Assembly (NCBI GenBank): GCA_013214025.1
Contig: JABSRN010000041.1
Coordinates: 1 to 64,000 of the forward strand
Length of the DNA stretch: 64,000 bases
Direction of reading: 5' to 3'
DNA from: Polyangiaceae bacterium
GTDB lineage: Bacteria; Myxococcota_A; Polyangia; Polyangiales; Polyangiaceae
The position numbers were made by a program, and so were the translations under genes. How positions within the stretch are numbered: the stretch's first letter is position 1; each line of letters opens with the position of its first letter. The notes under the pieces were generated by a model, which worked only from the letters and a program-made list of their open reading frames with translations, did not search any database and was not told the DNA's origin. This document shows positions 1-64,000 of the stretch, in pieces.

Positions 1-193
1 CCATGATGAGGGCTTCTATTATTACTACCTCAGCTTCAGGTGCTGCGCCGAGGCCGACAGCGTGACGACCGATCCGCGTACACCCAAGCAAATCAAACGA
101 GGTTGGAAGTTCGATCGCGTCGAGCGCCTGGGCAGACTCAAGATAGCTGACGTGCCGCCGGTCCCGACCAGCGCGAGCCCGTCAGCTAACTAG
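1..193 (+). CDS. C-terminal end of an FGE/SUMF1-like protein (partial)
   Basis: Only the last 63 codons lie in the window; the frame enters at base 2 and ends with TAG at 191-193. The segment FYYYLSFRCCAEAD matches the closing strand (GFRCC) of formylglycine-generating-enzyme (FGE-sulfatase) domains and is followed by a charged tail of about 45 residues. Members either oxidise a sulfatase cysteine to formylglycine or are catalytically dead relatives fused to kinases or lipoproteins; the tail does not say which applies here. The gene is convergent with pgpA. A second FGE-like protein lies at 21967-23154 and ends its domain with the similar GFRCCQG. The family call rests on this short motif only. 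Confidence 0.55.
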   Translation, partial: HDEGFYYYYLSFRCCAEADSVTTDPRTPKQIKRGWKFDRVERLGRLKIADVPPVPTSASPSAN

Positions 194-221
194 TCTCCGC
201 TGCCAACGGGCCGAAGGGGGC

Positions 222-743
222 TCACAACCGGCGGGCGATTTGTCCGGCAACGAAGCCGGCGAGGATGTCGTCGAGCATGATGCCGAACCCCGCGGGTTTG
301 GCGTGCTCCGCGCGTCCGATGGGGCCGGGCTTAGTGATGTCGAAGAATCGAAAGAGCACCAGAGCCGCGAATTGTAGCGCGGCACTGCGCTGACGGACCA
401 TGCCCATGGCGATGAGCACCCCCGCCACTTCGTCGATGACGACTTTTTGCGGATCTTCCATGCCGGTGTCGTCGGCGACTTTTTGGGCGGACCAGACCCC
501 TACTGCCGAAATGCCCGCGACAACCGCTATATGCAGCCCCGGGTGAAGCCAGCGCAGCGCCAGGTGCAGGGGAACCGCTCCGAGGGAGCCCATGGTGCCG
601 GGGGCTATGGGGGAGTTCCCACAGCCGAACCAGGTACCGAGCACATTAGCCACGATGCTCTCGGCGTTGGGCGCGTCCGGGCTGCCTGCTGGTTGCGAGT
701 CGCGGGACGAGTTCGCTGATGTTGCCGACTCGTCGTGACTCAT
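222..743 (-). CDS. pgpA: Phosphatidylglycerophosphatase A
   Basis: A 173-residue membrane enzyme that removes the phosphate of phosphatidylglycerophosphate to give phosphatidylglycerol at the inner membrane. After a polar N-terminus of about 27 residues come the family signatures WFGCGNSPIAPGTMGSL, the acidic VIDEVAG motif and the C-terminal MLDDILAGFVAG motif that binds Mg2+, with hydrophobic segments between them. The length is normal for the family. The start ATG overlaps the stop of the upstream gene by 4 bases (ATGA, 740-743), so the two are probably translated together. The family match is clear from the motifs. Confidence 0.93.
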   Translation of the reverse strand: MSHDESATSANSSRDSQPAGSPDAPNAESIVANVLGTWFGCGNSPIAPGTMGSLGAVPLHLALRWLHPGLHIAVVAGISAVGVWSAQKVADDTGMEDPQKVVIDEVAGVLIAMGMVRQRSAALQFAALVLFRFFDITKPGPIGRAEHAKPAGFGIMLDDILAGFVAGQIARRL

Positions 744-1459
744 TCTTCGTCTCCGAGCGTGGGGGCTTCCACTTCGCAGCTCTGAACAATTCCGACCATC
801 GGTTTCTTGTTGATCTTACCCCAACTTGAGGTGAGGCCCCAACGGGTTTGCACCGTGTCCGGACTGGCTTGGGCAACAAATCTTACTTGGCAACGAGCGA
901 CGAAGCGCATCAATCGGCGGGAACCCTTGCCCAGGTTGGGTTCTTGATGCACGCGGTAGGCAACGCTCACGTCATGCCAGAGCCCTGCGATGAGCACCAA
1001 ATGATCGTCGGGAACCGTCTTGAACGGTTGGATGACGAGGTGCTGATTGTCATCTAGCGGCGAGTCTGGCGCGCGCGGGACGGCGGTCTTGTCCGCTTTG
1101 TAGGCGCAACGAACGCCCTCCGCGTTCATATCTGAGGCGCAGGCCAGGGCGCGCACGTCAGCACTCACGACGCTGACACGGACTTCGCTAGTGGCACCCA
1201 CCTTCCAAGCCTGGGTCTGATGCCGGTAGGGCTGAGGGGCATTCTTGGCGAAGAAGCTGCGACCCGTTTGGGGGTTGGCGAAGAAAGCCATAGCGATGAA
1301 CATGCCGATAGGGAGCCAAAGGCGGCCGCCGATTATAGGGGTGGGTTCAGGCTCTCGTTCGCGATTCCGTCGGCGTTTGCGGATGGAAGCGGCGGCGTAG
1401 GGACGTTTCGAGCGAGGGCTGTCGGTCGACTGGCTGCTGTTGTCGTCTGTGGGGGACAT
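740..1459 (-). CDS. Hypothetical single-pass membrane protein coupled to pgpA
   Basis: A protein of about 239 residues that I do not recognise. The start chosen is the ATG at 1459 (MSPTDDNSS); the frame stays open upstream to 1510. The first 50 residues are polar and very basic (KRPYAAASIRKRRRNRERE). One membrane segment follows (LWLPIGMFIAMAFFA, about residues 48-65), then a soluble domain of about 170 residues, probably periplasmic, with four to five cysteines (ALACASD, GVRCAY, ARCQV, QSCEV) that could form disulfides. It overlaps pgpA by 4 bases, which suggests a shared envelope role, but no function can be inferred. Confidence 0.7.
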   Translation of the reverse strand: MSPTDDNSSQSTDSPRSKRPYAAASIRKRRRNREREPEPTPIIGGRLWLPIGMFIAMAFFANPQTGRSFFAKNAPQPYRHQTQAWKVGATSEVRVSVVSADVRALACASDMNAEGVRCAYKADKTAVPRAPDSPLDDNQHLVIQPFKTVPDDHLVLIAGLWHDVSVAYRVHQEPNLGKGSRRLMRFVARCQVRFVAQASPDTVQTRWGLTSSWGKINKKPMVGIVQSCEVEAPTLGDEE

Positions 1460-1632
1460 GGTCGGGGCCGCGGGGCGCCCTCGGTGTATCGCGAAGTGGC
1501 TCGGTTCCAAAGGAGCATTTCTCCCATCTGTGGCTCTGCCTCAAACCGCGCCGGGAGGGCGAGGTTAGCGAGAGAGTCGGGGAAACGCGCCGTATATAAC
1601 GTCGTCCATCGGGCGGGCGGCACCGGGCGGGT

Positions 1633-2565
1633 CTATCGACAGTTCTGAAAGGCCGTCTTCAACAGCGCGGCTCCCAGAATTTCGTGCCCCTTCGGGCCGA
1701 AGTGCAGGCCGTCCCTAAAGGGTTTGGCCATCGCCGGGCACAAGTGCTCGGGATCGCCACAGCTCAATAGCGGGACCGTATCGACGACGAAGTCGACTTG
1801 TTGCTGGCGCTGTTGTTCAAAGATGAATTCGCTGAGCCGTAGGGTGGCGGCTTGGCGCCGGTCGTTGTGATAGCGCTTGAAGCCTCCCCACGGACTCACG
1901 GTTATGGCGACGACCCGGATGCCGCGATCGCGGCTCATTTGATACATCGCACTCAGATCGGCGCTGATTTTTTCTACGGTGCGGTGTGCCGTCAGATCGC
2001 TGTATAGATCGTTGACTCCGCCGAATATAATCACGTCGGTGTAGTGACTCTTGCCGGCCACGGGCACAGGCGCCAGCACCTGGCTTTGAAATCGCCGACG
2101 CATTTGGTTCACCATGTCGGCGCCTTTGCCAAAGGAGATGAACGTGCTCTCGGGGCAGTGCTGCCGCAAGTAGTCGAGATATTTTCCGCCGTGGGATTTG
2201 GGATCGGTGAGTGAGTCGCCCATCGCCGCGACCACGTACTCAATCGACTCCGGAACTTCGGGCGGAGCTGTCTCGCTGCTTGCGACGCTGCTCGGCTGGG
2301 TCGCCGCGGAGGCGGCGGGGGCCGGCGCCGCTGCTTGCGACGCGCGGTCTGGTACAGCGCGAGGTGTGGGCGCTGCGGTTGCGGTGGATGGTGCGGTGCT
2401 CGGCGGAGGTACGGGGCCCCCTGCTGGCGAGCCCTGGCAGGCGACCCCGGCGATGCAAAGGGCGATGCCCAGCCCGACCTTCGAGGGGGCGGGAGCTGAA
2501 GTATGAGGTAGCGGCGAGAGACCCCTGTCGCGTTGGCCTGATATTATCTCGGGCTGGCTGTACAC
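1633..2565 (-). CDS. SGNH/GDSL-type hydrolase, probable lipoprotein
   Basis: A 310-residue secreted esterase-type enzyme. The N-terminus has a hydrophobic stretch ending IAGVACQGS, a plausible though not ideal lipobox, then a Pro/Ala/Thr-rich linker to about residue 105. The hydrolase domain shows block I GDSLTDP (nucleophile Ser), block III GGVND (oxyanion Asn) and block V DGLHFGPKGHEI (catalytic Asp and His), so all key residues are present. Substrates of the family include lipids, acetylated sugars and peptidoglycan; the sequence does not decide. It is transcribed alone, with short gaps on each side. The first ATG is used; it puts about 30 residues before the hydrophobic core. Confidence 0.85.
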   Translation of the reverse strand: MYSQPEIISGQRDRGLSPLPHTSAPAPSKVGLGIALCIAGVACQGSPAGGPVPPPSTAPSTATAAPTPRAVPDRASQAAAPAPAASAATQPSSVASSETAPPEVPESIEYVVAAMGDSLTDPKSHGGKYLDYLRQHCPESTFISFGKGADMVNQMRRRFQSQVLAPVPVAGKSHYTDVIIFGGVNDLYSDLTAHRTVEKISADLSAMYQMSRDRGIRVVAITVSPWGGFKRYHNDRRQAATLRLSEFIFEQQRQQQVDFVVDTVPLLSCGDPEHLCPAMAKPFRDGLHFGPKGHEILGAALLKTAFQNCR

Positions 2566-2665
2566 ACTATACGGGGTGCCACAATGCTTGTTCGCGGTCT
2601 ATCGATTCGCGACACCGGATTTGCGACACCGGTGGAGTCGGGAGCGGTGCGAAGCCGAGCGGCGT

Positions 2666-4336
2666 TCAGATGCCGCTTTCCCCCAGCTCATCGTGAAATA
2701 GCCGTACCAGGAACTGAGAGTGGAGCCGATTGATGCTGACGGCCGAGCCGGAAAGTGCCCGCAGCAACGCGGGGCGAGCGCCTAGGTTGTGCAGACTGGA
2801 GTCATTGAGATAGCGCAATCTCGGCGCCAGTCGGGTCGGGTCGGGCGCGCGAGGCTGCGTACGACCCGCTAGCGCGAGATTCCAGCGACCGAAGCCGGCG
2901 CACGGGACCGATAGAACGCGAGTCCTGAGTCCGACGGACTCAACCGTTCGTAGCACTGAGGCAAAGCTGTCGGGCGACGACACTTCTGAGGTGAGGGGCA
3001 ACACGGCGATGCCCTCTGGGGTCAGACGCTGCGCGATCAGCTCGTAAAATCGCCGTGTGTAGTTTTTTCCCGCCCGAAAATCGATCGGCGATCGAGTGTC
3101 GACGAAGATGAGGTCGAAGCGATCGCTGGGGTCGTGCTCGCTGAGCCAGACTATCGGCTCGTCTTCCTCAATCGTGTGGGGGCGCTGCCGTCCGGGAGTG
3201 CGGGGGGGGTGTAATTTGTTGGCGAGTTGCGCGAGGGCTCGATCATCGATCACAGCTCGCCAAGAACGAACGTCATCGTAGCGGTCGATTTCGCGGGTGA
3301 GTCCCAAGTGCGCGCCTCCGAGAATGAGCGCTCGTGCGCCGGGATTTCGCAAGGTCATCGCCGGGTGCACCATGCCTTCCATGAGTCGGGCGCTATCGGT
3401 GGCGGAGAAATGCAATTGGTCGTCTTGGTAGAGTTCGAGGCCGAAAGGGCCGGACGTGACCACCATGGAACTCTGCGAGCTGCGCTGCTGGTAAACGATC
3501 TGGCTGGGATAACGGAGAACTTGTTCGAGGGGCACCAAGAGCTCGCTCGTCATCAACGCGCCTAAGGACAGCGCGACGATTGAGCGCGATCCCCACCGCC
3601 AGCGTCGGCTCGGAGCCTGTCGGTGAAGGCGGGGTAGAGCGACGGCCAGCACATCGCAGCTCAGGGCTAGACATAGTGCGCAGCCGCCGAGGGCCCGCAG
3701 TTGCCCGATGCGCCATGCGGTGAAGCCAATGCCAAGAGCACCGAGGTAGAGTGCAGAGAGTCGCCAGGGGTTGGCCAAGTTGGCGAACAGCCCCAGATTG
3801 CGGCTCAGCCGTCCCAGGCTGACAACCACCCCAGTGCCGCTAAAGGCGAGCAAACTGAGCACAGCGACGGAACACAGCCCGACGACCGCCCCACTGTGCG
3901 CGTGGAGAAAGGAGACTTGAGCGATGGGGCCGAAGAGCATCAGGCTCAGGGTGCTCAGCACGACGCTGTTGAGGATCCAGCTCAGGGAACTCATCGGATC
4001 CGAATGAGTGACGCGAAAGGCACAGACACTGGCTAAGAGCGCTGAGCCTCCTGCGCCGAGCCGCCAGAGATCGGCCGAATGCTCACCCAAGGGGCCCAGG
4101 TAGAGAGACAGCCCGCGGGCGACAAACAAACTTCCCCAAAGGGAGCCAGACAAAAATAGCAGCCAAAACAACGCTAGGGAAAGCACCGCCTCGGCCTGGT
4201 GGCTTCGGGGGCGCGGCGGCTGAGAGCTTCGGTCAGGCGTCGCCGCGGACCGGGAGACGGAGGAGCGGGCGATGGAGGAATGGAGCGCGCTATCGCCGTC
4301 TGTGGGATCCTCTGGCTGCTTGGATGTGGGCGTCAC
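2666..4336 (-). CDS. Membrane-embedded polyamine aminopropyltransferase (spermidine synthase)-like protein
   Basis: About 556 residues from a GTG that overlaps the DUF4178 stop by 4 bases (GTGA). Residues about 50-270 hold roughly seven to eight membrane helices; residues about 300-540 form a Rossmann methyltransferase-like domain of the spermidine synthase family (SGPFGLELYQDDQLHFSATD, then LMEGMVHPAM). Functional spermidine synthases have GGGDG for binding decarboxylated SAM; here the loop reads ILGGAHLGL, and the later aspartate pair is also altered, so activity with the usual substrate is doubtful. Spermidine synthase homologues are known to sit beside DUF4178 genes, as here. I infer a membrane-associated role linked to polyamines or another SAM-derived ligand. 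Confidence 0.75.
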   Translation of the reverse strand: MTPTSKQPEDPTDGDSALHSSIARSSVSRSAATPDRSSQPPRPRSHQAEAVLSLALFWLLFLSGSLWGSLFVARGLSLYLGPLGEHSADLWRLGAGGSALLASVCAFRVTHSDPMSSLSWILNSVVLSTLSLMLFGPIAQVSFLHAHSGAVVGLCSVAVLSLLAFSGTGVVVSLGRLSRNLGLFANLANPWRLSALYLGALGIGFTAWRIGQLRALGGCALCLALSCDVLAVALPRLHRQAPSRRWRWGSRSIVALSLGALMTSELLVPLEQVLRYPSQIVYQQRSSQSSMVVTSGPFGLELYQDDQLHFSATDSARLMEGMVHPAMTLRNPGARALILGGAHLGLTREIDRYDDVRSWRAVIDDRALAQLANKLHPPRTPGRQRPHTIEEDEPIVWLSEHDPSDRFDLIFVDTRSPIDFRAGKNYTRRFYELIAQRLTPEGIAVLPLTSEVSSPDSFASVLRTVESVGLRTRVLSVPCAGFGRWNLALAGRTQPRAPDPTRLAPRLRYLNDSSLHNLGARPALLRALSGSAVSINRLHSQFLVRLFHDELGESGI

Positions 4337-5790
4337 TTGCCGCCGTAGTAGCCGCCCCCGAAGTAGACGCCGGAGCTGCGATATCCACAGCCGCCGCAGC
4401 TGTTGCAGCAGACGAGGAGGAGCACGAGAATGATGATGAGCACGACGACCTGGCTGACCAGTTCGCCATCCTCGCCCTCGTTCCAACCCGTTCCTGCTGC
4501 TTGGATGAACTCTCCGCCCGGGCCGTCGACGTCGAGTTGGAATCCCTCAGCCACAACAGCCCACGGGACGTTGGCGGAATAGCTCCACCGCACCTCTCCG
4601 CCACCGGCCTCGCGCGACAAGGTTTCCACGCCCTTCTGGAAATCGAGGACCTGGCTGCGATCTCCAATTGCCGCCTTCCAGTAGAGCTCCCCGAGCACAT
4701 ACTCGATGGTGGCGTCGGAGCGATTCCGAATCGGGTACTTTTTTCCGCTCCAGCCGGCGTGTTGCGGGAGCCCTTGCATGTCCACCTCGGCGAGGTTGAC
4801 GGGTAGGCTCCACACCCAGCTCTTTTCGTCTTTGACGAGCCAGCGGTAGCCGATGCCGGCACTGAAGAGCAGATACTCTTCCCAGCTGAAATGGTCACCG
4901 TCGTAGTCGCTGCCTCGGCGCATATAGGCGATGCAGATGTAGTTGACCCCATCGAAACTTCCGGTGGCTCCGATGGGAATGTCCGGCGTGGTCATCAACT
5001 TTTCTTGTTGAGCGACCACCTGTTGCAGGGTGATATCGCTGACCGCGCCGCAGTACGGGCAACCCAGTCGGGTGGCGCGGTCGCCGTTGAGCTTCGGCAC
5101 CTCACCACCGCAGTTGGGGCACTGAATGTGTTTGGTCTTGATGCGTTCGGTGCTGCGCGGGCCCGCTTGGGTTACCTGCAGCTCGGTTTCGGCGATGACC
5201 GAGCCGGCGAAGACTTCGTAGCCGCCGCCCTCCATGTCGCCGTAGTCCAGGGTCGCGTAGGCGTTATTGATACCGAAACAATCGGCGTAGTATCGGACTG
5301 CGCCCGGCGGGACCGCGGCGGGCAGTTCGCCTTCGGCTGAGACGATGGTTGCCTGCCGGACCTCGCTCACTCGGAAGGAGCCGAGTTCTCCCAGCGTGAT
5401 GTCTTGCTCGGGTGCCAGCGATCCGTAGGCAGGTACGGCGTGCCCCGGAGCCAGACTGGTGACGATCCACTGCCCTTCTGCGTAGGCGATCCAACCCCAG
5501 GTCGCTCCGTGATCGAAGGTGACGTAGTACTCGTCCCAGGGTCCGGCCCCGTGGTCCAGCTGGACGCGGCCCATGACGGTGAAGGCGCGCCCGGATAGCG
5601 TGCCGCTGTCGCCTACAGCGATCAGACTGGGGACGTTGGCGATCTCGGCGACCTTGCCGAGATTCTCCAGGCCGCGATCGCTTCGGCAGACGGTCGCCTG
5701 GCAGTACTCGCAGACTTTGGCGATGGACGAACCAACGCCAAATTCGATCGGCGCGCCGCAGCTTGGGCAGGTTCCGCTCGCTACTGCCAT
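4333..5790 (-). CDS. DUF4178 protein with zinc ribbons and a C-terminal membrane anchor
   Basis: 485 residues. It opens with a zinc ribbon (CPSCGAPIEFG, then CEYCQATVC), followed by a DUF4178 domain (GDSGTLSGRAFTVMGRVQLDHG, then WDEYYVTFDHGATWGWIAYAEG, residues about 58-120). A second zinc ribbon (CPNCGGEV, then CPYCGAVS) and a second DUF4178 repeat (IPIGATGSFDGVNYICIAYMRR, then FSWEEYLLFSAGIGYRWLV) follow. The C-terminus has one membrane helix (VVVLIIILVLLLVCC) and a Cys/Gly-rich tail. The biochemical function of DUF4178 is unknown; it is often found with spermidine synthase-like genes, and here it is translationally coupled to one by a GTGA overlap. No signal peptide is visible, so the large domain probably faces the cytoplasm. 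Confidence 0.85.
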   Translation of the reverse strand: MAVASGTCPSCGAPIEFGVGSSIAKVCEYCQATVCRSDRGLENLGKVAEIANVPSLIAVGDSGTLSGRAFTVMGRVQLDHGAGPWDEYYVTFDHGATWGWIAYAEGQWIVTSLAPGHAVPAYGSLAPEQDITLGELGSFRVSEVRQATIVSAEGELPAAVPPGAVRYYADCFGINNAYATLDYGDMEGGGYEVFAGSVIAETELQVTQAGPRSTERIKTKHIQCPNCGGEVPKLNGDRATRLGCPYCGAVSDITLQQVVAQQEKLMTTPDIPIGATGSFDGVNYICIAYMRRGSDYDGDHFSWEEYLLFSAGIGYRWLVKDEKSWVWSLPVNLAEVDMQGLPQHAGWSGKKYPIRNRSDATIEYVLGELYWKAAIGDRSQVLDFQKGVETLSREAGGGEVRWSYSANVPWAVVAEGFQLDVDGPGGEFIQAAGTGWNEGEDGELVSQVVVLIIILVLLLVCCNSCGGCGYRSSGVYFGGGYYGGK

Positions 5791-5948
5791 CCAGACCGAA
5801 TGTTACGACACTCCGCCGGACTTTTGTCCCTTCGTCGCCGCTTTTCGGAGCGGGGGGCGAAAACAGCCCCGGGTCCGATTCAATCGCGATATCGCAGGCA
5901 GCGGTGTTCTGGCTGCGCTGGCTGGGCCGCCGCCTCGCCGGCTTTCAG

Positions 5949-6956
5949 CTAGCGAGGATCTTGCTGGGCGGCTTCTTCCTTGAAAGCTTCGTCGACCAGC
6001 GTCCGTAGATCCCGGCGTTTCGCTTCATCGGCCGGATCGACCTTCGGCGTGCTGGTGCTGCCGGCACGGCTCGCCTCGAATTGTCGTCGCAGGGCGTCGT
6101 CATCGCCTCCCATAAGTGCCGCTTCGAAATCGGCGTCTTGGCTGCGTCGTTTGCCAAAGAGGCGCCCGAAAAAACCCTCGCTGGCGGTGAGCGGCAGGGG
6201 GCTTGCGGCGGCGGCGGCGGGATCCTTGCGGATTTGGTCTATGAGCTTCGTCGCGCGCCGCAGAATGCCGGAAGCTTCGCTGAGTAGTGCTCGTTGCGTG
6301 GGATCGAGATCCTTCTGAGCTCTGCGGACGGAATGTTCGCCCAATTCCGCGAAGAGCGCTGTAAGCACGGCCACCTCGCCCACGTTCAGCTTCGTCAGCT
6401 GAGCGACGTTCGGCCCGCCGCAGCTCTTGGAGTAGATGTACGAGCCCTGAAGGATGACGGGACCGAGTCCCAGACCCACAGCCGCGAGATCGATTTGGTC
6501 TTCGGGTTGAGTCGAGGCGCTCGCGGAGTCGTCGATCTCAAGCAGGAAGATGTGAGCTACCGCCCGAGCTAAACCCGTCGTGAGTCCGACGGGGTGATCG
6601 AGCTCGGATTCTGAGACGCGCAGGGCCCAGCCACTGACCGTGGGGCTCAGACGAGCTGTGCCCTCTTCGGGAGCCGCCGGGGCGCAGGCACCCGTGCCAC
6701 AACTTCCGCTGCTGTTGGCAGGCTCGGAGGATTCCACGAGTTCCACCTCGATGGGCACATCGGCGAGTCCAGCGTGCTCTTGCAGTCGTGTGACCAGACG
6801 TTTGGCGCTTTGGAGATCGGCATGGAACGGATCCGGGAAGAAATCGGCGTTAGGCAGAACGAAAGGCCGATCACCAATCTCTCCGTCCGCGTTCGCGAGA
6901 AAGAGGCAGTAGGCCTGAACCAGGCGTTGAATATGAGCTTCTGACGGCAGTTCCAT
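5949..6956 (-). CDS. Conserved-looking hypothetical protein, first gene of the DUF4178 operon
   Basis: 335 residues starting MELPSEAH. I do not recognise a named domain. There is no signal peptide or membrane helix. Features seen: a cysteine-containing insert (SSGSCGTGACAPAAPEEG, residues about 82-100), a helical middle, and a charged, disordered C-terminal 60 residues with FFGRLFGKRRSQDADFEAALMGG and a basic/acidic tail. It lies 158 bases upstream of the DUF4178 gene on the same strand, so a three-gene operon (this gene, DUF4178, aminopropyltransferase-like) is likely. It probably acts in the cytoplasm with the DUF4178 protein, which is inference from position only. Confidence 0.7.
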   Translation of the reverse strand: MELPSEAHIQRLVQAYCLFLANADGEIGDRPFVLPNADFFPDPFHADLQSAKRLVTRLQEHAGLADVPIEVELVESSEPANSSGSCGTGACAPAAPEEGTARLSPTVSGWALRVSESELDHPVGLTTGLARAVAHIFLLEIDDSASASTQPEDQIDLAAVGLGLGPVILQGSYIYSKSCGGPNVAQLTKLNVGEVAVLTALFAELGEHSVRRAQKDLDPTQRALLSEASGILRRATKLIDQIRKDPAAAAASPLPLTASEGFFGRLFGKRRSQDADFEAALMGGDDDALRRQFEASRAGSTSTPKVDPADEAKRRDLRTLVDEAFKEEAAQQDPR

Positions 6957-7195
6957 AACTCCGACAGATTGGCAGATGTCCGGACCGTCCGCCAGTGTGA
7001 GCTCATCCTCGGCGGCTCTTTACCTACTGAGCGCCGGAAGAGGGCGCTCGATCTTCTACCAATTGGGCGCACAGCCCTCCGTTGGGGATCGGAATTTGCC
7101 CGTCGGGGGGGCTCCCTGCCTAGGATCCCACTGCAACAAAGCCTCATCCCGTTGAGCCGCTGCAAGCGGTGACGGGGCGAAATATCGGAGATCTC

Positions 7196-7525
7196 ATGGA
7201 ACGACGCATCAGCCCACGGGCAGCTACGGACATCGAAGTTACCCTCTATCAGCAGGGTCAGATCTCTCAGTGCCGCGGTATTGAGATTTCGACGACCGGC
7301 GCTGTGTTGGATGGCCCTCCCTGCCACCCCGATTTATCCGGTGGCACTCTGCGGATGGAATTGCGGATCCCCGGTCGTCGTCGTCCGGTGCGTGCGGTGG
7401 CGGTGCGGGTTCGTCAGAATGGACGCCGGCAGGCGGTGCGTTTTATGCAGCTGCGGGACGGCGATCACTTGTCACTGGCTCACCATATCTTAACTTCGCG
7501 CATCGCTCCCTTAGGCCGGGCGTGA
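7196..7525 (+). CDS. PilZ domain protein (candidate c-di-GMP receptor)
   Basis: 109 residues from ATG 7196, which has a GGAG ribosome site at 7187-7190; an earlier in-frame start at 7169 is less likely. It is a stand-alone PilZ beta barrel: ERRISPR at the N-terminus supplies the RxxxR c-di-GMP binding motif, and EISTTGAVL stands where [D/N]xSxxG is expected, with Glu in the first position, so binding may be weak. The stop overlaps the GTG of the next gene by 4 bases (7522-7525), an unusual coupling of a cytoplasmic second-messenger protein to a lipoprotein. A second PilZ protein is at 42594-42929. Confidence 0.85.
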   Translation: MERRISPRAATDIEVTLYQQGQISQCRGIEISTTGAVLDGPPCHPDLSGGTLRMELRIPGRRRPVRAVAVRVRQNGRRQAVRFMQLRDGDHLSLAHHILTSRIAPLGRA

Positions 7526-8238
7526 GTATCCGCCGTCGCTTCCGTTTTCGTGTCCCCAGTTTGTTCTTGTCGGCGTTGGTCCTCGCCTGCGGCGCGGACG
7601 TGACGGACGACCCCGGCCGTGGAATCCCAGGGGACGGCGGCGTGGACGGTAGTTCAAACAACGGCGGTACGTCTACGGGCGGTACATCGAGTGGTGGCAG
7701 CTCTGTGGGTGGAAGTTCCGCGGGCGGCACCGCTAGCGGCGGTGTCGGCAGTGCCGGCAGCGGGACCGAACCGGCAAGCAATTGCATCACGTCCTCAGAG
7801 TGTGCGATCCGCTCGATCAGTTGCTGTGGCAGTTGCGGCGCCCCCACGCGCGACGATGTGATCGCTATGCGCCGGGACGCGCTGTCCGACTACACCCCCG
7901 CTGATTGCGGCATGGGTTGTCCAGCTTGCGCTATGCTCGGCGACTCGACGTTGTTGGCTAGCTGCGACGACGGGATCTGCACGGTTCTCGATCTTCAGCT
8001 GCACCGCTCGACGGAATGCATGAGCAACACGGATTGTGCTGTCCGCACCCAGGCTTGTTGTCCCTGCGGATCTGGCACGGGCATGGGAGAGCTCGTGGCG
8101 ATCAGCGATTCGGCTGCCTATGAGGTCTTGGTTTGTGGCGGCTCAGTCGACTGCGACGATTGCGTACCCGAATACCCGTTGCAGGTGACGGCCGCCTGTG
8201 AATCAGGTCGCTGCGTACTGAACGACACCCGCTTCTAA
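7522..8238 (+). CDS. Cys-rich lipoprotein with Gly/Ser/Thr linker
   Basis: 238 residues from a GTG overlapping the PilZ stop (GTGA). The signal peptide RRRFRFRVPSLFLSALVLAC ends at a likely lipidated cysteine. A low-complexity stretch follows (GGTSTGGTSSGGSSVGG type, residues about 45-85), then two similar Cys-rich modules, each beginning with a C-x(3-4)-C pair (NCITSSECAIRSISCCGSCG and ECMSNTDCAVRTQACCPCGSG). The modules look like internal duplicates stabilised by disulfides. Such architecture is common in surface lipoproteins of myxobacteria. No enzyme motif is seen; a surface-binding role is inference. Confidence 0.8.
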   Translation: MSIRRRFRFRVPSLFLSALVLACGADVTDDPGRGIPGDGGVDGSSNNGGTSTGGTSSGGSSVGGSSAGGTASGGVGSAGSGTEPASNCITSSECAIRSISCCGSCGAPTRDDVIAMRRDALSDYTPADCGMGCPACAMLGDSTLLASCDDGICTVLDLQLHRSTECMSNTDCAVRTQACCPCGSGTGMGELVAISDSAAYEVLVCGGSVDCDDCVPEYPLQVTAACESGRCVLNDTRF

Positions 8239-8466
8239 GCAGAGTAGAAATCGCCAATTGCACCCGCCACCGGTTCGGGCCAAGCGGCCTGACGGCCCCC
8301 GGGGCTTGCGCCGGTCCACGCCGGTGCGAGGACGCAAATTCGGCTGAGCCTTATTGCCCGTTTGAACAACCCGATACGGGGAGAATAGGCCCGTATATGG
8401 GGAATCCAGCTGTCGCGAAGAATTGCCCATAGCGGTCTGCTGGCGGCGCGTTAGGTTTGTCCCACA

Positions 8467-8628
8467 ATGTATGCAGTATCTATGGGCCAGCCGCCGCCTT
8501 CTACGCCGTCTTCGCCGAACCCCGTAGTGGCTGGTTGGCGTCGGGCTCGAACGGGGCCCTATGCTGCCGCGGTGGTTGGCGCAGGTGTGGCGATCAAGTT
8601 GGCCTTCGTGCTGTGGGCATTTCTGTAG
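8467..8628 (+). CDS. Small single-pass membrane protein (53 aa)
   Basis: A short frame from ATG 8467 (or the in-frame ATG at 8482) to TAG 8626-8628. A Pro/Ser-rich head (MGQPPPSTPSSPNP) leads into a basic stop (GWRRARTGPY) and then one membrane helix to the C-terminus (AAAVVGAGVAIKLAFVLWAFL). This tail-anchor layout is what a real small membrane protein looks like and is unlikely by chance in this composition. It sits alone between a lipoprotein and a hydrolase of opposite strand. Function unknown; no strong ribosome site is seen. Confidence 0.5.
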   Translation: MYAVSMGQPPPSTPSSPNPVVAGWRRARTGPYAAAVVGAGVAIKLAFVLWAFL

Positions 8629-8679
8629 GTCGCATCCCAAGTGACGGCGCGCGTCATCGCCATCCTTCAGACCCGCCCA

Positions 8680-9789
8680 CTACATCAACTGAGCCATCAT
8701 GTGGACGAGCCGCGCCCGCGCCAGCAGGCTCGGTTCGGATTGCACCCCCACGTGACCTAGCAGTGGCGTAATGAGCGATTGGAAGGGCTGACCTGTACGC
8801 TCTAGCTCACGAATTGCCCACAGGGTTTCCTCATAGGGGACGACATCGTCGGCTTCGCCGTGGACTAGCAGTACGCGGCTGGGAATATTCTTCAGGCGTC
8901 CTCGGGGTGATAGCCGTAATAACTGGCCTCGCTGGCCTCGCAGCCAGGGCAGTAGGGATGGTGATAGCTGGCTGAGTTGTTGTGTGGCCAGCTGGGAATA
9001 GATTCGCTTGCCCGCAGCGGTCGCCAGCTGCTCGGCACGACGCTTGGCGCGAGGGCGGTCGCGGTCGAGCCAAGCGCGAATCACGTCGGCGACGATCGCT
9101 TCGTCTGCGCCCAGTTCTAGATGGCGCAATTGTCCGTAGATCAACACGAGCAGCCCGTACTCGTGGGCGTCGAGTTGTCTGGTTCCGTTGGGGCCCATCG
9201 CCTGATGGCTCAGAAGGAAACGGAGAGTTCGCTCCAGATCGTGGTGCCCCCCAATACTGGCGACGTAGTCGAGCTGTCGTCCGATCTTCGGATCTGCGGC
9301 GGCAAGCAGTGAGAGTCCACCCGTGAAACTGAAGCCGATGAGCCCAACTTCGCCACCGTCTCGGGCGAGGTAACTCACACTGCTGCGGAGGATCCCAACG
9401 CTGCGTTGGGAAATTCGGTACGCCCGTAAATCGGGGAGCTCGGGGGTGAGCACTCGACAGCCCACGCTCGCCAGTTGCCGGGCGAACTGAACCAATCGCC
9501 GTTCCGCTATGCCCTCATGGTGAATTCCGTGGGCGAGCACGATGGACATTCGGGCATCGCCAGCTGACGGCCCGTATATCTTTGCGTTGACGTTTTCTCC
9601 TTGGGCTTCAAGGTCAGTCAGCGCTCGTTCCGCGACTGAGGGCGCACGGCTATCGTGTGCGTTCATCAGTCGCAGTAGCGCGATGGACGCGACGTGGCGT
9701 TCGGCGGGCTCGAACGCCAACACTGCCGCCACCGCCGCGGCGGCGACTAGTAGCCTACCGGTGATTAGCTTGCGCCGAATGGGGGGCAT
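8680..9789 (-). CDS. Alpha/beta hydrolase with N-terminal membrane anchor
   Basis: 369 residues. An N-terminal hydrophobic segment (RRKLITGRLLVAAAAVAAVLAF) is a signal anchor. The hydrolase core follows: SIVLAHGIHHEG (oxyanion strand), LIGFSFTGGLSLL with the nucleophile Ser in GxSxxG, VLLVHGEADDVVPYEET supplying the catalytic Asp, and LITPLLGHVGV supplying the His. A helical cap of about 120 residues lies between the nucleophile and the acid. The domain probably faces the periplasm. The substrate cannot be told. It is a single gene, convergent with the small membrane protein. Confidence 0.85.
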   Translation of the reverse strand: MPPIRRKLITGRLLVAAAAVAAVLAFEPAERHVASIALLRLMNAHDSRAPSVAERALTDLEAQGENVNAKIYGPSAGDARMSIVLAHGIHHEGIAERRLVQFARQLASVGCRVLTPELPDLRAYRISQRSVGILRSSVSYLARDGGEVGLIGFSFTGGLSLLAAADPKIGRQLDYVASIGGHHDLERTLRFLLSHQAMGPNGTRQLDAHEYGLLVLIYGQLRHLELGADEAIVADVIRAWLDRDRPRAKRRAEQLATAAGKRIYSQLATQQLSQLSPSLLPWLRGQRGQLLRLSPRGRLKNIPSRVLLVHGEADDVVPYEETLWAIRELERTGQPFQSLITPLLGHVGVQSEPSLLARARLVHMMAQLM

Positions 9790-9993
9790 GTAAGCAATTT
9801 CTTATCACGTGGGTGGTGAGCAGCGGGGGTGAGCGCCACCAGCGGGGGGGCCGGGCACCAGAGGGGAACGATAATTCTATGAATGATTCAATACGACACC
9901 CAGAATGTAGGCCGAGAGTGATTGGAAATTGACGCGAACGGCGCAGGCGGTCACAGTAGTGCGCTGTCACATTCCTGGCATGACGTTGATCCA

Positions 9994-10620
9994 ATGATTG
10001 TTGCTCGCTTTTCTGTCGCCCCATCCGCCGCCCTTATTGCCCTAGGCATTCTCGGGTTCACGGCCTGTGCCGAGGCTGCTGACCCTTACGAACAGCGCCG
10101 GGCTAACGAGTATGGGTCCACGGCGACTACAGGAGGCAGCGGCAGCGGCACAAATAATAGCGGCAGTGGCGATAGTGGCAGTGGCGGGACCACGAACGGG
10201 GGCTCCGACCCAGAGTGCCTGGTCGCGGATGACTGCGATGCGCCGGACGACCAGTTTGCGTGTTGCACGACAGCGGGAAGCTGCGGCGTCGAAATGGAGT
10301 CGGGGGATTGCGGTTCCTCGGAGACCATTGGCGGAGACTCCGGTGGCGGCAGTCTAGGCGGCGATCTGCCGGGCGTTTCGGGTGCGTCTACAGGTGGAAC
10401 CTCGGGCGGTACGGGTTCGTCCCCTGGTGCTTCGGGCGGCTCAGCTTCGGGCGGCTCAGCTTCCGGTGGCTCAGCTTCGCCTGCTGGTGGTTCGTCTGCT
10501 AGTGGTTCGTCTGCTGGTGGTTCGTCTGCTGGTGGTTCGTCGACCGGTGGGTCCGGTGGCAGTGGCGGAGACGATGGCGGCGGAATGCTCGGCGGAGTGC
10601 TCGGCGGCATGTTCTTCTAA
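9994..10620 (+). CDS. Gly/Ser-rich repeat lipoprotein
   Basis: 208 residues from ATG 9994. The signal peptide (MIVARFSVAPSAALIALGIL, then GFTAC) ends at a lipobox cysteine. A first Gly/Ser linker is followed by a small Cys-rich domain (ECLVADDCDAPDD, then FACCTTAGSCG) and then about 90 residues of GGSASGG- and GGSSAGG-type repeats, closing with GGGMLGGVLGGMFF. The DNA under the repeats consists of 15-base units (see the repeat entry), so copy number can change without shifting frame. Its design resembles the lipoprotein at 7522-8238. Surface exposure and adhesion are inference. Confidence 0.75.
   Translation: MIVARFSVAPSAALIALGILGFTACAEAADPYEQRRANEYGSTATTGGSGSGTNNSGSGDSGSGGTTNGGSDPECLVADDCDAPDDQFACCTTAGSCGVEMESGDCGSSETIGGDSGGGSLGGDLPGVSGASTGGTSGGTGSSPGASGGSASGGSASGGSASPAGGSSASGSSAGGSSAGGSSTGGSGGSGGDDGGGMLGGVLGGMFF
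10435..10545 (+). repeat. In-frame 15-bp tandem repeats inside the Gly/Ser lipoprotein gene
   Basis: Three near-identical copies of GGCGGCTCAGCTTCG (10435-10479) encode GGSAS. After 6 bases come four copies of GGTGGTTCGTCTGCT (10486-10545) encoding GGSSA-type pentapeptides; the copies differ by one to three bases. The unit length is a multiple of three, so slippage would change length only. Confidence 0.85.
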
Positions 10621-10671
10621 ATCCGTGGGACCCGTCGCGTTGATTGAGGCTCGGGCTGGGGAACGCTTGGG

Positions 10672-11070
10672 CTAGGGAACACGTGCGGCGGGTCTGGCTC
10701 GCTCCACCACCGCGATAATTTGTTGGACAGTGAGGACCCCGGCGAGGCTGTGGTGTCCCCCGGCGATTTCTTCAAATGCGTCGTCCGGAACGTTGATCTG
10801 CCAATGGCCCTCGAGGGCGCCAATGATCGCCGCAACCGAGTCGTCTGTGGCTGCGGGATGAATATCGGTCAGTGTGGCGTCTAGCGTCAGTGAGCTGGGC
10901 GATACCACTAGCTCTGCAGCCACCACGGCCCGCACGGAACTCTCGACGCTTGCTGGGACCGCGACGGTTGCCTGAGCCGTAGCCGTACCGGGTGCAGTCT
11001 GCTTGACGCGAGTTGTGTCCTGGCAGCCGACTAATACCCAAAGACAAGCCAGCCAGAGAATGTGAGCCAT
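10672..11070 (-). CDS. Lipoprotein with an acyl-carrier-protein-like domain
   Basis: 132 residues from ATG 11070. The N-terminus MAHILWLACLWVLVGC is a short signal peptide with a good lipobox (LVGC), although it has no basic residue near the start. After a Thr/Ala-rich linker comes a domain of about 80 residues that aligns with acyl carrier proteins along its whole length: VRAVVAAELVVSPSSLTLDA, then ATDDSVAAIIGALEGHW, INVPDDAFEEI and TVQQIIAVVE. The serine that carries phosphopantetheine in ACPs (DSL) is present as DSV. If exported, the domain would be out of reach of the cytoplasmic transferase, so either it is unmodified or the protein stays inside. The fold call is inference. Confidence 0.65.
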   Translation of the reverse strand: MAHILWLACLWVLVGCQDTTRVKQTAPGTATAQATVAVPASVESSVRAVVAAELVVSPSSLTLDATLTDIHPAATDDSVAAIIGALEGHWQINVPDDAFEEIAGGHHSLAGVLTVQQIIAVVERARPAARVP

Positions 11071-11209
11071 CTGGGCTAGGATAAACCCATCCCAGCAGCA
11101 GGCCAAGCGGATCGAGTTGGGATCACGCTCAAACGGCTTATTGTGGTAGACGCTTGTTGATAGCAAGGCCATCCACCGCGTACTAGACCGCGAGGGAAAG
11201 GCGATCGCT

Positions 11210-12055
11210 ATGATGGTTTCGACGAGGGCTTCGATCTGGAAAATGATCAGATGGCAGTGGCGCTATGCGCTGGTCATGGCGGTCGCTGGCACCGCTGCGG
11301 TGATGATGGAACGTCACTATCACTTCGAACGAAACGTACTGCCTAATTTGCCATTGGCCGTCGTCGGTGGCGCACTGAGCATCTTCGTCAGCTTCCGCGC
11401 GAACTCCGCCTACGACCGTTGGTGGGAAGGGCGCAAGTTGTGGGGCGGCATGGTCAACGTGTGTAGGCATTTCTCTACGCAGGTGATGCAGTACATCGGG
11501 GCGAATCCCGAACACCGCGATTCCGCCGAAACATTGCTGCGTCGGCAAGTCGCCTACGTTCACACGTTGCGGTGCTTGCTCAGGGAGGACGACCCCTTGA
11601 AGGATCCCTCGGTCAAAAATTTCTTGGCAGCGGAAGAGCTCGAAGGCTTGCGTGGTGAAAGCAACATCACTCACGCACTGCTCGATGCGCAGTTTCGAGA
11701 GGTGCGTGAGCTCAGTGATGCTGGGATCATTTCCGAATTCCGCATGGCGAGCCTGGATTCAAGCTTGCAAGAAATGCTCAACCACCAGGGCGGCTGCGAA
11801 CGCATCAAGAAAACGCCAATGCCTATGCTGTACGGTTTTCTTGCGCACCGGCTGGTCATTGCCTTCTCGATCTTGTTCCCCTTTGCCGTCGTTCATGAGT
11901 TGAGCTGGGCGGTGGTGCCGCTCACCGTCTTGGTCGGTCTCGCCTTTGCCTTGATCAGCGAGGCCGGTCGGGTCTTGGAGGACCCGTTCACCCATTTCTA
12001 TAATGGTTTTGCGCTCTCGGCGCTCTCGACCACCATCGAGATAAACATTCGGTAG
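11210..12055 (+). CDS. Bestrophin-family (UPF0187/YneE) membrane channel
   Basis: 281 residues. The signature near the N-terminus is clear: ERNVLPNLPLAVVGGALSIF, then VSFRANSAYDRWWEGRKLWGG, with paired hydrophobic helices at about residues 20-65 and again at about 205-250 (LVIAFSILFPFAVVHEL and VVPLTVLVGLAFALI). Bacterial bestrophins form pentameric anion or cation channels in the inner membrane. The C-terminal EDPFTHFYNGFALSAL motif is also typical. Length is normal. It is divergent from the ACP-like lipoprotein. Two ATGs stand in tandem at 11210 and 11213; either may be used. Confidence 0.9.
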   Translation: MMVSTRASIWKMIRWQWRYALVMAVAGTAAVMMERHYHFERNVLPNLPLAVVGGALSIFVSFRANSAYDRWWEGRKLWGGMVNVCRHFSTQVMQYIGANPEHRDSAETLLRRQVAYVHTLRCLLREDDPLKDPSVKNFLAAEELEGLRGESNITHALLDAQFREVRELSDAGIISEFRMASLDSSLQEMLNHQGGCERIKKTPMPMLYGFLAHRLVIAFSILFPFAVVHELSWAVVPLTVLVGLAFALISEAGRVLEDPFTHFYNGFALSALSTTIEINIR

Positions 12056-12114
12056 CGCCTGGGAGAAACGGACCTGCCGGCTCTGCCGAAGCCGGACGCT
12101 CATGGAGTGTTGAT

Positions 12115-12964
12115 GTGAGTCCGACCGAGCCTTTGACGACGCTGTACCGATTGGTCGTGTTGGTTGCTGGCGAACACAAGGAGGCGGTGAGCTGTAGTCA
12201 TCTTTGATGCGGGAGTGGCGGGCTTCCCGCAGCCAGGCGCTCCCGGCGGGACGGAACTCATCGCCTTCGGCAGCCGGAGTGAGCTGGACTCGATTGCGAG
12301 TCAGCTCGAAGCGGCAACCATTCCCCATCGCGGACTGAGAATCGAGGTCGGTACCAGCGGGGATTGGGCCGAAGAATGGCTGCGGCATGTGAGCGAGACC
12401 CAAGCGCACCTCGCTCGGACCCGATGTTTCCGCCGGTCCGGACATCATCGCGCTCCGGCGACACCCCGCATTTGGCTTTGGAGAGCACGTGACGACGTGT
12501 ATGTGCGCCGAGCAGCTGACGCAGGTGTTGCAGGGAAGACCTCACGCTGCCGTGCTCGATTTCGGCTGCGGTAGCGGCATCCTGTTTTTCGTCGCGGCAC
12601 AGCTGGGCGCGCGCCATGTGCTGGGAGTAGATATCGATCCTGAGGCGTGAACGCGTCGCGGTCTAACCCAGCGCTCAACAGCGTGGCCGAGGTCTGCGAA
12701 TTCGCCGAATCCTCCCGGGAGGACATGTCTCAGCGATTCGACGACGTCGTCGTCAACGTGGACTGGGCGACGCTGTGTCGTCTTTCGGTAATTCTGTCGG
12801 AACGGTTCTCGCTTGAAGGGCGGTTGATCGTGTCGAGATTCGTGGACAATATGGCGGGCGACGTTCGGGAAGCCTTCGCTGCCTGCGGGCTGAGTGTTGC
12901 GGCTCGGACCACGGACGACGACTGGGTCTGCCTAGTGCTCAGTCAGCCTGACTCAGGAAGCTGA
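12115..12964 (+). pseudogene. prmA: Broken ribosomal protein L11 methyltransferase-like gene (prmA)
   Basis: The PrmA reading can be followed only by changing frame three times. It starts at GTG 12115 (TTLYRLVVLVAGEHKEAV). It then moves at about 12190 to a frame giving VVIFDAGVAGFPQP and GDWAEEWLRHV, the family's WxEEW motif. At about 12410-12420 it moves again, giving HPAFGFGEHVTT, then VLDFGCGSGILFF and HVLGVDIDPEA, the SAM-binding core. At 12646 it moves a third time, giving SNPALNSVAEV to the stop at 12962-12964. An intact PrmA methylates L11 in the cytoplasm. The catalytic motifs survive but no full-length protein can be made. Sequencing error is the alternative. Confidence 0.8.
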
Positions 12965-13537
12965 TGGCGTCCGCGCCCGAACTTGTCGGAGACGGTCGCG
13001 TCGCACTCGCTCCATTTCCGCGAGTCGTGCGATCAGGCCGCGCGCCACGATGTCCAGAACGTGTCTGACGACTTTGCCGCGGTTGCGCGCGTCTCCGCCG
13101 AAGCTCAGTTGACTGCTCACCGCTCTGGCCTTGGGAAGCTTGCCGGAGGCCCGGCAATGCACATGTAGTGTGCGCCCCTCTTGTCTGACGGTGAGCTCAC
13201 TGACGTTGACCCGGTATTCGATTCGGTGTCCGCGCCCCACGCCCCAATCGGCTCGTCGGGCTTCTCGCTTGAGCGATCGCGCGAGGTGTTTCTTGAACGC
13301 GGTGCCGCCGACCAGCGGCGGAAACTCCAGCCGGTTGAGAACGGTCTTGGGGCGCCCCTTGGGCGGTGGCTTAGGTTTATCTGGCTTGACCTTGCCCGGC
13401 TGGGCACGGAGGGCGTGGGCCGGTTGGGCCATCAGTGGTGTCAGAAGGATGACCACGGCCATGCCGGCGGCGCGCGCTAGCGTGCGGTAGGGCTGTTTGC
13501 GACAAATTGGCCGATTTGTGGGGCGCCCAGGGGTCAC
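12953..13537 (-). CDS. Secreted hypothetical protein
   Basis: About 194 residues if GTG 13537 is the start; the ATG at 13462 (MAVVILLTPLMAQPAHA) is the alternative. The first choice gives a basic n-region (CRKQPYRTLARAAG) and a signal peptidase I site after AHA. Nearer 13638 the frame would run into glpA. The mature part begins with a Lys/Pro-rich stretch (KVKPDKPKPPPKGRPK), then about 130 residues with many Arg (HLARSLKREARRADWG, then HRIEYRVNVSELTV). No family recognised. The 3-prime end overlaps the prmA remnant by 12 bases, tail to tail. Confidence 0.65.
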   Translation of the reverse strand: MTPGRPTNRPICRKQPYRTLARAAGMAVVILLTPLMAQPAHALRAQPGKVKPDKPKPPPKGRPKTVLNRLEFPPLVGGTAFKKHLARSLKREARRADWGVGRGHRIEYRVNVSELTVRQEGRTLHVHCRASGKLPKARAVSSQLSFGGDARNRGKVVRHVLDIVARGLIARLAEMERVRRDRLRQVRARTPSAS

Positions 13538-13637
13538 CCGCCGACGGTACGCGGCCCGGCCCGAGCCGGCCAAGTATCGTGTTCTGGGCCGAATATGTGT
13601 CAAATAAGCTCCGCCATGGTGAATAATCGGAGGACTC

Positions 13638-15317
13638 ATGGACGGGGGAAATAGCTCGGTTGACGTGGTGGTCATCGGTGCCGGTGTGAACGGCTCTGGC
13701 GTCGCGCGGGATTGCGCCCTGAGAGGCATGCGAGTGGCGTTGTTTGAACGCAACGATATCGCCTTCGGTGCGAGCGGTAATTCCAGCGGCATGATTCACG
13801 GCGGGCCCCGTTACTTGACCCAAGATCCGGAAGTTACTTTTCGGTCCTGCCAAGACTCTGGGTATATCCAAAAAATCGCGCCTCACCTGCTGTTTCGTAT
13901 CCCTGTGCTGATGCCAGTGGAGCGCGGAGGCATTGCTGGAAAAATCGAGTTGTTGGGTTTGGACGGCTTCTTTGAAGCGTACGATCGATTCCAACCGCTG
14001 AAGCGAGGCAAACCCCACTTGCGACTCACCGCCGATGAGCTTCAAGCGGCGGAGCCCGGATTACTAGGCGTGGGGGCAGGCGGGATCTCGTTTGACGAAT
14101 GGGGCATCGACGGGAACCGGCTGTGCGTGGCAAACGTGGTGGACGCCGTAGAGCACGGTGCCACCGCGCAGGTGCACACCAGTGTCACGACCATCGAACG
14201 CGATGAGAACGGCGCGGTGAGCGGGGTTAAGTTCCGCGACGAACTCACCCATGAAGAAGGCAGACTAGACTGCCGTGTTGTCGTCAACGCGACTGGCGCT
14301 TGGGCACCGATCACGGCGGCGCTTTCGAAGCTGAATCCGGAAGTGGCCCGGGTCCGTCCGGGCAAGGGCACGCACGTGGTGTTGGACAGACGGGTGAGCA
14401 ACTACGCCATTCTGACGAAGGCAGTGGATGGTCGTTCCATCTTTCTGTTGCCGTGGCAGAACGTGAGTATCCTGGGGACAACCGATGACGACTTCTACGG
14501 CGACCTCGATCATGTGACTGCGAACAGCGACGAGGTGCGTTACCTATTCGAAGCGGTGGCCCGAGTGTTTCCAGGCATCCGACAAGCCCGGGCTATCGGC
14601 ACGACGGCGGGTGTTCGTCCCACCCTTTACGAATGGGGCAAACACGAAGATGCGCTCTCTCGGGATCACGAGATCGTTGATCACGGTCCGCAGGGGGCAC
14701 CAGGCATGTTTTCCATGCTGGGTGGAAAGCTCGCGGGTTATCGCTGGTTTGCCGAGGAGATGAGCGATGTGGTGGCCGAACGCTTGAGCAATCAGACCGC
14801 CTGCCATACCCATTCGATGCCGCTGCCGGGCGGAGAGGAAGTGATCGCTCCCGAAGAGTTCGCAGTAGCCAACGGGATTTCCGGGCTTGCGGCGGTGCGC
14901 ATGATTTATCGTCACGGCGGTCGTAGCCGTCAGCTAGCCGAGCGGATGGCGAGCGATCCGGAGCAAAAACGGGTGCTCTGCGACTGCGAGCCGGTACTAG
15001 AAGCCGAGGTCCGCCATGTGGTGCGGGGAGAACTCGCTCGGACGGTGGAAGATGTCTCGCGCCGAACCCGGCTCGGCTTGGGAGCCTGCGGAGGCATGCG
15101 CTGCGCGGCTTCCTGCGGGGCGGTGGTAGCCGACGAACTGGGTCAGCCGCCGTCCTGGGGGAGGGAAAGTGCTCGGCAATTTCTAGTATCGGCCGGTCGC
15201 CGTCGACTGCCTGCACTGAATCCCGCTCAAGCGCGACAAGAGGCGATGTTGAGCGCTTCGGCCTTAGCGTCGCTCGGCTCCGGAGAAACACCGCGCTCCG
15301 GAGAAAACGCGCAGTGA
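13638..15317 (+). CDS. glpA: FAD-dependent glycerol-3-phosphate dehydrogenase, GlpA type
   Basis: 559 residues; ATG 13638 has a strong ribosome site (GGAGGA). It oxidises glycerol-3-phosphate to dihydroxyacetone phosphate at the membrane. The FAD-binding VVIGAGVNGSGVARDCALRG and the DAO-fold motifs SGMIHGGPRYL and GTTDDDFYGD are present. Unlike GlpD, it has a C-terminal BFD-like [2Fe-2S] domain with VLCDCEPVLEAE and GACGGMRCAASC, residues about 440-500, which marks the GlpA subunit of the GlpABC enzyme. The stop overlaps the next start (GTGA), so it is coupled to glpB. Confidence 0.92.
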   Translation: MDGGNSSVDVVVIGAGVNGSGVARDCALRGMRVALFERNDIAFGASGNSSGMIHGGPRYLTQDPEVTFRSCQDSGYIQKIAPHLLFRIPVLMPVERGGIAGKIELLGLDGFFEAYDRFQPLKRGKPHLRLTADELQAAEPGLLGVGAGGISFDEWGIDGNRLCVANVVDAVEHGATAQVHTSVTTIERDENGAVSGVKFRDELTHEEGRLDCRVVVNATGAWAPITAALSKLNPEVARVRPGKGTHVVLDRRVSNYAILTKAVDGRSIFLLPWQNVSILGTTDDDFYGDLDHVTANSDEVRYLFEAVARVFPGIRQARAIGTTAGVRPTLYEWGKHEDALSRDHEIVDHGPQGAPGMFSMLGGKLAGYRWFAEEMSDVVAERLSNQTACHTHSMPLPGGEEVIAPEEFAVANGISGLAAVRMIYRHGGRSRQLAERMASDPEQKRVLCDCEPVLEAEVRHVVRGELARTVEDVSRRTRLGLGACGGMRCAASCGAVVADELGQPPSWGRESARQFLVSAGRRRLPALNPAQARQEAMLSASALASLGSGETPRSGENAQ

Positions 15318-16462
15318 AGCTTGTGGTCGTAGGAGCGGGAGCGGCAGGCACGGCGAGCGCTTGGGCCGCGAGTTCCCGAGCAGACGTCATCGTCTTGTGC
15401 GACCGCGATGGCGACACGGCGCTAGCTGGCGGAGCTTTGTTGACTGGCGGGGCTGATGATGTCCCCCTGAGTTTTTCGGAAACCGCGGCGGTCACAGAGT
15501 TCTTCGAGAAGTTGAACTACTGGCGCCTGCAGCCGGATCGAGTGGTGAGCGATACAGGTATGCTGCTAGCTTGCGCCGGACTGACGGACTGGCAGCTGCC
15601 CGCTAGTCGCTTCGACGCGTTGCAAGAAGGAGCGACCGTCGGCGTCGTGGCCTGGGGCACGAACGAGAGCGAATCGCGTCTGCTCGCGCGGGCTCTGAGG
15701 GAGCAGCTGGCAGCGCAAGGGCTGCACTTTGAAGCCATCGCGATCGCCGGGGCGGGGCGCTGGGCAGATACGCCTTCAGCGGATATCGCGGGCTATCTCG
15801 ATACGGCTCCAGGCTTTGCTGAGCTCGAAGCTGGCCTGAAAACCCAGTGCGAGAAGTTGGCTGCGGCCCTCTTTCCGCCGGTCCTCGGCGTGGCCGAAAA
15901 TTTGGGGACATTCCTCGAAAAGTCCTTATCGCTTCCGTGCGGTGAATGGGCCGGGGCACTTCGTTCCACCGCGGGACACCGATTTGCGTCTCGGAGGGAC
16001 GCACTGTTTCAGGCCGTCGGCGTGGAGATGCGAGGCGATCGGGCGGAGAGTTTGGCGCGGACCGCTGACGGCTGGAAAATCGAGTTCCGCGGTGGCGGCA
16101 GCCTGCTTGCTGACCGGATCGTGCTTGCCTGCGGCGGCCTCGCTTCTGGGGGGATTAGACTCGGAAGCAGCGCAGAAACATTGAGTGGTGCCCCGGCGGC
16201 GAGTCTTTCCTGGAAGGCTCCGGGCGATGTGGTCCTGGATGGCACCCATGTTTCGTCCACCGGCGCTGCTTCGGGGCTAGATCTCAGCCACTTGGGGCTG
16301 GACGCCTTGCAGCGGATCGGACTGCAAGCCGACCGCGCGGGCGGGCTGAGAGCGCCTGGATTGTTCGGTGCGGGCGCTCTTTTGGCGGGTCGTCCGCGGA
16401 CCTTGCTGGAGGCCGTGGTCTCAGGCCTCGCAGCTGGAAGCGCCGCAATAACCCACGTCTAG
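15314..16462 (+). CDS. glpB: Glycerol-3-phosphate dehydrogenase subunit B
   Basis: 382 residues from GTG 15314, overlapping glpA by 4 bases. GlpB is the second flavin subunit of the GlpABC complex and passes electrons toward the quinone pool through GlpC. Seen here: VVVGAGAAGTASAWAASSR, the dinucleotide site; LAGGALLTGGADD; and the C-terminal GLFGAGALLAGRP flavoprotein closing motif. No glpC follows; the next 150 bases hold short repeats and then an acnA remnant. The membrane-anchoring subunit must be elsewhere or replaced. Confidence 0.88.
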   Translation: MKLVVVGAGAAGTASAWAASSRADVIVLCDRDGDTALAGGALLTGGADDVPLSFSETAAVTEFFEKLNYWRLQPDRVVSDTGMLLACAGLTDWQLPASRFDALQEGATVGVVAWGTNESESRLLARALREQLAAQGLHFEAIAIAGAGRWADTPSADIAGYLDTAPGFAELEAGLKTQCEKLAAALFPPVLGVAENLGTFLEKSLSLPCGEWAGALRSTAGHRFASRRDALFQAVGVEMRGDRAESLARTADGWKIEFRGGGSLLADRIVLACGGLASGGIRLGSSAETLSGAPAASLSWKAPGDVVLDGTHVSSTGAASGLDLSHLGLDALQRIGLQADRAGGLRAPGLFGAGALLAGRPRTLLEAVVSGLAAGSAAITHV

Positions 16463-16497
16463 CCAACTTGGCGGTAGCTCTAAAGTTAACGATAACC

Positions 16498-16530
16498 GGC
16501 CGTAGTTCGGCCGTAGTTCGGCCGTAGTTC
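16498..16530 (+). repeat. Three tandem 11-bp repeats before the acnA remnant
   Basis: GGCCGTAGTTC occurs three times without a gap or mismatch, at 16498-16508, 16509-16519 and 16520-16530. It lies in the 158-base gap between glpB and the acnA pseudogene. It may be a protein-binding array or a slippage product; no promoter is recognised next to it. Confidence 0.85.
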
Positions 16531-16620
16531 GGTCGAACCTTCACGCTCTCTTGGCGAGCCCCGAACGCGGGACCTCGTGACCAGACAGCACAGCTAGGAT
16601 CCCTCAAGGCAACGCGTTCC

Positions 16621-18594
16621 ACAGATTCTTTTTCGACCTACAGCGACCTCAAAATTGGCGGCAAAACCCTCGGCTACTACAGGCTGGAGAAGTTCGCGAA
16701 ATCTTCCGGGGTGGACGTTTCGCGGCTACCTTTCTCGCTCAAGATCTTGTTGGAGAACTTGCTGCGCTGTGACGATGGCAAGTTCGTCGAGTTCTACGGC
16801 GAAGGCGTTGCTGCTCTCACTCTCGTGGGTCGCGCGACTATCGCTAATATGGCGCCCGAGTTCGGCTCCACCTGCGGCATCTTCCCCATTGACGAGGAGA
16901 CCGTGAACTTCCAGCGCTTCAGCGGGCGCAGCGACGAGACTGCCGATCTCGTAGAGGCCTACGCCAAGGCTCAGGGCATGTTCCTCACGCCGGACAGCCC
17001 TGAGCCCCTCTTCAGCGACACCATCGCTCTCGACATCGGTACCGTGGTGCCCAGCTTGGCCGGTCCGAAGCGGCCCCAGGGCAACGTGGCTCTCAGCGAT
17101 ATGAAGAACGCCTGGAGCGCCACTCGGGATAGCTTGCTCGAGCAAAACAAGATCCCGGCGTCGGACAAGACCAAGACAGTCAGCACCACCTTCAAGGGTG
17201 AGACCCTTGAGCTCGGCCACGGTGACGTCGTGATCGCAGCGATCACTTCCTGCACCAACACCAGCAACCCGTCGGTCATGCTCGGTGCGGGCCTGCTGGC
17301 TTACAAGGCAGCCGCGGCGGGTCTCCAGGTGAAGCCCTGGGTCAAGACCAGCCTAGTCCACCGTGGTGACCGAATACCTGCGGGAGTCCGGCACGCTCTC
17401 GTCCCTAGAGGCGCTCAACTTCCACGTGGTGGGTTATGGCTGCACGACCTGTATCGGCACCAGCGGTCCGCTGCCTCCCCCAGTTAGTGAATCCATCAAT
17501 AGCGGCAATCTCGTGGCGTGCTCGGTGCTCAGCGGCAACCGCAACTTCGAGGGTCGCATCAGCCCTGACATCCGCGCGAACTACCTGGCCAGTCCGCCGT
17601 TGGTGGTAGCTTACGCTATCGCCGGTCGCGTCGACTTCGAAGCCGAAGCACTGGACAAAGGCAAAGACGTCTTCCTCAAGGACATCTGGCCCTCCCCAGA
17701 AGAGATCAGTGAGATCATGGCCAAGTCCCTCTCCGCAGAGATGTACCGCAAGCAGTACGAGAATACCTTCGTGGGCGACAAGGCCTGCGGGGGCTCGATA
17801 TTCCCAAGGGCAAGAGCTTTGGCTGGGGCGAGCACAGCACCTACATTCGTCAACCCAGCTTCTTCAAGAACATGCCGGAAGAGCCGGGTCCCATGTCGGA
17901 CATCTCCGGCGCGCGGGTACTCGCGAAGCTCGGCAATTCGGTCACGACGGATCACATCTCGCCAGCCGGCGCGATGGCTCTGGACTCTCCCACTGGTGTG
18001 TACCTCAAGGACCACGGCGTCGAGCGTAAGAACTTTAACTCCGACGGCTCCCGTCGCGGTAACCACGAAGTGATGGTGCGAGCCACCTTCGCCAACGTGC
18101 GCCTTCGTAACCAAATCGCCCCTGGCACCGAAGGCGGCGTGACTCGTCACCTCCCGGGTGGCGATGCCATGAGCATTTACGATGCCTCCGCCAAGTACCA
18201 GGCCGATAGCGTGCCGTTGATGGTGCTAGCGGGCAAGGAGTACCGCTCCGGTTCGTCCCGTGACTGGGCGGCCAAGGGCACATTCATGCTTGGCATCAAA
18301 GCGGTCTTGCCCGAGTCCTTCGAGCGTATTCACCGCAGCAACCTCATCGGCATGGGCGTCATGCCGTTGGAATACGCGGGCGGCGCCACCGCGGAGTCCC
18401 TGGGTCTCACCGGCGAAGAAGTATTCAACTTTAGCGGCATCGCCAGCGACATGAAGCCGGGCAAAGAGTTCACGGTGACCGCGACGGACAAGGCCGGCAA
18501 GAAGCAAGAGTTCACCGTCAAGTCTCGCATCGATACATTGGTGGAGCTCGACTACTACCGACATGGCGGCATCTTGCAGTACGTATTACGTTAG
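16621..18594 (+). pseudogene. acnA: Aconitate hydratase A pseudogene with internal deletion and frameshifts
   Basis: AcnA (about 890-900 residues) interconverts citrate and isocitrate in the TCA cycle using a [4Fe-4S] cluster. Here the reading begins [16 protein letters not shown] but the codon before it is TCC, so the start codon is lost. After [14 protein letters not shown] the next residues are [10 protein letters not shown], which in AcnA lie about 235 residues further on, so about 700 bases are missing. At about 17354 eight bases are missing (KTSL then STVVTEYL) and the frame changes; at about 17790 one base is missing (GDKA then RGLDIPKG). The last frame runs through STYIRQPSFF and RRGNHEVM to YYRHGGILQYVLR. 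Cluster cysteines ([17 protein letters not shown]) survive but lie in two frames. Confidence 0.9.
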
Positions 18595-18640
18595 CTGGTC
18601 GCTAGCTGAACGCAGGTCGATAGTCGACAGCGCTCAAATG

Positions 18641-18679
18641 ACGCCGGGATCTTCGGATCTCGGCGTTCTTTGTTGTTTT
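18641..18679 (+). terminator. Rho-independent terminator after acnA
   Basis: An 11-base-pair stem (ACGCCGGGATC with GATCTCGGCGT, one G-U pair) closes a TTCG tetraloop (18641-18666) and is followed by TCTTTGTTGTTTT. This is a textbook intrinsic terminator for the plus-strand glpAB-acnA transcript. It still looks intact although the gene before it has decayed. Confidence 0.85.
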
Positions 18680-18717
18680 GTCCCCGTCCAAACGGCCCCC
18701 AACGCTCAGTATTGATG

Positions 18718-20172
18718 TCAGCCGTCTTGCTCGTGCTGCAGCTTGCGCACGGTTTCGCGAAGCATCTGATATCCAATCGACAGAGCGAAGTCAGGCCCGC
18801 CCGCGGGGTTGAACGGAACGTCCCGGACCATGCCCATGTGGGTGTCAGAGATACCGTCGGCATTCTTCTCGGGATACTTCTGCTGGCGAATCACCTTGGC
18901 ATCCGGGGGGTCCTTGCCAGTGGCCCCTTCGGCGGGTAGATGATTTTCGTGGTCGCTTTCGCGCAAGATGCCGAAGCTGCGATCGGCGACATAGGCGGCT
19001 TCGACCAATACATCGGGGCGCACGCCTTGAGCCTGAATGGAACGCCCTTTTGGGGTGTAGTAGCGCATGGTGGTGAGCACGAGCCCCGCGCCGCCGGGCA
19101 AGTCCAGGTAGGTCTGAACGGAACCCTTGCCGAAGCTCTGGGCTCCTACCAGGCTGGCTCGATGATTGTCCTGAAGCGCGCCAGCAATCAGTTCGGCAGC
19201 ACTGATCGTGTACTGATTCACCAGCGCGGTCATGGGGAGGTCCGACAAGGCGCCGCCTCGATTGGCGTGAACTTCCTCCACAATTTCACCGCGGTGTCGC
19301 GTCGAGTAGATCGGCATGTCGCTCAACAGCTCGTCGGCGACGGCGGCGGCTTCGTCCACCAGCCCGCCCGGGTTATTCCGAAGATCGAGGAGCAGGCCCA
19401 GCGGGGCGCCGCCCGCCGCACGGCGTAGCTGCCCGACCTGCTCCAACAGTTCTTCGTGGGTGCCTCGGTGAAATTGTTTCAGGCGAATGTAGGCGATCTT
19501 GCCTTCGAGCAACTTGCTGCCGACGCTGGCAACACGAATAATTTCTCGCTTGAGCGCGATCACCAGGAGCTTTTCGTGCCCCTTGCGTCGCACTGAAATG
19601 GTGACGGTGCTTCCGGATTCGCCTCGCATGCGTCGCACGAGATCCGGCACGGCCTTACCGTGAACTGGCACCCGATCGATGGTGACGATTTCATCACCAC
19701 TGAGGATTCCGGCTCGAGCGGCGGGGGAGCCCTCGATGGGAGTGATGACGATGATCTTGTCGTTTTGGAATTCGACCTCTACGCCTACGCCGCCGAACTT
19801 TCCCTGAGTGTCGGCTTGGCGGACCGCGAAATCTCTAGGGGGATAGTAGGCCGAGTGTGGGTCGAGTTCGGCAACCATGCCTTTGATGGCACCCTCCAGC
19901 AGACGCTCACGATCTACCGGCTCGACGTATTCGCTCTCGACCAGTACCAGGACCCGTGCGAGCTGACGCAGGAAGCCGTAGGGACTATCAGCCTCGGCTG
20001 TTGCCGCGCTGAGCCCGCCCGCACAGGCACCTCCAGCGAAGGCACACAGCGTCAGTGCCGCGTAGCGGAGTAGTTTGTCCACAATCGACCGCGTCGGTCG
20101 GCGCGGAGGCGCGGAGGCGTTTCGTTGATTTTCGATGTCCTCGGGGGGGGCCACCCGTACAGCATGACTCAT
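18718..20172 (-). CDS. ctpA: C-terminal processing peptidase (S41 family) with PDZ domain
   Basis: About 484 residues from ATG 20172; an in-frame start at 20193 is also possible. A signal anchor (LLRYAALTLCAFAGGACAGG) sends it to the periplasm. A helical N-terminal part (VLVLVESEYVEPVDRERLLEGA) precedes a PDZ domain (GGVGVEVEFQNDKIIVITPI, residues about 125-210) and the S41 core: LLLDLRNNPGGLVDEA, catalytic Ser in YTISAAELIAGALQD and catalytic Lys in GAQSFGKGSVQ. Such proteases trim periplasmic and peptidoglycan-hydrolase substrates. It is convergent with the acnA remnant, and the terminator between them serves the other strand. Confidence 0.92.
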   Translation of the reverse strand: MSHAVRVAPPEDIENQRNASAPPRRPTRSIVDKLLRYAALTLCAFAGGACAGGLSAATAEADSPYGFLRQLARVLVLVESEYVEPVDRERLLEGAIKGMVAELDPHSAYYPPRDFAVRQADTQGKFGGVGVEVEFQNDKIIVITPIEGSPAARAGILSGDEIVTIDRVPVHGKAVPDLVRRMRGESGSTVTISVRRKGHEKLLVIALKREIIRVASVGSKLLEGKIAYIRLKQFHRGTHEELLEQVGQLRRAAGGAPLGLLLDLRNNPGGLVDEAAAVADELLSDMPIYSTRHRGEIVEEVHANRGGALSDLPMTALVNQYTISAAELIAGALQDNHRASLVGAQSFGKGSVQTYLDLPGGAGLVLTTMRYYTPKGRSIQAQGVRPDVLVEAAYVADRSFGILRESDHENHLPAEGATGKDPPDAKVIRQQKYPEKNADGISDTHMGMVRDVPFNPAGGPDFALSIGYQMLRETVRKLQHEQDG

Positions 20173-20594
20173 CGCAGTCCATGGACGGCACAACTTTCGG
20201 CGACTGGCCGTCCCATTTGGCGTTGTCGCCCGAGCGCCAGTTTTCTGGCGTCTGATTCGCGCTCGTTAAATTTGGAGTGGAGCCGGTGGCCGTACAGACC
20301 GTTCGTGCAGCCGCTTGAGTGACGAAAACACCGGTAGAGGCGGGGGGACAATAAGGCTAACACGGGAAAATTCCTTGCCCGCCACCTAAGCTGGCTCTCC
20401 GTCCTGGGGCCTGACCAGGCGCCGACGTCGGCGTCCGCTCCCGTCTCGGCCGGCGGCGCGAATTCTGACGTTCCCGACATCGCTTAGCGAAGCCGTTTTG
20501 GGCTTGCATTGATGGGACGGATGCAGCCTAATTAACGTGTACTGCCACGTGGGTGGTACGTTTTCCCTTCAGCACTGGTAGGGATTCTTCTCAT
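20173..20594. other. Intergenic region between ctpA and the TIGR04563 gene
   Basis: About 420 bases between divergent genes. I see no convincing coding frame; a minus-strand frame at 20169-20480 lacks protein-like composition. Small palindromes are present (CGCCGACGTCGGCG near 20433 and CCACGTGG near 20548). Promoters for both flanking genes must lie here, but no clear -35/-10 pair is seen. Confidence 0.5.
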
Positions 20595-20822
20595 ATGGCC
20601 ATGAAGCGGGGTGCCGTGAGCAAAGGTAGCGATAAAAGAAAACAGAGCCTGTACTTCCCGGAAGCGATGCTCCAGGAAATAAAGGACGAAGCGGCCCGGC
20701 TGGACCGTTCGCTTTCGTGGATCGTCCAGCGTGCCTGGAAGATATCTCGCCCGGATATCCGAAAGATACCGAGCGTCAACGAAGTGGAAGAGGACGAGCC
20801 GGCAGCGGCTCCCAAAGCCTAG
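20595..20822 (+). CDS. TIGR04563-type small ribbon-helix-helix-like protein
   Basis: 75 residues from ATG 20595. The core KQSLYFPEAMLQEIKDEAARLDRSLSWIVQRAWKI fits the TIGR04563 family, a short domain found mainly in myxobacteria and shaped like a ribbon-helix-helix DNA-binding fold: a beta strand (KQSLYFP), helix one (EAMLQEIKDEAARL), a turn, and helix two (SLSWIVQRAWKI). The basic head (MKRGAVSKGSDKRK) and acidic tail (VEEDEPAAAP) are typical flanks. A transcriptional or antitoxin-like role is possible, but no toxin gene is adjacent. Residue identities are clear; function is inference. Confidence 0.75.
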   Translation: MAMKRGAVSKGSDKRKQSLYFPEAMLQEIKDEAARLDRSLSWIVQRAWKISRPDIRKIPSVNEVEEDEPAAAPKA

Positions 20823-21221
20823 GACCTGTCCCACTAGCTGCCTTGGCCCGCCGCGCGCGGGCCAAGCTAGCGTGGGCCTATTCACCTCGAGCAACATTAG
20901 CTCCTAGGCGTGGCTGCGAGGCGCATTCAGATGAAGGCGCATTGATATAGCGGCCGCTACGGCATTTCGAGGGTGATTCGAGGTGGCGCTAGGGCTGCGT
21001 TTAGCTCAATTGACGAGCCAGATCCGGTGTCCCTCCTAGGGATCCGTCCTCCAGACGGCGCCTGACATCTGCGTGCGGCGGTGCCGAGTGCCGCGGCGTG
21101 ATTGTAGGCCCCCGTGACTTCGTTTCTTGTACGCTGATGTCATGTCAGTTTTGTCTGCGGAGCCGACTCCGTTGGGGGTTGGGGCTGAGAGCGTCGCGCT
21201 GTTTGTCCTCGGGAAGGAAAC
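20823..21221. other. Intergenic region without recognised features
   Basis: About 400 bases between the TIGR04563 gene and the histidine kinase. I found no protein-like frame, no terminator with a T-run and no clear repeat. The last 20 bases supply the ribosome site (GGAAGG) of the kinase. Confidence 0.5.
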
Positions 21222-21920
21222 ATGGATTCGAAGTTAATTGGCGAACTGCTGGGGTTGGTGGCCCACGATCTTCGCAATCCGCTGTCTGCGCTGCATTCCA
21301 ACGTGGGTTTTCTGGACAGTGTTGTCGGGGATACGAGCTTGGATACCAAGGAGGCGTTGGTAGACGGCATGGCGTCCTGCGACGGCCTCGGGCACATCAT
21401 CGACAATTTGGATCTCTTCGCTGAGATGCTCGGGCAGCAAGCAGCCCCGTCGGTGTCCACTGTGTCGCTCTCCGCATTTGTAAATGAAGTCGTGGGTCGG
21501 TGCGCTCAGGCCGCGCGGAGTCACGAGCTGCTGCTCGTCGTCGAACCGTCTCTCGAAGAGACAAAAGTAGAGCTACGGACCAATCACGCGATGGCATCGC
21601 GGGCGTTGGCTAATCTCGTTCGCAATTCCATTCAGCATTGCCCGCCGGGTCGCCAGGTTACCCTCGGATATCGAGAAGAAAGTAGCGATACCATCGTACT
21701 CTCAGTACGGGATCCTGGGCGAGCTATCGCGGACGAGATGCGAGGCGCAGCCTTTGGTGCCGCCGCTCAGGTCTCCACCAAATCCAGTGCGAGTGGGCGC
21801 TACAGTCGAGGCTTGGGGTTGTTGTCAGTGGGCATCGCCGCCGCGGCTGCCGGCATCCAGCCCCGCGCTTCCGAAGACGAGCAAGGCGCGCTGTTTGAAC
21901 TCGTCATCCCACGAGCTTGA
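21222..21920 (+). CDS. Compact sensorless histidine kinase
   Basis: 232 residues, cytoplasmic, with only the kinase core. HisKA H-box LVAHDLRNPLSALHSNV (phosphoacceptor His at about residue 14) begins almost at the start, so no sensor domain exists. The HATPase part shows the N-box RALANLVRNSIQHCPPG, a divergent G1 box (VRDPGRAIADEMR in place of DxGxG) and G2 SRGLGLLSVGIAAAAAG. The G1 change may weaken ATP binding. It probably takes its signal from a partner protein, as orphan kinases in myxobacteria often do. ATG 21222 follows a GGAAGG site. No response regulator is next to it. Confidence 0.85.
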   Translation: MDSKLIGELLGLVAHDLRNPLSALHSNVGFLDSVVGDTSLDTKEALVDGMASCDGLGHIIDNLDLFAEMLGQQAAPSVSTVSLSAFVNEVVGRCAQAARSHELLLVVEPSLEETKVELRTNHAMASRALANLVRNSIQHCPPGRQVTLGYREESSDTIVLSVRDPGRAIADEMRGAAFGAAAQVSTKSSASGRYSRGLGLLSVGIAAAAAGIQPRASEDEQGALFELVIPRA

Positions 21921-21966
21921 AGGCGGGCGGCACTCGGTCCCCGGTGGACCCACAGTGCCCGAGGCA

Positions 21967-23154
21967 TCAGGGTTGTAGGATCACCGCGCGGTCAGGTTCT
22001 CGGTAGAGGATTTTTCCGGTCTCTCCCAGACAGCCCCAGCAATTGCTGAAGTGGAGCCGTGGCCGAATGTCGGGGGTGTACGCTAGGGCGATCGGTCCCG
22101 GCTCTTTCTTCATCACGAAGCTTGAGGCGAGGGAATAGTCGTCTTCTCCCATCACGTGATAAACGGCGACTAGACTTGTGTCCTTACCGGAGCGCGCGGT
22201 CAGCACGAGAAATTCTGCACCCGGAACCGGCTTCCAGATGAGGGGTTTGACGGTGAAGCGGAAACCCTTTCGCTGACCAGGCCCCCGATCCACGACAGTA
22301 TGCGCCGCTTCCGGCTCCCGAAAAAATGTGGCTTCCGCGGCGAAGTCTTGAGTTTGCGGACTGCTCTTGAGCAGACTGGCGAGCCGCGCCCGACTGAGGG
22401 TTAGCTTTCGATAGGTTTCGCCCGCGGACGGCTCGGTCACGATGACCGCGTTCGGCGGTCCCTGGCAGCAACGGAACCCCAGGTCGTTCGCGCCTGCGGA
22501 ATTTTTTTCGGCCCGGCGCAAGCCGCAGCGGCGCTCTTCAGCCTTGGCGTCGGTGGGCGCTCCCCGCACCGCAGAGTGTCCAGGCAGAGCGGGGTTGCCG
22601 ATGGCGCTCGCTGTCCACTCTCGAATGGTGCTCATTCGTAAGACGTCAAAGCCCGAGCGGCATAGCTCCGGCGATTTTTCGCAGTCCTTCTTCCAGCTGT
22701 CGCCGGTTGCGTAGGGGCTGTGGTCGGGGCCGCGGCAGGCTCGCTCCCATTCGAGTTCTGTGCACAATCGCTGCTTGCGTTCGGCACACAATCGGGCGGC
22801 GCGCTGCCGATCTATACCGGTCAGTGGGGTGCTCCCGGGATCGTTCGGATAGGGGAGGCGATCGATTTCGAATGGCCCCAATTGGACCGGATGTTCGCGA
22901 GGTTCCACGGCGGGTCTGCGACCGGAAGAGCTGGCCCGGCTGCCGCTCAGGAACTCCCCCCCAGGGATTTCGACATGTTCGTTGGGTAGCAACACCCGGG
23001 CGCCGGGAGCCGCTCCGCTCGGCGCTTCGTTTTTCTGCGAACCCGAAGAGCAGGCGACGAGGGCGAGCAGTAACACTGTCGTGCGCGCCGCGGCCCTCTC
23101 TCGACGGCGACGGTTTTCAGCCCTAGTGCGGGATTCAGAAACACGGAAGGGCAT
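21967..23154 (-). CDS. Lipoprotein with FGE-sulfatase (SUMF1)-like domain
   Basis: 395 residues from ATG 23154 (MPFRVSESRTR). Basic n-region, then TTVLLLALVACSSG with a good lipobox. The FGE-like domain spans about residues 45-230: VEIPGGEFLSGSR, ARLCAERKQRLCTELEWERACRG, IREWTAS and NDLGFRCCQG. The redox cysteine pair of true FGEs is not evident, so it is more likely a binding or structural version. A further 150 residues (KGFRFTVKPLIWKPVPGAEF onward) have no recognised domain and end with SNCWGCLGE. A perfect 14-bp inverted repeat ends one base before the start codon and may control translation. Confidence 0.8.
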   Translation of the reverse strand: MPFRVSESRTRAENRRRRERAAARTTVLLLALVACSSGSQKNEAPSGAAPGARVLLPNEHVEIPGGEFLSGSRASSSGRRPAVEPREHPVQLGPFEIDRLPYPNDPGSTPLTGIDRQRAARLCAERKQRLCTELEWERACRGPDHSPYATGDSWKKDCEKSPELCRSGFDVLRMSTIREWTASAIGNPALPGHSAVRGAPTDAKAEERRCGLRRAEKNSAGANDLGFRCCQGPPNAVIVTEPSAGETYRKLTLSRARLASLLKSSPQTQDFAAEATFFREPEAAHTVVDRGPGQRKGFRFTVKPLIWKPVPGAEFLVLTARSGKDTSLVAVYHVMGEDDYSLASSFVMKKEPGPIALAYTPDIRPRLHFSNCWGCLGETGKILYREPDRAVILQP

Positions 23155-23155
23155 T

Positions 23156-23194
23156 CGAGAGAACTGCTCACTCGGGGTGAGAGCAGTTCTCTCG
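23156..23194 (-). promoter_or_regulatory. Perfect 14-bp inverted repeat touching the start codon of the FGE lipoprotein
   Basis: CGAGAGAACTGCTC at 23156-23169 is the exact reverse complement of 23181-23194, with an 11-base loop. On the minus-strand message the hairpin ends one base before ATG 23154, so it would cover the ribosome site. It could equally be an operator dyad. There is no T-run, so it is not a terminator. Confidence 0.7.
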
Positions 23195-23283
23195 ACGAAA
23201 TAGGGACCACTCTGTTTCTGCCGCAGGATCTTATGGTCGCGATTCCCTTCAAGTGAAGCGAATCGCGCACTAGGCTGTCCGCC

Positions 23284-23526
23284 GTGAGCGAAGACTTGTT
23301 GGGACGATTGGCGTGCGCGCTCAAGCATGGGCAAGGGGCGGTAACAGAGGTGTTGCGCGGGCAAGCTGAGCTGGTACTGGACGAGGCTCAATTGCTCCGG
23401 GTGAGTCGCGATCTAGCGGAGCTGGCCACCCGTGTCGACGACTCGCCCCCGGACTCGGAGGAGCTGCAGCTCGCCATTGGCGTCGTACTGGCTCTGGCTG
23501 CCCGCCGGCTGCCCGAGGTGCACTGA
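23284..23526 (+). CDS. Small hypothetical protein
   Basis: 80 residues from GTG 23284. Mostly helical and acidic (LLGRLACALKHGQGAVTEVL, then DEAQLLRVSRDLAELATRVDD), ending LAIGVVLALAARRLPEVH. No signal peptide, no known domain and no strong ribosome site. It is divergent from the FGE lipoprotein, and a SlyD-like gene follows 73 bases later on the same strand. The composition is protein-like; function unknown. Confidence 0.5.
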   Translation: MSEDLLGRLACALKHGQGAVTEVLRGQAELVLDEAQLLRVSRDLAELATRVDDSPPDSEELQLAIGVVLALAARRLPEVH

Positions 23527-23598
23527 TTCGGCTGCCGGAGGGCCTCGCTCCAGGTCTCTCTTCCGTTTGGCTGCAGATAGAGATAGCGTTGCCGCGCG

Positions 23599-24159
23599 AT
23601 GTTGGAGACTTTTGGAGGAGCTGGCGCGACCGCAGTGGCGGTGGCACCAAATACCGTTGTCTCTTTCCACTACACACTGGCTGACGAAAAGGGCAGTATT
23701 GTGGCCCAAACGGACGGAGAGCCGGCGCGTTTCGTAGTGGGTCACGCCCAAACACCACCAGCGGTGGAGGAGGCGTTGCTCGGCCGCGTCCCGGGGGACA
23801 AGCTTTCCATCCAACTAGAGCCCGACGATGCCTTCGGTGACCACGATGCTGACGCCATTATTGAAGTAGATCGGTCGGAATTTGGGCCAGAATTGGCCGT
23901 CGGGGAGGAACTCGAGGCCGAGGCAGCAGATGGGCGGATCGCCTACCTCAAAGTCGTGGCTATTACCCCCGACCATGTGGCGCTGGATACGAACCACCCC
24001 TTGGCTGGGCAAAACGTGCAGTTGTCCCTGGAAATCCAGCAGGTTCGGCCCGCCACAGAGGACGAATTGGCCGATCTGCGGCTGGAGGCCAAGGGCCTTC
24101 CCGGGGCGCGGGATATGCTTCCCGCAGAGCGCTTGCTTCGCCGCCCCCCATCGGGCTAA
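23599..24159 (+). CDS. SlyD-like FKBP-type peptidyl-prolyl isomerase
   Basis: 186 residues from ATG 23599. The SlyD layout is plain: NTVVSFHYTLADEKGSIVAQTDG, then HAQTPPAVEEALLGRVPGDK, an insert-in-flap domain (DDAFGDHDADAIIEVDRSEF, then LEAEAADGRIAYLKV) and the closing FKBP strand HPLAGQNVQLSLEIQQV. These cytoplasmic enzymes speed proline isomerisation and act as chaperones. The His-rich metal-binding tail of E. coli SlyD is absent; instead there is a tail of about 35 residues. It opens the block that leads to the HtrA-like protease, so it may belong to a folding and quality-control unit. Confidence 0.88.
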   Translation: MLETFGGAGATAVAVAPNTVVSFHYTLADEKGSIVAQTDGEPARFVVGHAQTPPAVEEALLGRVPGDKLSIQLEPDDAFGDHDADAIIEVDRSEFGPELAVGEELEAEAADGRIAYLKVVAITPDHVALDTNHPLAGQNVQLSLEIQQVRPATEDELADLRLEAKGLPGARDMLPAERLLRRPPSG

Positions 24160-24228
24160 AGAGCCTAGCCCGAGAGTCTTTTCCCCGCTAAGGGTCTCGT
24201 TCTCAAATTCCGCTGCAGGAGCGCTTCC

Positions 24229-25005
24229 ATGAATTACCCCGATGACTTCCAGTTCGATGTTCGTATTCGTCGACGTTCCCTTCATAAGGGAATGATCACT
24301 GATGGCGATGTCGAGAAACGCCTCGCAGCTTTGCCGGACTTGGACGATGAATGCGACCGCATTGATATTGGAAAGCCAGGCGCCGTGCCTGCCAGCGCGC
24401 CGCCGCCGCCGCCGCCGGCAGCCCCCGCGCCTATCGCGAGCATTGGCGGGTATTCGCCGTCCCTCGGCTCTGCATCCTATGGTTCGAGCAGTGCCCGCGC
24501 CGCCGAGGCTGGATACCCCGACACCGCGCCGCCCCCCATCGTGCATGAGCCCTCGCCGGATCCTATTCCTCCGCCGAACTTGATTCAGGAAGCGCCCACG
24601 CCGCCCGCCGCTCCCTTGCGCATCGAGACTCCTCCGCCGCAGGTGTACACGCCGCCCGCCGCTCCCGTTGTCGAGCCAGCCCCCGTCTCCGCCGAGCCGC
24701 CCGCGCCGCAAATTTATTCGCCGCCGGCTGCCGCCGCTCCGGTCGCTGCCGTCGAAGCTCCAGCCCCCGTCGAAGCTCTAGCTCCCCAGGTATATTCTCC
24801 GCCTGTGGCAGTCGCTCCGCCAGTTGAGGCCGCTCCTCCCGTGGCAGCCGCTCCGCCAGTTGAGGCCGCGCCGCCTGCTGCTACGGCCCCCCCCGCCAGT
24901 GTGAGCTCTCCAGAGGCCGCTGTCCTAGGGATCAGTGCGCCCGCGCCTTCAGCGCCGGCGACCGACGCTGGAGCCGAAGATTCAGGCGGTAGCGAGGAGG
25001 CGTGA
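24229..25005 (+). CDS. Pro/Ala-rich, largely disordered protein
   Basis: 258 residues from ATG 24229 with a GGAG ribosome site. The first 50 residues form a possible small folded part (PDDFQFDVRIRRRSLHKGMI, then VEKRLAALPDLDDE). The remaining 200 are Pro/Ala/Val-rich with repeated motifs such as PPQVYTPPAAP, APQVYSPP and APPVEAAPPV. No signal peptide or membrane segment is seen. The stop overlaps the DUF1844 start by 4 bases, and the DUF1844 gene in turn overlaps the HtrA-like gene, so the three are coupled. It may be a scaffold; that is inference. Confidence 0.75.
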   Translation: MNYPDDFQFDVRIRRRSLHKGMITDGDVEKRLAALPDLDDECDRIDIGKPGAVPASAPPPPPPAAPAPIASIGGYSPSLGSASYGSSSARAAEAGYPDTAPPPIVHEPSPDPIPPPNLIQEAPTPPAAPLRIETPPPQVYTPPAAPVVEPAPVSAEPPAPQIYSPPAAAAPVAAVEAPAPVEALAPQVYSPPVAVAPPVEAAPPVAAAPPVEAAPPAATAPPASVSSPEAAVLGISAPAPSAPATDAGAEDSGGSEEA

Positions 25006-25277
25006 CAGCTTCCGGGGGAGGCGAACTACCGGCCATTGATTTCGGGACATTCATTCTGTCGCTGAGTCACAGCGCGATGGTTCATCTGGGGGAAGCTCCG
25101 GATCCGGCTGGGCACAGTGGCCCCCCCAATATCCCCATGGCCGCTCAGACCATTGAATTGCTCGGCCTGCTGCAGCAGAAAACCCTGGGTAACTTGGTGG
25201 GTGAGGAGGAGCGTCTTCTAGAGCAGGTTATCTACGACTTGCGGAGTCGCCTCGCCGAGGTCAAGACTAATAGGTGA
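25002..25277 (+). CDS. DUF1844 protein
   Basis: 91 residues from GTG 25002, which overlaps the previous stop. The whole protein matches DUF1844: IDFGTFILSLSHSAMVHLGE, then PNIPMAAQTIELLGLLQQKT and EEERLLEQVIYDLRSRLAEV. The family is common in deltaproteobacteria and related groups and has no known function. It is helical and cytoplasmic as judged by the absence of a signal. The stop overlaps the HtrA-like start (GTGA, 25274-25277). Confidence 0.88.
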   Translation: MTASGGGELPAIDFGTFILSLSHSAMVHLGEAPDPAGHSGPPNIPMAAQTIELLGLLQQKTLGNLVGEEERLLEQVIYDLRSRLAEVKTNR

Positions 25278-26407
25278 AGCAAAATCACCAAGCTGTAGCC
25301 TGTTGGGGGTCGCTTGGTGTTGTTTTGCTGGCATGTAACACCGCGCCGGAAGTGAGTACCGGGCGTGTGTCCCTCGCTCCTCCGGTAGCCAATTCCAACC
25401 TGGGGCGAGATGCTGCGGCGGTCGTCAGTCGGCCCGTAGGGGTGCCGAGCTTGGCACCATTGGTTCGGAAGGCAGATCCTGCTGTGGTCTTTGTCCAGAC
25501 TCAACAGGCGATGCCCACCGCCAGCGGGCGAAACGTCAGCGTGACCTGGGGCAGCGGATTCATCTTCGACCCCGACGGTTATGTACTGACCAACCACCAT
25601 GTGTTGTCCGGCGCTAAACACGTCCAGATCCTGTTGGGGGATTCACGCAAGCTTCGGGGCGAGGTCGTCGGCGAGGACTCGCTCACCGATATCGCGGTGG
25701 TTCGTCTTGAGGAAAAGAATCTTCCTCATCTGCCACTTGGGGAATCGTCCACTCTGGAGGTCGGCGACTGGGTAGTGGCCATCGGCAACCCCTTCGGTCT
25801 CTCTCACACGGTATCCGCGGGAATCATTTCGGCGAAGGGTCGTACTCGCAATGACGTGCAAGGCCTGGACACGGCGGGCTACTACAGTTTCCTTCAAACT
25901 GATGCGAGTATCAATCGCGGTAACTCCGGAGGTCCGCTGATCGATCTGATGGGTCGAGTGGTGGGAGTGAACACGGCGGTCAAACCCCACGCGAACAACA
26001 TCGGCTTCGCGATACCTATCGACATGGTGCGTGAAATCCTTCCGGCGCTCATCGAGAATGGGGCCGTCGAGCGCAGCGCAATGGGGGTTCACGTGGCGAG
26101 CCTGCGTCACGATGATGTCGCGAGGTTAGGGCTGAAGTCTCGACGTGGGGTGCTGGTCACCCGGGTGCGTTCCGGTGGGCCGGGAGCCCGGGTCGGATTG
26201 TTGCCGGATGACGTGATTGTAGCTTTCGACGGTAAACCGGCAACCAGCAGCGAGCAATTGCGCTGGCGGGTCAGCATTAGCAGCCAAAAAGCGCCTGTGT
26301 TGGTACAGGTGCTTCGCCGCACCAGAGCGCTCACACTCCGGGTCCAGTTGGAGCCGCTGAGAGCCCCGCGAGCCGCTCAACATTCTGAGGTTTTGCCCTC
26401 AGAATAG
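25274..26407 (+). CDS. HtrA/Deg-type serine protease, lipoprotein
   Basis: 377 residues from GTG 25274. The signal peptide NHQAVACWGSLGVVLLAC ends in a lipobox, so this protease is lipid-anchored rather than free in the periplasm. The trypsin-like domain has the full triad: His in LTNHHVLSG, Asp in DSLTDIAVVRL and Ser in INRGNSGGPLID. One PDZ domain follows (VLVTRVRSGGPGARVGLLPD, residues about 285-360). It degrades or refolds damaged envelope proteins. It sits directly upstream of an ECF sigma factor and a probable anti-sigma factor, which suits envelope-stress control. Confidence 0.93.
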   Translation: MKQNHQAVACWGSLGVVLLACNTAPEVSTGRVSLAPPVANSNLGRDAAAVVSRPVGVPSLAPLVRKADPAVVFVQTQQAMPTASGRNVSVTWGSGFIFDPDGYVLTNHHVLSGAKHVQILLGDSRKLRGEVVGEDSLTDIAVVRLEEKNLPHLPLGESSTLEVGDWVVAIGNPFGLSHTVSAGIISAKGRTRNDVQGLDTAGYYSFLQTDASINRGNSGGPLIDLMGRVVGVNTAVKPHANNIGFAIPIDMVREILPALIENGAVERSAMGVHVASLRHDDVARLGLKSRRGVLVTRVRSGGPGARVGLLPDDVIVAFDGKPATSSEQLRWRVSISSQKAPVLVQVLRRTRALTLRVQLEPLRAPRAAQHSEVLPSE

Positions 26408-26463
26408 GGGATTCACGCATCGGGGGGGAGATCCCGGCTGTCGCCTGCGTACCAATTCGTACG

Positions 26464-27243
26464 ATGGCTACTTCAGTTGCATTCTTAGGCTCCCTCACCC
26501 GCGCGGCTACTCCAGAGACGAGCGCCGGGTCCCCCTCATTCAATCCCCCCGCCGGACCAGAATCACGCGTCCGCAATCGACCACCCGAACGGGTGAATAG
26601 ACCCCGCTCCCGGGCGTCAAACTCTCCGGAGCGCGAACGTGAAGCTGAGGAAGATCGCAAACTTGTCGTCCGCGCTCAAGCGGGAGACCCAGCAGCTTTT
26701 GACGCCTTGGTTCGGCGGCATCAGCGCCGCGCTTTTGCCATTGCTGTACAGATCCTCCGCAACGAACAAGATGCGCTCGAGGTTGTCCAGGAGGCCTTTC
26801 TTCGGGTACACCGCGGGCTCAAGTCTTTCCAAGGCAGCTCCAGCTTTTTCACCTGGCTCTACCGAATCGTTAGCAACCTCTCTATCGACCTCATTCGCAA
26901 GCCGGTACGCCGCGAGAGTGAAGCGCTCGACACTCGTTTGCTCGAGGCGGATAGCGATCAGCCCCTGTTGGCCAAGCTGCCAGGATCGGACCCGCTCCGT
27001 GCACTTCGCAACCGAGAAATTTCTGATCAAATCGACGAAGCTATCGCCCAGCTGCCCCCCTACCACCGTGGGGTTATCGTGATGCGCGAGATTCAAGGTC
27101 TGAGCTACGATGAAATGGCCAAAGCCATGGGGGTGTCTAAAGGAACGATCATGAGCCGGCTGTTTCATGCTCGCCGAAAACTCCAAGTCGCCCTCGCCGA
27201 CTGCTACCGGGAACAGTTCGGGAGAGATCCCCAGAAAGTCTGA
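26464..27243 (+). CDS. ECF sigma factor (RpoE-like)
   Basis: 259 residues. An N-terminal extension of about 65 residues, rich in Pro/Arg/Glu, precedes sigma region 2 (DPAAFDALVRRHQRRAFAIA, then DALEVVQEAFLRVHRGLKSF and SSFFTWLYRIVSNLSIDLIR) and region 4 (AIAQLPPYHRGVIVMREIQG, then SYDEMAKAMGVSKGTIMSRL and FHARRKLQ). Such factors direct RNA polymerase to stress genes when an anti-sigma partner lets go. The long N-terminal extension is unusual; a later start is possible but no better ribosome site was seen. An anti-sigma candidate starts 8 bases after the stop. Confidence 0.92.
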   Translation: MATSVAFLGSLTRAATPETSAGSPSFNPPAGPESRVRNRPPERVNRPRSRASNSPEREREAEEDRKLVVRAQAGDPAAFDALVRRHQRRAFAIAVQILRNEQDALEVVQEAFLRVHRGLKSFQGSSSFFTWLYRIVSNLSIDLIRKPVRRESEALDTRLLEADSDQPLLAKLPGSDPLRALRNREISDQIDEAIAQLPPYHRGVIVMREIQGLSYDEMAKAMGVSKGTIMSRLFHARRKLQVALADCYREQFGRDPQKV

Positions 27244-27251
27244 GGTGGCCA

Positions 27252-27794
27252 ATGACGCTCAACGAAGAGCTGCTCGTCATGCAGCTACACGATGGAGAAC
27301 TAGGGTGGATGGATGGGCTTCGGGCTCAGGCCTTGCTCCGGCGTTCGGCCGAAGCTCGTCAGTTGGCACGCGAGCTTGCCGCCGGGTCGGATGCCATCCG
27401 AGCCCACTGCCCGCCCACGTCAGCGTTTCTTTCAACGAAGGATGACCGCATCGTGCGCGCATTGCGGGCTCAGTTGCCCGTAGCACGGTGCATTCGGTTG
27501 CCCCAAAGAAAATTTGAACTGGCGCTGTGTAGTGCCGTTGCAGCAGCCTGTGCGCTCTGGCTCCCTCCGACGCCGGTGATATTGCCCGGCAGAGTGGCTC
27601 CCGAGGCAGCGGCGACACGTCCTGCTCGCGTCGGAGCTGCGGAGCCCGCAACCGCCGACACCTGTCATTTTGAAGCGGTAGATTTGGGAAGCGGCGGGGG
27701 GACCGTATTCGTGGTTCCCGTTGCCGATGGGGTCACCCCCGTTGTTTGGTTGGTGGAATCTGACAGCGACCAGGCTAGAATGCGTCCCCTATGA
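27252..27794 (+). CDS. Probable membrane anti-sigma factor
   Basis: 180 residues from ATG 27252 with GAGGTGG as ribosome site. The N-terminal 95 residues resemble anti-sigma domains (EELLVMQLHDGELGWMDGLR, then RRSAEARQLARELAAGSDAI), but the HxxxCxxC zinc motif is absent. One membrane helix (FELALCSAVAAACALWLPP, about residues 97-116) is followed by a periplasmic part of about 60 residues. Position right behind an ECF sigma gene and this topology support the call. The stop overlaps the next gene by 4 bases (ATGA). Confidence 0.75.
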   Translation: MTLNEELLVMQLHDGELGWMDGLRAQALLRRSAEARQLARELAAGSDAIRAHCPPTSAFLSTKDDRIVRALRAQLPVARCIRLPQRKFELALCSAVAAACALWLPPTPVILPGRVAPEAAATRPARVGAAEPATADTCHFEAVDLGSGGGTVFVVPVADGVTPVVWLVESDSDQARMRPL

Positions 27795-28351
27795 GTCCCC
27801 TGGGTCGAGTTCTGATTTTCGCGGTCGGAAGTTTCTTGTTGGTAGCGGCACCGGCTAACGCCAAGGGTCCGGACGGCAAAGGGAGCAGCGGGCAGCAGGC
27901 TGCGCCAAAGAAGGCACCTCCGACGAAAGCCGCCCCGAAGAAAGCCGCCCCCCCGAAGAAGGCGGCCGAGAGCGAGCTGCGCGCCGAAGTGTTGGTACTG
28001 CACGCGACCAACGCCAAGAAGGGCATCGATCCGGCTGTGGGTGATCTTCCCGAGCTCAGCAAGCCGCCGTTTTCGTCGTATCGCTCCTACCGATTGATCA
28101 AGAAGGACTCGCTCGCTCTCGAATCCGAAGCTAGTGTCATGAGCCTCCCAAATGGCCGCTCGCTGCGCGCCAAGCTCCTCAAGAAGCTATCAGCCGATCG
28201 ATACCGAGTCAGTGTGAGCATTGACCAACCGGGGGGCAAGGCGTTCCTCCCGCTGCTGGAGGTTCGCGCCAAACTGGGCCAGCGTTTTATCGTTGCTGGC
28301 CAGAGCTATCAGGGCGGCATCCTGGTGCTGGTCATCACGCTGTCGAAGTAG
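27791..28351 (+). CDS. Secreted protein with Lys/Pro-rich linker
   Basis: 186 residues, coupled to the anti-sigma gene. The signal peptide MSPLGRVLIFAVGSFLLVAAPANA is cleaved after ANA. A linker of Ala/Pro/Lys repeats (KKAPPTKAAPKKAAPPKKAA) follows, then a domain of about 120 residues (AEVLVLHATNAKKGIDPAVG, then FSSYRSYRLIKKDSL and VLVITLSK) with alternating beta-like strands. I do not recognise the family. The basic linker could bind peptidoglycan or lipopolysaccharide. As third gene of a sigma/anti-sigma operon it may be the envelope sensor or effector; this is inference. Confidence 0.75.
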   Translation: MSPLGRVLIFAVGSFLLVAAPANAKGPDGKGSSGQQAAPKKAPPTKAAPKKAAPPKKAAESELRAEVLVLHATNAKKGIDPAVGDLPELSKPPFSSYRSYRLIKKDSLALESEASVMSLPNGRSLRAKLLKKLSADRYRVSVSIDQPGGKAFLPLLEVRAKLGQRFIVAGQSYQGGILVLVITLSK

Positions 28352-28419
28352 CGCTATCGGGCGCTTTCGACTTGGCGGCGATCCAGGGCGAACCAAGCAT
28401 GGCCTGCTCCCGGCCGGGC

Positions 28420-29738
28420 CTATGTTTTGGGGCTCATCAGGGGCAACATCACGAGGAAGCTGGAGCCGTGACCGGGGACGCTTTCGATCTCTAACCGTCC
28501 GTGGTGGGCGGTGACAATATCTCGAGACACGGACAGTCCAAGACCCGTGCCGTGGTCGTTCTTAGTCGTGAAGAAGGACTCGAATATTCGATCCGTGTGT
28601 GCGGGATCGATGCCGTTTCCGGCATCTCTCACGATGCCGAAGACTCGCTCTTCACGAAGCTCGCTGGACAGCTGAATCGAGCCCCCACTCTCCATGGCGT
28701 GGCAGGCGTTGGTGATGAGGTTGACAAACACTTGGGTCAGAGCGCTGTGGATGCCGAGTATTGGGGGCAGTTGTTCGTTCAAGCTGAGCTCTACGACGAT
28801 GCCGCGATGCTTGACCGCGTGTTCGCATAGCAACGTGGCGCGTTCGATGGGTTCGTTGAGGCTGAGCTGGGTCTCTTCGTCGCTGGAGGGTTTCGCGTAG
28901 TTGAGCAAATCTTGGGCGAATCCCATGATGTGTTCTGCCGCCGAGCCGATGCGACCGATACGCTCAATCTGTTCGCCCGCGCTGCCGTCAGCCCGCGCAC
29001 GCTGTCTCAAATGTTCCGAGTAGCCCATGATGGCCGATAGCGGGCTTGAGACTTCGTGCGCGACCCCGGCGACAGCTTGGCCGAGAGAGGCGAGTTTTTG
29101 GGTCTGGACCAATTGCGCTCGCAAGCGTTCGATCAACGACGATTCTGGATCGGGCGAAGACGCGCTGCCACGCAGTACCGCGTAGGCGGCTCGGGCGACG
29201 TCGTCGCACAAGGCGAGCTCCTTGGGCTGGGTCTCGAGATCGATCTCGCTGCCCACATGCAAGGCTGACGCGCCCAGGGCCGCACCTAAGCGGAAGGTTC
29301 GTTCGTGAGATTGCTCAGGGAAGCAGCGGCGCCGCGCGTTGTGGACGACTGTGTCGGAATCGGCGTAGTGCACCTGGCAGTCCCCGTCGGTTCCGCCCTC
29401 AAGTCGAATGGTGAACGCGAAATTCGGCATGCAGTCTGCGGTTTGTTCCAACAGTAGCGTGAGGCATGACTGATAGTCATCGTTGGGATCGTGGTCGGCT
29501 ACCAGGGCGAGCAAGCGGCGCAGTAGCTGAACTGCCCGGTCGGATTGTTTCCGGCTCCGACGGGCGTCGCGGGACTCCTGGCGGCTCTCGTCGGGCGGCT
29601 CTCGTCGGGCGGCTCTCGTCGGCTCGGTACGGGCTCGGTGATCGGCCGCTCGTCAGCGGAGCCCTCCGCCCCGCCTTCAGAAGAGCCATCCTCCCTGCCT
29701 TCAGAACATTCCTCTGTTGGGTCGTCGACTTGACTCAC
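28420..29738 (-). CDS. Histidine kinase whose frame is interrupted by a 14-bp triplication
   Basis: The kinase frame runs 29514-28420 (364 residues): an N-terminal sensory part of about 130 residues, HisKA with AGVAHEVSSPLSAIMGYSEHL, then N-box VFVNLITNACHAMESGG, DAGNGIDP, FESFFTTKND and GTGLGLSVSRDIV, so the catalytic core is complete. Its only in-frame start is a TTG at 29514. A GTG at 29738, overlapping the upstream gene's stop (GTGA), opens a better-placed start, but that frame ends at 29499 because three 14-base repeats at 29580-29621 put it out of phase. With two copies the GTG frame would read straight into the kinase with no stop. It is either a phase-variable gene in the OFF state or a recent frameshift. 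Confidence 0.75.
29580..29621 (-). repeat. Three perfect 14-bp tandem repeats (possible phase-variation tract)
   Basis: The plus-strand unit GGCGGCTCTCGTCG is at 29580-29593, 29594-29607 and 29608-29621 with no mismatch. Fourteen is not a multiple of three, so each gain or loss changes frame. From GTG 29738 to the kinase codon at 29514 the distance is 224 bases; minus 14 it is 210, divisible by three. Loss of one unit therefore fuses the two frames. Confidence 0.92.
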
Positions 29739-31732
29739 TTCTTGCCCCGCGGGGAGGACTCAGCCGCGCGGTCGATATCCACGATCTGTGAGCCGCCGAT
29801 GTAAGTCTTGGTCTCGTACTTGGTGATTTTACCCAGCTTACGTACGATTTCTGTCATGCGCTCTGCTTCACTGAGAATTACCTCCGCTGCCTTGCGCAGC
29901 TTCGGTTCGTCGCCGAGATACTTGGATAGGTACTCTGCGTAACCCAGCACGCTCGTGAGCGGCTGGTTTAGTTCGTGGGAGGTAGCGCCCGCAAGTTGAG
30001 CGATGGCCGCGCCTTTTTCCTGTTCCCGAAGCTCGAGTTCAGCGTGGGAAAGCCGCGCTTCCATGCCGAGGCGCGGGCGAATATCCGTATAAATGCCGAC
30101 GCTGCCCATTTCTTGACGGTCTTTGTAAATCAGCGATGCCGAGAGCATGACGGGGATCTCTTCGCCATTGGGTCCGAGTGCCGCTACGCGATAATCGCTC
30201 AGGCGGTCCCGTCCCGTGACATTCGGATCGCGAATCAGTCGCATGACTTTTTTCGCCACTCCCGGGCCATACAGCTCCTGAATGTGCACTCTGTTGATGA
30301 CATCAGCGGGCCGACGTCCAAACAACGCACCGGCGGCTTCGTTGAACAGAAGCACGCGTCCTTCTAAATTGGCTGAGACGATGCCGTCGACACTGCTCTC
30401 GATCACGCGCTCAAGAAATTCCTTGGTTTGCTTGAGTTCGGCTTCCGTTTGTCGCTGAGCTGTGACTTCCCGAAAGCTCAGTAATACGGCGTTGTCGTCC
30501 TTCAATACGGAACTGGTGTTGATGTTGAGGGCAATGATGCCGGACGGCCCGCGAATTTCCAGCTCGAAGCCCTGGGGATAGATGCCTTCCGAAAACCCCC
30601 TCACGAGCTCAGTGGCCCGCTTCAGTTCGGAAGCTGAAAGCAAGTTGAGCAGATCCGTGGAAGCGCCACTACTGTCACCAAAGCCCACGATCTCTCTCGC
30701 CTTGGGATTCGAGAAGAGCAGCGTGCCATCTAAGGTCAGTACGACAACGCCATCGGCCGCGCTGTCGAGGAAGTCTGCGGAGCGTTGGTATAAGCTGTTC
30801 GGTACGCGGAAGCTGTGCTGACCGGCAGCGGTTCCGGGCTTCAGATCGGGAGAAGAGGGGGTTGATGCATTTTTGAGAGACACGGCGCTGGCGGTGCCGA
30901 CGATTTGAACGAGGGCTAGCGTGTCTTTGTTGCAGTGGCTCTCTGAGCTTTGCAAACAAATGACTCCCCATGCGCGGCGTCCGATCGTGACCGGCACCAG
31001 CGTCAGGTAATCGTAGACTGTTTCCGGGGGATTGCTGTGGATCGCCGACGTCAGCGGGTGACTCGCCGCCTGGCTGATGCCGATGGCCTCCGTCGAGCGC
31101 AGCGCCGAGTCAAGCTCCGGATAGCGAGCTGCGTCGAGGTTCAGTCGACGGACGCGGTCATCGTCGTTACTCACCACAGAACCGCTATTGGGGGCGGTGG
31201 GGTCTGTCAGTATCACGCAGCATCGGTCGACCTGGCTGAGAGTGGCGAGGCCAGAACAGAGGGTGGCGATGATCTTGTGGGTATCGATCTCGTTGGCGAG
31301 GCTGTGGGTGAGGCGATGGGCGAGGAACAGGTCGTCGCGGTGGGCTGGCGTCGGTCGGCTACTGGCCCGTGCTTGGATCTGAGACTCGACGCCGCGACGG
31401 AGTTCTTTGGCGGTCAGCTGTCGGTCCAGTACGGCGTCGGCGCCGGCATCCAAGGCCGTCCGGCACGCATCGGGGTCTACCGCTCGGCGAATGCAGATAA
31501 TTGTGAGTTCTTTGGTGCGCGTTGAGGCGCGGAGTTGACGGACTCGTTGAGCCCCCGGCGGTCCGGGCAACTGCATGTCGATCACGACGGCAATGGGGAG
31601 TTCCGTAGCCAGTCGGGACAAGCCGGATTCCCAGTTATCAGCGCCCTGCACCTCATGGTCGGGAAAGGCCATAACGATCAATTCTCGGAGAACCGCGTCG
31701 TGGTCGATGCTCAACAGCCTAGGCAGATCCAC
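29735..31732 (-). CDS. REC-GAF-PAS-PAS-HisKA sensor protein lacking an ATPase domain
   Basis: 665 residues. A receiver domain (residues 1-125) has phosphoacceptor Asp in VVIDMQLPG, but the usual Lys-Pro near its end is replaced (VLDRQL). A GAF-like domain (about 140-285) is followed by PAS one (FLDSAADGVVVLTLDGTLLF, about 320-430) and PAS two (VIESSVDGIVSANLEGRVLL, about 440-560), then a HisKA helix pair with SHELNQPLTSVLGYAEYL (about 595). The protein ends some 50 residues later, so it has no HATPase domain and cannot phosphorylate itself. The stop overlaps the GTG of the next kinase gene, which has one; the two may work as a pair. Confidence 0.85.
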   Translation of the reverse strand: MDLPRLLSIDHDAVLRELIVMAFPDHEVQGADNWESGLSRLATELPIAVVIDMQLPGPPGAQRVRQLRASTRTKELTIICIRRAVDPDACRTALDAGADAVLDRQLTAKELRRGVESQIQARASSRPTPAHRDDLFLAHRLTHSLANEIDTHKIIATLCSGLATLSQVDRCCVILTDPTAPNSGSVVSNDDDRVRRLNLDAARYPELDSALRSTEAIGISQAASHPLTSAIHSNPPETVYDYLTLVPVTIGRRAWGVICLQSSESHCNKDTLALVQIVGTASAVSLKNASTPSSPDLKPGTAAGQHSFRVPNSLYQRSADFLDSAADGVVVLTLDGTLLFSNPKAREIVGFGDSSGASTDLLNLLSASELKRATELVRGFSEGIYPQGFELEIRGPSGIIALNINTSSVLKDDNAVLLSFREVTAQRQTEAELKQTKEFLERVIESSVDGIVSANLEGRVLLFNEAAGALFGRRPADVINRVHIQELYGPGVAKKVMRLIRDPNVTGRDRLSDYRVAALGPNGEEIPVMLSASLIYKDRQEMGSVGIYTDIRPRLGMEARLSHAELELREQEKGAAIAQLAGATSHELNQPLTSVLGYAEYLSKYLGDEPKLRKAAEVILSEAERMTEIVRKLGKITKYETKTYIGGSQIVDIDRAAESSPRGKK

Positions 31733-31778
31733 CGTTCAAATTTACCTGGGACAAGACCGTTGCGCAAACTCTCAGCAG

Positions 31779-31825
31779 CGCCCCGAACCGAGCCAAAATT
31801 GGCGATTTTTGCTCGGTTCGGGGCG
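31779..31825. promoter_or_regulatory. Long inverted repeat between divergent genes
   Basis: CGCCCCGAACCGAGC (31779-31793) is the exact reverse complement of 31811-31825. Inside the loop, AAAAT (31795-31799) pairs with ATTTT (31805-31809), so a stem of about 20 pairs with one mismatch closes a TGGCG loop. It lies between the sensor gene (minus) and the DUF1015 gene (plus), where promoters are expected. No T-run follows on either strand. Operator or structured leader are both possible. Confidence 0.75.
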
Positions 31826-31988
31826 TCGCCCCGCCGGGGGACCGAGACGGGGCACCGTGTGGAGGCGTTGGGTTGGGCTTGCCGCCCCTGCCGCTCGGGC
31901 TCGTGACGCGAGCGCTTGATCAGTCCGCCCGCCCGTGCGATGCGCGAACGACGTAGTTCTACCGACCTTTCACCGAGAGAGATGCCCC

Positions 31989-33230
31989 ATGCTTCGAGTC
32001 AACGCTTTCCGCGCCCTACGCCCCCCTGCCGCACTTGCCGAACAGGTGGCCAGCGTGCCCTACGACGTGGTGAACAAGGCGGAAGCCCGGGCCCTGGCGG
32101 CTGGCAACGAGCTTAGCTTTCTGCATGTCGTTCGACCCGACATCGATCTGCCAGACGACACCTCTCCCTACGACGATTCCGTTTACGTTACCGCCAAGTC
32201 GAATCTTCAGGGTTTGATTGAGAAGGGGGCGTTGGTTCAAGACAAAGCACCGGCGATTTATTTGTACCGCCAAGAGATGGAATTGCTGGGGCAGAAAGTG
32301 ACGCAATTGGGCGTCGTCGCGTCGTGCCACATCGAGGATTACAACGACGGCACAATCAAGAAACACGAGAAAACGCGTCAGGACAAAGAGGATGATCGCA
32401 CACGTCACGTGCTCACGTTGCGAGCGAATGCGGGGCCTGTGTTCTTGCTCTACAAAGACGAACCGGATCTTGCGACACTGATCGCGCGAGATAGTGCCGG
32501 CACCCCGGAGTACGATTTTCCGGCCGCTGACGGAGTGCGCCACACCGTATGGTCCGTCGCTGAGCCGTCTGCCTACGTCGGGGCTTTCGCTAAGGTGGAG
32601 GGGGCCTACGTAGCGGATGGTCACCATCGCAGTGCGTCGGCGGCTCGAGCCGGCGCGGAGCTGCGCGCCGCCAACCCCGAACACACAGGCGACGAGGAGT
32701 ACAACTGGTTCTTGACCGTGTTGTTTCCTGCGAGCCAACTGAGCATCTTGCCGTATCACCGGGTAGTGAAGGATCTCAACGGCTTGACTCCCGAGTCACT
32801 GATCGAAAAAGTGAAGGCTATCGGCAAAGTGCAAGAGACCCCCGAGGCGGAACCCCAGTCTCCCGGGAATCTCGGAATGTACGTGGGCGGCAAGTGGTAC
32901 CAAGTGGCCATCAACGCTTCGCTCATCGATTCGAAGGATCCTGTGAACTCACTGGACTACGTGTTGCTCTACGAGCACGTGCTGCGTCCGCTCTTGGGAA
33001 TTGAAGAGATTCGCACCGATAAGCGAATCGATTTTGTCGGCGGAATTCGGGGGACCGGCGAGCTCGAGAAGCGAGTGAACTCTGGTGAATGTCAGGTCGC
33101 CTTTGCGATGCACGCGACAACGATTCAACAGCTCATCGACGTCGCTGACGCTGGCGCGATCATGCCGCCCAAATCGACATGGTTTGAACCGAAGCTACGA
33201 TCGGGACTGCTCGTCCACATCCTGGACTGA
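31989..33230 (+). CDS. DUF1015 family protein
   Basis: 413 residues from ATG 31989 (MLRVNAFRAL). The family landmarks are present: a head with ASVPYDVVNKAEARALAAGN, then SFLHVVRPDIDLPD, IYLYRQEM, IKKHEKTRQDKEDDRTRH and the strongly conserved AYVADGHHRSASAARAG, followed by NWFLTVLFPASQLSILPYHR. Length is normal. The family is widespread, cytoplasmic and without an agreed function; the HEKT and DGHHR motifs look like an active site. It is transcribed alone, divergent from the sensor pair. Confidence 0.9.
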   Translation: MLRVNAFRALRPPAALAEQVASVPYDVVNKAEARALAAGNELSFLHVVRPDIDLPDDTSPYDDSVYVTAKSNLQGLIEKGALVQDKAPAIYLYRQEMELLGQKVTQLGVVASCHIEDYNDGTIKKHEKTRQDKEDDRTRHVLTLRANAGPVFLLYKDEPDLATLIARDSAGTPEYDFPAADGVRHTVWSVAEPSAYVGAFAKVEGAYVADGHHRSASAARAGAELRAANPEHTGDEEYNWFLTVLFPASQLSILPYHRVVKDLNGLTPESLIEKVKAIGKVQETPEAEPQSPGNLGMYVGGKWYQVAINASLIDSKDPVNSLDYVLLYEHVLRPLLGIEEIRTDKRIDFVGGIRGTGELEKRVNSGECQVAFAMHATTIQQLIDVADAGAIMPPKSTWFEPKLRSGLLVHILD

Positions 33231-33302
33231 GCGGCGAACTGATGGGCTAGCGGTGGCGCGGCTGGCGGCTCGGCCGGCACTGACAAGGCGCCGCAAATCC
33301 CG

Positions 33303-34817
33303 CTAGCTGTCCGACGAAGTCGGATCGGAAGGGCTCGTCTCGTCGGACTGAGCGGGCGCTTCCGGGGCGGGGTCCGCTGTGCGGGCAACTCGGCTCAGTT
33401 GAGTGGTATTGCCGGGAGTCGGATTGTCGCTGGCCGTCGCGCTGGCGGGGCCCGGCGCTGGGGTAATCGCTCCGGCGCCGACCGCGCTGAGTTGCGTGGT
33501 GTCCGCGCTGAGGGCGGGAGCCATCAAATTGACCGAAGAGAATGTCTCTCGGTGCTCAAAACCGGCGGGCGATGCCGCACCGGGAGGCAGGATCCCTTCG
33601 AACTCCTCTTGCTCGCCGGAGATGGATTTCCTCGCCACGGGGAATCCTCCAGCGAAAAACAGAATGGTGGTGAACACACAGGAGAACACCACCACGGGGA
33701 GCTCTTTGGTTCCCGGAACTCCCGCGGACGCGGGCAGGGTCGCTAGTACGCCGGCGGCCATGCCTCGGGGCAGGGAGATGGTGATCATGCGCCGGTCGGC
33801 GGCATCGAAGCCGCCACCTACGCAGGCGATGCGCACGGCCGGGATTCGGGCGATGTAGAGCAAGGCTCCCATCAAGATGCCAAGCAGGATGTGTTTCCAC
33901 GGTGGTCCGAGCATGGCGCCGATGAACACAAAGAAGAACGATTTGACGAAGAAGGCCATTTGGCTGTGAAAGCCACGGAGAGCGGAACCCAGCTGAATCG
34001 ATTTTTTCAGACCGATTACCTGACCCAGAATCTTGGCGTTTCCGAGCATCACGGCGACGGTCAAAATTCCCAGTGCGGCGCTACCGCCAGCGTTGTCGAT
34101 GACCACATAGAGGATCATCAGAGCCGCGAGGGTGACGGGGTAGGCGTGTTCGCTGGACCGTAGGGCCCGCAAGAACAACAACCAGAAGAGGCCGGCGACC
34201 AATCCGATCGCCAGACCGATACCGAAGGAACGCAGCAGCTCTCCGCCCGGGTTCCCGCTGGAGATACCCGACAACATGATGTTGATGATGGCGCTGGTAC
34301 CCACCACGCAGAGGGCGTCCGTCAATGCAGACTCCAGGTTGATCAAACCCGCGATCTTGGACGGCAGTTTTGCTTGAGCCATCGCCGGCATGATGATGAT
34401 CGAGCTCGACCCGCCGAGAATAGCGCCGAGCAGCAGTCCGTGCATCCAACTCCACGAGTCGGGCAGGGCTCCGACGAAGGAGGCCGCCATGCTGAACACG
34501 CAAATGGCGAGTACCGAGCAAGTGAAGGCGAGCAGCGCCAACAAGCTGGAACGGGGCGCTGCTTTGGAGAGATCCGTCAAGCTCAGCGTGGACCCTCCTT
34601 GAAACAGTACGACCACCAGGGTGATGGCGGCGAAATAGGGGGCGATGGCGTTCAGTTCGGGTCGCGTAACGATATTCGTGCAGGGTCCCAGGACAATGCC
34701 GGCAAAGATCAACCAGATGACGTCGGGGATGTTCGTTCGTTGGAATATGATCTCGCCGAGCGCGCCGATTAGAAAGATGCCAGCGATGGAGAGCAGGAAG
34801 ACTGTGACGGAATCCAT
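33303..34817 (-). CDS. Cation/proton antiporter (CPA family)
   Basis: 504 residues with about 12 membrane helices in the first 400, beginning MDSVTVFLLSIAGIFLIGAL. It exchanges Na+ or K+ for protons at the inner membrane. The family region ESALTDALCVVG carries the ion-binding Asp, with Thr before it where CPA1 members have Asn and CPA2 members Asp, so coupling details are open. The last 110 residues are cytoplasmic and Pro/Ala/Ser/Thr-rich with three similar TTQLS motifs (DTTQLSAVGAG, NTTQLSRVART), unusual for the family. It starts 108 bases downstream of the E1 gene's stop. Confidence 0.88.
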   Translation of the reverse strand: MDSVTVFLLSIAGIFLIGALGEIIFQRTNIPDVIWLIFAGIVLGPCTNIVTRPELNAIAPYFAAITLVVVLFQGGSTLSLTDLSKAAPRSSLLALLAFTCSVLAICVFSMAASFVGALPDSWSWMHGLLLGAILGGSSSIIIMPAMAQAKLPSKIAGLINLESALTDALCVVGTSAIINIMLSGISSGNPGGELLRSFGIGLAIGLVAGLFWLLFLRALRSSEHAYPVTLAALMILYVVIDNAGGSAALGILTVAVMLGNAKILGQVIGLKKSIQLGSALRGFHSQMAFFVKSFFFVFIGAMLGPPWKHILLGILMGALLYIARIPAVRIACVGGGFDAADRRMITISLPRGMAAGVLATLPASAGVPGTKELPVVVFSCVFTTILFFAGGFPVARKSISGEQEEFEGILPPGAASPAGFEHRETFSSVNLMAPALSADTTQLSAVGAGAITPAPGPASATASDNPTPGNTTQLSRVARTADPAPEAPAQSDETSPSDPTSSDS

Positions 34818-34926
34818 AGGTGCTGGAGAGCCTAACAGACCTTCCGGGGCCGGCGCTCACTGGGCCTCCGGTCCCGGGGCTTTTCTCCGCGTTTGTGAGC
34901 ACCAGAGGGCTCGGGGTTCGGGCGAG

Positions 34927-37104
34927 TCAGCCGGCGTCCGCTGTCGGCGAGGTAATCATTTCTCGGGCGATGCGGACGACGGAGGCTTCGTCCAGCATGG
35001 CGTGTATTGCTGCAGCACCGAGGGGAATCAGCTCGTCTGGGCTGCATACGCGGCGAATGGACTGGGCGGCGAGTTGAGCTTCCGCCAACCCGGTGAGCAG
35101 TTCTTCCGAAAGACTCCCGCGCCGGCGTCCCTCGTCTACGATGAGGATCCGGTCCGTCGAGCGCAGCTCGTCTAACAAAGCTGGCCACGGCAGAGGGATG
35201 AGCATCCGGAGATCGATAACGATTACACCGACGGTGCCTTCCTGCTCTAGCTGGCGAGCTGCCCGTAAACACATTCGGACTCCGTTGCCGTAACTGATCA
35301 TGACCAACTGGGGGGACAACTCCGAGGAGTCCTGGGGCTTGGGGCCAGCGTACACACGGAGGGGGCCATGGAGTCGGGACCTATCACGGGGGTTCAGCCA
35401 TTGACCGTCTCCCTTCTCGTAGATGTCGCGCTCGTGGTACAGCGCGATAGGCTCCAACGCGACGACGACACGTCGTTCGCGGGTGAGCAGGTGGTACGCG
35501 AGCTCGTACAGCTCTCGGGCGTCTTCGGCAGTCACCGGCACCATGACAATCAGACCGGGAATGTCGCGGATGGCAGTGAAGGAATTGTCGTTGTGAAAAT
35601 GCCCGCCGAATCCTCGTTGGTAGCCGAAACTCGCGATGCGCAACATCATCGGATTGGCGTACTCCCCGTTCGAGAAGTAGGGCAGGGTCATGGCTTCCCC
35701 GCGCAATTGATCGATGGCGTTGTGCAAGTACGCCAGGTACTGAATCTCCGCGACGGGGATCAACCCCATCCCAGCGGCTCCCAAGGCGAGGCCGAGGATG
35801 GTGGATTCGTCGAGCAGAGTGTCGAACACCCGAGTCTCGCCGTGTTTCTCGCGGAGACCTTTGGTGACCCCGTAGACGCCCCCCTTGCGACCGACGTCTT
35901 CGCCAAACACGACCATTTTTGGGTCCGACGCGAGACCACGAGACAAGATCTCGTTGATGCCTTGGGCCAGGCTCTGCTCTGGCCCTGGCTCTGGCTCCGC
36001 CCGGGGCTCAAACCGTTGCCACAGCGCGGCTTCGTCCAGCTGTAACGGCTTCATGTTATTTTCTGCTAGTAGCGCAGGCGCCGCCAGCGCCGTGTCGGCT
36101 GCCCTCTGGGCCCGTTTCCCACAACGCGAGTCGAGTTCGATTAAATCGGAGGCTGTGGCGATGTCCGCTGCGAGTAGGCTTCGAGCTTGAGCGAGTACCG
36201 GATCCAGTGCGATGGCCTCTTCGATTTCTTGGCGTTGTCGGTAGTTGGTGTCGACGTCGCTACCGGCGTGCCCCAATATCCGCCGACATTCCAGATGCAG
36301 CACGGCCGGTGCACGTCGTTGGCGGCAGTACTGCATGGCCTCCGACGCCACTTGATAAATCTCCATCAAGCTACCGTGCGCGTGGAAGTATCGAATTTCG
36401 GGGAGGCTCCGGAGCCGTTGGGCGGTCCATCCTGCTGGGGCTGCCACACTGATGCCGAGTCCGTTGTCTTCGCAGACAAGAAGCAGGGGCAGGGGCAGCT
36501 GTCGCGCTCGGGCCCAGGCCGTAGCGTTGAAGCTTCCCGTTGCCGTGGAGTGGTTGATGCTCGCGTCGCCAAAGGACGCCATCACGATGGAATCGGGTGA
36601 GCCTAACTCGGGGAGACCGAGCTTGCGTCGGAGTTCCAAGGCGTGCGCGAGGCCGAGGGCGCGGGGAAGGTGGGACGCGATGGTGCTTGTCTGGGGGAGG
36701 ATGCCGAGGGGCTTTCCGCCAAACACCTTGTGGCGCCCCCCGCTCACCGGATCCGTGCCCGCGGCTACCAGCGACAGCGCTATCGCCTCTGGGGCGTCAA
36801 AGTCGGGTACCTGCCGGGCTCTTTCCAGTACCAGCGCGCAGCTTCGGTAGTGGACGAGACTCGGATCCGTCGGCCGAGTCAGCCGGCCCAGTACGACGTT
36901 GGCTTCGTGCCCCGTGCTGCAAATCGTGTAGTGTCCGACCCCGTCCGATTTGAGTTGATGGGCTTGGTAGTCCAGATGACGAGCCAGCAACATGGATTCT
37001 AGAAGCTCGAGACCGAGCGTTGGGTCGAGGGTCCACGGCGGGCTCGCCGGTGTCAGCCCCTGTTCCCAGAGCTGCATCACCTGTTTGAGACGATCGAAGG
37101 ACAC
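34927..37104 (-). CDS. Fused alpha-beta E1 subunit of a 2-oxoacid dehydrogenase
   Basis: 725 residues. The first 360 correspond to E1-alpha: LLARHLDYQAHQLKSDGVGH, then thiamine-diphosphate site SFGDASINHSTATGSFN and CEDNGLGIS. Residues about 380-725 correspond to E1-beta: VVFGEDVGRKGGVYGVTKGL, then DTLLDESTILGLALGAAGMG, EIQYLAYLHNAIDQLR and RGFGGHFHNDNS. The complex decarboxylates a 2-oxoacid and hands the acyl group to a lipoyl E2. The sequence resembles branched-chain (BkdA-BkdB) E1 rather than AceE. No E2 or E3 gene is in the window. The fused arrangement keeps subunits equal. Substrate is inferred. Confidence 0.88.
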   Translation of the reverse strand: MSFDRLKQVMQLWEQGLTPASPPWTLDPTLGLELLESMLLARHLDYQAHQLKSDGVGHYTICSTGHEANVVLGRLTRPTDPSLVHYRSCALVLERARQVPDFDAPEAIALSLVAAGTDPVSGGRHKVFGGKPLGILPQTSTIASHLPRALGLAHALELRRKLGLPELGSPDSIVMASFGDASINHSTATGSFNATAWARARQLPLPLLLVCEDNGLGISVAAPAGWTAQRLRSLPEIRYFHAHGSLMEIYQVASEAMQYCRQRRAPAVLHLECRRILGHAGSDVDTNYRQRQEIEEAIALDPVLAQARSLLAADIATASDLIELDSRCGKRAQRAADTALAAPALLAENNMKPLQLDEAALWQRFEPRAEPEPGPEQSLAQGINEILSRGLASDPKMVVFGEDVGRKGGVYGVTKGLREKHGETRVFDTLLDESTILGLALGAAGMGLIPVAEIQYLAYLHNAIDQLRGEAMTLPYFSNGEYANPMMLRIASFGYQRGFGGHFHNDNSFTAIRDIPGLIVMVPVTAEDARELYELAYHLLTRERRVVVALEPIALYHERDIYEKGDGQWLNPRDRSRLHGPLRVYAGPKPQDSSELSPQLVMISYGNGVRMCLRAARQLEQEGTVGVIVIDLRMLIPLPWPALLDELRSTDRILIVDEGRRRGSLSEELLTGLAEAQLAAQSIRRVCSPDELIPLGAAAIHAMLDEASVVRIAREMITSPTADAG

Positions 37105-37239
37105 CCTTAAGACTGCACGTTGGAGCCGCTCTGAGCAAGCGAGCGCTGTGCTTGTGCCGAGCGGGTGGGCAAATGAGGCCCCGTTCTGCGGGCCCTGTAG
37201 AGCTCCGCTGTCGAGTTCTGCGAGCGGAGACGAGGGCTC

Positions 37240-38268
37240 CTAGGGAAGTAGCTCCAGAAGCCTAAGAGCGCCTAGCTTCACCGCCGAGCGATGGGGCGAG
37301 GCATTGTTGCGGGCGAGCACTTCATCGCGGTGTTCGATGTACCAATCATAGGACTCGGCGATCATCTCTGCGTTGGAATGCTTCGGCTGCCAATTCATCT
37401 TGCGTTGGGTCTCGGAAGTGTCGAAGTACATTTCGCGGCCGTACATAAGAGTGTGGTAATCGCCCAGCGGAGAGAGCCCTGTTTTGCTAGCCAAACCCAT
37501 AATCAGCTGAGCCGGTCGGAAGGGCAGGGAGCGTACGGGGCTGGTAGAATGCGCATGTTGCACTAGGCCCTCGAGCAGCTCGCGCATGGTGCCGAATCGG
37601 TCGGTTCCCGCCAGGCAGACTGAGTAGCCGCGGTGCTCGTCAGCCCGAAGGCAGACGCCCGCTAGATCGTCCGCGTGAACGAATTGGTATCGGTTATCTC
37701 CGCGACCCAGCAAATACAGCGGTTGTCCTCGGCGGACCCATTCGAACAAGATTTGAAAAATACCGAGCCGTCCGTGCCCGAGCACTGTGCGAGGCCGGAC
37801 GACGGACACGTCGAGTCCGCGTCCCACGAATCCGTGCACTAAATCTTCGCCTGCGAGTTTCGCTTTTCCGTACTCTTCTAGGGGTCTAGCGGGAACGGAT
37901 TCGTCTACGGGATTGTTGGCGGGGATTCCGTAAATGGCGCTGGAGGATACGAACACGACTTTGCTGACATCCGCCTCAAGGGCTGAGTTCAACAAGGTCT
38001 TGGTGCCTTCGACATTCACCGACCAAAATTGCGCACGGTCTTTGGCCAGGGGAACTTGGGCGACGTTGTGATGGACTCGGTCCACGCCGGCGAGCGCCTC
38101 GCGAACGGTGCCGGGATCTCGAATGTCCCCGCGGATGAATTCGACGTCGTCGGGGCGGTCGCTGTTATCGACGAGATCGAGAACTCGGATCTGATCCCCG
38201 CGCCGGCGGAGATGCCGAATGAGGGTTTCTCCGACATAGCCAGAACCTCCCGTTACCAAGGTCACCAT
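37240..38268 (-). CDS. NAD(P)-dependent epimerase/dehydratase (extended SDR)
   Basis: 342 residues. VTLVTGGSGYVGETLIRHL is the Rossmann nucleotide motif (TGGxGYxG), FIRGDIRDPGTV follows, catalytic Ser is in VFVSSSAIYG and the Tyr-Lys pair in EEYGKAKLAGE. Downstream segments (VRPRTVLGHGRLG, YQFVHADDLAG) are typical of sugar epimerases and related reductases. The substrate cannot be told; no glycosyltransferases are near. It is divergent from the lipoprotein at 38354, with a 9-bp hairpin between them. The last 40 residues may form an amphipathic tail. Confidence 0.88.
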   Translation of the reverse strand: MVTLVTGGSGYVGETLIRHLRRRGDQIRVLDLVDNSDRPDDVEFIRGDIRDPGTVREALAGVDRVHHNVAQVPLAKDRAQFWSVNVEGTKTLLNSALEADVSKVVFVSSSAIYGIPANNPVDESVPARPLEEYGKAKLAGEDLVHGFVGRGLDVSVVRPRTVLGHGRLGIFQILFEWVRRGQPLYLLGRGDNRYQFVHADDLAGVCLRADEHRGYSVCLAGTDRFGTMRELLEGLVQHAHSTSPVRSLPFRPAQLIMGLASKTGLSPLGDYHTLMYGREMYFDTSETQRKMNWQPKHSNAEMIAESYDWYIEHRDEVLARNNASPHRSAVKLGALRLLELLP

Positions 38269-38299
38269 ATCGCGAGTTAGCCCAGTTTTTGTCTCTGCG

Positions 38300-38321
38300 G
38301 CAAGAGCCTGCTGGCTCTTGC
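38300..38321. repeat. Perfect 9-bp inverted repeat between divergent genes
   Basis: GCAAGAGCC (38300-38308) is mirrored by GGCTCTTGC (38313-38321) around a TGCT loop. It sits in the 85-base divergent gap between the epimerase and the lipoprotein. No T-run follows on either strand. Confidence 0.7.
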
Positions 38322-38353
38322 GTACAGTAGTGGTTTGAGCCTATGCCGGACGG

Positions 38354-39961
38354 ATGCGACCGATGACGCTTCTTGCCATTCTTGCCGTTGTGGGCCTTTC
38401 AGGCTGTGCTGGGGCGCCTCCACGAGCAGCCTTGGCTTCCGAGTCCCCGCCGCCTACGGAGCCGGTCCCAGCAACCAGCGTCCCTCCCGAGGAGGACTTT
38501 TCTCTCCCCCCAGCCGATTCGGCTGTCGCGCCCGCTCCGGCGGAGTGTAAAATATCGCCGTTATCCAGCGAGCCATGCGGGGCGGGAGTACCGCTCGAGA
38601 AGTTAGCCGATGCCCTGGAGCTGTCTGATTGGGCTGCGCGGGATCGGGCTTTGGCACCTCTCGAGAGCTGCGAGGACATCGAGCCTGGATTGGTGCGAAC
38701 GCTGAGGGTGGACTTGGTCCCGAACTTTTGCGCAGATGTGTGGGCGGAGGGCTACTTGGCCCAACAGGGAGCATCCCTGCGAATTGACGTTCGAGATGCA
38801 CTCAGCGGTTTGGCGCTGTCGGCTCGGCTCTCGCGTCTGGCGCTGTCGGTTCCGGTGCTGGAGGGCGAAGTCAACCGGGAACGGTTCCTCGAATTTTTTC
38901 GCGGACAGCTGGGGCGTTGGATTGTGGAGCAGGCCCGGGCTCTCTATGCGACCGCCAAGCTGGGTGCGCAATTACAGGGCTACGGACGCGGGGTGGTGGC
39001 GGTGGCGGCTGGGGTCGCGGACATGCGCTTCGTCGAAGCGATACGGACGGCTCCGCTACCGGTGGAGATCGCTTCCGATGAAGAGTTGCGAGATGTGTAT
39101 TTTGGTCAGCTCGATCAGGCATTGGGCCCCATCAAGACTCGAGGTCGGGATGGCGCGCTGGTGGGGCTACGGAGGCTAGCGGAGACGGGGAGTCTTGGCG
39201 GTGCTCGAGTGGTAGCGGCGCGCGCCTTGCTATCGACCCTCTACGGTGGGCGGCGAATCGATGCCCTCGACGAGCTACTGTTACCGGAACTTCCGGAGAG
39301 CCCGAGCGGCGACGCCATGCTGCGCGTGGCGGAGCACCTCCCTGTTTTCTATTCTCCATTTCTTCTGGATCCGAGTCATCTGGAAGACGAACCGTTCCTC
39401 CGCGCTCTGTCGGCCAAGGGGATCCCGTCGGTATTTCGCAAGCGGCTCGATCGCATGGCGCTGCCCTATGCTGCACGGGATCTGTATGCGCGCGTCTTGC
39501 TTCGACTGGGACAGACGTACTGGCTGTCTGCAGATTTTACTCGAGCGGCAAGTCTATTGAGCGCCGCTCCGACTCCGGGAGCGGGCACTACACCGCAAGC
39601 GCAGCTAGTCGGAGCTGTCGCGACAGCTCTTCAGCACGGACCGAAGGACGCGGCAGATATGATGGTGCGCGGACCGCTGCTGCCAGATGGTGTGGGCAAT
39701 GTGGCTGAGCTTGACCGAATCGCCAAGAGCAAAAGTCCGGTGGCTGGGCTGGCTGCCTACAACGCCGCCTATATTCTCAGTCTGGTGCCCCCGGTTACGG
39801 ATGATGGGGGTTACTGGTCGGACGTGGCCCGACGCTTCAAAAAAGCGGTGTCGATGTTGAAGCAGCCTAAGCACAAAGCACTCGCGCGCCGACGGGCCGA
39901 ATCTGCCAGGGCAACCGCGACGGCGATCCGGCGGCGGGCCCCCCCCAAGCGTTTGCAATGA
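38354..39961 (+). CDS. Large lipoprotein of unknown function
   Basis: 535 residues. The signal peptide MTLLAILAVVGLSGC (after MRP) ends at a clear lipobox. A Pro-rich linker to about residue 60 is followed by about 440 residues of mostly helical sequence without a domain I can name; segments such as YAARDLYARVLLRLGQTYWL and AQLVGAVATALQHGPKDAAD look like TPR-type helices. The C-terminus is very basic (HKALARRRAESARATATAIR). The stop overlaps the MOSC gene by 4 bases. Because it is coupled to soluble and membrane enzymes, no role is obvious. Confidence 0.8.
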   Translation: MRPMTLLAILAVVGLSGCAGAPPRAALASESPPPTEPVPATSVPPEEDFSLPPADSAVAPAPAECKISPLSSEPCGAGVPLEKLADALELSDWAARDRALAPLESCEDIEPGLVRTLRVDLVPNFCADVWAEGYLAQQGASLRIDVRDALSGLALSARLSRLALSVPVLEGEVNRERFLEFFRGQLGRWIVEQARALYATAKLGAQLQGYGRGVVAVAAGVADMRFVEAIRTAPLPVEIASDEELRDVYFGQLDQALGPIKTRGRDGALVGLRRLAETGSLGGARVVAARALLSTLYGGRRIDALDELLLPELPESPSGDAMLRVAEHLPVFYSPFLLDPSHLEDEPFLRALSAKGIPSVFRKRLDRMALPYAARDLYARVLLRLGQTYWLSADFTRAASLLSAAPTPGAGTTPQAQLVGAVATALQHGPKDAADMMVRGPLLPDGVGNVAELDRIAKSKSPVAGLAAYNAAYILSLVPPVTDDGGYWSDVARRFKKAVSMLKQPKHKALARRRAESARATATAIRRRAPPKRLQ

Positions 39962-40794
39962 AGGTCAGTGCTCTCTTTCGTTACCCGATAAAATCGTGTC
40001 GGGGAGTAGAGGTCAGTGAGGCGGATATCAGTCTCCGCGGGCTGTTCGCGGATCGGCGCTGGATGGTGACGGATCTGAACGGGAAGTTCCTATCCCAACG
40101 GGATACTCGTGCCTTGGGAAAAGTTCGGGCGCAGATCGTGGAGTCTGGGCTCGCGCCACAACTCGTGGTCACAGCGGAGGGGGCGCCGCCACTAAGTCGC
40201 CCGTGGTGTCCGGAAGACGCACAGAACCAACTAAATGTGACGGTGTGGGGGAGCGCTTGTACGGCGCTGGAAGATCCGGAACTCAGTTATTGGTTCAGTG
40301 AGGTATTAGACCGGAAAGTACGCGCCGTGTTCCAGCCGGATGATAGCCGGCGCGACATCGACGATCCTGGAGTACGCCCCGGAGAACACGTCAGTTTCGC
40401 TGATACTTATCCGGTGCTGCTCACGAGCGACGCTTCCTTGGCCGATTTGAACTCCCGTTTGGAGGAACCAATATCGCAAGCACGGTTTCGCCCGAACATT
40501 GTGATCGACGGCGAGGGAGCGTTTGAGGAAGATGGCTATCGGCTATTGGCCATTGGCGGCTGTCGATTTCGAATGCTGAAGCTATGTGACCGTTGCGTCG
40601 TGACGACAATCGATCCAGATACACTGCAGTCGGGTCGCGAGCCACTGGCGACGCTCTCGACGTTCCGCCGCGTAAACAACAAGGTGTGTTTTGGAGTGAA
40701 TCTAGTGCCCGAGCTTATGACCGCCAATCAATCCCGCCGGATCGCAGTCGGAGATCCAGTTGTGATTGAGGAACGCCGAGGGGCGCGTGCCTGA
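39958..40794 (+). CDS. MOSC domain protein (YcbX/mARC type)
   Basis: 278 residues from ATG 39958 (ATGA overlap). The N-terminal beta-barrel MOSC_N motif YPIKSCRGVEVSEADISLRG and DRRWMVTDLNGKFLSQRD is followed by the MOSC core (FADTYPVLLTSDASLADLNS, then ARFRPNIVIDG) and LKLCDRCVVTTIDPDTLQSG, with the cysteine that binds molybdenum cofactor in this family. Relatives reduce N-hydroxylated compounds. A C-terminal 2Fe-2S ferredoxin domain, found in YcbX, is absent. It probably needs a separate electron donor; a small ferredoxin lies 1.4 kb downstream, but that link is inference. Confidence 0.9.
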   Translation: MKVSALFRYPIKSCRGVEVSEADISLRGLFADRRWMVTDLNGKFLSQRDTRALGKVRAQIVESGLAPQLVVTAEGAPPLSRPWCPEDAQNQLNVTVWGSACTALEDPELSYWFSEVLDRKVRAVFQPDDSRRDIDDPGVRPGEHVSFADTYPVLLTSDASLADLNSRLEEPISQARFRPNIVIDGEGAFEEDGYRLLAIGGCRFRMLKLCDRCVVTTIDPDTLQSGREPLATLSTFRRVNNKVCFGVNLVPELMTANQSRRIAVGDPVVIEERRGARA

Positions 40795-42085
40795 GTTCTT
40801 TACTCCGGCTGTCGCGTCCTGGAGCTTGCTAGCTGCCGGCTGTTTTTTTGCGTGGGTGGCGTCCAATATCTACCGCTCCGTTCGGTTTTTTACTCCGATG
40901 ACCATCGTCAGTTTCATGGCGGGTTGGATCGTGAGCGAAAGCGTGCCTCATCAAATCGTGCTTCAGGTTTTGGTGTCGGCGGGGCTGGTTCAGTTCGGCG
41001 CTCTCGGCGATTGGCCGGGACAGATCGGGCTCGGTTTGGCGGTGGTGGCTTGGCTCGGCATGTTGCCCAGCTGGCGCGACTCTCATGGCTCACGCCAGGT
41101 ATTCGATGAAGCGCTGCGGGACGCCCTCGGGGACTACGAGCCGCAGCTACCCGCTCTCACTACCGAGTGGAAGGCTCCGTTCGGGCGGGGGCTCATGCCA
41201 TTGATGCTGTGGGATCCGCGCGTCAAAGTTCATAAGAATATTCGATACGCGCCGGGAGCTGGTCCGCGGCATCTGTTGGATGTTCACGTTTCCAAATCGG
41301 GAGCGAAGGGCGCGCCGGTATTGTTGCAGATCCACGGCGGCGGTTGGTTCACGGGTTCGAAGGAGCAACAGGCACAGCCTCTAATGGGGAGCATGACCGC
41401 CGAAGGCTGGATTTGTGTCGCGCTCAACTATCGGCTCAGTCCCCGCTCCGCGTTCCCCGCACATCTGATCGACGTAAAGTTGTGCATCGCATGGATCAAA
41501 GAGCACATCGCCGAATACGGCGGAGATCCCGAATTCATCGCCGTCACCGGCGGCTCGGCTGGCGGACATCTGGCGTCGCTTGCCGCGCTCACGGCGAACG
41601 ACCCCGAGTTTCAGCCGGACTGCCCTGATGCGGATACTACGGTTCAAGCTGCCGTGCCGCTTTACGGCGTTTATGACGTGACGGCGGAGCACCGCTCCCA
41701 CGAAGCACTGGTCGATTTTGCGTCCAAGTCCGTCTGGCAAAAATCCTACGTGGGGAACGAAGATTTGTTTCGGCGTTCCTCACCGGTACATCGGGTGGGC
41801 GCGCATGCCCCGCCGTTCTTTGTGGTGAACGGAGACACGGATAGCTTCACTCATGTGGAGGGCGCTCGGTACTTCGTGGATGAACTACGCAAGGTGTCAC
41901 AGCAGCCCGTGGCCTTTGCTGAGCTACGGAATACCCAGCACAATTTTGATATGTTTCATTCGCCCAAAGTCACCCATGCCTGCCGGGCGATTCATCAGTT
42001 CTTGACGCTCGCGTACCTTCGCCATCAGGGCGCGCGGGCCGCCAGCGCGCCCCAAGATGTTGGCGCCATCGCGCAGGAAAGCTGA
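40787..42085 (+). CDS. Membrane-anchored alpha/beta hydrolase (HSL-like esterase)
   Basis: 432 residues from GTG 40787, overlapping the MOSC gene by 8 bases. Three hydrophobic helices occupy the first 100 residues (SWSLLAAGCFFAWVA and later). The esterase domain has the HSL-type oxyanion motif QIHGGGWFTGSK, nucleophile in VTGGSAGGHLA, acid in VVNGDTDSFTHVEGAR and catalytic His in TQHNFDMF. Membrane anchoring with this fold is found in lipid and ester hydrolases. The substrate is unknown. It appears to be the third gene of a lipoprotein-MOSC-esterase operon. Confidence 0.9.
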   Translation: MPEFFTPAVASWSLLAAGCFFAWVASNIYRSVRFFTPMTIVSFMAGWIVSESVPHQIVLQVLVSAGLVQFGALGDWPGQIGLGLAVVAWLGMLPSWRDSHGSRQVFDEALRDALGDYEPQLPALTTEWKAPFGRGLMPLMLWDPRVKVHKNIRYAPGAGPRHLLDVHVSKSGAKGAPVLLQIHGGGWFTGSKEQQAQPLMGSMTAEGWICVALNYRLSPRSAFPAHLIDVKLCIAWIKEHIAEYGGDPEFIAVTGGSAGGHLASLAALTANDPEFQPDCPDADTTVQAAVPLYGVYDVTAEHRSHEALVDFASKSVWQKSYVGNEDLFRRSSPVHRVGAHAPPFFVVNGDTDSFTHVEGARYFVDELRKVSQQPVAFAELRNTQHNFDMFHSPKVTHACRAIHQFLTLAYLRHQGARAASAPQDVGAIAQES

Positions 42086-42207
42086 CTCCCCCGGCCCCTG
42101 GGTCTTGCCTCAGATGGCCAATTTACTGGGGCTTCCGTTTCTTGGATGTTCGTGCGACGGTCCCCTCAGCGGCCGGGCAAGGGCGCTTTCTACGAGGTAA
42201 GGCAAGA

Positions 42208-42396
42208 ATGAAAGTACTAGTCGACTACGATTTGTGTGAAGGCAACGCTGTCTGCATGGAAGAGGCTCCAGAGGTGTTCAAGGTCGATGACAGCGACAAC
42301 ATTCACATCCTGATCGAGAATCCGGGTGAAGAACACCGCGAGAAGATCGAGCGCGCGGTGAAATTCTGCCCCCGAGCCGCTCTTAAGATCGAGTAG
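42208..42396 (+). CDS. Small ferredoxin with a non-cysteine cluster ligand
   Basis: 62 residues from ATG 42208, ribosome site GGTAAGG. The sequence is of the P450-associated type: DYDLCEGNAVCMEEAPEVF near the start and VKFCPRAALKIE at the end. Cysteines are at residues 10, 16 and 54; the fourth ligand place (residue 13) holds Asn, so it would bind [3Fe-4S] or a [4Fe-4S] cluster with an unusual ligand. Such proteins pass single electrons to cytochromes P450 or other oxygenases. No P450 gene is in the window. Candidates for a partner are the MOSC protein or a distant enzyme. Confidence 0.88.
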   Translation: MKVLVDYDLCEGNAVCMEEAPEVFKVDDSDNIHILIENPGEEHREKIERAVKFCPRAALKIE

Positions 42397-42555
42397 TCCC
42401 TAGTCGGGTCCCTCAAGCGAGGCTGTCGCTTCGACGGGGCCAATGCACGACACCCCAGGACGGCTGGACTTGAGGGCTCGTCGCCCGTTGAAGCCGTTCC
42501 GAGCCGGCCCGTGCGCCAGTGACGCGGCGTCAGTGCGTGCTAAGGTGACGGCGGA

Positions 42556-42591
42556 CTTGAGTCACCGGAGGTACTCGAGTCACCCGAGGTA
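42556..42591 (+). repeat. Duplicated 18-bp element carrying the ribosome site of a PilZ gene
   Basis: CTTGAGTCACCGGAGGTA (42556-42573) is repeated with two differences as CTCGAGTCACCCGAGGTA (42574-42591), directly before ATG 42594. Each copy ends in a GAGGT ribosome-site-like motif, the second 5 bases from the start codon. Loss or gain of a copy would change the spacing of the upstream region but leave one site. Confidence 0.75.
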
Positions 42592-42593
42592 AT

Positions 42594-42929
42594 ATGGAAG
42601 AGCGGCGTAACTTTCCCCGAAAAGATTTTTGGCTTCCCCTGGAGATTGGGGAGCTGACCGGTGGCGTAGCGGTGGGACACAACGCGAGCGAAGTGGGTTT
42701 GCTCATCGTAGCCGCGGCCAAGTTGCCTGAGGGCCAAGAGGTGAAGGTCACGTTTCGCCTGCCGCCCACCGCAGAGCAAACTACTTCGCTCCAAGCGACT
42801 GTCGTGCGCTGTTCCGTTAACGAGCGGGATCCGGACGGGCTGTGGCCGGTGCAGTTGGCGCTGAAGTTCGTGATACCGTTTCCCGAGCTTCCGGGCTTGC
42901 TCGCTGATTTCGAGACCAGCCGATCCTAA
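42594..42929 (+). CDS. PilZ domain protein
   Basis: 111 residues. RRNFPRKDFWLPLEI holds the RxxxR c-di-GMP motif and HNASEVGLLIV the [N/D]xSxxG motif, both complete, so c-di-GMP binding is likely. The rest is the PilZ barrel (EGQEVKVTFRLPPTAEQ, then LQATVVRCSVNERDPDG and LALKFVIPF). Stand-alone PilZ proteins in myxobacteria act in motility and development, which gives no specific role here. The ribosome site lies in a duplicated 18-bp element. Compared with the PilZ protein at 7196-7525, whose second motif is altered, this one looks the more competent receptor. Confidence 0.88.
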   Translation: MEERRNFPRKDFWLPLEIGELTGGVAVGHNASEVGLLIVAAAKLPEGQEVKVTFRLPPTAEQTTSLQATVVRCSVNERDPDGLWPVQLALKFVIPFPELPGLLADFETSRS

Positions 42930-43040
42930 GGGTTGTGCGCTGCTTGAATCGCATCCCCTAGGATCGCGCCCATCCAACAGTCGCGCCCAATCATCGTGCC
43001 TGGCGATAGGGCGCGCCCGAATCGAGCGCCCCGAGTTCAC

Positions 43041-43805
43041 TCAGCTGAGTCCCTCGATGCGTCGGATGGATGCCCAAATGGTATTCGGCATGAAGCGTCG
43101 GAGCACCCACTGCGCGCGGCTGGAGGCGCTCGGGAAACAGAGTTGTTTATTCTTTTTCAGGCACTTGTCGATCTCATCCAGCACGTCCTGAGCGCTGATC
43201 GGGTTGACGTAGTCGAAGGCCTTGGGGCGAATGGTCGTGTTCATGAGTGGGGTGGCGACGGGGGGAGGACAGACGCAGACCATCTTCACTCCGCGTCCTC
43301 GGTTCTCGTTGTGCAGAACCTCGCTGAAGGCGACGACCGCGAACTTGGATGCGTTGTAGGCGCCAAGGTAGGGCGTCGGTTGCCATCCGGCCATGCTGGC
43401 GAAATTGATCAGCTCTCCTCGACCTCTTTCGAACATTGCCGGCAGCGTCGCCTTGGCTACGTTGACAACACCGAAGTAGTTCACCTCGGTGATCTTCAAA
43501 ATAGTGCGAGTGGGCTGATCCATCAGCAGAGCCGTCGGCATGATTCCGGCAGCGCTGTAGACGCGCGCGATCGGTCCGAGATCTTTTTCGGTCTTCCGAA
43601 CACACTCCTCTACCGCGTCGGTATCCGACACATCACACGGGAAAGTGTGGATGGCTTGCGAACTGCCACGCGTTTCTGCCAGGCCGTCTTCGTTCAAGTC
43701 GAGGCCGGCGATGATGGCGCCTTGTTCGGCGAGATTCTGAGCCGCGAGGCGACCCATGCCGCTTCCGGCGCCGGTGATGAACACTACTTTTGCTGCAAAC
43801 GACAT
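43041..43805 (-). CDS. Short-chain dehydrogenase/reductase (classical SDR)
   Basis: 254 residues from ATG 43805 (MSFAAKVVFITG). The cofactor motif TGAGSGMG, the AAG motif in YSAAGIM, catalytic Ser in INFASMAGW and Tyr-Lys in YNASKFAVV are all present. IAGLDLNEDG after strand two ends in Asp, which suggests NAD(H). Length is typical. The C-terminal CLKKNKQLCFPSASSRAQWV and MPNTIWASIRR segments resemble acyl or lipid ketoreductases of this class, but the substrate is not fixed by sequence. It is convergent with the PilZ gene. Confidence 0.9.
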   Translation of the reverse strand: MSFAAKVVFITGAGSGMGRLAAQNLAEQGAIIAGLDLNEDGLAETRGSSQAIHTFPCDVSDTDAVEECVRKTEKDLGPIARVYSAAGIMPTALLMDQPTRTILKITEVNYFGVVNVAKATLPAMFERGRGELINFASMAGWQPTPYLGAYNASKFAVVAFSEVLHNENRGRGVKMVCVCPPPVATPLMNTTIRPKAFDYVNPISAQDVLDEIDKCLKKNKQLCFPSASSRAQWVLRRFMPNTIWASIRRIEGLS

Positions 43806-43964
43806 GTTGGCATCTCCTATCAGCATGCTGGGGACCGCGCCGCCTTAGCAGACCATTTTGACGAGCGGAAACGAATTGCCCGATCTAGGGGCAAGATAAA
43901 ACGTTCGGACGGATCCTGTTAGGTGGTCCGCCTAGGTCTTTCGCGCGTGGTTGAGAGGGCGTCA

Positions 43965-44729
43965 CTACGACGCGGCGAGGGACGACAGGCGAGCCGTGGT
44001 GGCGTCACTGAGTTCGCTGAGTAGGTGAGCATCCGTGCTGCGAAATCGGTGTCGGTACTTTCCCAGTTCTATCATTCCAAGTAATCGGGACCCGCTCCGG
44101 AACGGAACCATCGCGACACCGGCCAGGGGGCTCTCGCTGAGTCGGCGGGTGGTGGAGCGAGCGGCCTCTGAGCTGTGGCGATCTGAGATCATGACATCGC
44201 CGCGCTCTGCGGCGAGGACCGCGGGGTCTCGGTGGAGTAGCACTTGCCCGAGCTGCTCGTGGGCAACGTCGCCGTGAGCGGTGCAACTTACCAGGCCAAC
44301 GAATGGTTCCCGACGACGGTGCAGGAGAGCCACATTCGCTCCCGTTTGCTTGACCGCTAGATGAAGGGCGAGCAGTCCGAGGTCCGACACCGTCTTGGCG
44401 CTCGAAAAGAATGACTCGGGGAGCGCGCTTTGCAGGGCAAAACTCCGCGCGCTGTCGGCGGCGAAACGACCGGCCTCAGCCGTAACTTGTGAGCTCAGCT
44501 CAAGTGCTCGCACCTCCCGAGTGTTTCCGATCAGCCGCCATTGTTTCCAGCCGGGTTGTCCGACCTGGCAATCTGCTGGGATCCGACCGGATACGTAACC
44601 CCTGAGCAGTAGCGAGGTATCGATGGGTCCGACCGTCCGTACCCCGTTGGTCACAAACCAGCTTGGATGGGGGCTAGGGCGTCGGGACGAAGGGGACGGG
44701 CGTGAGGGACTGGGTGAGGGACTTTGCAC
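43965..44729 (-). CDS. GYF_2 plus GAF-like domain protein
   Basis: 254 residues. A Ser/Pro-rich head leads into a GYF_2 domain (WFVTNGVRTVGPIDTSLLLR, then GRIPADCQVGQPGWKQWRLI, residues about 24-66), which in bacteria binds proline-rich or membrane-associated partners. Residues about 105-250 form a GAF-like domain (LALHLAVKQTGANVALLHRR, then VAMVPFRSGSRLLGMIELG). There is no output domain, so it is probably an adaptor or ligand-sensing protein. No membrane segment. Transcribed alone. Confidence 0.8.
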   Translation of the reverse strand: MQSPSPSPSRPSPSSRRPSPHPSWFVTNGVRTVGPIDTSLLLRGYVSGRIPADCQVGQPGWKQWRLIGNTREVRALELSSQVTAEAGRFAADSARSFALQSALPESFFSSAKTVSDLGLLALHLAVKQTGANVALLHRRREPFVGLVSCTAHGDVAHEQLGQVLLHRDPAVLAAERGDVMISDRHSSEAARSTTRRLSESPLAGVAMVPFRSGSRLLGMIELGKYRHRFRSTDAHLLSELSDATTARLSSLAAS

Positions 44730-44968
44730 ATCCGAATTGTTCGCAATCCGCTCGGGAGAGGCAAAGTTTGGCGCGCCGGCGGTCGACTTGTGTTCGCTGG
44801 TGGTGCTATTTGAGCGTTGGAGCTAGCCACTGGAACTGTCCACGGGCACGCGCGGCGGCCTCTAAGCTGGCAATATGATTGTCCTAAGGACGACGTCGGA
44901 GCGGACAATGCTGAGATATTCTAGGTGGTCGGTCGCCCGGCGTAGGCGAGTGTGTTAGCCCTGATCCA

Positions 44969-45814
44969 GTGGCACGTGGGCAGGCGCTCTCCCCAACGGA
45001 GGACGAAGACGAGCTTGCGGATTTTGAGATCCCGCCGGCAGTGGTTTGTGCCGCGTGCGGGATGGCGACGTGTTCCGGCTGCGCGCTGCCGCCAAAATCG
45101 TTCGAAAACTCGGGAATCATTCGAACCATTCCGTGGGAAAGGGAGCTCATCGACGCGCCCACGGGTCTCTGGGCGACTGTGGAGTTGGTAACGTTGGAAG
45201 GCCAAGAGTTCTTCGCGAACTTACCGAAGGGCCTTGTCTCCCCCGCGTTCCGATTTGCCTTCGCAGTGGAGCTGCTGGCTATCGGGAGCTCGTATTTTCT
45301 GTGGTTGCCCATGTTGTATGTGCTCGCGCCGACCTTTGTCATTACCGTTGCCTCTGTTCCCGTGTTTCGCAACTTTGCCATCGCGGTATTGTTCGTTGGC
45401 TGGCCCTTGGTCGCGATTATCATGGTGGGCCTCCACTGGGTGTGGGGCGTCAGTTTAGAGCTTGGCATTCGGCTCCAGAAACAACCGGCGGATCTTACGG
45501 TGGGGAGCCGATACGGCCTCTACACCTGCGGCTGGGATCTGATCACCTCGCCCTTCGGCTTCGTCGTTGCGCTGATTCAACGAGGCCCGTCGGGAGCCCG
45601 TACGGCGCTCAGCTCGGCACTGAGTATTCCGGGGGTAGCGACTCAGGTCTACCTACGGGAACACCGGGGGTTGCAGTCTCAGGACCGCCGGGCCGTTACT
45701 CGCGTAGCGACTGCGGTTACGGGCGCGATTGTGTTCGGCGGTGGGCTGGTGTTGATCGCGCTCTGCGTAATCGGCTCTCTCGTCTACGAGTTCTACGGTC
45801 ACCTGGCGTACTGA
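44969..45814 (+). CDS. Zinc-binding, multi-pass membrane protein
   Basis: 281 residues from GTG 44969. An acidic head (SPTEDEDELADFEIPP) is followed by a likely zinc site (CAACGMATCSGCALPP) and then four to five membrane helices (FAFAVELLAIGSSYFLWLPM, FAIAVLFVGWPLVAIIMVGL and a last pair near residues 245-275). The layout recalls Yip1-type proteins of deltaproteobacteria, but I cannot assign it firmly. The zinc head should face the cytoplasm. It is convergent with trpEG, with only 24 bases between stops. Confidence 0.7.
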   Translation: MARGQALSPTEDEDELADFEIPPAVVCAACGMATCSGCALPPKSFENSGIIRTIPWERELIDAPTGLWATVELVTLEGQEFFANLPKGLVSPAFRFAFAVELLAIGSSYFLWLPMLYVLAPTFVITVASVPVFRNFAIAVLFVGWPLVAIIMVGLHWVWGVSLELGIRLQKQPADLTVGSRYGLYTCGWDLITSPFGFVVALIQRGPSGARTALSSALSIPGVATQVYLREHRGLQSQDRRAVTRVATAVTGAIVFGGGLVLIALCVIGSLVYEFYGHLAY

Positions 45815-45838
45815 GCGCTCTCGGCGCCGTCAGCCCTG

Positions 45839-47977
45839 TTAAACGGTGTTCATCAAATTGCCGAGCAAGGCCAGTCCGTGTCCGCCCGTTTCGCTCAAGA
45901 TCGATTCCGGATGAAATTGCACTGCGCGGATCGGGAGGGTCTTGTGTTCTACCGCCATGATGATGCCGTCTTCGCTTTCCGCGACGACGCTCAACTCGTC
46001 GGGCATGGATTCCGGCTTGGCGAATAGTGAGTGGTAACGCGCTGCGGTGAAACTGTCGGGGAATCCTTCAAACAGCGGGCCCCGGAGCTTGCGGATCACC
46101 GAGGGTTTGCCGTGCATGGGGTAACCGAGAACACCGAGCTCCCCGCCGAAATGTTCGACGACACCCTGCAGGCCAAGACAGACACCGAATACCGGGATGT
46201 CTCGCTTGATGGCTTCCCCTACGGAGTCAGCCACTTTGAAATCCTGGGGTGTTCCCGGACCCGGGGAGAGCACCACTAAGTTGGGTTTGATCTGGTCGAT
46301 CTCTGCCATGGCTTGGTCACGGCGGAGAGTGATAACGGAGGCGCCGGTCTGGCGTAGATAGTTTGCCAAGGTGTGCACGAAGGAGTCCTCGTGGTCGAGC
46401 AGCAGCACGCTGGCGCCGGCGCCAGACACGGGAGCGATGTGAGCTCTCCCTACGGGTTTCGGGTCCGCGCTGATCGCGTCCAGGAACGCCGAGGCTTTGA
46501 CCCGTGTTTCTCGTTCCTCAGCGTCGGGATCAGAATCGTAGAGCAGAGTGGCGCCAGCACGAACTTCCGCCACGCCGTCGTGGAGGTGCACCGTTCTCAG
46601 CGTGAGACCCGTATTGAGATTGCCATCGAAGCCGATCATGCCGATGGCGCCGCCGTACCAGGCACGGGGGGAGCGTTCGTCGTCCTCGACTCGTTGGATC
46701 GCCGCCGGTTTGGGCGCGCCAGTGACCGTGACAGCCCACGTGTGCGTGAGGAAGGCGTCCAGGGCGTCGAACTCTTCTCGCAGCTGACCTTCTACGTGAT
46801 CGACCGTATGAATCAGCCGGGAGTAGAGTTCGATTTGGCGACGCCCGAGGATCTTGACGGAGCCTGGCTCACAGATGCGGCTCTTGTCATTCCGGTCCAC
46901 ATCCGTGCACATGGTGAGCTCCGACTCGTCCTTTTTGGAATTGAGCAATTCGGCGATTCGGTCGGCGTCCTCAAGCGGGTCCTTGCCTCGAGCGATGGTT
47001 CCGGAAATGGGGCAGGTCTCGACACGTCGACCTTCCACGCGCACATACATTTCTGGGGAGGCCCCGACGAGGTATTCGTTGTTTCCCAAGTTCAAGAACA
47101 GGGCGTAGGGCGCGGGGTTGGCTTTCTGTAACCGTTCGAAGATGGTGGACGGATTGGACCGGCAGGGTTCGACGAAGGTTTGGCTCAGCACGACCTCGAA
47201 TAGCTCGCCCTGGCGGAAAGATTCCCGAGCCCGCTCCACGTTCGCGGCGTATTCGCCGGGTTGGTGATCGCAGTAGCCATCGAACGGTTCCGTCATTTCA
47301 AACGGTCTCGACTCTCCGCTGCGTGCCAATCCCTCGGTGTTCAGCTTGTCGGTGCGGAACTCGTAGTGGTAACGCGTCGCCTGTTCGCGGCGGTGATCCA
47401 CCACGTAGAGCTCGTCCGGCAGATACAACACGAGATCTCGTTGGGAATCAGGCCGCGCTCGCCGCAAGGTGGTCGGTTCGAACTGAAACGTGAGATCGTA
47501 GCCAAACGCCCCATACAAACCGAGGTGATGTTCGGCGTCGTTGTAGAAAAAATTGACGATCCAGCGGAGGACAGAAAACACTGACGGCTGACGGCTGCGG
47601 TTTTCTTCGGCGAAGCGTTCCTTCGGTTTTTTGACAGTCCCGGAGATTTCCGTCTCCGACTGGGTGAGGGACTCTAGGGCTTCGAGGGAGGCGATGGGTC
47701 CGCGCAGTGCGTCGATCAGGACGTTTCCCCGCTCGTTGAGCGCTCGGATTCGGAATGAAGCGCCGCGTGACGAGATCTCCAACGGAGGGTTTACAAATCC
47801 CAAGTCCCAGCGCGTGTACCGGCCCGGATAGTCGTAGTTCGATGAGAGCAACACCCCTCGTTGAGAGTCGAGCTGTCTGATTAAGTTTTGGACGTCGGCC
47901 CGAAGGTCTACGGCTTCCTCGCGTCTGCTGACGGAGAGTCCGCCTCGGGTGCGGTACTGGAGTGAGGATTCAGGCAT
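45839..47977 (-). CDS. trpE(G): Fused anthranilate synthase (TrpE-TrpG)
   Basis: 712 residues. The first 500 form the chorismate-converting TrpE part (LYGAFGYDLTFQFEPTTLRR, then REGELFEVVLSQTF-like core, NPAPYALFLNLGNNEYLVGA, CPISGTIARG and ELTMCTDVDRNDKSRICEPG). Residues about 520-712 form the glutaminase TrpG with Cys in VFGVCLGLQG and His-Glu in VQFHPESI. It makes anthranilate from chorismate and glutamine, the first step to tryptophan. Fused forms of this size are known from Azospirillum and rhizobia. It lies behind a leader-peptide attenuator. No other trp genes are in the window. Confidence 0.93.
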   Translation of the reverse strand: MPESSLQYRTRGGLSVSRREEAVDLRADVQNLIRQLDSQRGVLLSSNYDYPGRYTRWDLGFVNPPLEISSRGASFRIRALNERGNVLIDALRGPIASLEALESLTQSETEISGTVKKPKERFAEENRSRQPSVFSVLRWIVNFFYNDAEHHLGLYGAFGYDLTFQFEPTTLRRARPDSQRDLVLYLPDELYVVDHRREQATRYHYEFRTDKLNTEGLARSGESRPFEMTEPFDGYCDHQPGEYAANVERARESFRQGELFEVVLSQTFVEPCRSNPSTIFERLQKANPAPYALFLNLGNNEYLVGASPEMYVRVEGRRVETCPISGTIARGKDPLEDADRIAELLNSKKDESELTMCTDVDRNDKSRICEPGSVKILGRRQIELYSRLIHTVDHVEGQLREEFDALDAFLTHTWAVTVTGAPKPAAIQRVEDDERSPRAWYGGAIGMIGFDGNLNTGLTLRTVHLHDGVAEVRAGATLLYDSDPDAEERETRVKASAFLDAISADPKPVGRAHIAPVSGAGASVLLLDHEDSFVHTLANYLRQTGASVITLRRDQAMAEIDQIKPNLVVLSPGPGTPQDFKVADSVGEAIKRDIPVFGVCLGLQGVVEHFGGELGVLGYPMHGKPSVIRKLRGPLFEGFPDSFTAARYHSLFAKPESMPDELSVVAESEDGIIMAVEHKTLPIRAVQFHPESILSETGGHGLALLGNLMNTV

Positions 47978-48013
47978 GGGATGGTTCTTTAGAGGGGGAG
48001 CTGGGCAGAAATC

Positions 48014-48039
48014 AAAAAAAGCCGCCTCAGTGAGACGGC
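48014..48039 (-). terminator. trp attenuator terminator hairpin
   Basis: On the minus-strand RNA an 8-pair stem (GCCGTCTC with GAGGCGGC, one G-U) closes a three-base loop and is followed by seven Us. It lies 37 bases before the trpE(G) start codon and would stop transcription when the leader peptide is fully translated. Confidence 0.88.
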
Positions 48040-48069
48040 TTTTTGCGCGCGGGGCAATTCCGTCTCACC
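48021..48069 (-). promoter_or_regulatory. trp antiterminator pairing
   Basis: The arm GGTGAGACGG (48060-48069, minus strand), which overlaps the stop codon of the leader peptide, is complementary to CCGTCTCAC (about 48030-48038), the left arm of the terminator. A ribosome stalled on the two Trp codons leaves this arm free, so it pairs and prevents the terminator. This is the classic segment 2:3 against 3:4 switch. Confidence 0.82.
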
Positions 48070-48157
48070 GAGATCGGCGCCACCAACCAGCTTCGGTGTC
48101 GATGGATCCCGCTCCCGCGTTTGTGGATCTAGTACCATTCTCAGCGGATGGCGCCAT
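48065..48157 (-). CDS. trpL: trp operon leader peptide
   Basis: A 30-codon frame from ATG 48157 to TGA at 48067-48065. It ends in GWWRRSR; the tandem Trp codons are at 48083-48085 and 48080-48082, three to four codons before the stop region. E. coli TrpL ends GWWRTS, so the resemblance is direct. The stop codon sits inside the antiterminator arm and the terminator follows 26 bases later, so position, Trp content and structures agree. The ribosome site before the ATG is weak. The peptide's role is to sense charged tRNA-Trp by stalling. Confidence 0.85.
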   Translation of the reverse strand: MAPSAENGTRSTNAGAGSIDTEAGWWRRSR

Positions 48158-48223
48158 CGAGCCCAGCCTGCGGCTGAGCCCGCCTGGGCATGCAAGTAGT
48201 GCGTTGGTTGGCATGGCAGGCGC

Positions 48224-48252
48224 AGCATGGAACGGTGGATTCCGTTCGTCAA
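48224..48252 (-). promoter_or_regulatory. Candidate trp promoter with dyad in the spacer
   Basis: TTGACG (48252-48247) and CATGCT (48229-48224) are 17 bases apart, a good -35 and a poor -10. The spacer contains the dyad GAACGG-6-CCGTTC (48230-48247), which could be an operator. Transcription would start about 60 bases before the leader ATG. The -10 match is weak, so this is tentative. Confidence 0.35.
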
Positions 48253-48289
48253 GCTTGCCTCGGTGCTAGCTATAGCTTGGGGCGAGCGC

Positions 48290-48505
48290 TCACGGCTGAG
48301 GACTGACGGGGGGATTTTGTGCGTCCATGCCACCATCGAGTGCGGCCGGTGCTGCAATCGGGGCTTGGCCGTCGGCCCCTTCGGGCGGGGGAGCCGGGTC
48401 GACGATTACAGGCGCCAGGGGCGCGGGGGTGGCCGGCGCTCCTTTCGGAGATTCCGGCGGCAGACCGCTGGGGGTGCAGGCTGCGATCAGCAGTCCGATC
48501 AGCAT
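48290..48505 (-). CDS. Small lipoprotein
   Basis: 71 residues from ATG 48505 (MLIGLLIAACTPSG); an in-frame ATG-like start at 48556 gives 17 more residues. LIAAC is a good lipobox. The mature part is Pro/Ala-rich (LPPESPKGAPATPAPLAPVI, then DGQAPIAAPAALDGG) with no fold apparent. It is on the same strand as the gene at 48647-49408, 141 bases after it, and just before the trp promoter region. The call depends on the lipobox; composition alone would be weak. Confidence 0.5.
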   Translation of the reverse strand: MLIGLLIAACTPSGLPPESPKGAPATPAPLAPVIVDPAPPPEGADGQAPIAAPAALDGGMDAQNPPVSPQP

Positions 48506-48646
48506 CGCTGGGTGGCAACCAGCGATGGGCGTGCCCGGGGCGGAGACTGTTACCATAAGAGCACCCTAGCCCGCCGGTGGCGAGGGGCCAAGCGCTGCCA
48601 GGCCAAACCCTCGGGGTAAACGGCGTCGCTGCGCAGCCGCCTTCGA

Positions 48647-49408
48647 CTAGGCGAGTTTCGCGGAGGTCGGCTTTTCCGTCGGATGAAAGTTCCGAGTGCC
48701 GGGGACCGCCGCGGCATATAGGCTGAGCATCATCTGAGCTTCCGCATAGCAACTGGAATCTGAGCCCTCTTTATCGACTCGATCGAAGAGAGCGAGGAGA
48801 AGGGTGAGTGTCTCGCTGAGCAGCCCGGCGTGAGTTTCAGTGGGGGAGAGCATGTTGTGGCGGAGTACACACAGCAACACTTCGCCGCGTCCCGCTACCA
48901 TCGCTACGTTATTTTGACCTAAGAGCGTAGCGGCATAGCGGACCGATGAGAAAATGCCGTAGAGCGACGACAGCGCCCATTCGGAATTTTTTCCGACCAC
49001 CATCGCGCAGAGCGGCTCGCCGCCGGACAAGGCGCTGGAAGCTTGGTTCCGAAACTTTTGGACCAGGCTGAGCGCGGCGGCATGTTTCATCGAACGGGCG
49101 AGTTGTTCGCTGTAGGCATCCGTTGCGCTAGGAGCCGCTTTGGTTTCAGCCGAAGGCGCGGGCGTTGTTCGGACTTCGCGTTTGCCGTCGACCATTTCTT
49201 TCGCCATGCGTGCGTAGGCGTTAATCCGTGCCAGTTCTTCGGGAGTCTTCTGCCGAACCGGCGCACCCAGTTCAGCAGAGCCGGCCAGATCGAGGGTCTG
49301 CTCGTGCTGGTCGAACATAGCGTTCAGTGATTCTTCCGAGAACCCGATTGGCATCGAGTCCCGGCTGCCGCGTTGCATCATCATTCCCATGTCCTTCCCA
49401 TATGCCAA
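48647..49408 (-). CDS. Hypothetical cytoplasmic protein
   Basis: 253 residues. The N-terminus is Met-rich (MAYGKDMGMMMQRGSRDSMP). A charged disordered segment (KREVRTTPAPSAETKAAPSA) separates it from a helical domain of about 150 residues (EQLARSMKHAAALSLVQKFR, then GIFSSVRYAATLLGQNNVAM and SETLTLLLALFDRVDKEGSD). No signal peptide or known family. It is followed on the same strand by the small lipoprotein. Function unknown. Confidence 0.65.
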   Translation of the reverse strand: MAYGKDMGMMMQRGSRDSMPIGFSEESLNAMFDQHEQTLDLAGSAELGAPVRQKTPEELARINAYARMAKEMVDGKREVRTTPAPSAETKAAPSATDAYSEQLARSMKHAAALSLVQKFRNQASSALSGGEPLCAMVVGKNSEWALSSLYGIFSSVRYAATLLGQNNVAMVAGRGEVLLCVLRHNMLSPTETHAGLLSETLTLLLALFDRVDKEGSDSSCYAEAQMMLSLYAAAVPGTRNFHPTEKPTSAKLA

Positions 49409-49519
49409 TCGCGTGCCGATTGTCGAGCCCGGGAGAACGAGTGCCTAGAGAATGTTTCAGATGCAGATAGTGCAGAATTGAAAGTTCATCGATAGAGGTG
49501 AAATGTTGCCGTAAAAACT

Positions 49520-50377
49520 TTAGGGGCGATCGGGAAAACCAAGGTCCGATAGGTATGTTTTATCAAGTTTCGATTCCGATCGTGCCAATTGACTTCGAAG
49601 GAACAGAGCCGTTCCACTGGCCATGCACCATGCTCGAAACGAACGACTACCGTTGGTGGCAGGCGCGAAACCCAAGCGCTTTGCCTGCTCGCCGACTTCA
49701 CGCTGTACGTGGTTCAAGAAGTCCCCAGCCTGGTTCATTACGGGATGGTCTGGGTAGCGTTTTCTTAAGGACCCGACGATGTAGGGAATCACGCTCATTT
49801 GTATTTCTAGGACGCCCTGGAACGGAGTGCGGAGCCACGGAGACTCCTGGAGCAGGCGTGTCGCCTCCTTTTCCCCCCACGCGACGTGCTCAGATTCGTC
49901 GCGGCAAATGGTGCGCAGCTTTTTCTTGATACTCGGTACCCCAGGATGGTTATCGGGCAACGTTGCCAGAAGCAGATCTTGAAATACGTGGAGGACCATG
50001 CCCTCGCCGATCGCGTGCTCCATTAACACTTTGAGCGGGTAGTAATTGTTGTGGCTGGAGAGCAATTTTAGTCCCCAATGGGGCGCCGTAGGCGTCATGT
50101 CCAGCTCTCGGAAAATTTCTCCGAACATTTCGAGGTGAGCGAGCTCCTGCCGTGCCTGCCGGACATAAAACTTGGCAGCCTCAAGAGAATGAGCGGCGTA
50201 GAGCGACTTGCCGCAGTAGACGCCGGTTGCTTCGCCATACAGCGCCTGGGAAAGAATAAAGCGAACGATGTCACGGTCGCCAGGGGCGCCGAGATCAAAT
50301 ACCGCTCCGCCGAAGTCGTAGGTTTTCCGGGCGTCGTCGAGCTCCAGGTCGTGGGCCCTCTCATCGTTCACGAGCAT
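49520..50377 (-). CDS. Ferritin-like di-iron protein
   Basis: 285 residues from ATG 50377 (MLVNDERAHD). A four-helix bundle with di-iron ligands is evident: Glu in YGEATGVYCG, ExxH in RQELAHLEMFGE, Glu in HAIGEGMVLHVF and ExxH in CRDESEHVAWGE. Spacing fits ferritin-like oxidases and hydroxylases rather than storage ferritins. It is likely cytoplasmic and uses O2 on an unknown substrate. About 150 bases upstream begins a set of inverted repeats. No ferredoxin partner gene is adjacent. Confidence 0.82.
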   Translation of the reverse strand: MLVNDERAHDLELDDARKTYDFGGAVFDLGAPGDRDIVRFILSQALYGEATGVYCGKSLYAAHSLEAAKFYVRQARQELAHLEMFGEIFRELDMTPTAPHWGLKLLSSHNNYYPLKVLMEHAIGEGMVLHVFQDLLLATLPDNHPGVPSIKKKLRTICRDESEHVAWGEKEATRLLQESPWLRTPFQGVLEIQMSVIPYIVGSLRKRYPDHPVMNQAGDFLNHVQREVGEQAKRLGFAPATNGSRSFRAWCMASGTALFLRSQLARSESKLDKTYLSDLGFPDRP

Positions 50378-50524
50378 GCTTACTGTCTTGAACTGGGCAG
50401 GGGCTCCGCGCAAGCACTCCGGATAATGACCGTATTGCCGGGCACAAACAGTCTGCTGTGGCGCTGCCAAGAGCTGAAGCACCCGCTATTGGCATGTGAA
50501 TTCAGCCCGTCATCGTCTCCTAGG
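50378..50524. other. Upstream region of the ferritin-like gene
   Basis: Start of a gap of about 500 bases (50378-50877) without a convincing gene. This part holds no repeat that I can see and should contain the promoter of the ferritin-like gene; the rest is covered by the hairpin entry that follows. Confidence 0.4.
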
Positions 50525-50728
50525 GACGAGCCCTCTGGGCGCGCGTGCGCGCCCAGAGGGCTCGTCGACGGACCACTACACGGCGGTCTCGCCTGTACGC
50601 TCCGTAACCAGCGTACAGGTAGGCCGCTGGCATTCTGGTGCTCCGAGGATTTGCGGAGCGTATTTTCTGCGGGGGCAACGGTGAGTAGCTGTGCGTGGTT
50701 GGCACCGGGGAGTCCACGTTGCCAACCA
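50525..50728. repeat. String of four inverted repeats
   Basis: Four palindromic elements lie in 204 bases: a perfect 20-bp pair with 2-base centre (50525-50544 and 50547-50566); CCTGTACGCT with AGCGTACAGG, 8-base loop (50592-50619); GCTCCG with CGGAGC, 8-base loop (50640-50659); and TGGTTGGCA with TGCCAACCA, 15-base loop (50696-50728). None is followed by a T-run. They could form a structured RNA or a set of DNA cruciforms. No coding frame fits the interval. Confidence 0.75.
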
Positions 50729-50877
50729 GAGTCGGAGTTGTACCCAGCTTGCCTCCCCATTTTTGGCTACAAAATTCTGAACATCCATCGCCCAGGAACA
50801 CACAGAACGAAAAGAACACACTGACCAAGCCAGATTCCTCCATTCACTAGCGTAGTTGCGCCGAATCGGAGCCTCCA

Positions 50878-51307
50878 ATGGTTGACTCGGCTACGTCGCA
50901 GCCCCGCGTTTTGTTGGTGGAAGACGAAGCAGAAGTGGCACGCGCCATCGCGCTAATTGTTCGCGGATATCGCTACGATGATGATGATGATGATGTTGTT
51001 GTTGTTGTTGTTGTTGCCGGATGTTGTGCCGAGTTACCGGAAGAGCAGTCGGCGATTCGACGTTGGGGTTTTTGATATTGATTTGCCAGACGGAGACGGT
51101 GTCGCGTTGGCACATACGGCGCTGGAACGGCGCTTGGCTCAAGAGCTCGGCCCATTGGCGAAGAAGATGGAAGGCGTCATGCGTTTGGTGCAACATATTC
51201 GTCAGGCTCTAAAGTCGAGCAGACGGCGTACGGCTGGAGAACTCGGAATGGACGTAGTCAGCTCATCGCCGGGTCCGCCCTCCGGGTTGCGGATCACAAA
51301 AAAATAA
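50878..51307 (+). pseudogene. Decayed response-regulator receiver gene with trinucleotide expansion
   Basis: The frame from ATG 50878 starts as a receiver domain (PRVLLVEDEAEVARAIALIV) with the acidic pair, then runs into six Asp and seven Val codons of a (GAT)6(GTT)7 tract and stops at 51075. The next receiver part, RRFDVGVFDIDLPDGDGVAL with the phosphoacceptor Asp, is in a different frame (from about 51045) and continues to 51307 as a helix-like tail (LAQELGPLAKKMEGVMRLVQ) without the later receiver motifs. So a base was gained or lost after the repeats and the end is missing or replaced. No intact regulator can be made. Confidence 0.6.
50977..51015 (+). repeat. (GAT)6(GTT)7 microsatellite
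   Basis: Six GAT units (50977-50994) are followed by seven GTT units (50995-51015), 39 bases in all and uninterrupted. Such tracts are rare in bacterial genomes of this composition. The units are in frame, so expansion lengthens an Asp-Val run; the frameshift of the gene lies further on. Confidence 0.95.
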
Positions 51308-51353
51308 TTCGCTGAAGTTTCGAGCCACCGGACGAACGGTGTAAGTAGGACGG

Positions 51354-52097
51354 ATGACCGAGCCGACAGCCGCGTACCTGAGCCGCGCGAAAAATGTGTC
51401 CCTGTTGGCCCTTGCGGGGCTAGTCCTTGTGCCGGGCGGGACCTTCCTCGGTATCCTGCCGCCTTTCGTGGGTTTTCAGCTATTCATGCTGGCGATTCTG
51501 GTGGCCATCGGCACGGCCGCGTACGTGGGCATTCGGCCTCGTGTGGGGCGCTTCAAGAATCAAACGCGCCCGAGTTTCCGAGTGGCTGGGATCCCGTTGT
51601 TGATCGGGGTCGTGGCGTTGAGCATCCCGTTGCTGCAACGCCTGTCTTCGAGCAGTACGCCGATCATCAATGACATCACGACGGACCTAGCAGAGCCTCC
51701 AGCCTTCCGCGCCGCGTTGAAGTTGGACGCGAACCAGGGACGAGATATGAGCTATCCGCCGGACTTTGCGGAGCTTCAACGAGGAGCCTATTCCGATTTG
51801 AAATCGCTCCAGTTAGGGGCGTCACCCGCCACGGTGTTTAGCGAAGTCGAGAAACTTTGTATTGAGCTGGGCTGGGAGATCACCGGCGTCGACCGTGAGG
51901 AACTTCGCATTGAGGGCACTGAGACGACCCGAATCTTTCGATTTGTTGACGATGTGGTAATTCGCGTCCGGCCGTTGCGGGACGGCACAAAGATCGACGT
52001 TCGCTCGAAATCCCGGGCCGGAAAGGGCGACATGGGAGCTAACGCGGCCCGAATTCGTCGATTTTTCGACGCAATGAGCCGACGCCTACCGAAGTAG
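51354..52097 (+). CDS. DUF1499 membrane protein
   Basis: 247 residues. Three membrane helices in the first 105 residues (VSLLALAGLVLVPGGTFLGI, then FQLFMLAILVAIGTAAYVGI and IPLLIGVVALSIPLL). The DUF1499 domain follows: IINDITTDLAEPPAFRAAL, then GAYSDLKSLQLGASPATVFS and DVRSKSRAGKGDMGANAARI. The family has no known function. The soluble domain probably lies on the periplasmic side. It is 47 bases upstream of the patatin gene on the same strand, so the two may be co-transcribed. Confidence 0.88.
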   Translation: MTEPTAAYLSRAKNVSLLALAGLVLVPGGTFLGILPPFVGFQLFMLAILVAIGTAAYVGIRPRVGRFKNQTRPSFRVAGIPLLIGVVALSIPLLQRLSSSSTPIINDITTDLAEPPAFRAALKLDANQGRDMSYPPDFAELQRGAYSDLKSLQLGASPATVFSEVEKLCIELGWEITGVDREELRIEGTETTRIFRFVDDVVIRVRPLRDGTKIDVRSKSRAGKGDMGANAARIRRFFDAMSRRLPK

Positions 52098-52144
52098 AAA
52101 GGCGCTTACTTGTCCAACGGCGTAGCAGTCGTAATATTTAGGCC

Positions 52145-53362
52145 ATGAGCGTCGCATCTCCAATCGGATTGGTGCTGGCGGGGGGCGGTGCGCGCGGAGC
52201 GTACGAAGTTGGGATCCTCGCGGGCATCTCCGAAGTCCTCAACATGCTGCCGAAGGACCGACCGCGCTTCAACGTGTTGGCGGGCACCTCCGTCGGCGCG
52301 ATCAACGCCGCTTTTTTGGCGGCGAACGCTCACCGCGGCGACTACGCAATCGCAGATTTGGTTTCCGTCTGGAAGAATCTAGATGTGGGCAGCCACCTGC
52401 GATTGAACCTGCGCGGTCGTGCGAAAAAAGCGGGACTCAGTATCCCGCCAGGGCCGGGCCTATTCGGGAAGTCGTTTATCGATCCGCGTCCGTTGGAAAA
52501 TCTGGTCCGGGCGTCCATCGATTGGGATCGCGTGCATTCCAACATCAGTCGTGGCGCGGTATCGGCTCTAGCCGTGGCCGCCTTCAACCTCGGCTCAGGT
52601 CGCACAGGGATTTTCGTTGAAACGGCGCCCGGTGTGACCTTCCGTCCGTCCGCAGACCCCCGACGTCGCGCTCGGCTGGAGCCCATCACGGCTGAGCACG
52701 TGCTGGGCTCGGCGGCGATTCCCGTTCTTTTTCCGGCGCGCAAGATCAATGGAGCGTACTACTGCGACGGAGGTGTTCGATTCAACACGCCTATATCGCC
52801 GGCCATTCGATCCGGTGCCAAACGACTGGTCGTCATCTCTTTGCAGTCGGATCTTCGTCATCCCGGCGCGGAGCCGCCGCCGTTGCGCAGCTATCCGAGT
52901 GCGGCATTGGTGTTTGGTAAGCTGTTGAATGCGCTGTTGTTGGATCCCTTTCAATACGATCTCGCCGTCATGCGCCGTTTCAATCAATTGGTCAGTGTTC
53001 TGGAAGAGACGCTCAGTGCTGCCGAGTTTCAGCGAGTGCAGGACGTGATTGTGGAGACGCGCGGCGCTCGCTATCGCAAGCTCGGGACGCTCGTCTTTAC
53101 CCCCTCCCAGGACGTGGGCCTACTGGCGGGGGAACACCTCCGGTCTCAGGGTGGGGGCTGGCCCGGTATGGATACTCTTCCCAAGTTTCTTCTGAACCGC
53201 GCGGCGCAGTCAGACGCGACCTGGGAGGCGGACTGGGCCTCCTATATGCTGTTCGATGGTACCTTCGCGTCCCGACTGGTGGAACTGGGACTCCGGGATG
53301 CCTTGGCCCGGGCCGACGACATCCACACATTCTTCTCCTCCGAAGAACCGGTGCAGCTTTAG
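52145..53362 (+). CDS. Patatin-like phospholipase
   Basis: 405 residues. GLVLAGGGARGAYEVGIL is the oxyanion loop, VLAGTSVGAINAAF carries the nucleophile Ser (GxSxG) and YYCDGGVRFNTP the catalytic Asp of the dyad (DGG), so it is an active-looking lipid acyl hydrolase. No signal peptide; bacterial members act in the cytoplasm or are exported by special systems. The C-terminal 150 residues (RRFNQLVSVLEETLSAAEFQ and on) extend beyond the core. It overlaps the hemD-like gene tail to tail by 4 bases. Confidence 0.92.
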   Translation: MSVASPIGLVLAGGGARGAYEVGILAGISEVLNMLPKDRPRFNVLAGTSVGAINAAFLAANAHRGDYAIADLVSVWKNLDVGSHLRLNLRGRAKKAGLSIPPGPGLFGKSFIDPRPLENLVRASIDWDRVHSNISRGAVSALAVAAFNLGSGRTGIFVETAPGVTFRPSADPRRRARLEPITAEHVLGSAAIPVLFPARKINGAYYCDGGVRFNTPISPAIRSGAKRLVVISLQSDLRHPGAEPPPLRSYPSAALVFGKLLNALLLDPFQYDLAVMRRFNQLVSVLEETLSAAEFQRVQDVIVETRGARYRKLGTLVFTPSQDVGLLAGEHLRSQGGGWPGMDTLPKFLLNRAAQSDATWEADWASYMLFDGTFASRLVELGLRDALARADDIHTFFSSEEPVQL

Positions 53363-54246
53363 TCTGGTGGCAAGGACTTGGGCGAGCCGCCCCGTTTGGC
53401 TTGGAGCAGCGAAGACGCCTCTTCGGAAAGAGCAACGATGAGGTGCCCCATCTTGGGGTGGACGGGCTCAATGTCCGGAGTCAATTGATGCTCTCGCAGC
53501 ACGTCGCTAGTGACCGGGCCGACCGAGGCGATCAAGCTATGGGACTCAAGCACTTCGCGTAGCGCTGTCTCGATGCCCAGCTCACGGGCGCAAAGCAGTA
53601 CATTGACGACTTGGTGCCCACTGGTGAACATGACGGCGTCGATTCGGCGCGCGGTGATTTCACGCAATGCGTATTGCAGCTCGGTGATGTCGGGAGGGAG
53701 TTCCCACGCGTAGATGGGAATGGGGGTGACCGCGGCGCCTCCCCGCTCCAAATGTTCGATGAGCTCGTGTCGACGCATTCCGTATTCTTGAATGAAAACA
53801 GGCCTGCCGCTGACGTCGAGCTGTTCGTCTAAAGTGGTGGCCAACTCTCGCCAGGTATTGGGCTCAGGAGCTGTGGCGGTCGGCGAGAGGCCGATATCCC
53901 GAGCCCCTTTGGCGGCTTTGGGCCCACGGCAAATTACGGTCAACGGGGCGAGACGTGCACGGACTTCGTCTTCCGGGTAGCGGGAGCACATCGCCTGGAA
54001 CATCATTCGGGCGCCGACTCCGGTGAGCAGTACGAGCACCCCCTCCGAAGTGTCGGCGAGAGTCTCGAAGAAGCGAAACGCGTGTTCTTGTTTCGCGAGC
54101 GAGACCTCGGTCATCGACGGCGCTCGTAGACACTCACCGCCCCGCTTGTTGACGAGTCGAACGATGTCGTCGGCGCGTCGACTCTCAAAGCTGACGATGC
54201 GCAGACCGGCGAGCAGTTCGGATGTGTTGCGATTCAATCTAGCCAT
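53359..54246 (-). CDS. Uroporphyrinogen-III synthase-like protein (HEM4 fold)
   Basis: 295 residues. The two-lobed HEM4 fold is recognisable: LRIVSFESRRADDIVRLVNK, then VLLTGVGARMMFQAM, TVICRGPKAAKGARDIGL, PVFIQEYGMRRHELIEHLER, and the second-lobe segments DAVMFTSGHQVVNVLL and LIASVGPVTSDVLREH. These match HemD, which closes and inverts ring D in tetrapyrrole synthesis. No other heme gene is near, and some HEM4 proteins act as fused or stand-alone regulators, so enzyme activity is likely but not certain. Confidence 0.8.
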   Translation of the reverse strand: MARLNRNTSELLAGLRIVSFESRRADDIVRLVNKRGGECLRAPSMTEVSLAKQEHAFRFFETLADTSEGVLVLLTGVGARMMFQAMCSRYPEDEVRARLAPLTVICRGPKAAKGARDIGLSPTATAPEPNTWRELATTLDEQLDVSGRPVFIQEYGMRRHELIEHLERGGAAVTPIPIYAWELPPDITELQYALREITARRIDAVMFTSGHQVVNVLLCARELGIETALREVLESHSLIASVGPVTSDVLREHQLTPDIEPVHPKMGHLIVALSEEASSLLQAKRGGSPKSLPPD

Positions 54247-54250
54247 GGTC

Positions 54251-54598
54251 TCAGGCTACGGGAAGAAGATGTTCCCCGATGGTGCCGAGCAGACTCATCA
54301 TCGCCGACGCACCGAGCGCGGTACGGAAGTCACGAATCTTCAAGCTGTCGAGTAGGGCGTCCGTGAGCTTCAACAACAGTGCGGTCACCACCCAGCGGCC
54401 GAGGAACGCGAACAAGAAGCCGAGCCCGAAGGTGCTGATGCCGACAAAAACAAAGAGCAGCTTTCCAATCGCGAGGCTGAGTAGGCCAAACACTGCGGAC
54501 ACCCAGAGGCTGCCGGAAACGCCTTTTACTTCGATTCCTGGGAGGGCCCACGCTGTTACCCAGATGCTGGCGGCCAGAATCAGCCAATGAATGAACAT
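54251..54598 (-). CDS. Phage-holin family 4 (COG1950-type) membrane protein
   Basis: 115 residues from ATG 54598 (MFIHWLILAASI). Four hydrophobic helices with the family motifs HWLILAASIWVTAWALPGIE, then SLAIGKLLFVFVGISTFGLG and FAFLGRWVVTALLLKLTDAL. Despite the name these are chromosomal envelope proteins of unknown function found in many bacteria, not evidence of a prophage. It ends 4 bases after the hemD-like start, so the two are probably co-transcribed. Confidence 0.85.
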   Translation of the reverse strand: MFIHWLILAASIWVTAWALPGIEVKGVSGSLWVSAVFGLLSLAIGKLLFVFVGISTFGLGFLFAFLGRWVVTALLLKLTDALLDSLKIRDFRTALGASAMMSLLGTIGEHLLPVA

Positions 54599-54716
54599 GA
54601 GGGAGAGGCTACCAGCGCCCGTCGTGTTGTCACGCGTCTTGTCCACTGGTTCGCATCGCACCGCGATTGTGGGTAGGGTGATGCTCCGGGCGTTTAGGCT
54701 CGAGCAGGGACAAGGC

Positions 54717-56345
54717 ATGTGGCATTTATACGAACCTCGACGGCTGATTTTACGTGCGCTTCATTCGGGGGGCCGGGTGTCGGTGAGTGCCGGATTGCTG
54801 GTGAGCGCTGGTTTGCTGGTGGCTACCGGGGCACGCGCGCAAGGGGCTGAGGAGGCGGCGACGGCAGAGCCCAAGCAGGGAGTCAGCCCAGCATTCGAGG
54901 CGAAACCTAGCGGGGATCCTGCTCCTGGGACGGCCGCGGGCACGCCGCCTACCAAGGCCACACGGCCCACCGAGGCTCGAGCAGTCCCCGCACCGGCTGC
55001 CGGCGCGCCCGCCTCAGCTCCCGCGGAAGCGGCGACCCCTGCGCCTGCTGAAACATCCACTGCGACACCCGCAGCGGGAGCCAGCACAGTCGAATCACCA
55101 CCACCGCCGGCGGGGGAGCCGTTGGGCGCGTCGAAGGAAGAGAACAAGGCGTCTGCAGCTTCAGCGCCCGAGACCGAGTCGCGCCCGCCGGACGAAGCGG
55201 TGGATGTTGCTAGCCCCTGGGCTGTTTCCGGTTTTGTAGATTCCTACCTGGGGTTCAACTGGGGCTTGCCCAAACCCCAAGAGGACATCAACCAATTCCG
55301 GGCCTTCGACGCCAGCAACGGCTTCGCAGTCTCAGGTGCGGGGCTCAATGCGGCCTACGATGTCGGAGTGGTGGCTGCGACCCTCAGTCTGAGGATCGGA
55401 CCGACCGCGCAGACTTTTGCAGGCGAGGCCGAGTCTCAGCGCGACTTGGCAAACGTAAAACAAGCCGTCGCGACATGGCGACCCATGGGGGGCGACGGAA
55501 GCCTGACTCTAGACTTTGGGAAATTCGACACCATCTTTGGTGCGGAAGTTGCAGAAAGTCAGGATAACTATAACTACACCCGCGGTTTTCTCAACTGGCT
55601 AGGGCAGCCCTTCTATCACACGGGCATGAGAGCAGCGTTGGAACTGACATCGCGTTGGACAGCAACCGCGCTGGTCGTCAATGGTTGGGATTCTTCCGGC
55701 GACGTGAATCAAATGAAGTCCGTCGGATTGCAGCTGGGCTATGGGAGCGAACGCTTTGATGCGTCATTGGGCTACTTGGTGGGTCCGGAGGAACGGGACT
55801 TTGTTCTGGTGCCGTGTCGAGGTAGTACCGGTTACACGCGGGGACAGGTGGAGACGCCGTGCTCGGTTTCGGGGGAAGAATCTGAGTACCCTGCGGATTT
55901 TGACGCAGCCAACTTCCAAGGTTTGCGGCACCTGGTGGACGTTGTCGCGCGAGCAAATCCCGTTGACGCTCTAGAGCTGCTGCTGAACCTCCACTACGGC
56001 TGGGAGCAGCTGATCGAGAATGCGGAGCTCGAAAAGTTTCGGCGCGTCTGGTGGTTGGGGGGATCCCTGGCTGCCCAGTACGCATTCAACGAGCAATGGA
56101 ACGTCGCGGGTCGCGTCGAACGTTTCGAGGACAACGGTGGCTCGCGTGTCGACGGGGATCTTGATTCTGAACTGGTGTTGCACTCCTTCACCGCGACCGT
56201 GGTGCACAGTCCGCATCCCGTTCTTCGTTTGATGCTCGACAATCGACTCGATGTGGCTGACCAGGACGTCTTCCCACAAAAGCTTCGGAGCTTGGGGACG
56301 ACTCAGTTCACGACAACTTTTGGCGTCGTGCTGGCGACCCCCTGA
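54717..56345 (+). CDS. Outer-membrane porin (BBP2-like beta-barrel) with long disordered linker
   Basis: 542 residues from ATG 54717, ribosome site AGGGACAAGG. Signal peptide with cleavage near GARAQG. A Pro/Ala/Thr/Glu-rich stretch of about 115 residues precedes the barrel, which begins VSGFVDSYLGFNWGLP. Typical BBP2 (OmpL-like) strands follow (LTLDFGKFDTIFGAEVAESQ, then YTRGFLNWLGQPFYHTGMRA and ATALVVNGWDS) and the protein ends with an aromatic-poor strand (FTTTFGVVLATP). It would form a diffusion channel in the outer membrane. The long linker is unusual for a porin and could reach into the peptidoglycan. Confidence 0.85.
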   Translation: MWHLYEPRRLILRALHSGGRVSVSAGLLVSAGLLVATGARAQGAEEAATAEPKQGVSPAFEAKPSGDPAPGTAAGTPPTKATRPTEARAVPAPAAGAPASAPAEAATPAPAETSTATPAAGASTVESPPPPAGEPLGASKEENKASAASAPETESRPPDEAVDVASPWAVSGFVDSYLGFNWGLPKPQEDINQFRAFDASNGFAVSGAGLNAAYDVGVVAATLSLRIGPTAQTFAGEAESQRDLANVKQAVATWRPMGGDGSLTLDFGKFDTIFGAEVAESQDNYNYTRGFLNWLGQPFYHTGMRAALELTSRWTATALVVNGWDSSGDVNQMKSVGLQLGYGSERFDASLGYLVGPEERDFVLVPCRGSTGYTRGQVETPCSVSGEESEYPADFDAANFQGLRHLVDVVARANPVDALELLLNLHYGWEQLIENAELEKFRRVWWLGGSLAAQYAFNEQWNVAGRVERFEDNGGSRVDGDLDSELVLHSFTATVVHSPHPVLRLMLDNRLDVADQDVFPQKLRSLGTTQFTTTFGVVLATP

Positions 56346-56571
56346 TTCATTATTCAACGGGCTTGAGATGGCGCCGCGAGATGCGGGAGCTCGTGACACG
56401 GGGCCGCTTAGTCAGCGCACCAGCGTTCCGGCCCGCTGGACAGTGGCGACACCACTAAGAATTCCAGCTATTTGGGCGCAGTCTCTCCGTGGCGGCACCA
56501 CCCAGCTCGGGCTCTTTGGATCTGGGCGCTTGCGCTTGAACACCGACGTCGCCCCCTGCTAGAAGAACGCC

Positions 56572-57522
56572 ATGTTTTCTCGAAGCTTTGGGGCGTCCTA
56601 TGGCAGTCAGTTGCGCGTACTAGCGGCAGCGATTGTCTGTGGGTTGGTAGTAACAGGCTGCAGCAAAATGTTGGCGGACGGCGCTTTCGACGCGGCGTCG
56701 AAAGCCGGCGAGGGCGTGAAGACCATTCACGACTACGAAACCGCGAAACAGATCACTTTCTCGGGTCTCGGCCAGCTGGAGAGTCTGCACAGCGTTTCTC
56801 CCGCTAACCCGGGTGGCTTGATGTTACTGACCCAGGCCTGGGCCGGCGCGGCATCGGGTTTCATTTGGGACGATTGGGAGCAAGCCTTCGAGGCGGATGA
56901 CGAGGTCATGATGGGCTACCATCAGACTCGCGCCCAAGAGGCCTACAAGCGGGCGAAGTTTTATGGCCACAAGCTTCTATCCCAGCGGGCGGAAGGTTTT
57001 GAGGCAGCTCAGAAAGACGCCAGTACGCTCAAAGTTTGGCTCAAGGAAAACTTCACTGAAAAAGAGCACGCGCCGGAAGTGCTCTGGGTTGCCTTCGCCT
57101 ACATCAATGCGATTCAGGCGGATTCCGAAAATGCAGAGCTGATCTCTGAGCTCTACGTCTCGGTGGAGATGCTCAAGCATGTAGTCCGGCTGGACGAGGA
57201 GCTGGAGCACGGGCTCGCTCGAGTGATTCTCGGCGGTGTGTTCTCTACCAAGGCCTTCGGCGAGCCCGAGGAGGGCAAGAAGCAGTTCGATCGGGCGATT
57301 GAGCTCACCGGCGGGCGCTTCGTCGCTGTTCATCTTGCCATGGCGATTACCTACTATTGCCAGACTCAGAACGAAGAGGGCTACATGTCCGCGCTGAACC
57401 AAGTACTGGAGTCTCCGGACCCCTTGCCTGAGGCGCGGATCGCGACGGTGGTTGCCAAGCGTCGGGCTCGCCGCTACCTCAACAACAGCATGTGGCAAGA
57501 CGAGTGCGGCTTCTCGCTGTAG
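56572..57522 (+). CDS. TatT-family lipoprotein (TRAP-transporter-associated)
   Basis: 316 residues. Signal peptide with the lipobox VVTGCSKM. The helical TPR-like TatT fold is recognisable: SPANPGGLMLLTQAWAGAAS, then YHQTRAQEAYKRAKFYGHKL, EVLWVAFAYINAI and VHLAMAITYYCQTQNEEGYM. TatT binds the DctP-type receptor of TRAP transporters in the periplasm (known from Treponema TP0956). No DctP, DctQ or DctM gene is within this window, so this copy is either an orphan or serves distant partners. It follows the porin on the same strand, 226 bases away. Confidence 0.85.
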   Translation: MFSRSFGASYGSQLRVLAAAIVCGLVVTGCSKMLADGAFDAASKAGEGVKTIHDYETAKQITFSGLGQLESLHSVSPANPGGLMLLTQAWAGAASGFIWDDWEQAFEADDEVMMGYHQTRAQEAYKRAKFYGHKLLSQRAEGFEAAQKDASTLKVWLKENFTEKEHAPEVLWVAFAYINAIQADSENAELISELYVSVEMLKHVVRLDEELEHGLARVILGGVFSTKAFGEPEEGKKQFDRAIELTGGRFVAVHLAMAITYYCQTQNEEGYMSALNQVLESPDPLPEARIATVVAKRRARRYLNNSMWQDECGFSL

Positions 57523-57597
57523 CTTCATTTTTTCCTCGCCCTTGGCCTAGCGTCGCGGGGCGCGCTGAACCTAGCCGCTACCGATGGCGACGCGGCT

Positions 57598-59550
57598 TCA
57601 GTCCGGGACTTTGAACGTTTTGGCGAGCACGATGGCGCTTCCCCGGTAGGCGGGGACACGGGCTCGGGAAAACTTTGCCTCTACGCAGTGGCCGACCGGC
57701 GTCCCGGCAAATTTGCCCTGGGCGGAGACTTTCAAGATTCGACCGCTGGGCATCACCGTGATGTTCACGGTGCCGCGTCCTGTGGTGCCACCGGGGCGGC
57801 GGCAGAGGCGGGCTTGCATGGAGGCATTGTTGAGGGCGGCCCGGGTGGCAGCACGGTCAAACTGTCCATCACGTTTCGGTGGGTCGGCTTCCAGTTTCAC
57901 TTCGGGATTTTTCGCTAACTGCACCTGCTTCACACCCGGGGCTGGGCTTGGCTTCGGTTTGCTAGTCTTTCCCTTGGGGCGAGGAGACCGTCGGGGGCTG
58001 CGCTTTTGGGGTGAGACTTCAGGTCCTGGGTCATCCGCGGACGGAAGGTCACTGGGCGTGTCCAGCCTGAGTACCGGCAGGTCGGAGAGATTCAGTCCCT
58101 GGGGGCCCGTAGGCTCGGCTGGCTTCGGCTTGGCCGCGGGGGGCGCCACCGCTGAAGGCGTGGCGGCGGCGACGTCCACCGCGATGTCATTGGAGCCGCC
58201 CGAACGCAGGACATAGAGTACGATTCCGGTCGCGAGAAGGGCGCCGAGCAAACCTGCCAAAGCCACCGCCATGATCGGTGTGGGGCGGCTGGCGCCGGTC
58301 TGCTGCATCATTTGCGACGAGCTTGCGTAGTCCGATGGGAGCCGCGCGGCTCCAATGCCCGTATCCGACGGGACCTCAGCCATGCTGACGGAGCGGCTGA
58401 CGCTGCCCGATGCCTCGGCTTGTGCGACCGGCTCGTCAGACACCAGCGGTGTGTTGGGCGATGTGTGCCCGTCCAGTTCCTTGATGGCGCTGCGGATAGC
58501 GTCCCGACGCTGCTTCACCTTCTTGCCGAGAACACGGGTAACCAAGCCCGCCACTCCGGCTGTAGGTACCATGATGCGTTGATCGACCAGGTAGCCCTCA
58601 AGGGCATCGCGGAAGTCGTTGGCTGATTGGAAGCGAGATTCGACCTCTCTCTCCAAAGCGTGGGCGAGAATTTCCGCGAGTTGGGTTGGGTACTTGTTGT
58701 CGATTTGGCCGGGGCGGGGGATCTTCCCCCACTTGACGAGCTCCAAGGTGTGTCGATCATCGCGACCGCGAAAGAGCCGGTACCCGGTTGTTAGCTCGAA
58801 CAGCACAATTCCTAGGGAAAACAGATCGCTGCGACGGTCGAGCTGTTTGGCTTGGGCTTGCTCTGGCGACATGTAGCCGAACTTGCCGCGAATTTTCTTG
58901 TCTTCACCGTGCCCGACCTGATCGACGGCGCTGGCAACGCCGAAATCTACCAACTTCACGGTGCCGTCTAGGCTGATGAGGATGTTGTGGGGCGACACAT
59001 CGCAGTGGACGAGGTGCTTGAGGTTTCCGTCCCAGCCGCGAACCTCGTGGGCTGCGTGAAGACCGGCTGCCGTATCCGCTATCACGCGAACGGCGATCTC
59101 TGAGGGGATGGGCCGGCGCTTGTTCGCTTCGGCGATGATGCCGTGCAGGCTCTCGCCCTCCACCCATTCCATCACCATGTAGAGGACGCCGTCGCATTCC
59201 GAGACTTCGTAAACTTTGACGACGTTCGGATGGTCGATGCTTTGGACCGTGCGGCCTTCGTCTAGGAATAGCTGCCGAAACTCGATGCTTCCCGCTAGTT
59301 GCGGCAGCATTGCTTTGATGGCAACCAGGCGCTCCGGCTGGTCGGGGCTCACTCGACCGCGCGCCACCCAGACTGCAGCCATGCCGCCCTGGCCAATACG
59401 CACGAGCAACTCGAAGGCGTTGAGTCGTGTTCCGGGCTTGAGCTCCAATTGATCCTCGTCGGCTACCTCCCCGTGGGAGAGGCGGCGCGCCAGAGGATAG
59501 CCTAACGTTGTTGGCGCGAGGATGGGTAAATCAACGCAATGCGTTAACAT
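57598..59550 (-). CDS. Transmembrane Ser/Thr protein kinase with TonB-like C-terminal domain
   Basis: 650 residues. Kinase domain at about 40-310: VRIGQGGMAAVWVARG (glycine loop), LVAIKAML (Lys), HLVHCDVSPHNILIS (catalytic loop, HCD for HRD) and VDFGVAS (DFG), so phosphotransfer residues remain. A long linker, one membrane helix (MAVALAGLLGALLATGIVLY, about residue 430), a Pro/Lys-rich periplasmic stretch and a C-terminal domain (GTVNITVMPSGRILKVSAQG, then HCVEAKFSRARVPAYRGSAI) follow. The last part resembles AgmX/TonB-type C-terminal domains of deltaproteobacteria. It may couple an envelope signal to phosphorylation. A TTG at codon LELKP with GGGGAGG upstream is a possible later start. Confidence 0.88.
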   Translation of the reverse strand: MLTHCVDLPILAPTTLGYPLARRLSHGEVADEDQLELKPGTRLNAFELLVRIGQGGMAAVWVARGRVSPDQPERLVAIKAMLPQLAGSIEFRQLFLDEGRTVQSIDHPNVVKVYEVSECDGVLYMVMEWVEGESLHGIIAEANKRRPIPSEIAVRVIADTAAGLHAAHEVRGWDGNLKHLVHCDVSPHNILISLDGTVKLVDFGVASAVDQVGHGEDKKIRGKFGYMSPEQAQAKQLDRRSDLFSLGIVLFELTTGYRLFRGRDDRHTLELVKWGKIPRPGQIDNKYPTQLAEILAHALEREVESRFQSANDFRDALEGYLVDQRIMVPTAGVAGLVTRVLGKKVKQRRDAIRSAIKELDGHTSPNTPLVSDEPVAQAEASGSVSRSVSMAEVPSDTGIGAARLPSDYASSSQMMQQTGASRPTPIMAVALAGLLGALLATGIVLYVLRSGGSNDIAVDVAAATPSAVAPPAAKPKPAEPTGPQGLNLSDLPVLRLDTPSDLPSADDPGPEVSPQKRSPRRSPRPKGKTSKPKPSPAPGVKQVQLAKNPEVKLEADPPKRDGQFDRAATRAALNNASMQARLCRRPGGTTGRGTVNITVMPSGRILKVSAQGKFAGTPVGHCVEAKFSRARVPAYRGSAIVLAKTFKVPD

Positions 59551-59657
59551 TTTTGGGGGCGCTCACCTGCGGTGTTGTGGCAAGAGACACCCTTCCCACA
59601 CTGGGGCATCTGCTAGGTCGTCGGATCCGGGCGGGGTGCGGATGGGCGCACAAATAG

Positions 59658-59678
59658 CGCGGTCCGCGGTCCGCGGTC
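59658..59678 (+). repeat. Three 7-bp tandem repeats in an intergenic gap
   Basis: CGCGGTC occurs three times in a row (59658-59664, 59665-59671, 59672-59678) in the 220-base gap between the kinase and the next membrane protein. Short, GC-rich and possibly chance; noted for completeness. Confidence 0.6.
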
Positions 59679-59771
59679 CGGACGCGGCCGCGTACGCTCC
59701 CGGGCGTTTTGCAGACCGCTTGTTTGCTCTCGGTTGAGCCGGTATGAGCCGACGGCTTACGGAAGTCTCTA

Positions 59772-60131
59772 ATGCATATCGACTACACTCACGTCATCGC
59801 TGCAGTTGTCACGCTGTTCGCCATGCGCAGCCGAATCGGTGTGAAGTGGGCGAAGCCAGAGGATTCGCCCGGCGTCGACCCCAAGCAGTTCGCGGTCTGG
59901 AAGGCGATGGCACTGCGCGGATATCACGTCGCCGCCGGCGCATCGGTGGGCAAAACTCTGTTCGATATCGTGTGGATGACCCTCGGGAGTGGGGCTGTCA
60001 CAGCGAGGGGCTACATGATCGGTGGGAGTTCCGTCACGTTCACTTGGATTATTGCGATCGTGTACGCGTGGTGGTTAACCACTGAGGCACGTGGCATGCG
60101 AGAAAAATTAGGGATCCAGCTGGCCCCCTAA
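59772..60131 (+). CDS. Small multi-pass membrane protein
   Basis: 119 residues from ATG 59772. Three hydrophobic segments: YTHVIAAVVTLFAM (1-18), a middle one at about 55-75 (GKTLFDIVWMTLGSGAV) and VTFTWIIAIVYAWWLTT (about 88-105). A cytoplasmic loop (RIGVKWAKPEDSPGVDPKQF) joins the first two. No family recognised. It is divergent from the kinase gene and convergent with lepB. Protein-like composition and start context are fair; function unknown. Confidence 0.7.
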   Translation: MHIDYTHVIAAVVTLFAMRSRIGVKWAKPEDSPGVDPKQFAVWKAMALRGYHVAAGASVGKTLFDIVWMTLGSGAVTARGYMIGGSSVTFTWIIAIVYAWWLTTEARGMREKLGIQLAP

Positions 60132-60248
60132 AAGTCCACTTGAGTCCCTGCCGTGAAGCTCGCGCTGCCAAATCGCGGCGTGCTAGTGGTCGCGGCCGGA
60201 CGATATTCGGCGGGGAAGCCGAAGCGCCGAGCCGGCGTATCAAGAGTC

Positions 60249-60404
60249 ATGAGCTACCAGGCGGACCCCGAGCTACTCGCGATTGTTCTAGCCGGATTGT
60301 TTGAGCGCCAAAAGCGGCGACCGAGGCTGGTACTCGTCCGGCCGCCAACCCCGGACGGGGACGAATCACCTAGGGAGCGTGGGTTGGTGGAGTCGTCCGG
60401 CTGA
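60249..60404 (+). CDS. Possible small basic protein
   Basis: 51 residues from ATG 60249 (MSYQADPELLAIVLAGLFER), or 83 from a GTG at 60153. A short helix is followed by basic and Pro-rich sequence (RQKRRPRLVLVRPPTPDGDE). Its 3-prime end overlaps lepB by 35 bases on the other strand, which lowers confidence. AAGAG before the ATG may serve as ribosome site. Confidence 0.3.
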   Translation: MSYQADPELLAIVLAGLFERQKRRPRLVLVRPPTPDGDESPRERGLVESSG

Positions 60405-61635
60405 GCGGAGGCCGCTTCGCGAGACATGCTTCGATTCCGAGTCGGACCGAGTCGGGCGTGTTGGGCGGTATGGCCGGAACCCCCATCACGCCCGTGAACA
60501 GTCGTGAAAACGGGAACCAAACAAACATGGCTCGGCCTTTGATATTGTCTAGGGGGACGCCGCCCCAGACCCGTGAGTCGTTGCTGTTGTGGCGATTGTC
60601 CCCCATCACCAGGACCTCGCCGGGCTTCACCACGATCGGTGCCTTCTTGTCGCCGCCGCGTCGGTCGGTCTGATAAGTCGCCAGGTACGCCAACTCCCCG
60701 ATGTACTCGACGTAGAGCTCTTCTTCTTCCGCGAAGGGGCCCAGACCCGTCTTGACTCGCTTCGCGAGGCAGCTCGGCACTCTCCAGCCGTTGATGATTG
60801 GGTGACCGCCGTCTGTCTTGAGCACATCACCCGGGATGGCAATCACCCGCTTGATGAAGTTCTCGCCGGCGAAGGCTTCGTAGGGGAATTCGAACACCAC
60901 CACGTCGCCCCGAGTGGGTGGCATCTGAGATAGCGCGCGTGTTTCCGTGAAGGGGATCGTCGGTCCGTAAATGAACTTGTTGACGAAGATGTGGTCGCCG
61001 ATCTGGAGAGTCGGCAACATCGAGCCACTGGGGATCTTGAACGCTTCGATCACCACCGCGCGAAGTAGTAAGGCGATGCCCACGGCGATAACGATGGATT
61101 CCGTGTACTCCCGAAGCTCGCTTTTTCGCCATGGGGCGAGAATGTCCTCGACCAATTCTTGGATCCCTTCGAAGGCATCGTAGAAGGGCTCCTCTTGGAA
61201 GGGGCTCGCCGCGAGGCAAGTGCGAAAGGTGGTGACCTGCGCGTCGATTGCGGTCAGGCGCTCCTTCCCCAGTTTTGACTTAAGCGAGGAGCGGTTGCTC
61301 GCGATGAGGCGTTCGGCTTCTTCGAGTAGCTGGCTGCCCGTTTCGTAGTCTTCCCGGACCTCGGCGTGCAAATCGGGCCGACCGTTGACGCCGACATGGG
61401 AAGCTAGCGGGAGGTGGGAGCGAAAGCGGTAGAGCAGCATCTCGGCTGCCGTAAACAGCAGAATGAATGCCGGAACGGGCTGTTCGGTGACAAAGATCGC
61501 AGGAAGGCTGGTCGGAATACCGTCGGCGGGGTTGAGCCAGGAAATGAGCGCCCACGCCACACCAATCGGAACGAGAACGAACCACACAAAAAGGAACGCG
61601 TATCGGGGCAGGGAACTCAGCACTCGGGTTGCCAT
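60370..61635 (-). CDS. lepB: Signal peptidase I
   Basis: 421 residues. It removes signal peptides from exported preproteins at the inner membrane. The catalytic Ser is in FKIPSGSMLPTLQIGD and the Lys in FIKRVIAIPGDVLK; box E is VLVMGDNRHNSNDSRVWGG. The N-terminus is longer than usual: two membrane helices (YAFLFVWFVLVPIGVAWALI and AFILLFTAAEMLLYRF) and a helical cytoplasmic part of about 90 residues come before the membrane segment that normally opens the enzyme (SIVIAVGIALLLRAVVIEAF, about residue 190). All key residues are intact. Confidence 0.93.
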   Translation of the reverse strand: MATRVLSSLPRYAFLFVWFVLVPIGVAWALISWLNPADGIPTSLPAIFVTEQPVPAFILLFTAAEMLLYRFRSHLPLASHVGVNGRPDLHAEVREDYETGSQLLEEAERLIASNRSSLKSKLGKERLTAIDAQVTTFRTCLAASPFQEEPFYDAFEGIQELVEDILAPWRKSELREYTESIVIAVGIALLLRAVVIEAFKIPSGSMLPTLQIGDHIFVNKFIYGPTIPFTETRALSQMPPTRGDVVVFEFPYEAFAGENFIKRVIAIPGDVLKTDGGHPIINGWRVPSCLAKRVKTGLGPFAEEEELYVEYIGELAYLATYQTDRRGGDKKAPIVVKPGEVLVMGDNRHNSNDSRVWGGVPLDNIKGRAMFVWFPFSRLFTGVMGVPAIPPNTPDSVRLGIEACLAKRPPLSRTTPPTHAP

Positions 61636-61721
61636 GTCTTAGTCGGCGTCTACTAGTTCGGCAACTCGCACTAGCCCAGTGCCGGGCGATACGGCCAAAT
61701 CGTGGGGTAAATAAGGGAAAA

Positions 61722-62867
61722 TCAGGGTGCGTCGCCCACCTGCACCAGGTAGTCGACGGTGGCCGGGCTTTGATTGCCGGTGGCGCGTGGGGAGCTGTGC
61801 CCGGCGCCGTCGCTATGATCGATCACAAGATAATATTCCCCGGGAGGGACAGCCAGGAAGCGTGCGACGGCGGGACCGGCGTGGAGCAATTCGTCCATCG
61901 GGGGCCGTGAACTCAGCTGGGCCGGCCCGGGACGTCGATGGAACTGATCCAACATTCGGTCGCCGCTCGCCCGGTCGACCAGGAAAAAATCGACGCTGCG
62001 TGCGCCATCCAGTGTCAGCATCAGATAGAGCGCCTGACCCGACTCTTTGACCCGGAAGCCACCGATGATGTCCTGCTGACCCACCTGGATTTCGGTGCGG
62101 TCGTTTTCCAGTACGAGTTTGTCGCTACTGCGGATTTGGAAGGGACGAAATGGTAGCCGCCCCTTCGCGATGATGCCCATCCCGAAGTCCATCTCTCCTT
62201 CGGAATTTTTGCGGATGACAGTGAACCCGCGCTGGAGCTGTCCGGTGAGAAGATCGTGACCGATTTGGTCTGAGCTGACTCCAGTTACAGCCATGCCCGC
62301 CTGGGCCAACTTCGATTCGACCATCAGTGTGTGAAACGACGCTGCGTTGACGTTCCGCGGTCGGAAGTAGATGTACATCGCATCACCCTGGAGGTGAAAA
62401 TCGGCTGCATATTCAACCAGCCCGCTGGCTTCAAACCCGATCCGGCCGCTGAGATTTGTCCAGGCGTGCCCGTTGCCGCTGAAACGCACGATGAAGGACT
62501 GCTGATCGCCGCCCTCGATTATTTGAGACTGACATGATTGGGTAAAAAACCTACCCATGACCGGATCGTTGTCCCGCATTTTCAGTGGCGCGCCGCGTCG
62601 TCCCATTTCTGTGCAGAACTGTTCGAGGCCGAACTTCAAAATATCAAAACGCAGGCTCTTATTCTTGGGGTCGTTAATGACGCCTTCGCCGAGCAGACCG
62701 ATGGCCCGTAACCCGACGGAATCGCGACTGGGGCATCCGGTCAACAGTAGGCCCATGGCGAGGAATAGACCGCCGAGTCGGACGGAGAGGAGCGTGCGGG
62801 GCGCGAAGCTATGCTGGGCGAGACGGTGTCGTCCTACACGGCGATTCAAGATTGTTGGATGAGCCAT
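61722..62867 (-). CDS. Lipoprotein of unknown function
   Basis: About 381 residues from ATG 62867; earlier in-frame ATGs up to 62939 exist. The n-region is long and basic, then LGGLFLAMGLLLTGCPS gives a clear lipobox. The mature part has several beta-like segments (SFIVRFSGNGHAWTNLSGRI, then AMYIYFRPRNVNAASFHTLM and EYYLVIDHSDGAGHS) and ends with a domain that resembles a carbohydrate- or protease-associated sandwich (PGEYYLVIDHS, VDYLVQVGDAP). No family assigned. It shares the minus strand with lepB, 86 bases upstream of that gene, so co-transcription is possible. Confidence 0.75.
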   Translation of the reverse strand: MAHPTILNRRVGRHRLAQHSFAPRTLLSVRLGGLFLAMGLLLTGCPSRDSVGLRAIGLLGEGVINDPKNKSLRFDILKFGLEQFCTEMGRRGAPLKMRDNDPVMGRFFTQSCQSQIIEGGDQQSFIVRFSGNGHAWTNLSGRIGFEASGLVEYAADFHLQGDAMYIYFRPRNVNAASFHTLMVESKLAQAGMAVTGVSSDQIGHDLLTGQLQRGFTVIRKNSEGEMDFGMGIIAKGRLPFRPFQIRSSDKLVLENDRTEIQVGQQDIIGGFRVKESGQALYLMLTLDGARSVDFFLVDRASGDRMLDQFHRRPGPAQLSSRPPMDELLHAGPAVARFLAVPPGEYYLVIDHSDGAGHSSPRATGNQSPATVDYLVQVGDAP

Positions 62868-62990
62868 GGCCATGGCTCCAAGCATAGCGAATCCAGAGCG
62901 AAGGCCTAGTGCTTCCTTGGTGGCTTTTGGGAGCCGCACCGGGAGCAGAAAAGGCCCGCTGGGCGGCGAGGCTATGGCAAGCTAGCGCAG

Positions 62991-64000
62991 GTGGCGGGAA
63001 CTCGGCGTGCGGCGGTAGTTGGAGCGGGGGCGTGGGGAACGGCGCTGGCCAAGGTGCTGGCGTCTGATGACCGCCCGGTTTCTCTTTGGACGCGGTCTGA
63101 GCAGGCCGCCTCTTGGATGAGCCAGAGCCGGGAAAGCAACAAACTCCCCGGGGTGCGTCTCCCCGAGTGCGTGGAGGTCACGCATGATATTGCGGCGGCC
63201 GTTGAGGACGCCGAGCTAGTCCTTTGGGCTGTGCCTTCGCAGACTTTGCGGGCGACCGTAGAAAGTGCCCGACCCTATTTGGCTGCCGACGCTGCGATGG
63301 TGAGCGCAACGAAGGGCATCGAAAACGATAGCTTGATGCTGATGACGGATGTCATTGCCGATGTGTTGGAGGGCAGCGCCCGGGATCGCTGTGTGGCATT
63401 GTCCGGACCGAGTTTTGCTTCCGAGGTAGCGCGAGGCACGCCCACTTACGTCGTGGCGGCATCGAGCTGTGCCAGCATGAGTGAGACCATGCAGGATCGC
63501 TTCACCACCGATCGATTCCGAGTTTACGCCGGCGAGGATGCCGTGGGAGTACAGATCGGGGGAGCTCTGAAGAACGTCATCGCGATCGCGGTCGGAGCAT
63601 CGGACGGTCTGCGATTTGGCGCCAATACCCGAGCCGCGCTGATCACACGCGGCTTGGCGGAGGTCGCGCGCATGGCCCACGCCTTGGGCGGTGACCCGCT
63701 CACCTTGGCGGGACTCGCCGGCATGGGAGACATGGTGCTCACTTGTACCGGGGAATTGTCGCGCAATCGCACCGTGGGCTACGAGCTCGGCCGCGGCAAG
63801 GACTTGCAGATGGCACTCGACGAGATCGGACACGTCGCTGAGGGCGTGCGGACGGCGAAAAGTGCCTTCGACCTCGGAAGGAAATACGGGGTGGATCTGC
63901 CCATCTGCAACGCGGTCTATGGCGTGCTGTACGAGGATGCATCTCCACACGAAGCGGTGAGCGAACTGCTCGGCCGACGCTTGCGCAAGGAGTGGGGCTG
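62991..64000 (+). CDS. gpsA: NAD(P)-dependent glycerol-3-phosphate dehydrogenase (runs off the window)
   Basis: 336 codons from GTG 62991 (AGTRRAAVV); the end lies beyond base 64000. The Rossmann motif VVGAGAWGTALAKVL, the catalytic Lys in VSATKGIEND and LSGPSFASEVARGTP, then GGALKNVIAIAVG and the C-terminal GMGDMVLTCTGELSRNR identify GpsA. It makes sn-glycerol-3-phosphate from dihydroxyacetone phosphate for phospholipid synthesis, the reverse direction of the GlpAB enzyme at 13.6-16.5 kb. The frame reads unbroken to the window edge, and the normal length (about 330-340 residues) suggests only a few codons are missing. Confidence 0.93.
   Translation, partial: MAGTRRAAVVGAGAWGTALAKVLASDDRPVSLWTRSEQAASWMSQSRESNKLPGVRLPECVEVTHDIAAAVEDAELVLWAVPSQTLRATVESARPYLAADAAMVSATKGIENDSLMLMTDVIADVLEGSARDRCVALSGPSFASEVARGTPTYVVAASSCASMSETMQDRFTTDRFRVYAGEDAVGVQIGGALKNVIAIAVGASDGLRFGANTRAALITRGLAEVARMAHALGGDPLTLAGLAGMGDMVLTCTGELSRNRTVGYELGRGKDLQMALDEIGHVAEGVRTAKSAFDLGRKYGVDLPICNAVYGVLYEDASPHEAVSELLGRRLRKEWG

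Follow-up and report, generated by a model that had tools for sequence, protein, structure and literature searches.

Acyl carrier proteins (ACPs) are cytoplasmic or organellar carriers whose function hangs on one serine, which takes phosphopantetheine and lies in the motif D-S-L-D at the head of helix II. Coenzyme A and phosphopantetheinyl transferase are cytoplasmic as well. The core of an ACP can hold an acyl chain, the chain being tethered by the arm, and ordinary ACP also binds divalent cations near the head of helix II. An ACP can nevertheless be tied to protein export: IacP, an ACP linked to a type 3 secretion system, is reported to serve translocon acylation (PMC5279801). For an exported ACP-like lipoprotein we found no description in the titles and opening lines of abstracts searched, a body of literature in which subscription journals are mostly outside coverage.

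The locus described here lies in a window of 64,000 nucleotides, the whole stretch of DNA analysed, from a Polyangiaceae bacterium. An open reading frame of 132 codons plus stop encodes an ACP-like lipoprotein, P0001 (Table 1). The gene is real, with codon-position G+C of 0.71/0.50/0.64 and similar values in its neighbours (0.73/0.46/0.67 in a hydrolase gene and 0.72/0.49/0.67 in the gene at 5949-6956). An alternative in-frame ATG is found upstream at 11172, and the N-terminus read from there is longer and charged. A frame error as the source of the odd helix II of P0001 was rejected on a by-eye check of the DNA sequence.

Table 1. Features of the P0001 gene, in window coordinates.
Feature	Position	Strand	Basis
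Coding sequence, ACP-like lipoprotein P0001, 132 residues	10672..11070, stop included	-	Frame, translation, codon-position G+C
Putative lipoprotein signal peptide, lipobox LVGC	11023..11070	-	Translation; Cys16 at 11023-11025; Gln at +2
Ala/Thr/Pro-rich linker, residues 17-37	10960..11022	-	Low model confidence there
ACP-like domain, residues 38-126	10693..10959	-	Profile, phmmer, fold matches, shuffle control
Helix II, residues 76-90, ACP recognition helix	10801..10845	-	AlphaFold2 model
Asp76, at the phosphopantetheine-serine position	10843..10845	-	Family alignments, ungapped helix II register, model
Thr75, on the site in alignments to ACPs	10846-10848	-	Solved-ACP and ACP-profile alignments
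Ser78, the serine of the preliminary description, two residues beyond the site	10837..10839	-	BLAST, profile and nine-member alignments
Lengthened helix III-IV loop, residues 104-114	10729..10761	-	Nine-member alignment, family feature

A preliminary description of this DNA had claimed a signal peptide and lipobox (VLVGC), and both are present: read by eye, the N-terminus, M-A-H-I-L-W-L-A-C-L-W-V-L-V-G-C, is hydrophobic and closes with the lipobox L-V-G-C at residues 13-16. The signal peptide is short (15 residues) and contains no Lys or Arg, so that it lacks the positively charged n-region of bacterial lipoproteins. The search for homologues with the same lipobox that had been suggested at the outset yields eight other lipoproteins, and a lipobox-type motif stands near the N-terminus in all nine members of the resulting alignment. 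We infer from these features that P0001 is probably exported and lipidated. The earlier placement of the domain outside the cytoplasm therefore stands in part, being strengthened by motifs common to all nine members and weakened by the short, uncharged signal peptide, with the location read from sequence motifs alone.

The claimed similarity to ACP is borne out beyond chance. As a reference we used a profile of 45 distinct ordinary ACP segments, which were picked by their D-S-L motif among the fetched loci and are not a random sample. Against this profile the P0001 domain scores 27.2 bits, compared with -0.5 for the reversed domain and a maximum of 10.7 over 1000 shuffles (974 with a reported score). 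NCBIfam ACP models match P0001 at E 1.3e-4 and 1.4e-4, but far below their curated cut-offs, and a phmmer search of solved structures with P0001 returns ACPs from E 0.014; a Pfam search of P0001 gives no family at E <= 1. Among the relatives, PF00550 is above its cut-off in all five first scanned and also in L190, and none of those five reaches the NCBIfam ACP cut-off. Taken together, the searches and controls confirm that the ACP likeness of P0001 exceeds chance.

The structure prediction and comparison with ACP proposed at the outset gives the same answer. An AlphaFold2 model of P0001 was computed from a five-row alignment of the lipoprotein family in which no ordinary ACP was included. Its helices span residues 40-54, 67-70, 76-90, 97-103 and 115-125, with mean pLDDT above 85 in most ten-residue blocks of the domain, a whole-chain mean of 76.7 and a pTM of 0.62. 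In a Foldseek search with this model, ACPs, alone or within complexes, occur across the top 50 matches listed (E 1.1e-3 at best, with target-normalised TM near 0.8 for most). The 50 matches listed by VIA-align are solved ACPs at Z 10.0-12.1 and rmsd 1.4-3.3, a range in which the sequence evidence for ACP likeness matters, since Z below about 13 can be common among helical bundles. Colicin immunity proteins, which we take to belong to the same SCOP fold class as ACP and which are still a possible alternative, are absent among the fold matches listed. The domain of P0001 is thus a predicted four-helix ACP fold.

The family comprises nine lipoproteins of the same build (P0001, P0002, P0003, L092, L093, L107, L190, L191 and L192). 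P0002, from Minicystis rosea (G144, CP016211.1), was found with P0001 as query, and P0003, from another Myxococcota genome (G319), in a search of 377 genomes. With P0002 and P0003 as queries, 4 of the 23 loci listed have the lipoprotein build, namely Minicystis again, two Verrucomicrobium strains (L092, sp. BvORR034; L093, sp. BvORR106) and a Lentisphaerae genome (L107); L190, L191 and L192 joined them when the order of Verrucomicrobium was searched afterwards. In the family, helices III and IV are connected by a longer loop than in ordinary ACPs, by 10-12 residues when counted by hand on the alignment, and L-T-V or something similar comes after it; L192 has the long loop too, but its sequence ends shortly afterwards. 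Of all members P0001 has diverged furthest, and the L-D-x-V-E portion of the motif is gone from it. The domain carries a net charge of -9 in P0001, -2 in P0002, -15 in P0003, -6 in L093 and -9 in L107, set against an average of -15 for ordinary ACPs. Ordinary serine (D-S-L) ACPs coexist with the lipoprotein in the four genomes checked (the window genome, the Verrucomicrobium genomes G489 and G490, and the Lentisphaerae genome G491), which makes the lipoprotein an addition to them.

In five members (L092, L093, L107, L190 and L191) the ACP-like domain is followed by a conserved C-terminal extension, roughly 100 residues long (5199-5606(+) in L093), with the consensus DGTLRxAQVGxYxxLSKxPNPxGYxLVFVP. 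This extension gives no Pfam family in L092, L093, L107 or L190 at the thresholds used. When that of L093 was modelled, the 50 fold matches listed were ACPs only, none of which accounts for the extension. It occurs in 2 of 337 sampled genomes of the Verrucomicrobium phylum.

Closer examination of helix II shows how the family departs from ordinary ACPs at the modification site. BLAST pairs A-T-D-D-S-V of P0001 gap-free with A-D-D-L-D-V of the Minicystis relative. In the nine-member alignment the column of Asp76 is Asp in every member, and that of Ser78 is Asp in the other eight and Ser in P0001 only; eight of the nine thus read D-D-L-D where ordinary ACPs read D-S-L-D. Alignments of P0001 to solved ACPs or to the ACP profile run one position out of this register, so that Thr75 falls on the site. 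The register of L093 is unambiguous (G-A-D-D-L-D-V-V-E against the ordinary G-A-D-S-L-D-V-V-E), and in the models helix II starts at this site Asp in L093 (its residue 76) and at Asp76 in P0001, from which we conclude that the modification serine has been lost in P0001, most likely to Asp.

These alignments overturn the earlier reading that P0001 keeps the phosphopantetheine serine (DDSV). The site is Asp76 or Thr75 and, in BLAST, family, solved-ACP and ACP-profile alignments alike, never Ser78; in the Asp76 register Ser78 stands where D-S-L-D has its second Asp. Nor is the named serine conserved among homologues, being Asp in eight relatives and Ser in the window copy only. The suggestion that the protein is modified before export fares no better: with Asp at the site in 9/9 members, phosphopantetheinylation of P0001 ahead of export appears unlikely.

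A single origin of the lipoprotein family is likely, judging from profiles and a tree. In a leave-one-out test, members were dropped in turn (the two Verrucomicrobium sequences together, with L190-L192 outside the test), and the profile of the remaining family outscored the 45-ACP profile for every member left out. P0001 scores 35.5 on the family profile, 26.3 on the 45-ACP profile and at most 31.4 on size-matched ACP profiles. Ordinary ACPs reach 67.4 on the same family profile, so the score alone does not separate the lipoproteins from ordinary ACPs. A tree built from six members along with 34 ordinary ACPs, before L190-L192 were found, sets the six apart by one branch (support 94/83; present in 92% of 200 bootstrap trees), but the branch to P0001 is about 10 changes per column long and the program warns of long-branch joins.

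The family is sparse, and occurs in Myxococcota and in Verrucomicrobiota/Lentisphaerae; all genome counts given here come from first-look searches and are lower bounds. Within the order of the window, the P0001 search finds at least two carriers among 183 genomes, the window genome and Minicystis. An initial peptide-pattern scan of genome contigs with P0001 gave no match, P0001 being too diverged for such scans, and what P0001 searches in 59, 183 and 377 genomes brought up was for the most part ordinary ACPs, chance frames and signal peptides of lipoproteins. Among the 30 loci listed from the 377 genomes, the family is represented only by L086 and the window's own copy, in a search that scored at most 11 candidates per genome and may have missed relatives. 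One candidate, L007, was rejected as a different lipoprotein with only the signal peptide in common.

A coding pattern for A-D-D-L-D-x-V-E, which the window's own copy is unable to match, occurs at 35 places in 34 of the 377 Myxococcota genomes, and its reversed control in 3 genomes. Of these 35 places (30 read, and L180-L184 scanned with the family profile), G319 is the only member. In its order, 5 of 79 genomes have a match, and G319 is again the sole member. In the order of Verrucomicrobium, 11 of 189 sampled genomes have a match at E <= 1e-10, five of them with members (G489, G490, G858, G891 and G864); the other matches are ordinary ACP domains that keep the serine.

ACP-like domains were also seen in other settings. 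Two viral contigs of about 230 kb (L201 at 4920-6113(+), and L202 similarly) encode a relative of the phage lysis inhibitor RIIB (phrog_609, E 8.7e-104, residues 59-397) whose N-terminus holds an ACP-like domain (PF00550 just above cut-off, residues 19-79), with D-D-L-D for D-S-L-D, followed by a helix-turn-helix. At L195 (1528-2541(-), genome G797), a protein combines apparent N-terminal transmembrane segments and a middle region with a C-terminal ACP domain bearing D-S-L (PF00550, E 4e-13, residues 264-329).

The surroundings of the P0001 gene name no partner. A bestrophin gene (11210-12055, PF25539) lies in divergent orientation to it and a Gly/Ser-rich lipoprotein-like frame at 9994-10620 in convergent orientation, with no promoter or terminator pattern found around the P0001 gene and no lipid gene adjoining it. 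Bestrophin was rejected as a linked partner, relatives at 50-51% identity (L011, L012) having no such lipoprotein beside them. Across P0002, P0003, L092, L093 and L107 we found no common gene neighbourhood naming a partner, only the two Verrucomicrobium loci being alike, and a search of a defence library gave no useful match.

Other features of the contig were recorded alongside. The frame at 9994-10620(+) and a second at 7522-8238(+), both lipoprotein-like with long Gly/Ser-rich low-complexity stretches and no Pfam family, flank the hydrolase gene. A DUF4178 protein (4333-5790(-); PF13785, E 1.3e-28) has CxxC pairs and a Cys/Gly-rich C-terminal tail. About 6 kb from the P0001 gene, an aconitase gene (16711-18594(+)) is apparently broken: after the first 22 residues the match resumes only once some 220 have been skipped, and at least three overlapping frames are needed to cover the remainder. 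It is either a pseudogene or an assembly error, so sequence errors in the contig are possible, and the frame of P0001 itself is intact.

On balance we favour, by a modest degree, the reading that P0001 is a lipoprotein with an exported ACP domain that lacks the phosphopantetheine serine (Asp instead), belongs to a sparse family and acts as a tethered non-covalent binding module. What survives of the initial suggestions is thus the dead ACP, recast from an anchor protein to a tethered module with Asp at the site throughout the family. Extending this to all members, as a family of lipid-anchored exported ACP folds in at least two phyla, with serine changed to Asp in every member found and a docking or lipid-handling role in the periplasm or at the surface, is a more tentative proposal.

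The serious rival for the window copy, and less so for the family, is decay. The gene would then be a lineage-specific relic without present function, as might be read from its very long branch in the tree, the absence from it of residues conserved in the other eight members, its weak signal peptide, and the first-look finding of a copy only in Minicystis among the other genomes of the order. An unbroken frame whose codon-position G+C matches that of the genes around it, the retained lipobox and Asp76, and a hydrophobic core sound enough to be modelled with confidence argue the other way, and we regard decay as unlikely, if deserving real weight.

Less probable still is that, as a form of the lipid binding suggested at the outset, a free lipid is held in the four-helix core and shuttled or sensed between membranes without a covalent arm. 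The capacity of ACP cores for acyl chains and the probable membrane anchor of P0001 fit such a role; in ACP, however, the chain is tethered by the arm, and no lipid gene stands next to P0001. We give little credence to a divalent-cation site formed by the acidic residues of D-D-L-D where helix II begins, which would make the domain a structural or sensing module dependent on calcium or magnesium. In 8/9 members there are three Asp in four residues there, and ordinary ACP binds such cations nearby, but P0001 has two and has lost acidic positions at this very place. A working exported carrier, phosphopantetheinylated on Ser78 or Thr75 in the cytoplasm and exported as a holo domain that carries acyl groups beyond it, is the least probable of all: the predicted ACP fold, a Ser near the site and Thr75 on it in alignments to ACPs are outweighed by Asp in place of Ser78 in eight relatives, Asp at the site in 9/9 and the cytoplasmic location of coenzyme A and the transferase.

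For the tethered binding module, the following course of events may be envisaged. The precursor would cross the inner membrane unmodified by Sec, and Cys16 would be lipidated. The flexible linker would then hold the ACP fold off the surface of a membrane, perhaps the outer membrane because of the Gln at +2. With Asp in place of Ser, the precursor would escape loading by the cytoplasmic phosphopantetheinyl transferase ahead of export, and our guess is that removal of the transferase target explains why all members found show the change. The phosphopantetheine arm is presumably absent. The mostly acidic four-helix surface, which in most members is less acidic than that of ordinary ACP, would suit docking of a basic partner, and a partner might dock non-covalently through the acidic face of helix II, a role at which we can only guess.

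If this reading is true, the ACP fold persists in cofactor-free form in a compartment where both coenzyme A and the transferase are lacking, the central acyl carrier of the cell has been repurposed outside the cytoplasm, and the family offers a clean test of what ACP surfaces do alone. The family also carries a warning for annotation, in that Pfam labels its better-conserved members 'phosphopantetheine attachment site' despite their lipobox and the absence of an attachment serine.

Among known systems, the family has in common with AcpP (PF00550, NF002148, TIGR00517) the sequence profile, the four-helix fold, the acidic character and the register of helix II; it differs in its lipoprotein signal and linker, in Asp for the serine and in the lengthened III-IV loop. 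The NFS1-ISD11 complexes and the chloroplast Ycf2-FtsHi motor reportedly employ ACP as a subunit of a complex and not as a carrier for fatty-acid synthase, which is like the role proposed here, although those ACPs are in an organellar interior or the cytoplasm and have no lipobox, unlike P0001. IacP resembles P0001 as an ACP reportedly tied to proteins that leave the cell; in P0001, by contrast, the ACP fold itself bears the export signal and has no serine (PMC5279801).

Follow-up and report, generated by a model that had tools for sequence, protein, structure and literature searches.

A perfect 14-bp tandem repeat at the frame break of a histidine kinase gene in a conserved two-gene signalling operon of a Polyangiaceae bacterium

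Results

Two genes for signalling proteins follow one another on the minus strand of the 64,000-nucleotide stretch of DNA from a Polyangiaceae bacterium that was analysed (the window), and the second of them carries a perfect 14-bp tandem repeat in its N-terminal linker (Table 1). The product of gene 1 combines sensory and receiver domains with a phospho-accepting HisKA domain; a HATPase match in Pfam is lacking, and the protein ends just past the DHp helices. The H-box histidine of gene 1 is present at 70 of 70 loci, where the C-terminal end lies 76-136 residues beyond it, and matches to gene 1 at E<=1e-40 occur in 70 of the 284 genomes of a phylum sample. Gene 2 is predicted to be a histidine kinase of the HisKA type, with HisKA and HATPase_c domains exceeding the Pfam cut-offs and the residues of the H, N, G1, F and G2 motifs present; the catalytic motif residues that were checked do not vary among the 69 orthologues. 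Its 364-codon kinase frame retains these catalytic motifs intact and shows no further lesions, and the closest named relatives are kinases from Myxococcales and Archangium MAGs (37-41% identity). Together with the large genome size in the family, these relatives suggest a myxobacterium.

A phospho-acceptor protein without an ATP-binding domain, conserved beside a partner that has one, is the constellation that marks split kinases, and it is found here, so that gene 1 and gene 2 perhaps form a candidate split-kinase system. As only gene 2 in the operon has an ATP-binding domain, its loss could, by analogy with described split kinases (PMC3591291; PMC7656254), silence both operon members.

Table 1. 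Features of the two-gene operon and non-triplet repeats at frame breaks elsewhere in the genome
Feature	Position	Strand	Description
Gene 1, Rec-GAF-PAS-PAS-HisKA, 665 aa	29735-31732	minus	Open reading frame; Pfam Response_reg, GAF, PAS (two), HisKA
Gene 2 start, GTG	29736-29738	minus	4-base overlap with gene 1 stop
GTG open frame at three copies, 79 aa	29499-29738	minus	Stop at 29501-29499
Gene 2 kinase frame as assembled, 364 aa from internal TTG	28420-29514	minus	N-terminal sensor region, HisKA, HATPase_c
TTG fallback start	29512-29514	minus	13 bases upstream of GTG-frame stop; interrupts conserved W-L-D-R-L-L motif
14-bp unit, three copies, perfect tandem	29580-29622	minus	Unit GACGAGAGCCGCCC (minus strand); Tandem Repeats Finder
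24-bp unit, two copies, imperfect (87%), in frame	29659-29706	minus	N-terminal linker of gene 2; Tandem Repeats Finder
10-bp unit, three copies	L120:6533-6562, contig C141		Unit ATCGCTGCAA; frame break in MCP-like gene; second frame lesion upstream
8-bp unit, 2.9 copies	L155:1812-1834, contig C5		Unit TTGCATGC; splits Rec-GGDEF gene within receiver domain

A first-pass annotation of the window had noted three perfect copies of the 14-bp unit at 29580-29621, a tract which Tandem Repeats Finder extends to 29622 (period 14, 3.1 copies, 100% match). An exact 14-bp repetition across 43 bp is no chance match, and the 27-bp pattern of two units is unique within the genome assembly. As annotated, the unit length is not divisible by three and the tract lies within a reading frame; all three frames pass through it without a stop, so that the copy number sets the downstream phase only. 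The sequence equally confirms that at three copies the frame from the GTG ends at 29499, after 79 codons. Between GTG 29738 and TTG 29514 the spacing is 224 bases, and the removal of one copy leaves 210 bases and, as had been stated, a joined frame free of stops: the two-copy allele constructed in silico is a single frame of 434 codons, open to the kinase stop. One- and four-copy alleles made in the same way run into an early stop, and the three-copy allele as assembled is closed as well. This arithmetic alone is weak evidence, as a broken frame would be mended by the loss of one 14-bp copy by chance with p ~1/2, and the weight of the frame argument is therefore borne by the comparison of orthologues and by codon usage. 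Besides the 14-bp tract, the linker contains a second, imperfect repeat (24-bp x2), for which reason we call it repeat-prone; it seems to change by tandem duplication.

The search for the kinase took in 108 genomes of the same family, none of them of the same genus, and gave matches in 93, a count that may include paralogues. The comparison set comprised 69 further loci from related genomes, each with both genes, which were picked by similarity, so that the frequency of gene loss cannot be read from it; despite this choice the region upstream of the kinase match was free to break, yet it is unbroken at all 69 loci. Throughout the set a gene 1 homologue precedes the kinase, which is read in an unbroken frame starting at the gene 1 stop or close to it (69/69 for both). 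The identical 4-base overlap of gene 1 stop and kinase start (-3 offset) recurs at 39 loci; 11 of the orthologous kinases start 4 bases past the last stop base of gene 1, and the remaining starts lie within about 16 bases of that stop, except one 48 bases downstream. Upstream of the position that corresponds to TTG 29514, every one of the 69 orthologues has additional residues (minimum 5, median 42, maximum 75), and the first conserved motif of the kinase, W-L-D-R-L-L, spans this very position, which rules out TTG 29514 as the native start. As the orthologues continue upstream and are coupled to the same gene 1, the native start of gene 2 is GTG 29738, with a predicted product of 434 aa at two copies.

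The comparison thus answers the check proposed with the first-pass annotation, an alignment of the kinase N-terminus with its homologues, in that all 69 continue upstream through the region of the GTG frame. The sequence itself bears out two observations made there: the GTG is coupled, in that it overlaps the end of the 665-aa gene by 4 bases, and outside the GTG frame the kinase can begin only at the internal TTG, from which the 364-aa frame is read. A non-triplet tandem tract within the 240 bases at the start of the gene occurs in 0/69 orthologues, one of which carries an in-frame 18-bp x2 repeat, and no contingency tract conserved across the family was found. No relatives were found among the viral contigs searched.

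To locate the break, codon usage was modelled on 31 long open frames from within the window. The model's median position for the passage out of the GTG frame into that of the kinase is 29601; 83% of the posterior probability falls within the tract, and the 95% interval is 29649-29579. Although the linker gives a weak codon signal, it agrees with a break caused by the repeat. The break lies in the 14-bp repeat or next to it; a frame change distant from the repeat is disfavoured, weakly, by the codon usage.

Perfect tandem tracts were further surveyed in 2.0 Mb, 35% of the genome. Perfect non-triplet tracts with units of at least 7 bp are mostly intergenic in this sample, and genic tracts are almost all triplet-based. 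Those non-triplet tracts of the 2.0 Mb that can be placed inside genes coincide with broken frames, namely the case in the window, an MCP-like gene and a Rec-GGDEF gene, the halves of which would join on losing one copy of the tract. Among the intact genes of the same 2.0 Mb none was seen to carry a comparable non-triplet tract, bar a GCG-triplet run and a weak case of 10-bp x2.6 at L173:3858, and a genome-wide system of genic non-triplet tracts was not found. Breaks at L160:16581, L141:258 and L120:15272 are only apparent and represent gene boundaries, while the 8-bp tracts at L181:7120 and L195:17018 were rejected as genic, lying upstream of the likely real starts.

Some further repeats lie outside genes. 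In the window, perfect 11-bp x3.3 and 7-bp x3.3 repeats occupy intergenic positions 16497-16532 and 59658-59680 and are possibly variable spacers near promoters. Other 14-bp tracts of the genome, apparently noncoding and with a unit sequence different from that of the gene 2 tract, are found at L209:8835-8917 (5.9 copies) and L212:3290-3348 (4.2 copies).

Discussion

The state of gene 2 is probably due to a genuine extra copy that slippage added to the DNA and that shifts the gene out of its frame, be it a selected switch or not. In such a scenario, gene 2 would be the catalytic partner in a conserved signalling operon of two translationally coupled genes, and slippage in its repeat-prone N-terminal linker would have led to three copies (+14 bases). 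Ribosomes starting at GTG 29738 would then exit the kinase frame and terminate at 29501-29499, ahead of the kinase domains, and the three-copy allele would provide no normal kinase and at most little of a truncated kinase through reinitiation at TTG 29514. As the tandem copies are identical, the slippage loss of one of them would mend the frame, and the allele may therefore be revertible in principle. That slippage expansion occurs in this genome is suggested by the perfect non-triplet tracts elsewhere in it. On the other side, the genome is a fragmented draft of 184 contigs, in which copies might be miscounted, the linker yields a weak codon signal, and a single copy would likewise be out of frame, which means that a functional ancestor must already have carried either two copies or a compensating indel. 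Within this reading, a sporadic loss-of-function allele created by slippage is quite conceivable, if somewhat short of probable.

If the third copy were instead a sequencing or assembly error, the true copy number would be two and the gene an ordinary one. The draft state of the genome with its 184 contigs and the intact gene in 69/69 relatives speak for this, as does another gene of the assembly whose frame is broken at two places, one of which lies at no repeat. But the tract is not situated near an end of its contig (C121, 160,552 bases), common read lengths exceed the 43-bp tract, and short tandem tracts are more often collapsed than expanded by assemblers; an error is accordingly unlikely, although a serious candidate. 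Alternatively, the three-copy gene might be functional as it stands, if ribosomes underwent programmed -1 frameshifting within the overlap of the two frames (29652-29499) or reinitiated, by coupling, at TTG 29514. The GTG and kinase frames do overlap by about 150 bases, and the distance of 13 bases from the TTG to the GTG-frame stop permits reinitiation. Frameshifting at a classical slippery heptamer is nevertheless ruled out, as none is present within the overlap, a Shine-Dalgarno match before TTG 29514 is missing, the TTG start would truncate a conserved motif, and such an architecture occurs in 0/69 orthologues, all of which makes a functional three-copy gene very improbable. Explanations other than a slippage allele, a switch or an error are together improbable.

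True phase variation would require frequent slipped-strand changes of the copy number, with two or five copies ON and one, three or four copies OFF, and would give rise to mixed populations of cells with and without the kinase. The tandem copies are perfect, the unit is non-triplet, the tract is open in all frames, and the gene is conserved, otherwise intact and restored in frame at two copies, so that copy number decides on frame integrity, as expected of a contingency locus, in silico. A conserved gene, with kinase matches in 93/108 family genomes (paralogues possibly counted), is moreover unlikely to be lost lightly, and there is a precedent for a reversible frameshifting duplication in a sensor kinase, pheN/gacS of Pseudomonas tolaasii, as related in PMC10928948. 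Against a switch stand the long unit and the mere three copies, and retention of the tract in relatives, which would lend support to a contingency locus, fails in that the tract is missing in all 69 orthologues. If such tracts served as switches in this genome, some of them should be caught in the ON state; the lack of intact genes with a comparable non-triplet tract in the 2.0 Mb therefore counts against a switch, without excluding it, as the genome sample is small. Phase-variable loci usually switch at rates above 1e-5 per generation (PMC6686034).

Taken together, true phase variation is rather unlikely. From the first-pass proposal of a kinase that is phase-variable via 14-bp repeats, the native GTG start, the break in or beside the repeat and the restoration of the frame by the loss of one copy hold, while the switch itself finds no counterpart in the orthologues (0/69 with the tract) or in a comparable intact gene within 2.0 Mb. 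Phase variation is unproven and not favoured over sporadic mutation; an evolved switch fits the data no better than does an in principle revertible loss-of-function allele made by slippage, or an assembly error. It is doubtful that the candidate in-frame 14-bp minisatellite in the catalytic half of the operon acts as a genetic switch which turns the signalling of the whole operon on and off in subpopulations.

Several known systems resemble parts of this arrangement. In P. tolaasii pheN/rtpA (gacS), a reversible 661-bp duplication shifts the reading frame (Han et al. 1997, as cited in PMC10928948). Both sensor kinase genes have a frame-shifting tandem duplication in their 5' part, and the change in pheN is reversible; unlike the 661-bp unit of pheN, the switching of which is seen in colonies, the unit in gene 2 has 14 bp and is known from sequence alone. 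Revertible repeat variants of agr in Staphylococcus aureus (PMC6686034) share with gene 2 a repeat mutation in a two-component regulatory locus and are reversible, but arise by short sequence repeats or rearrangements and have been demonstrated in culture, whereas the gene 2 tract has been read from an assembly. Promoter tandem repeats of Mycobacterium tuberculosis, which vary in copy number within populations (PMC12817950), likewise consist of longer tandem units; those repeats are located in promoters and their variation has been measured within populations, whereas the gene 2 tract lies in a reading frame. As to the operon, the split kinases CheA3/CheA4 of Rhodobacter sphaeroides (PMC3591291) and Hik36-Hik43 of Synechocystis (PMC7656254) resemble gene 1 in a member without an ATP-binding domain, which is supplied there by the partner; unlike these systems, gene 2 is predicted to be a complete kinase, and its pairing with gene 1 is deduced from their sequences.

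Switch or not, the gene model is corrected, with the start of the kinase at GTG 29738 instead of TTG 29514. If the copy number is constant, the locus would represent a clean example of a regulator inactivated by tandem duplication. If the copy number varies, it would be a new case among the known repeat-switched regulators. Genetic switching as a means to create subpopulations is known mostly from pathogens and pseudomonads, and with a variable copy number one sensor kinase would be genetically switched in a bacterial group that is rich in sensor kinases.
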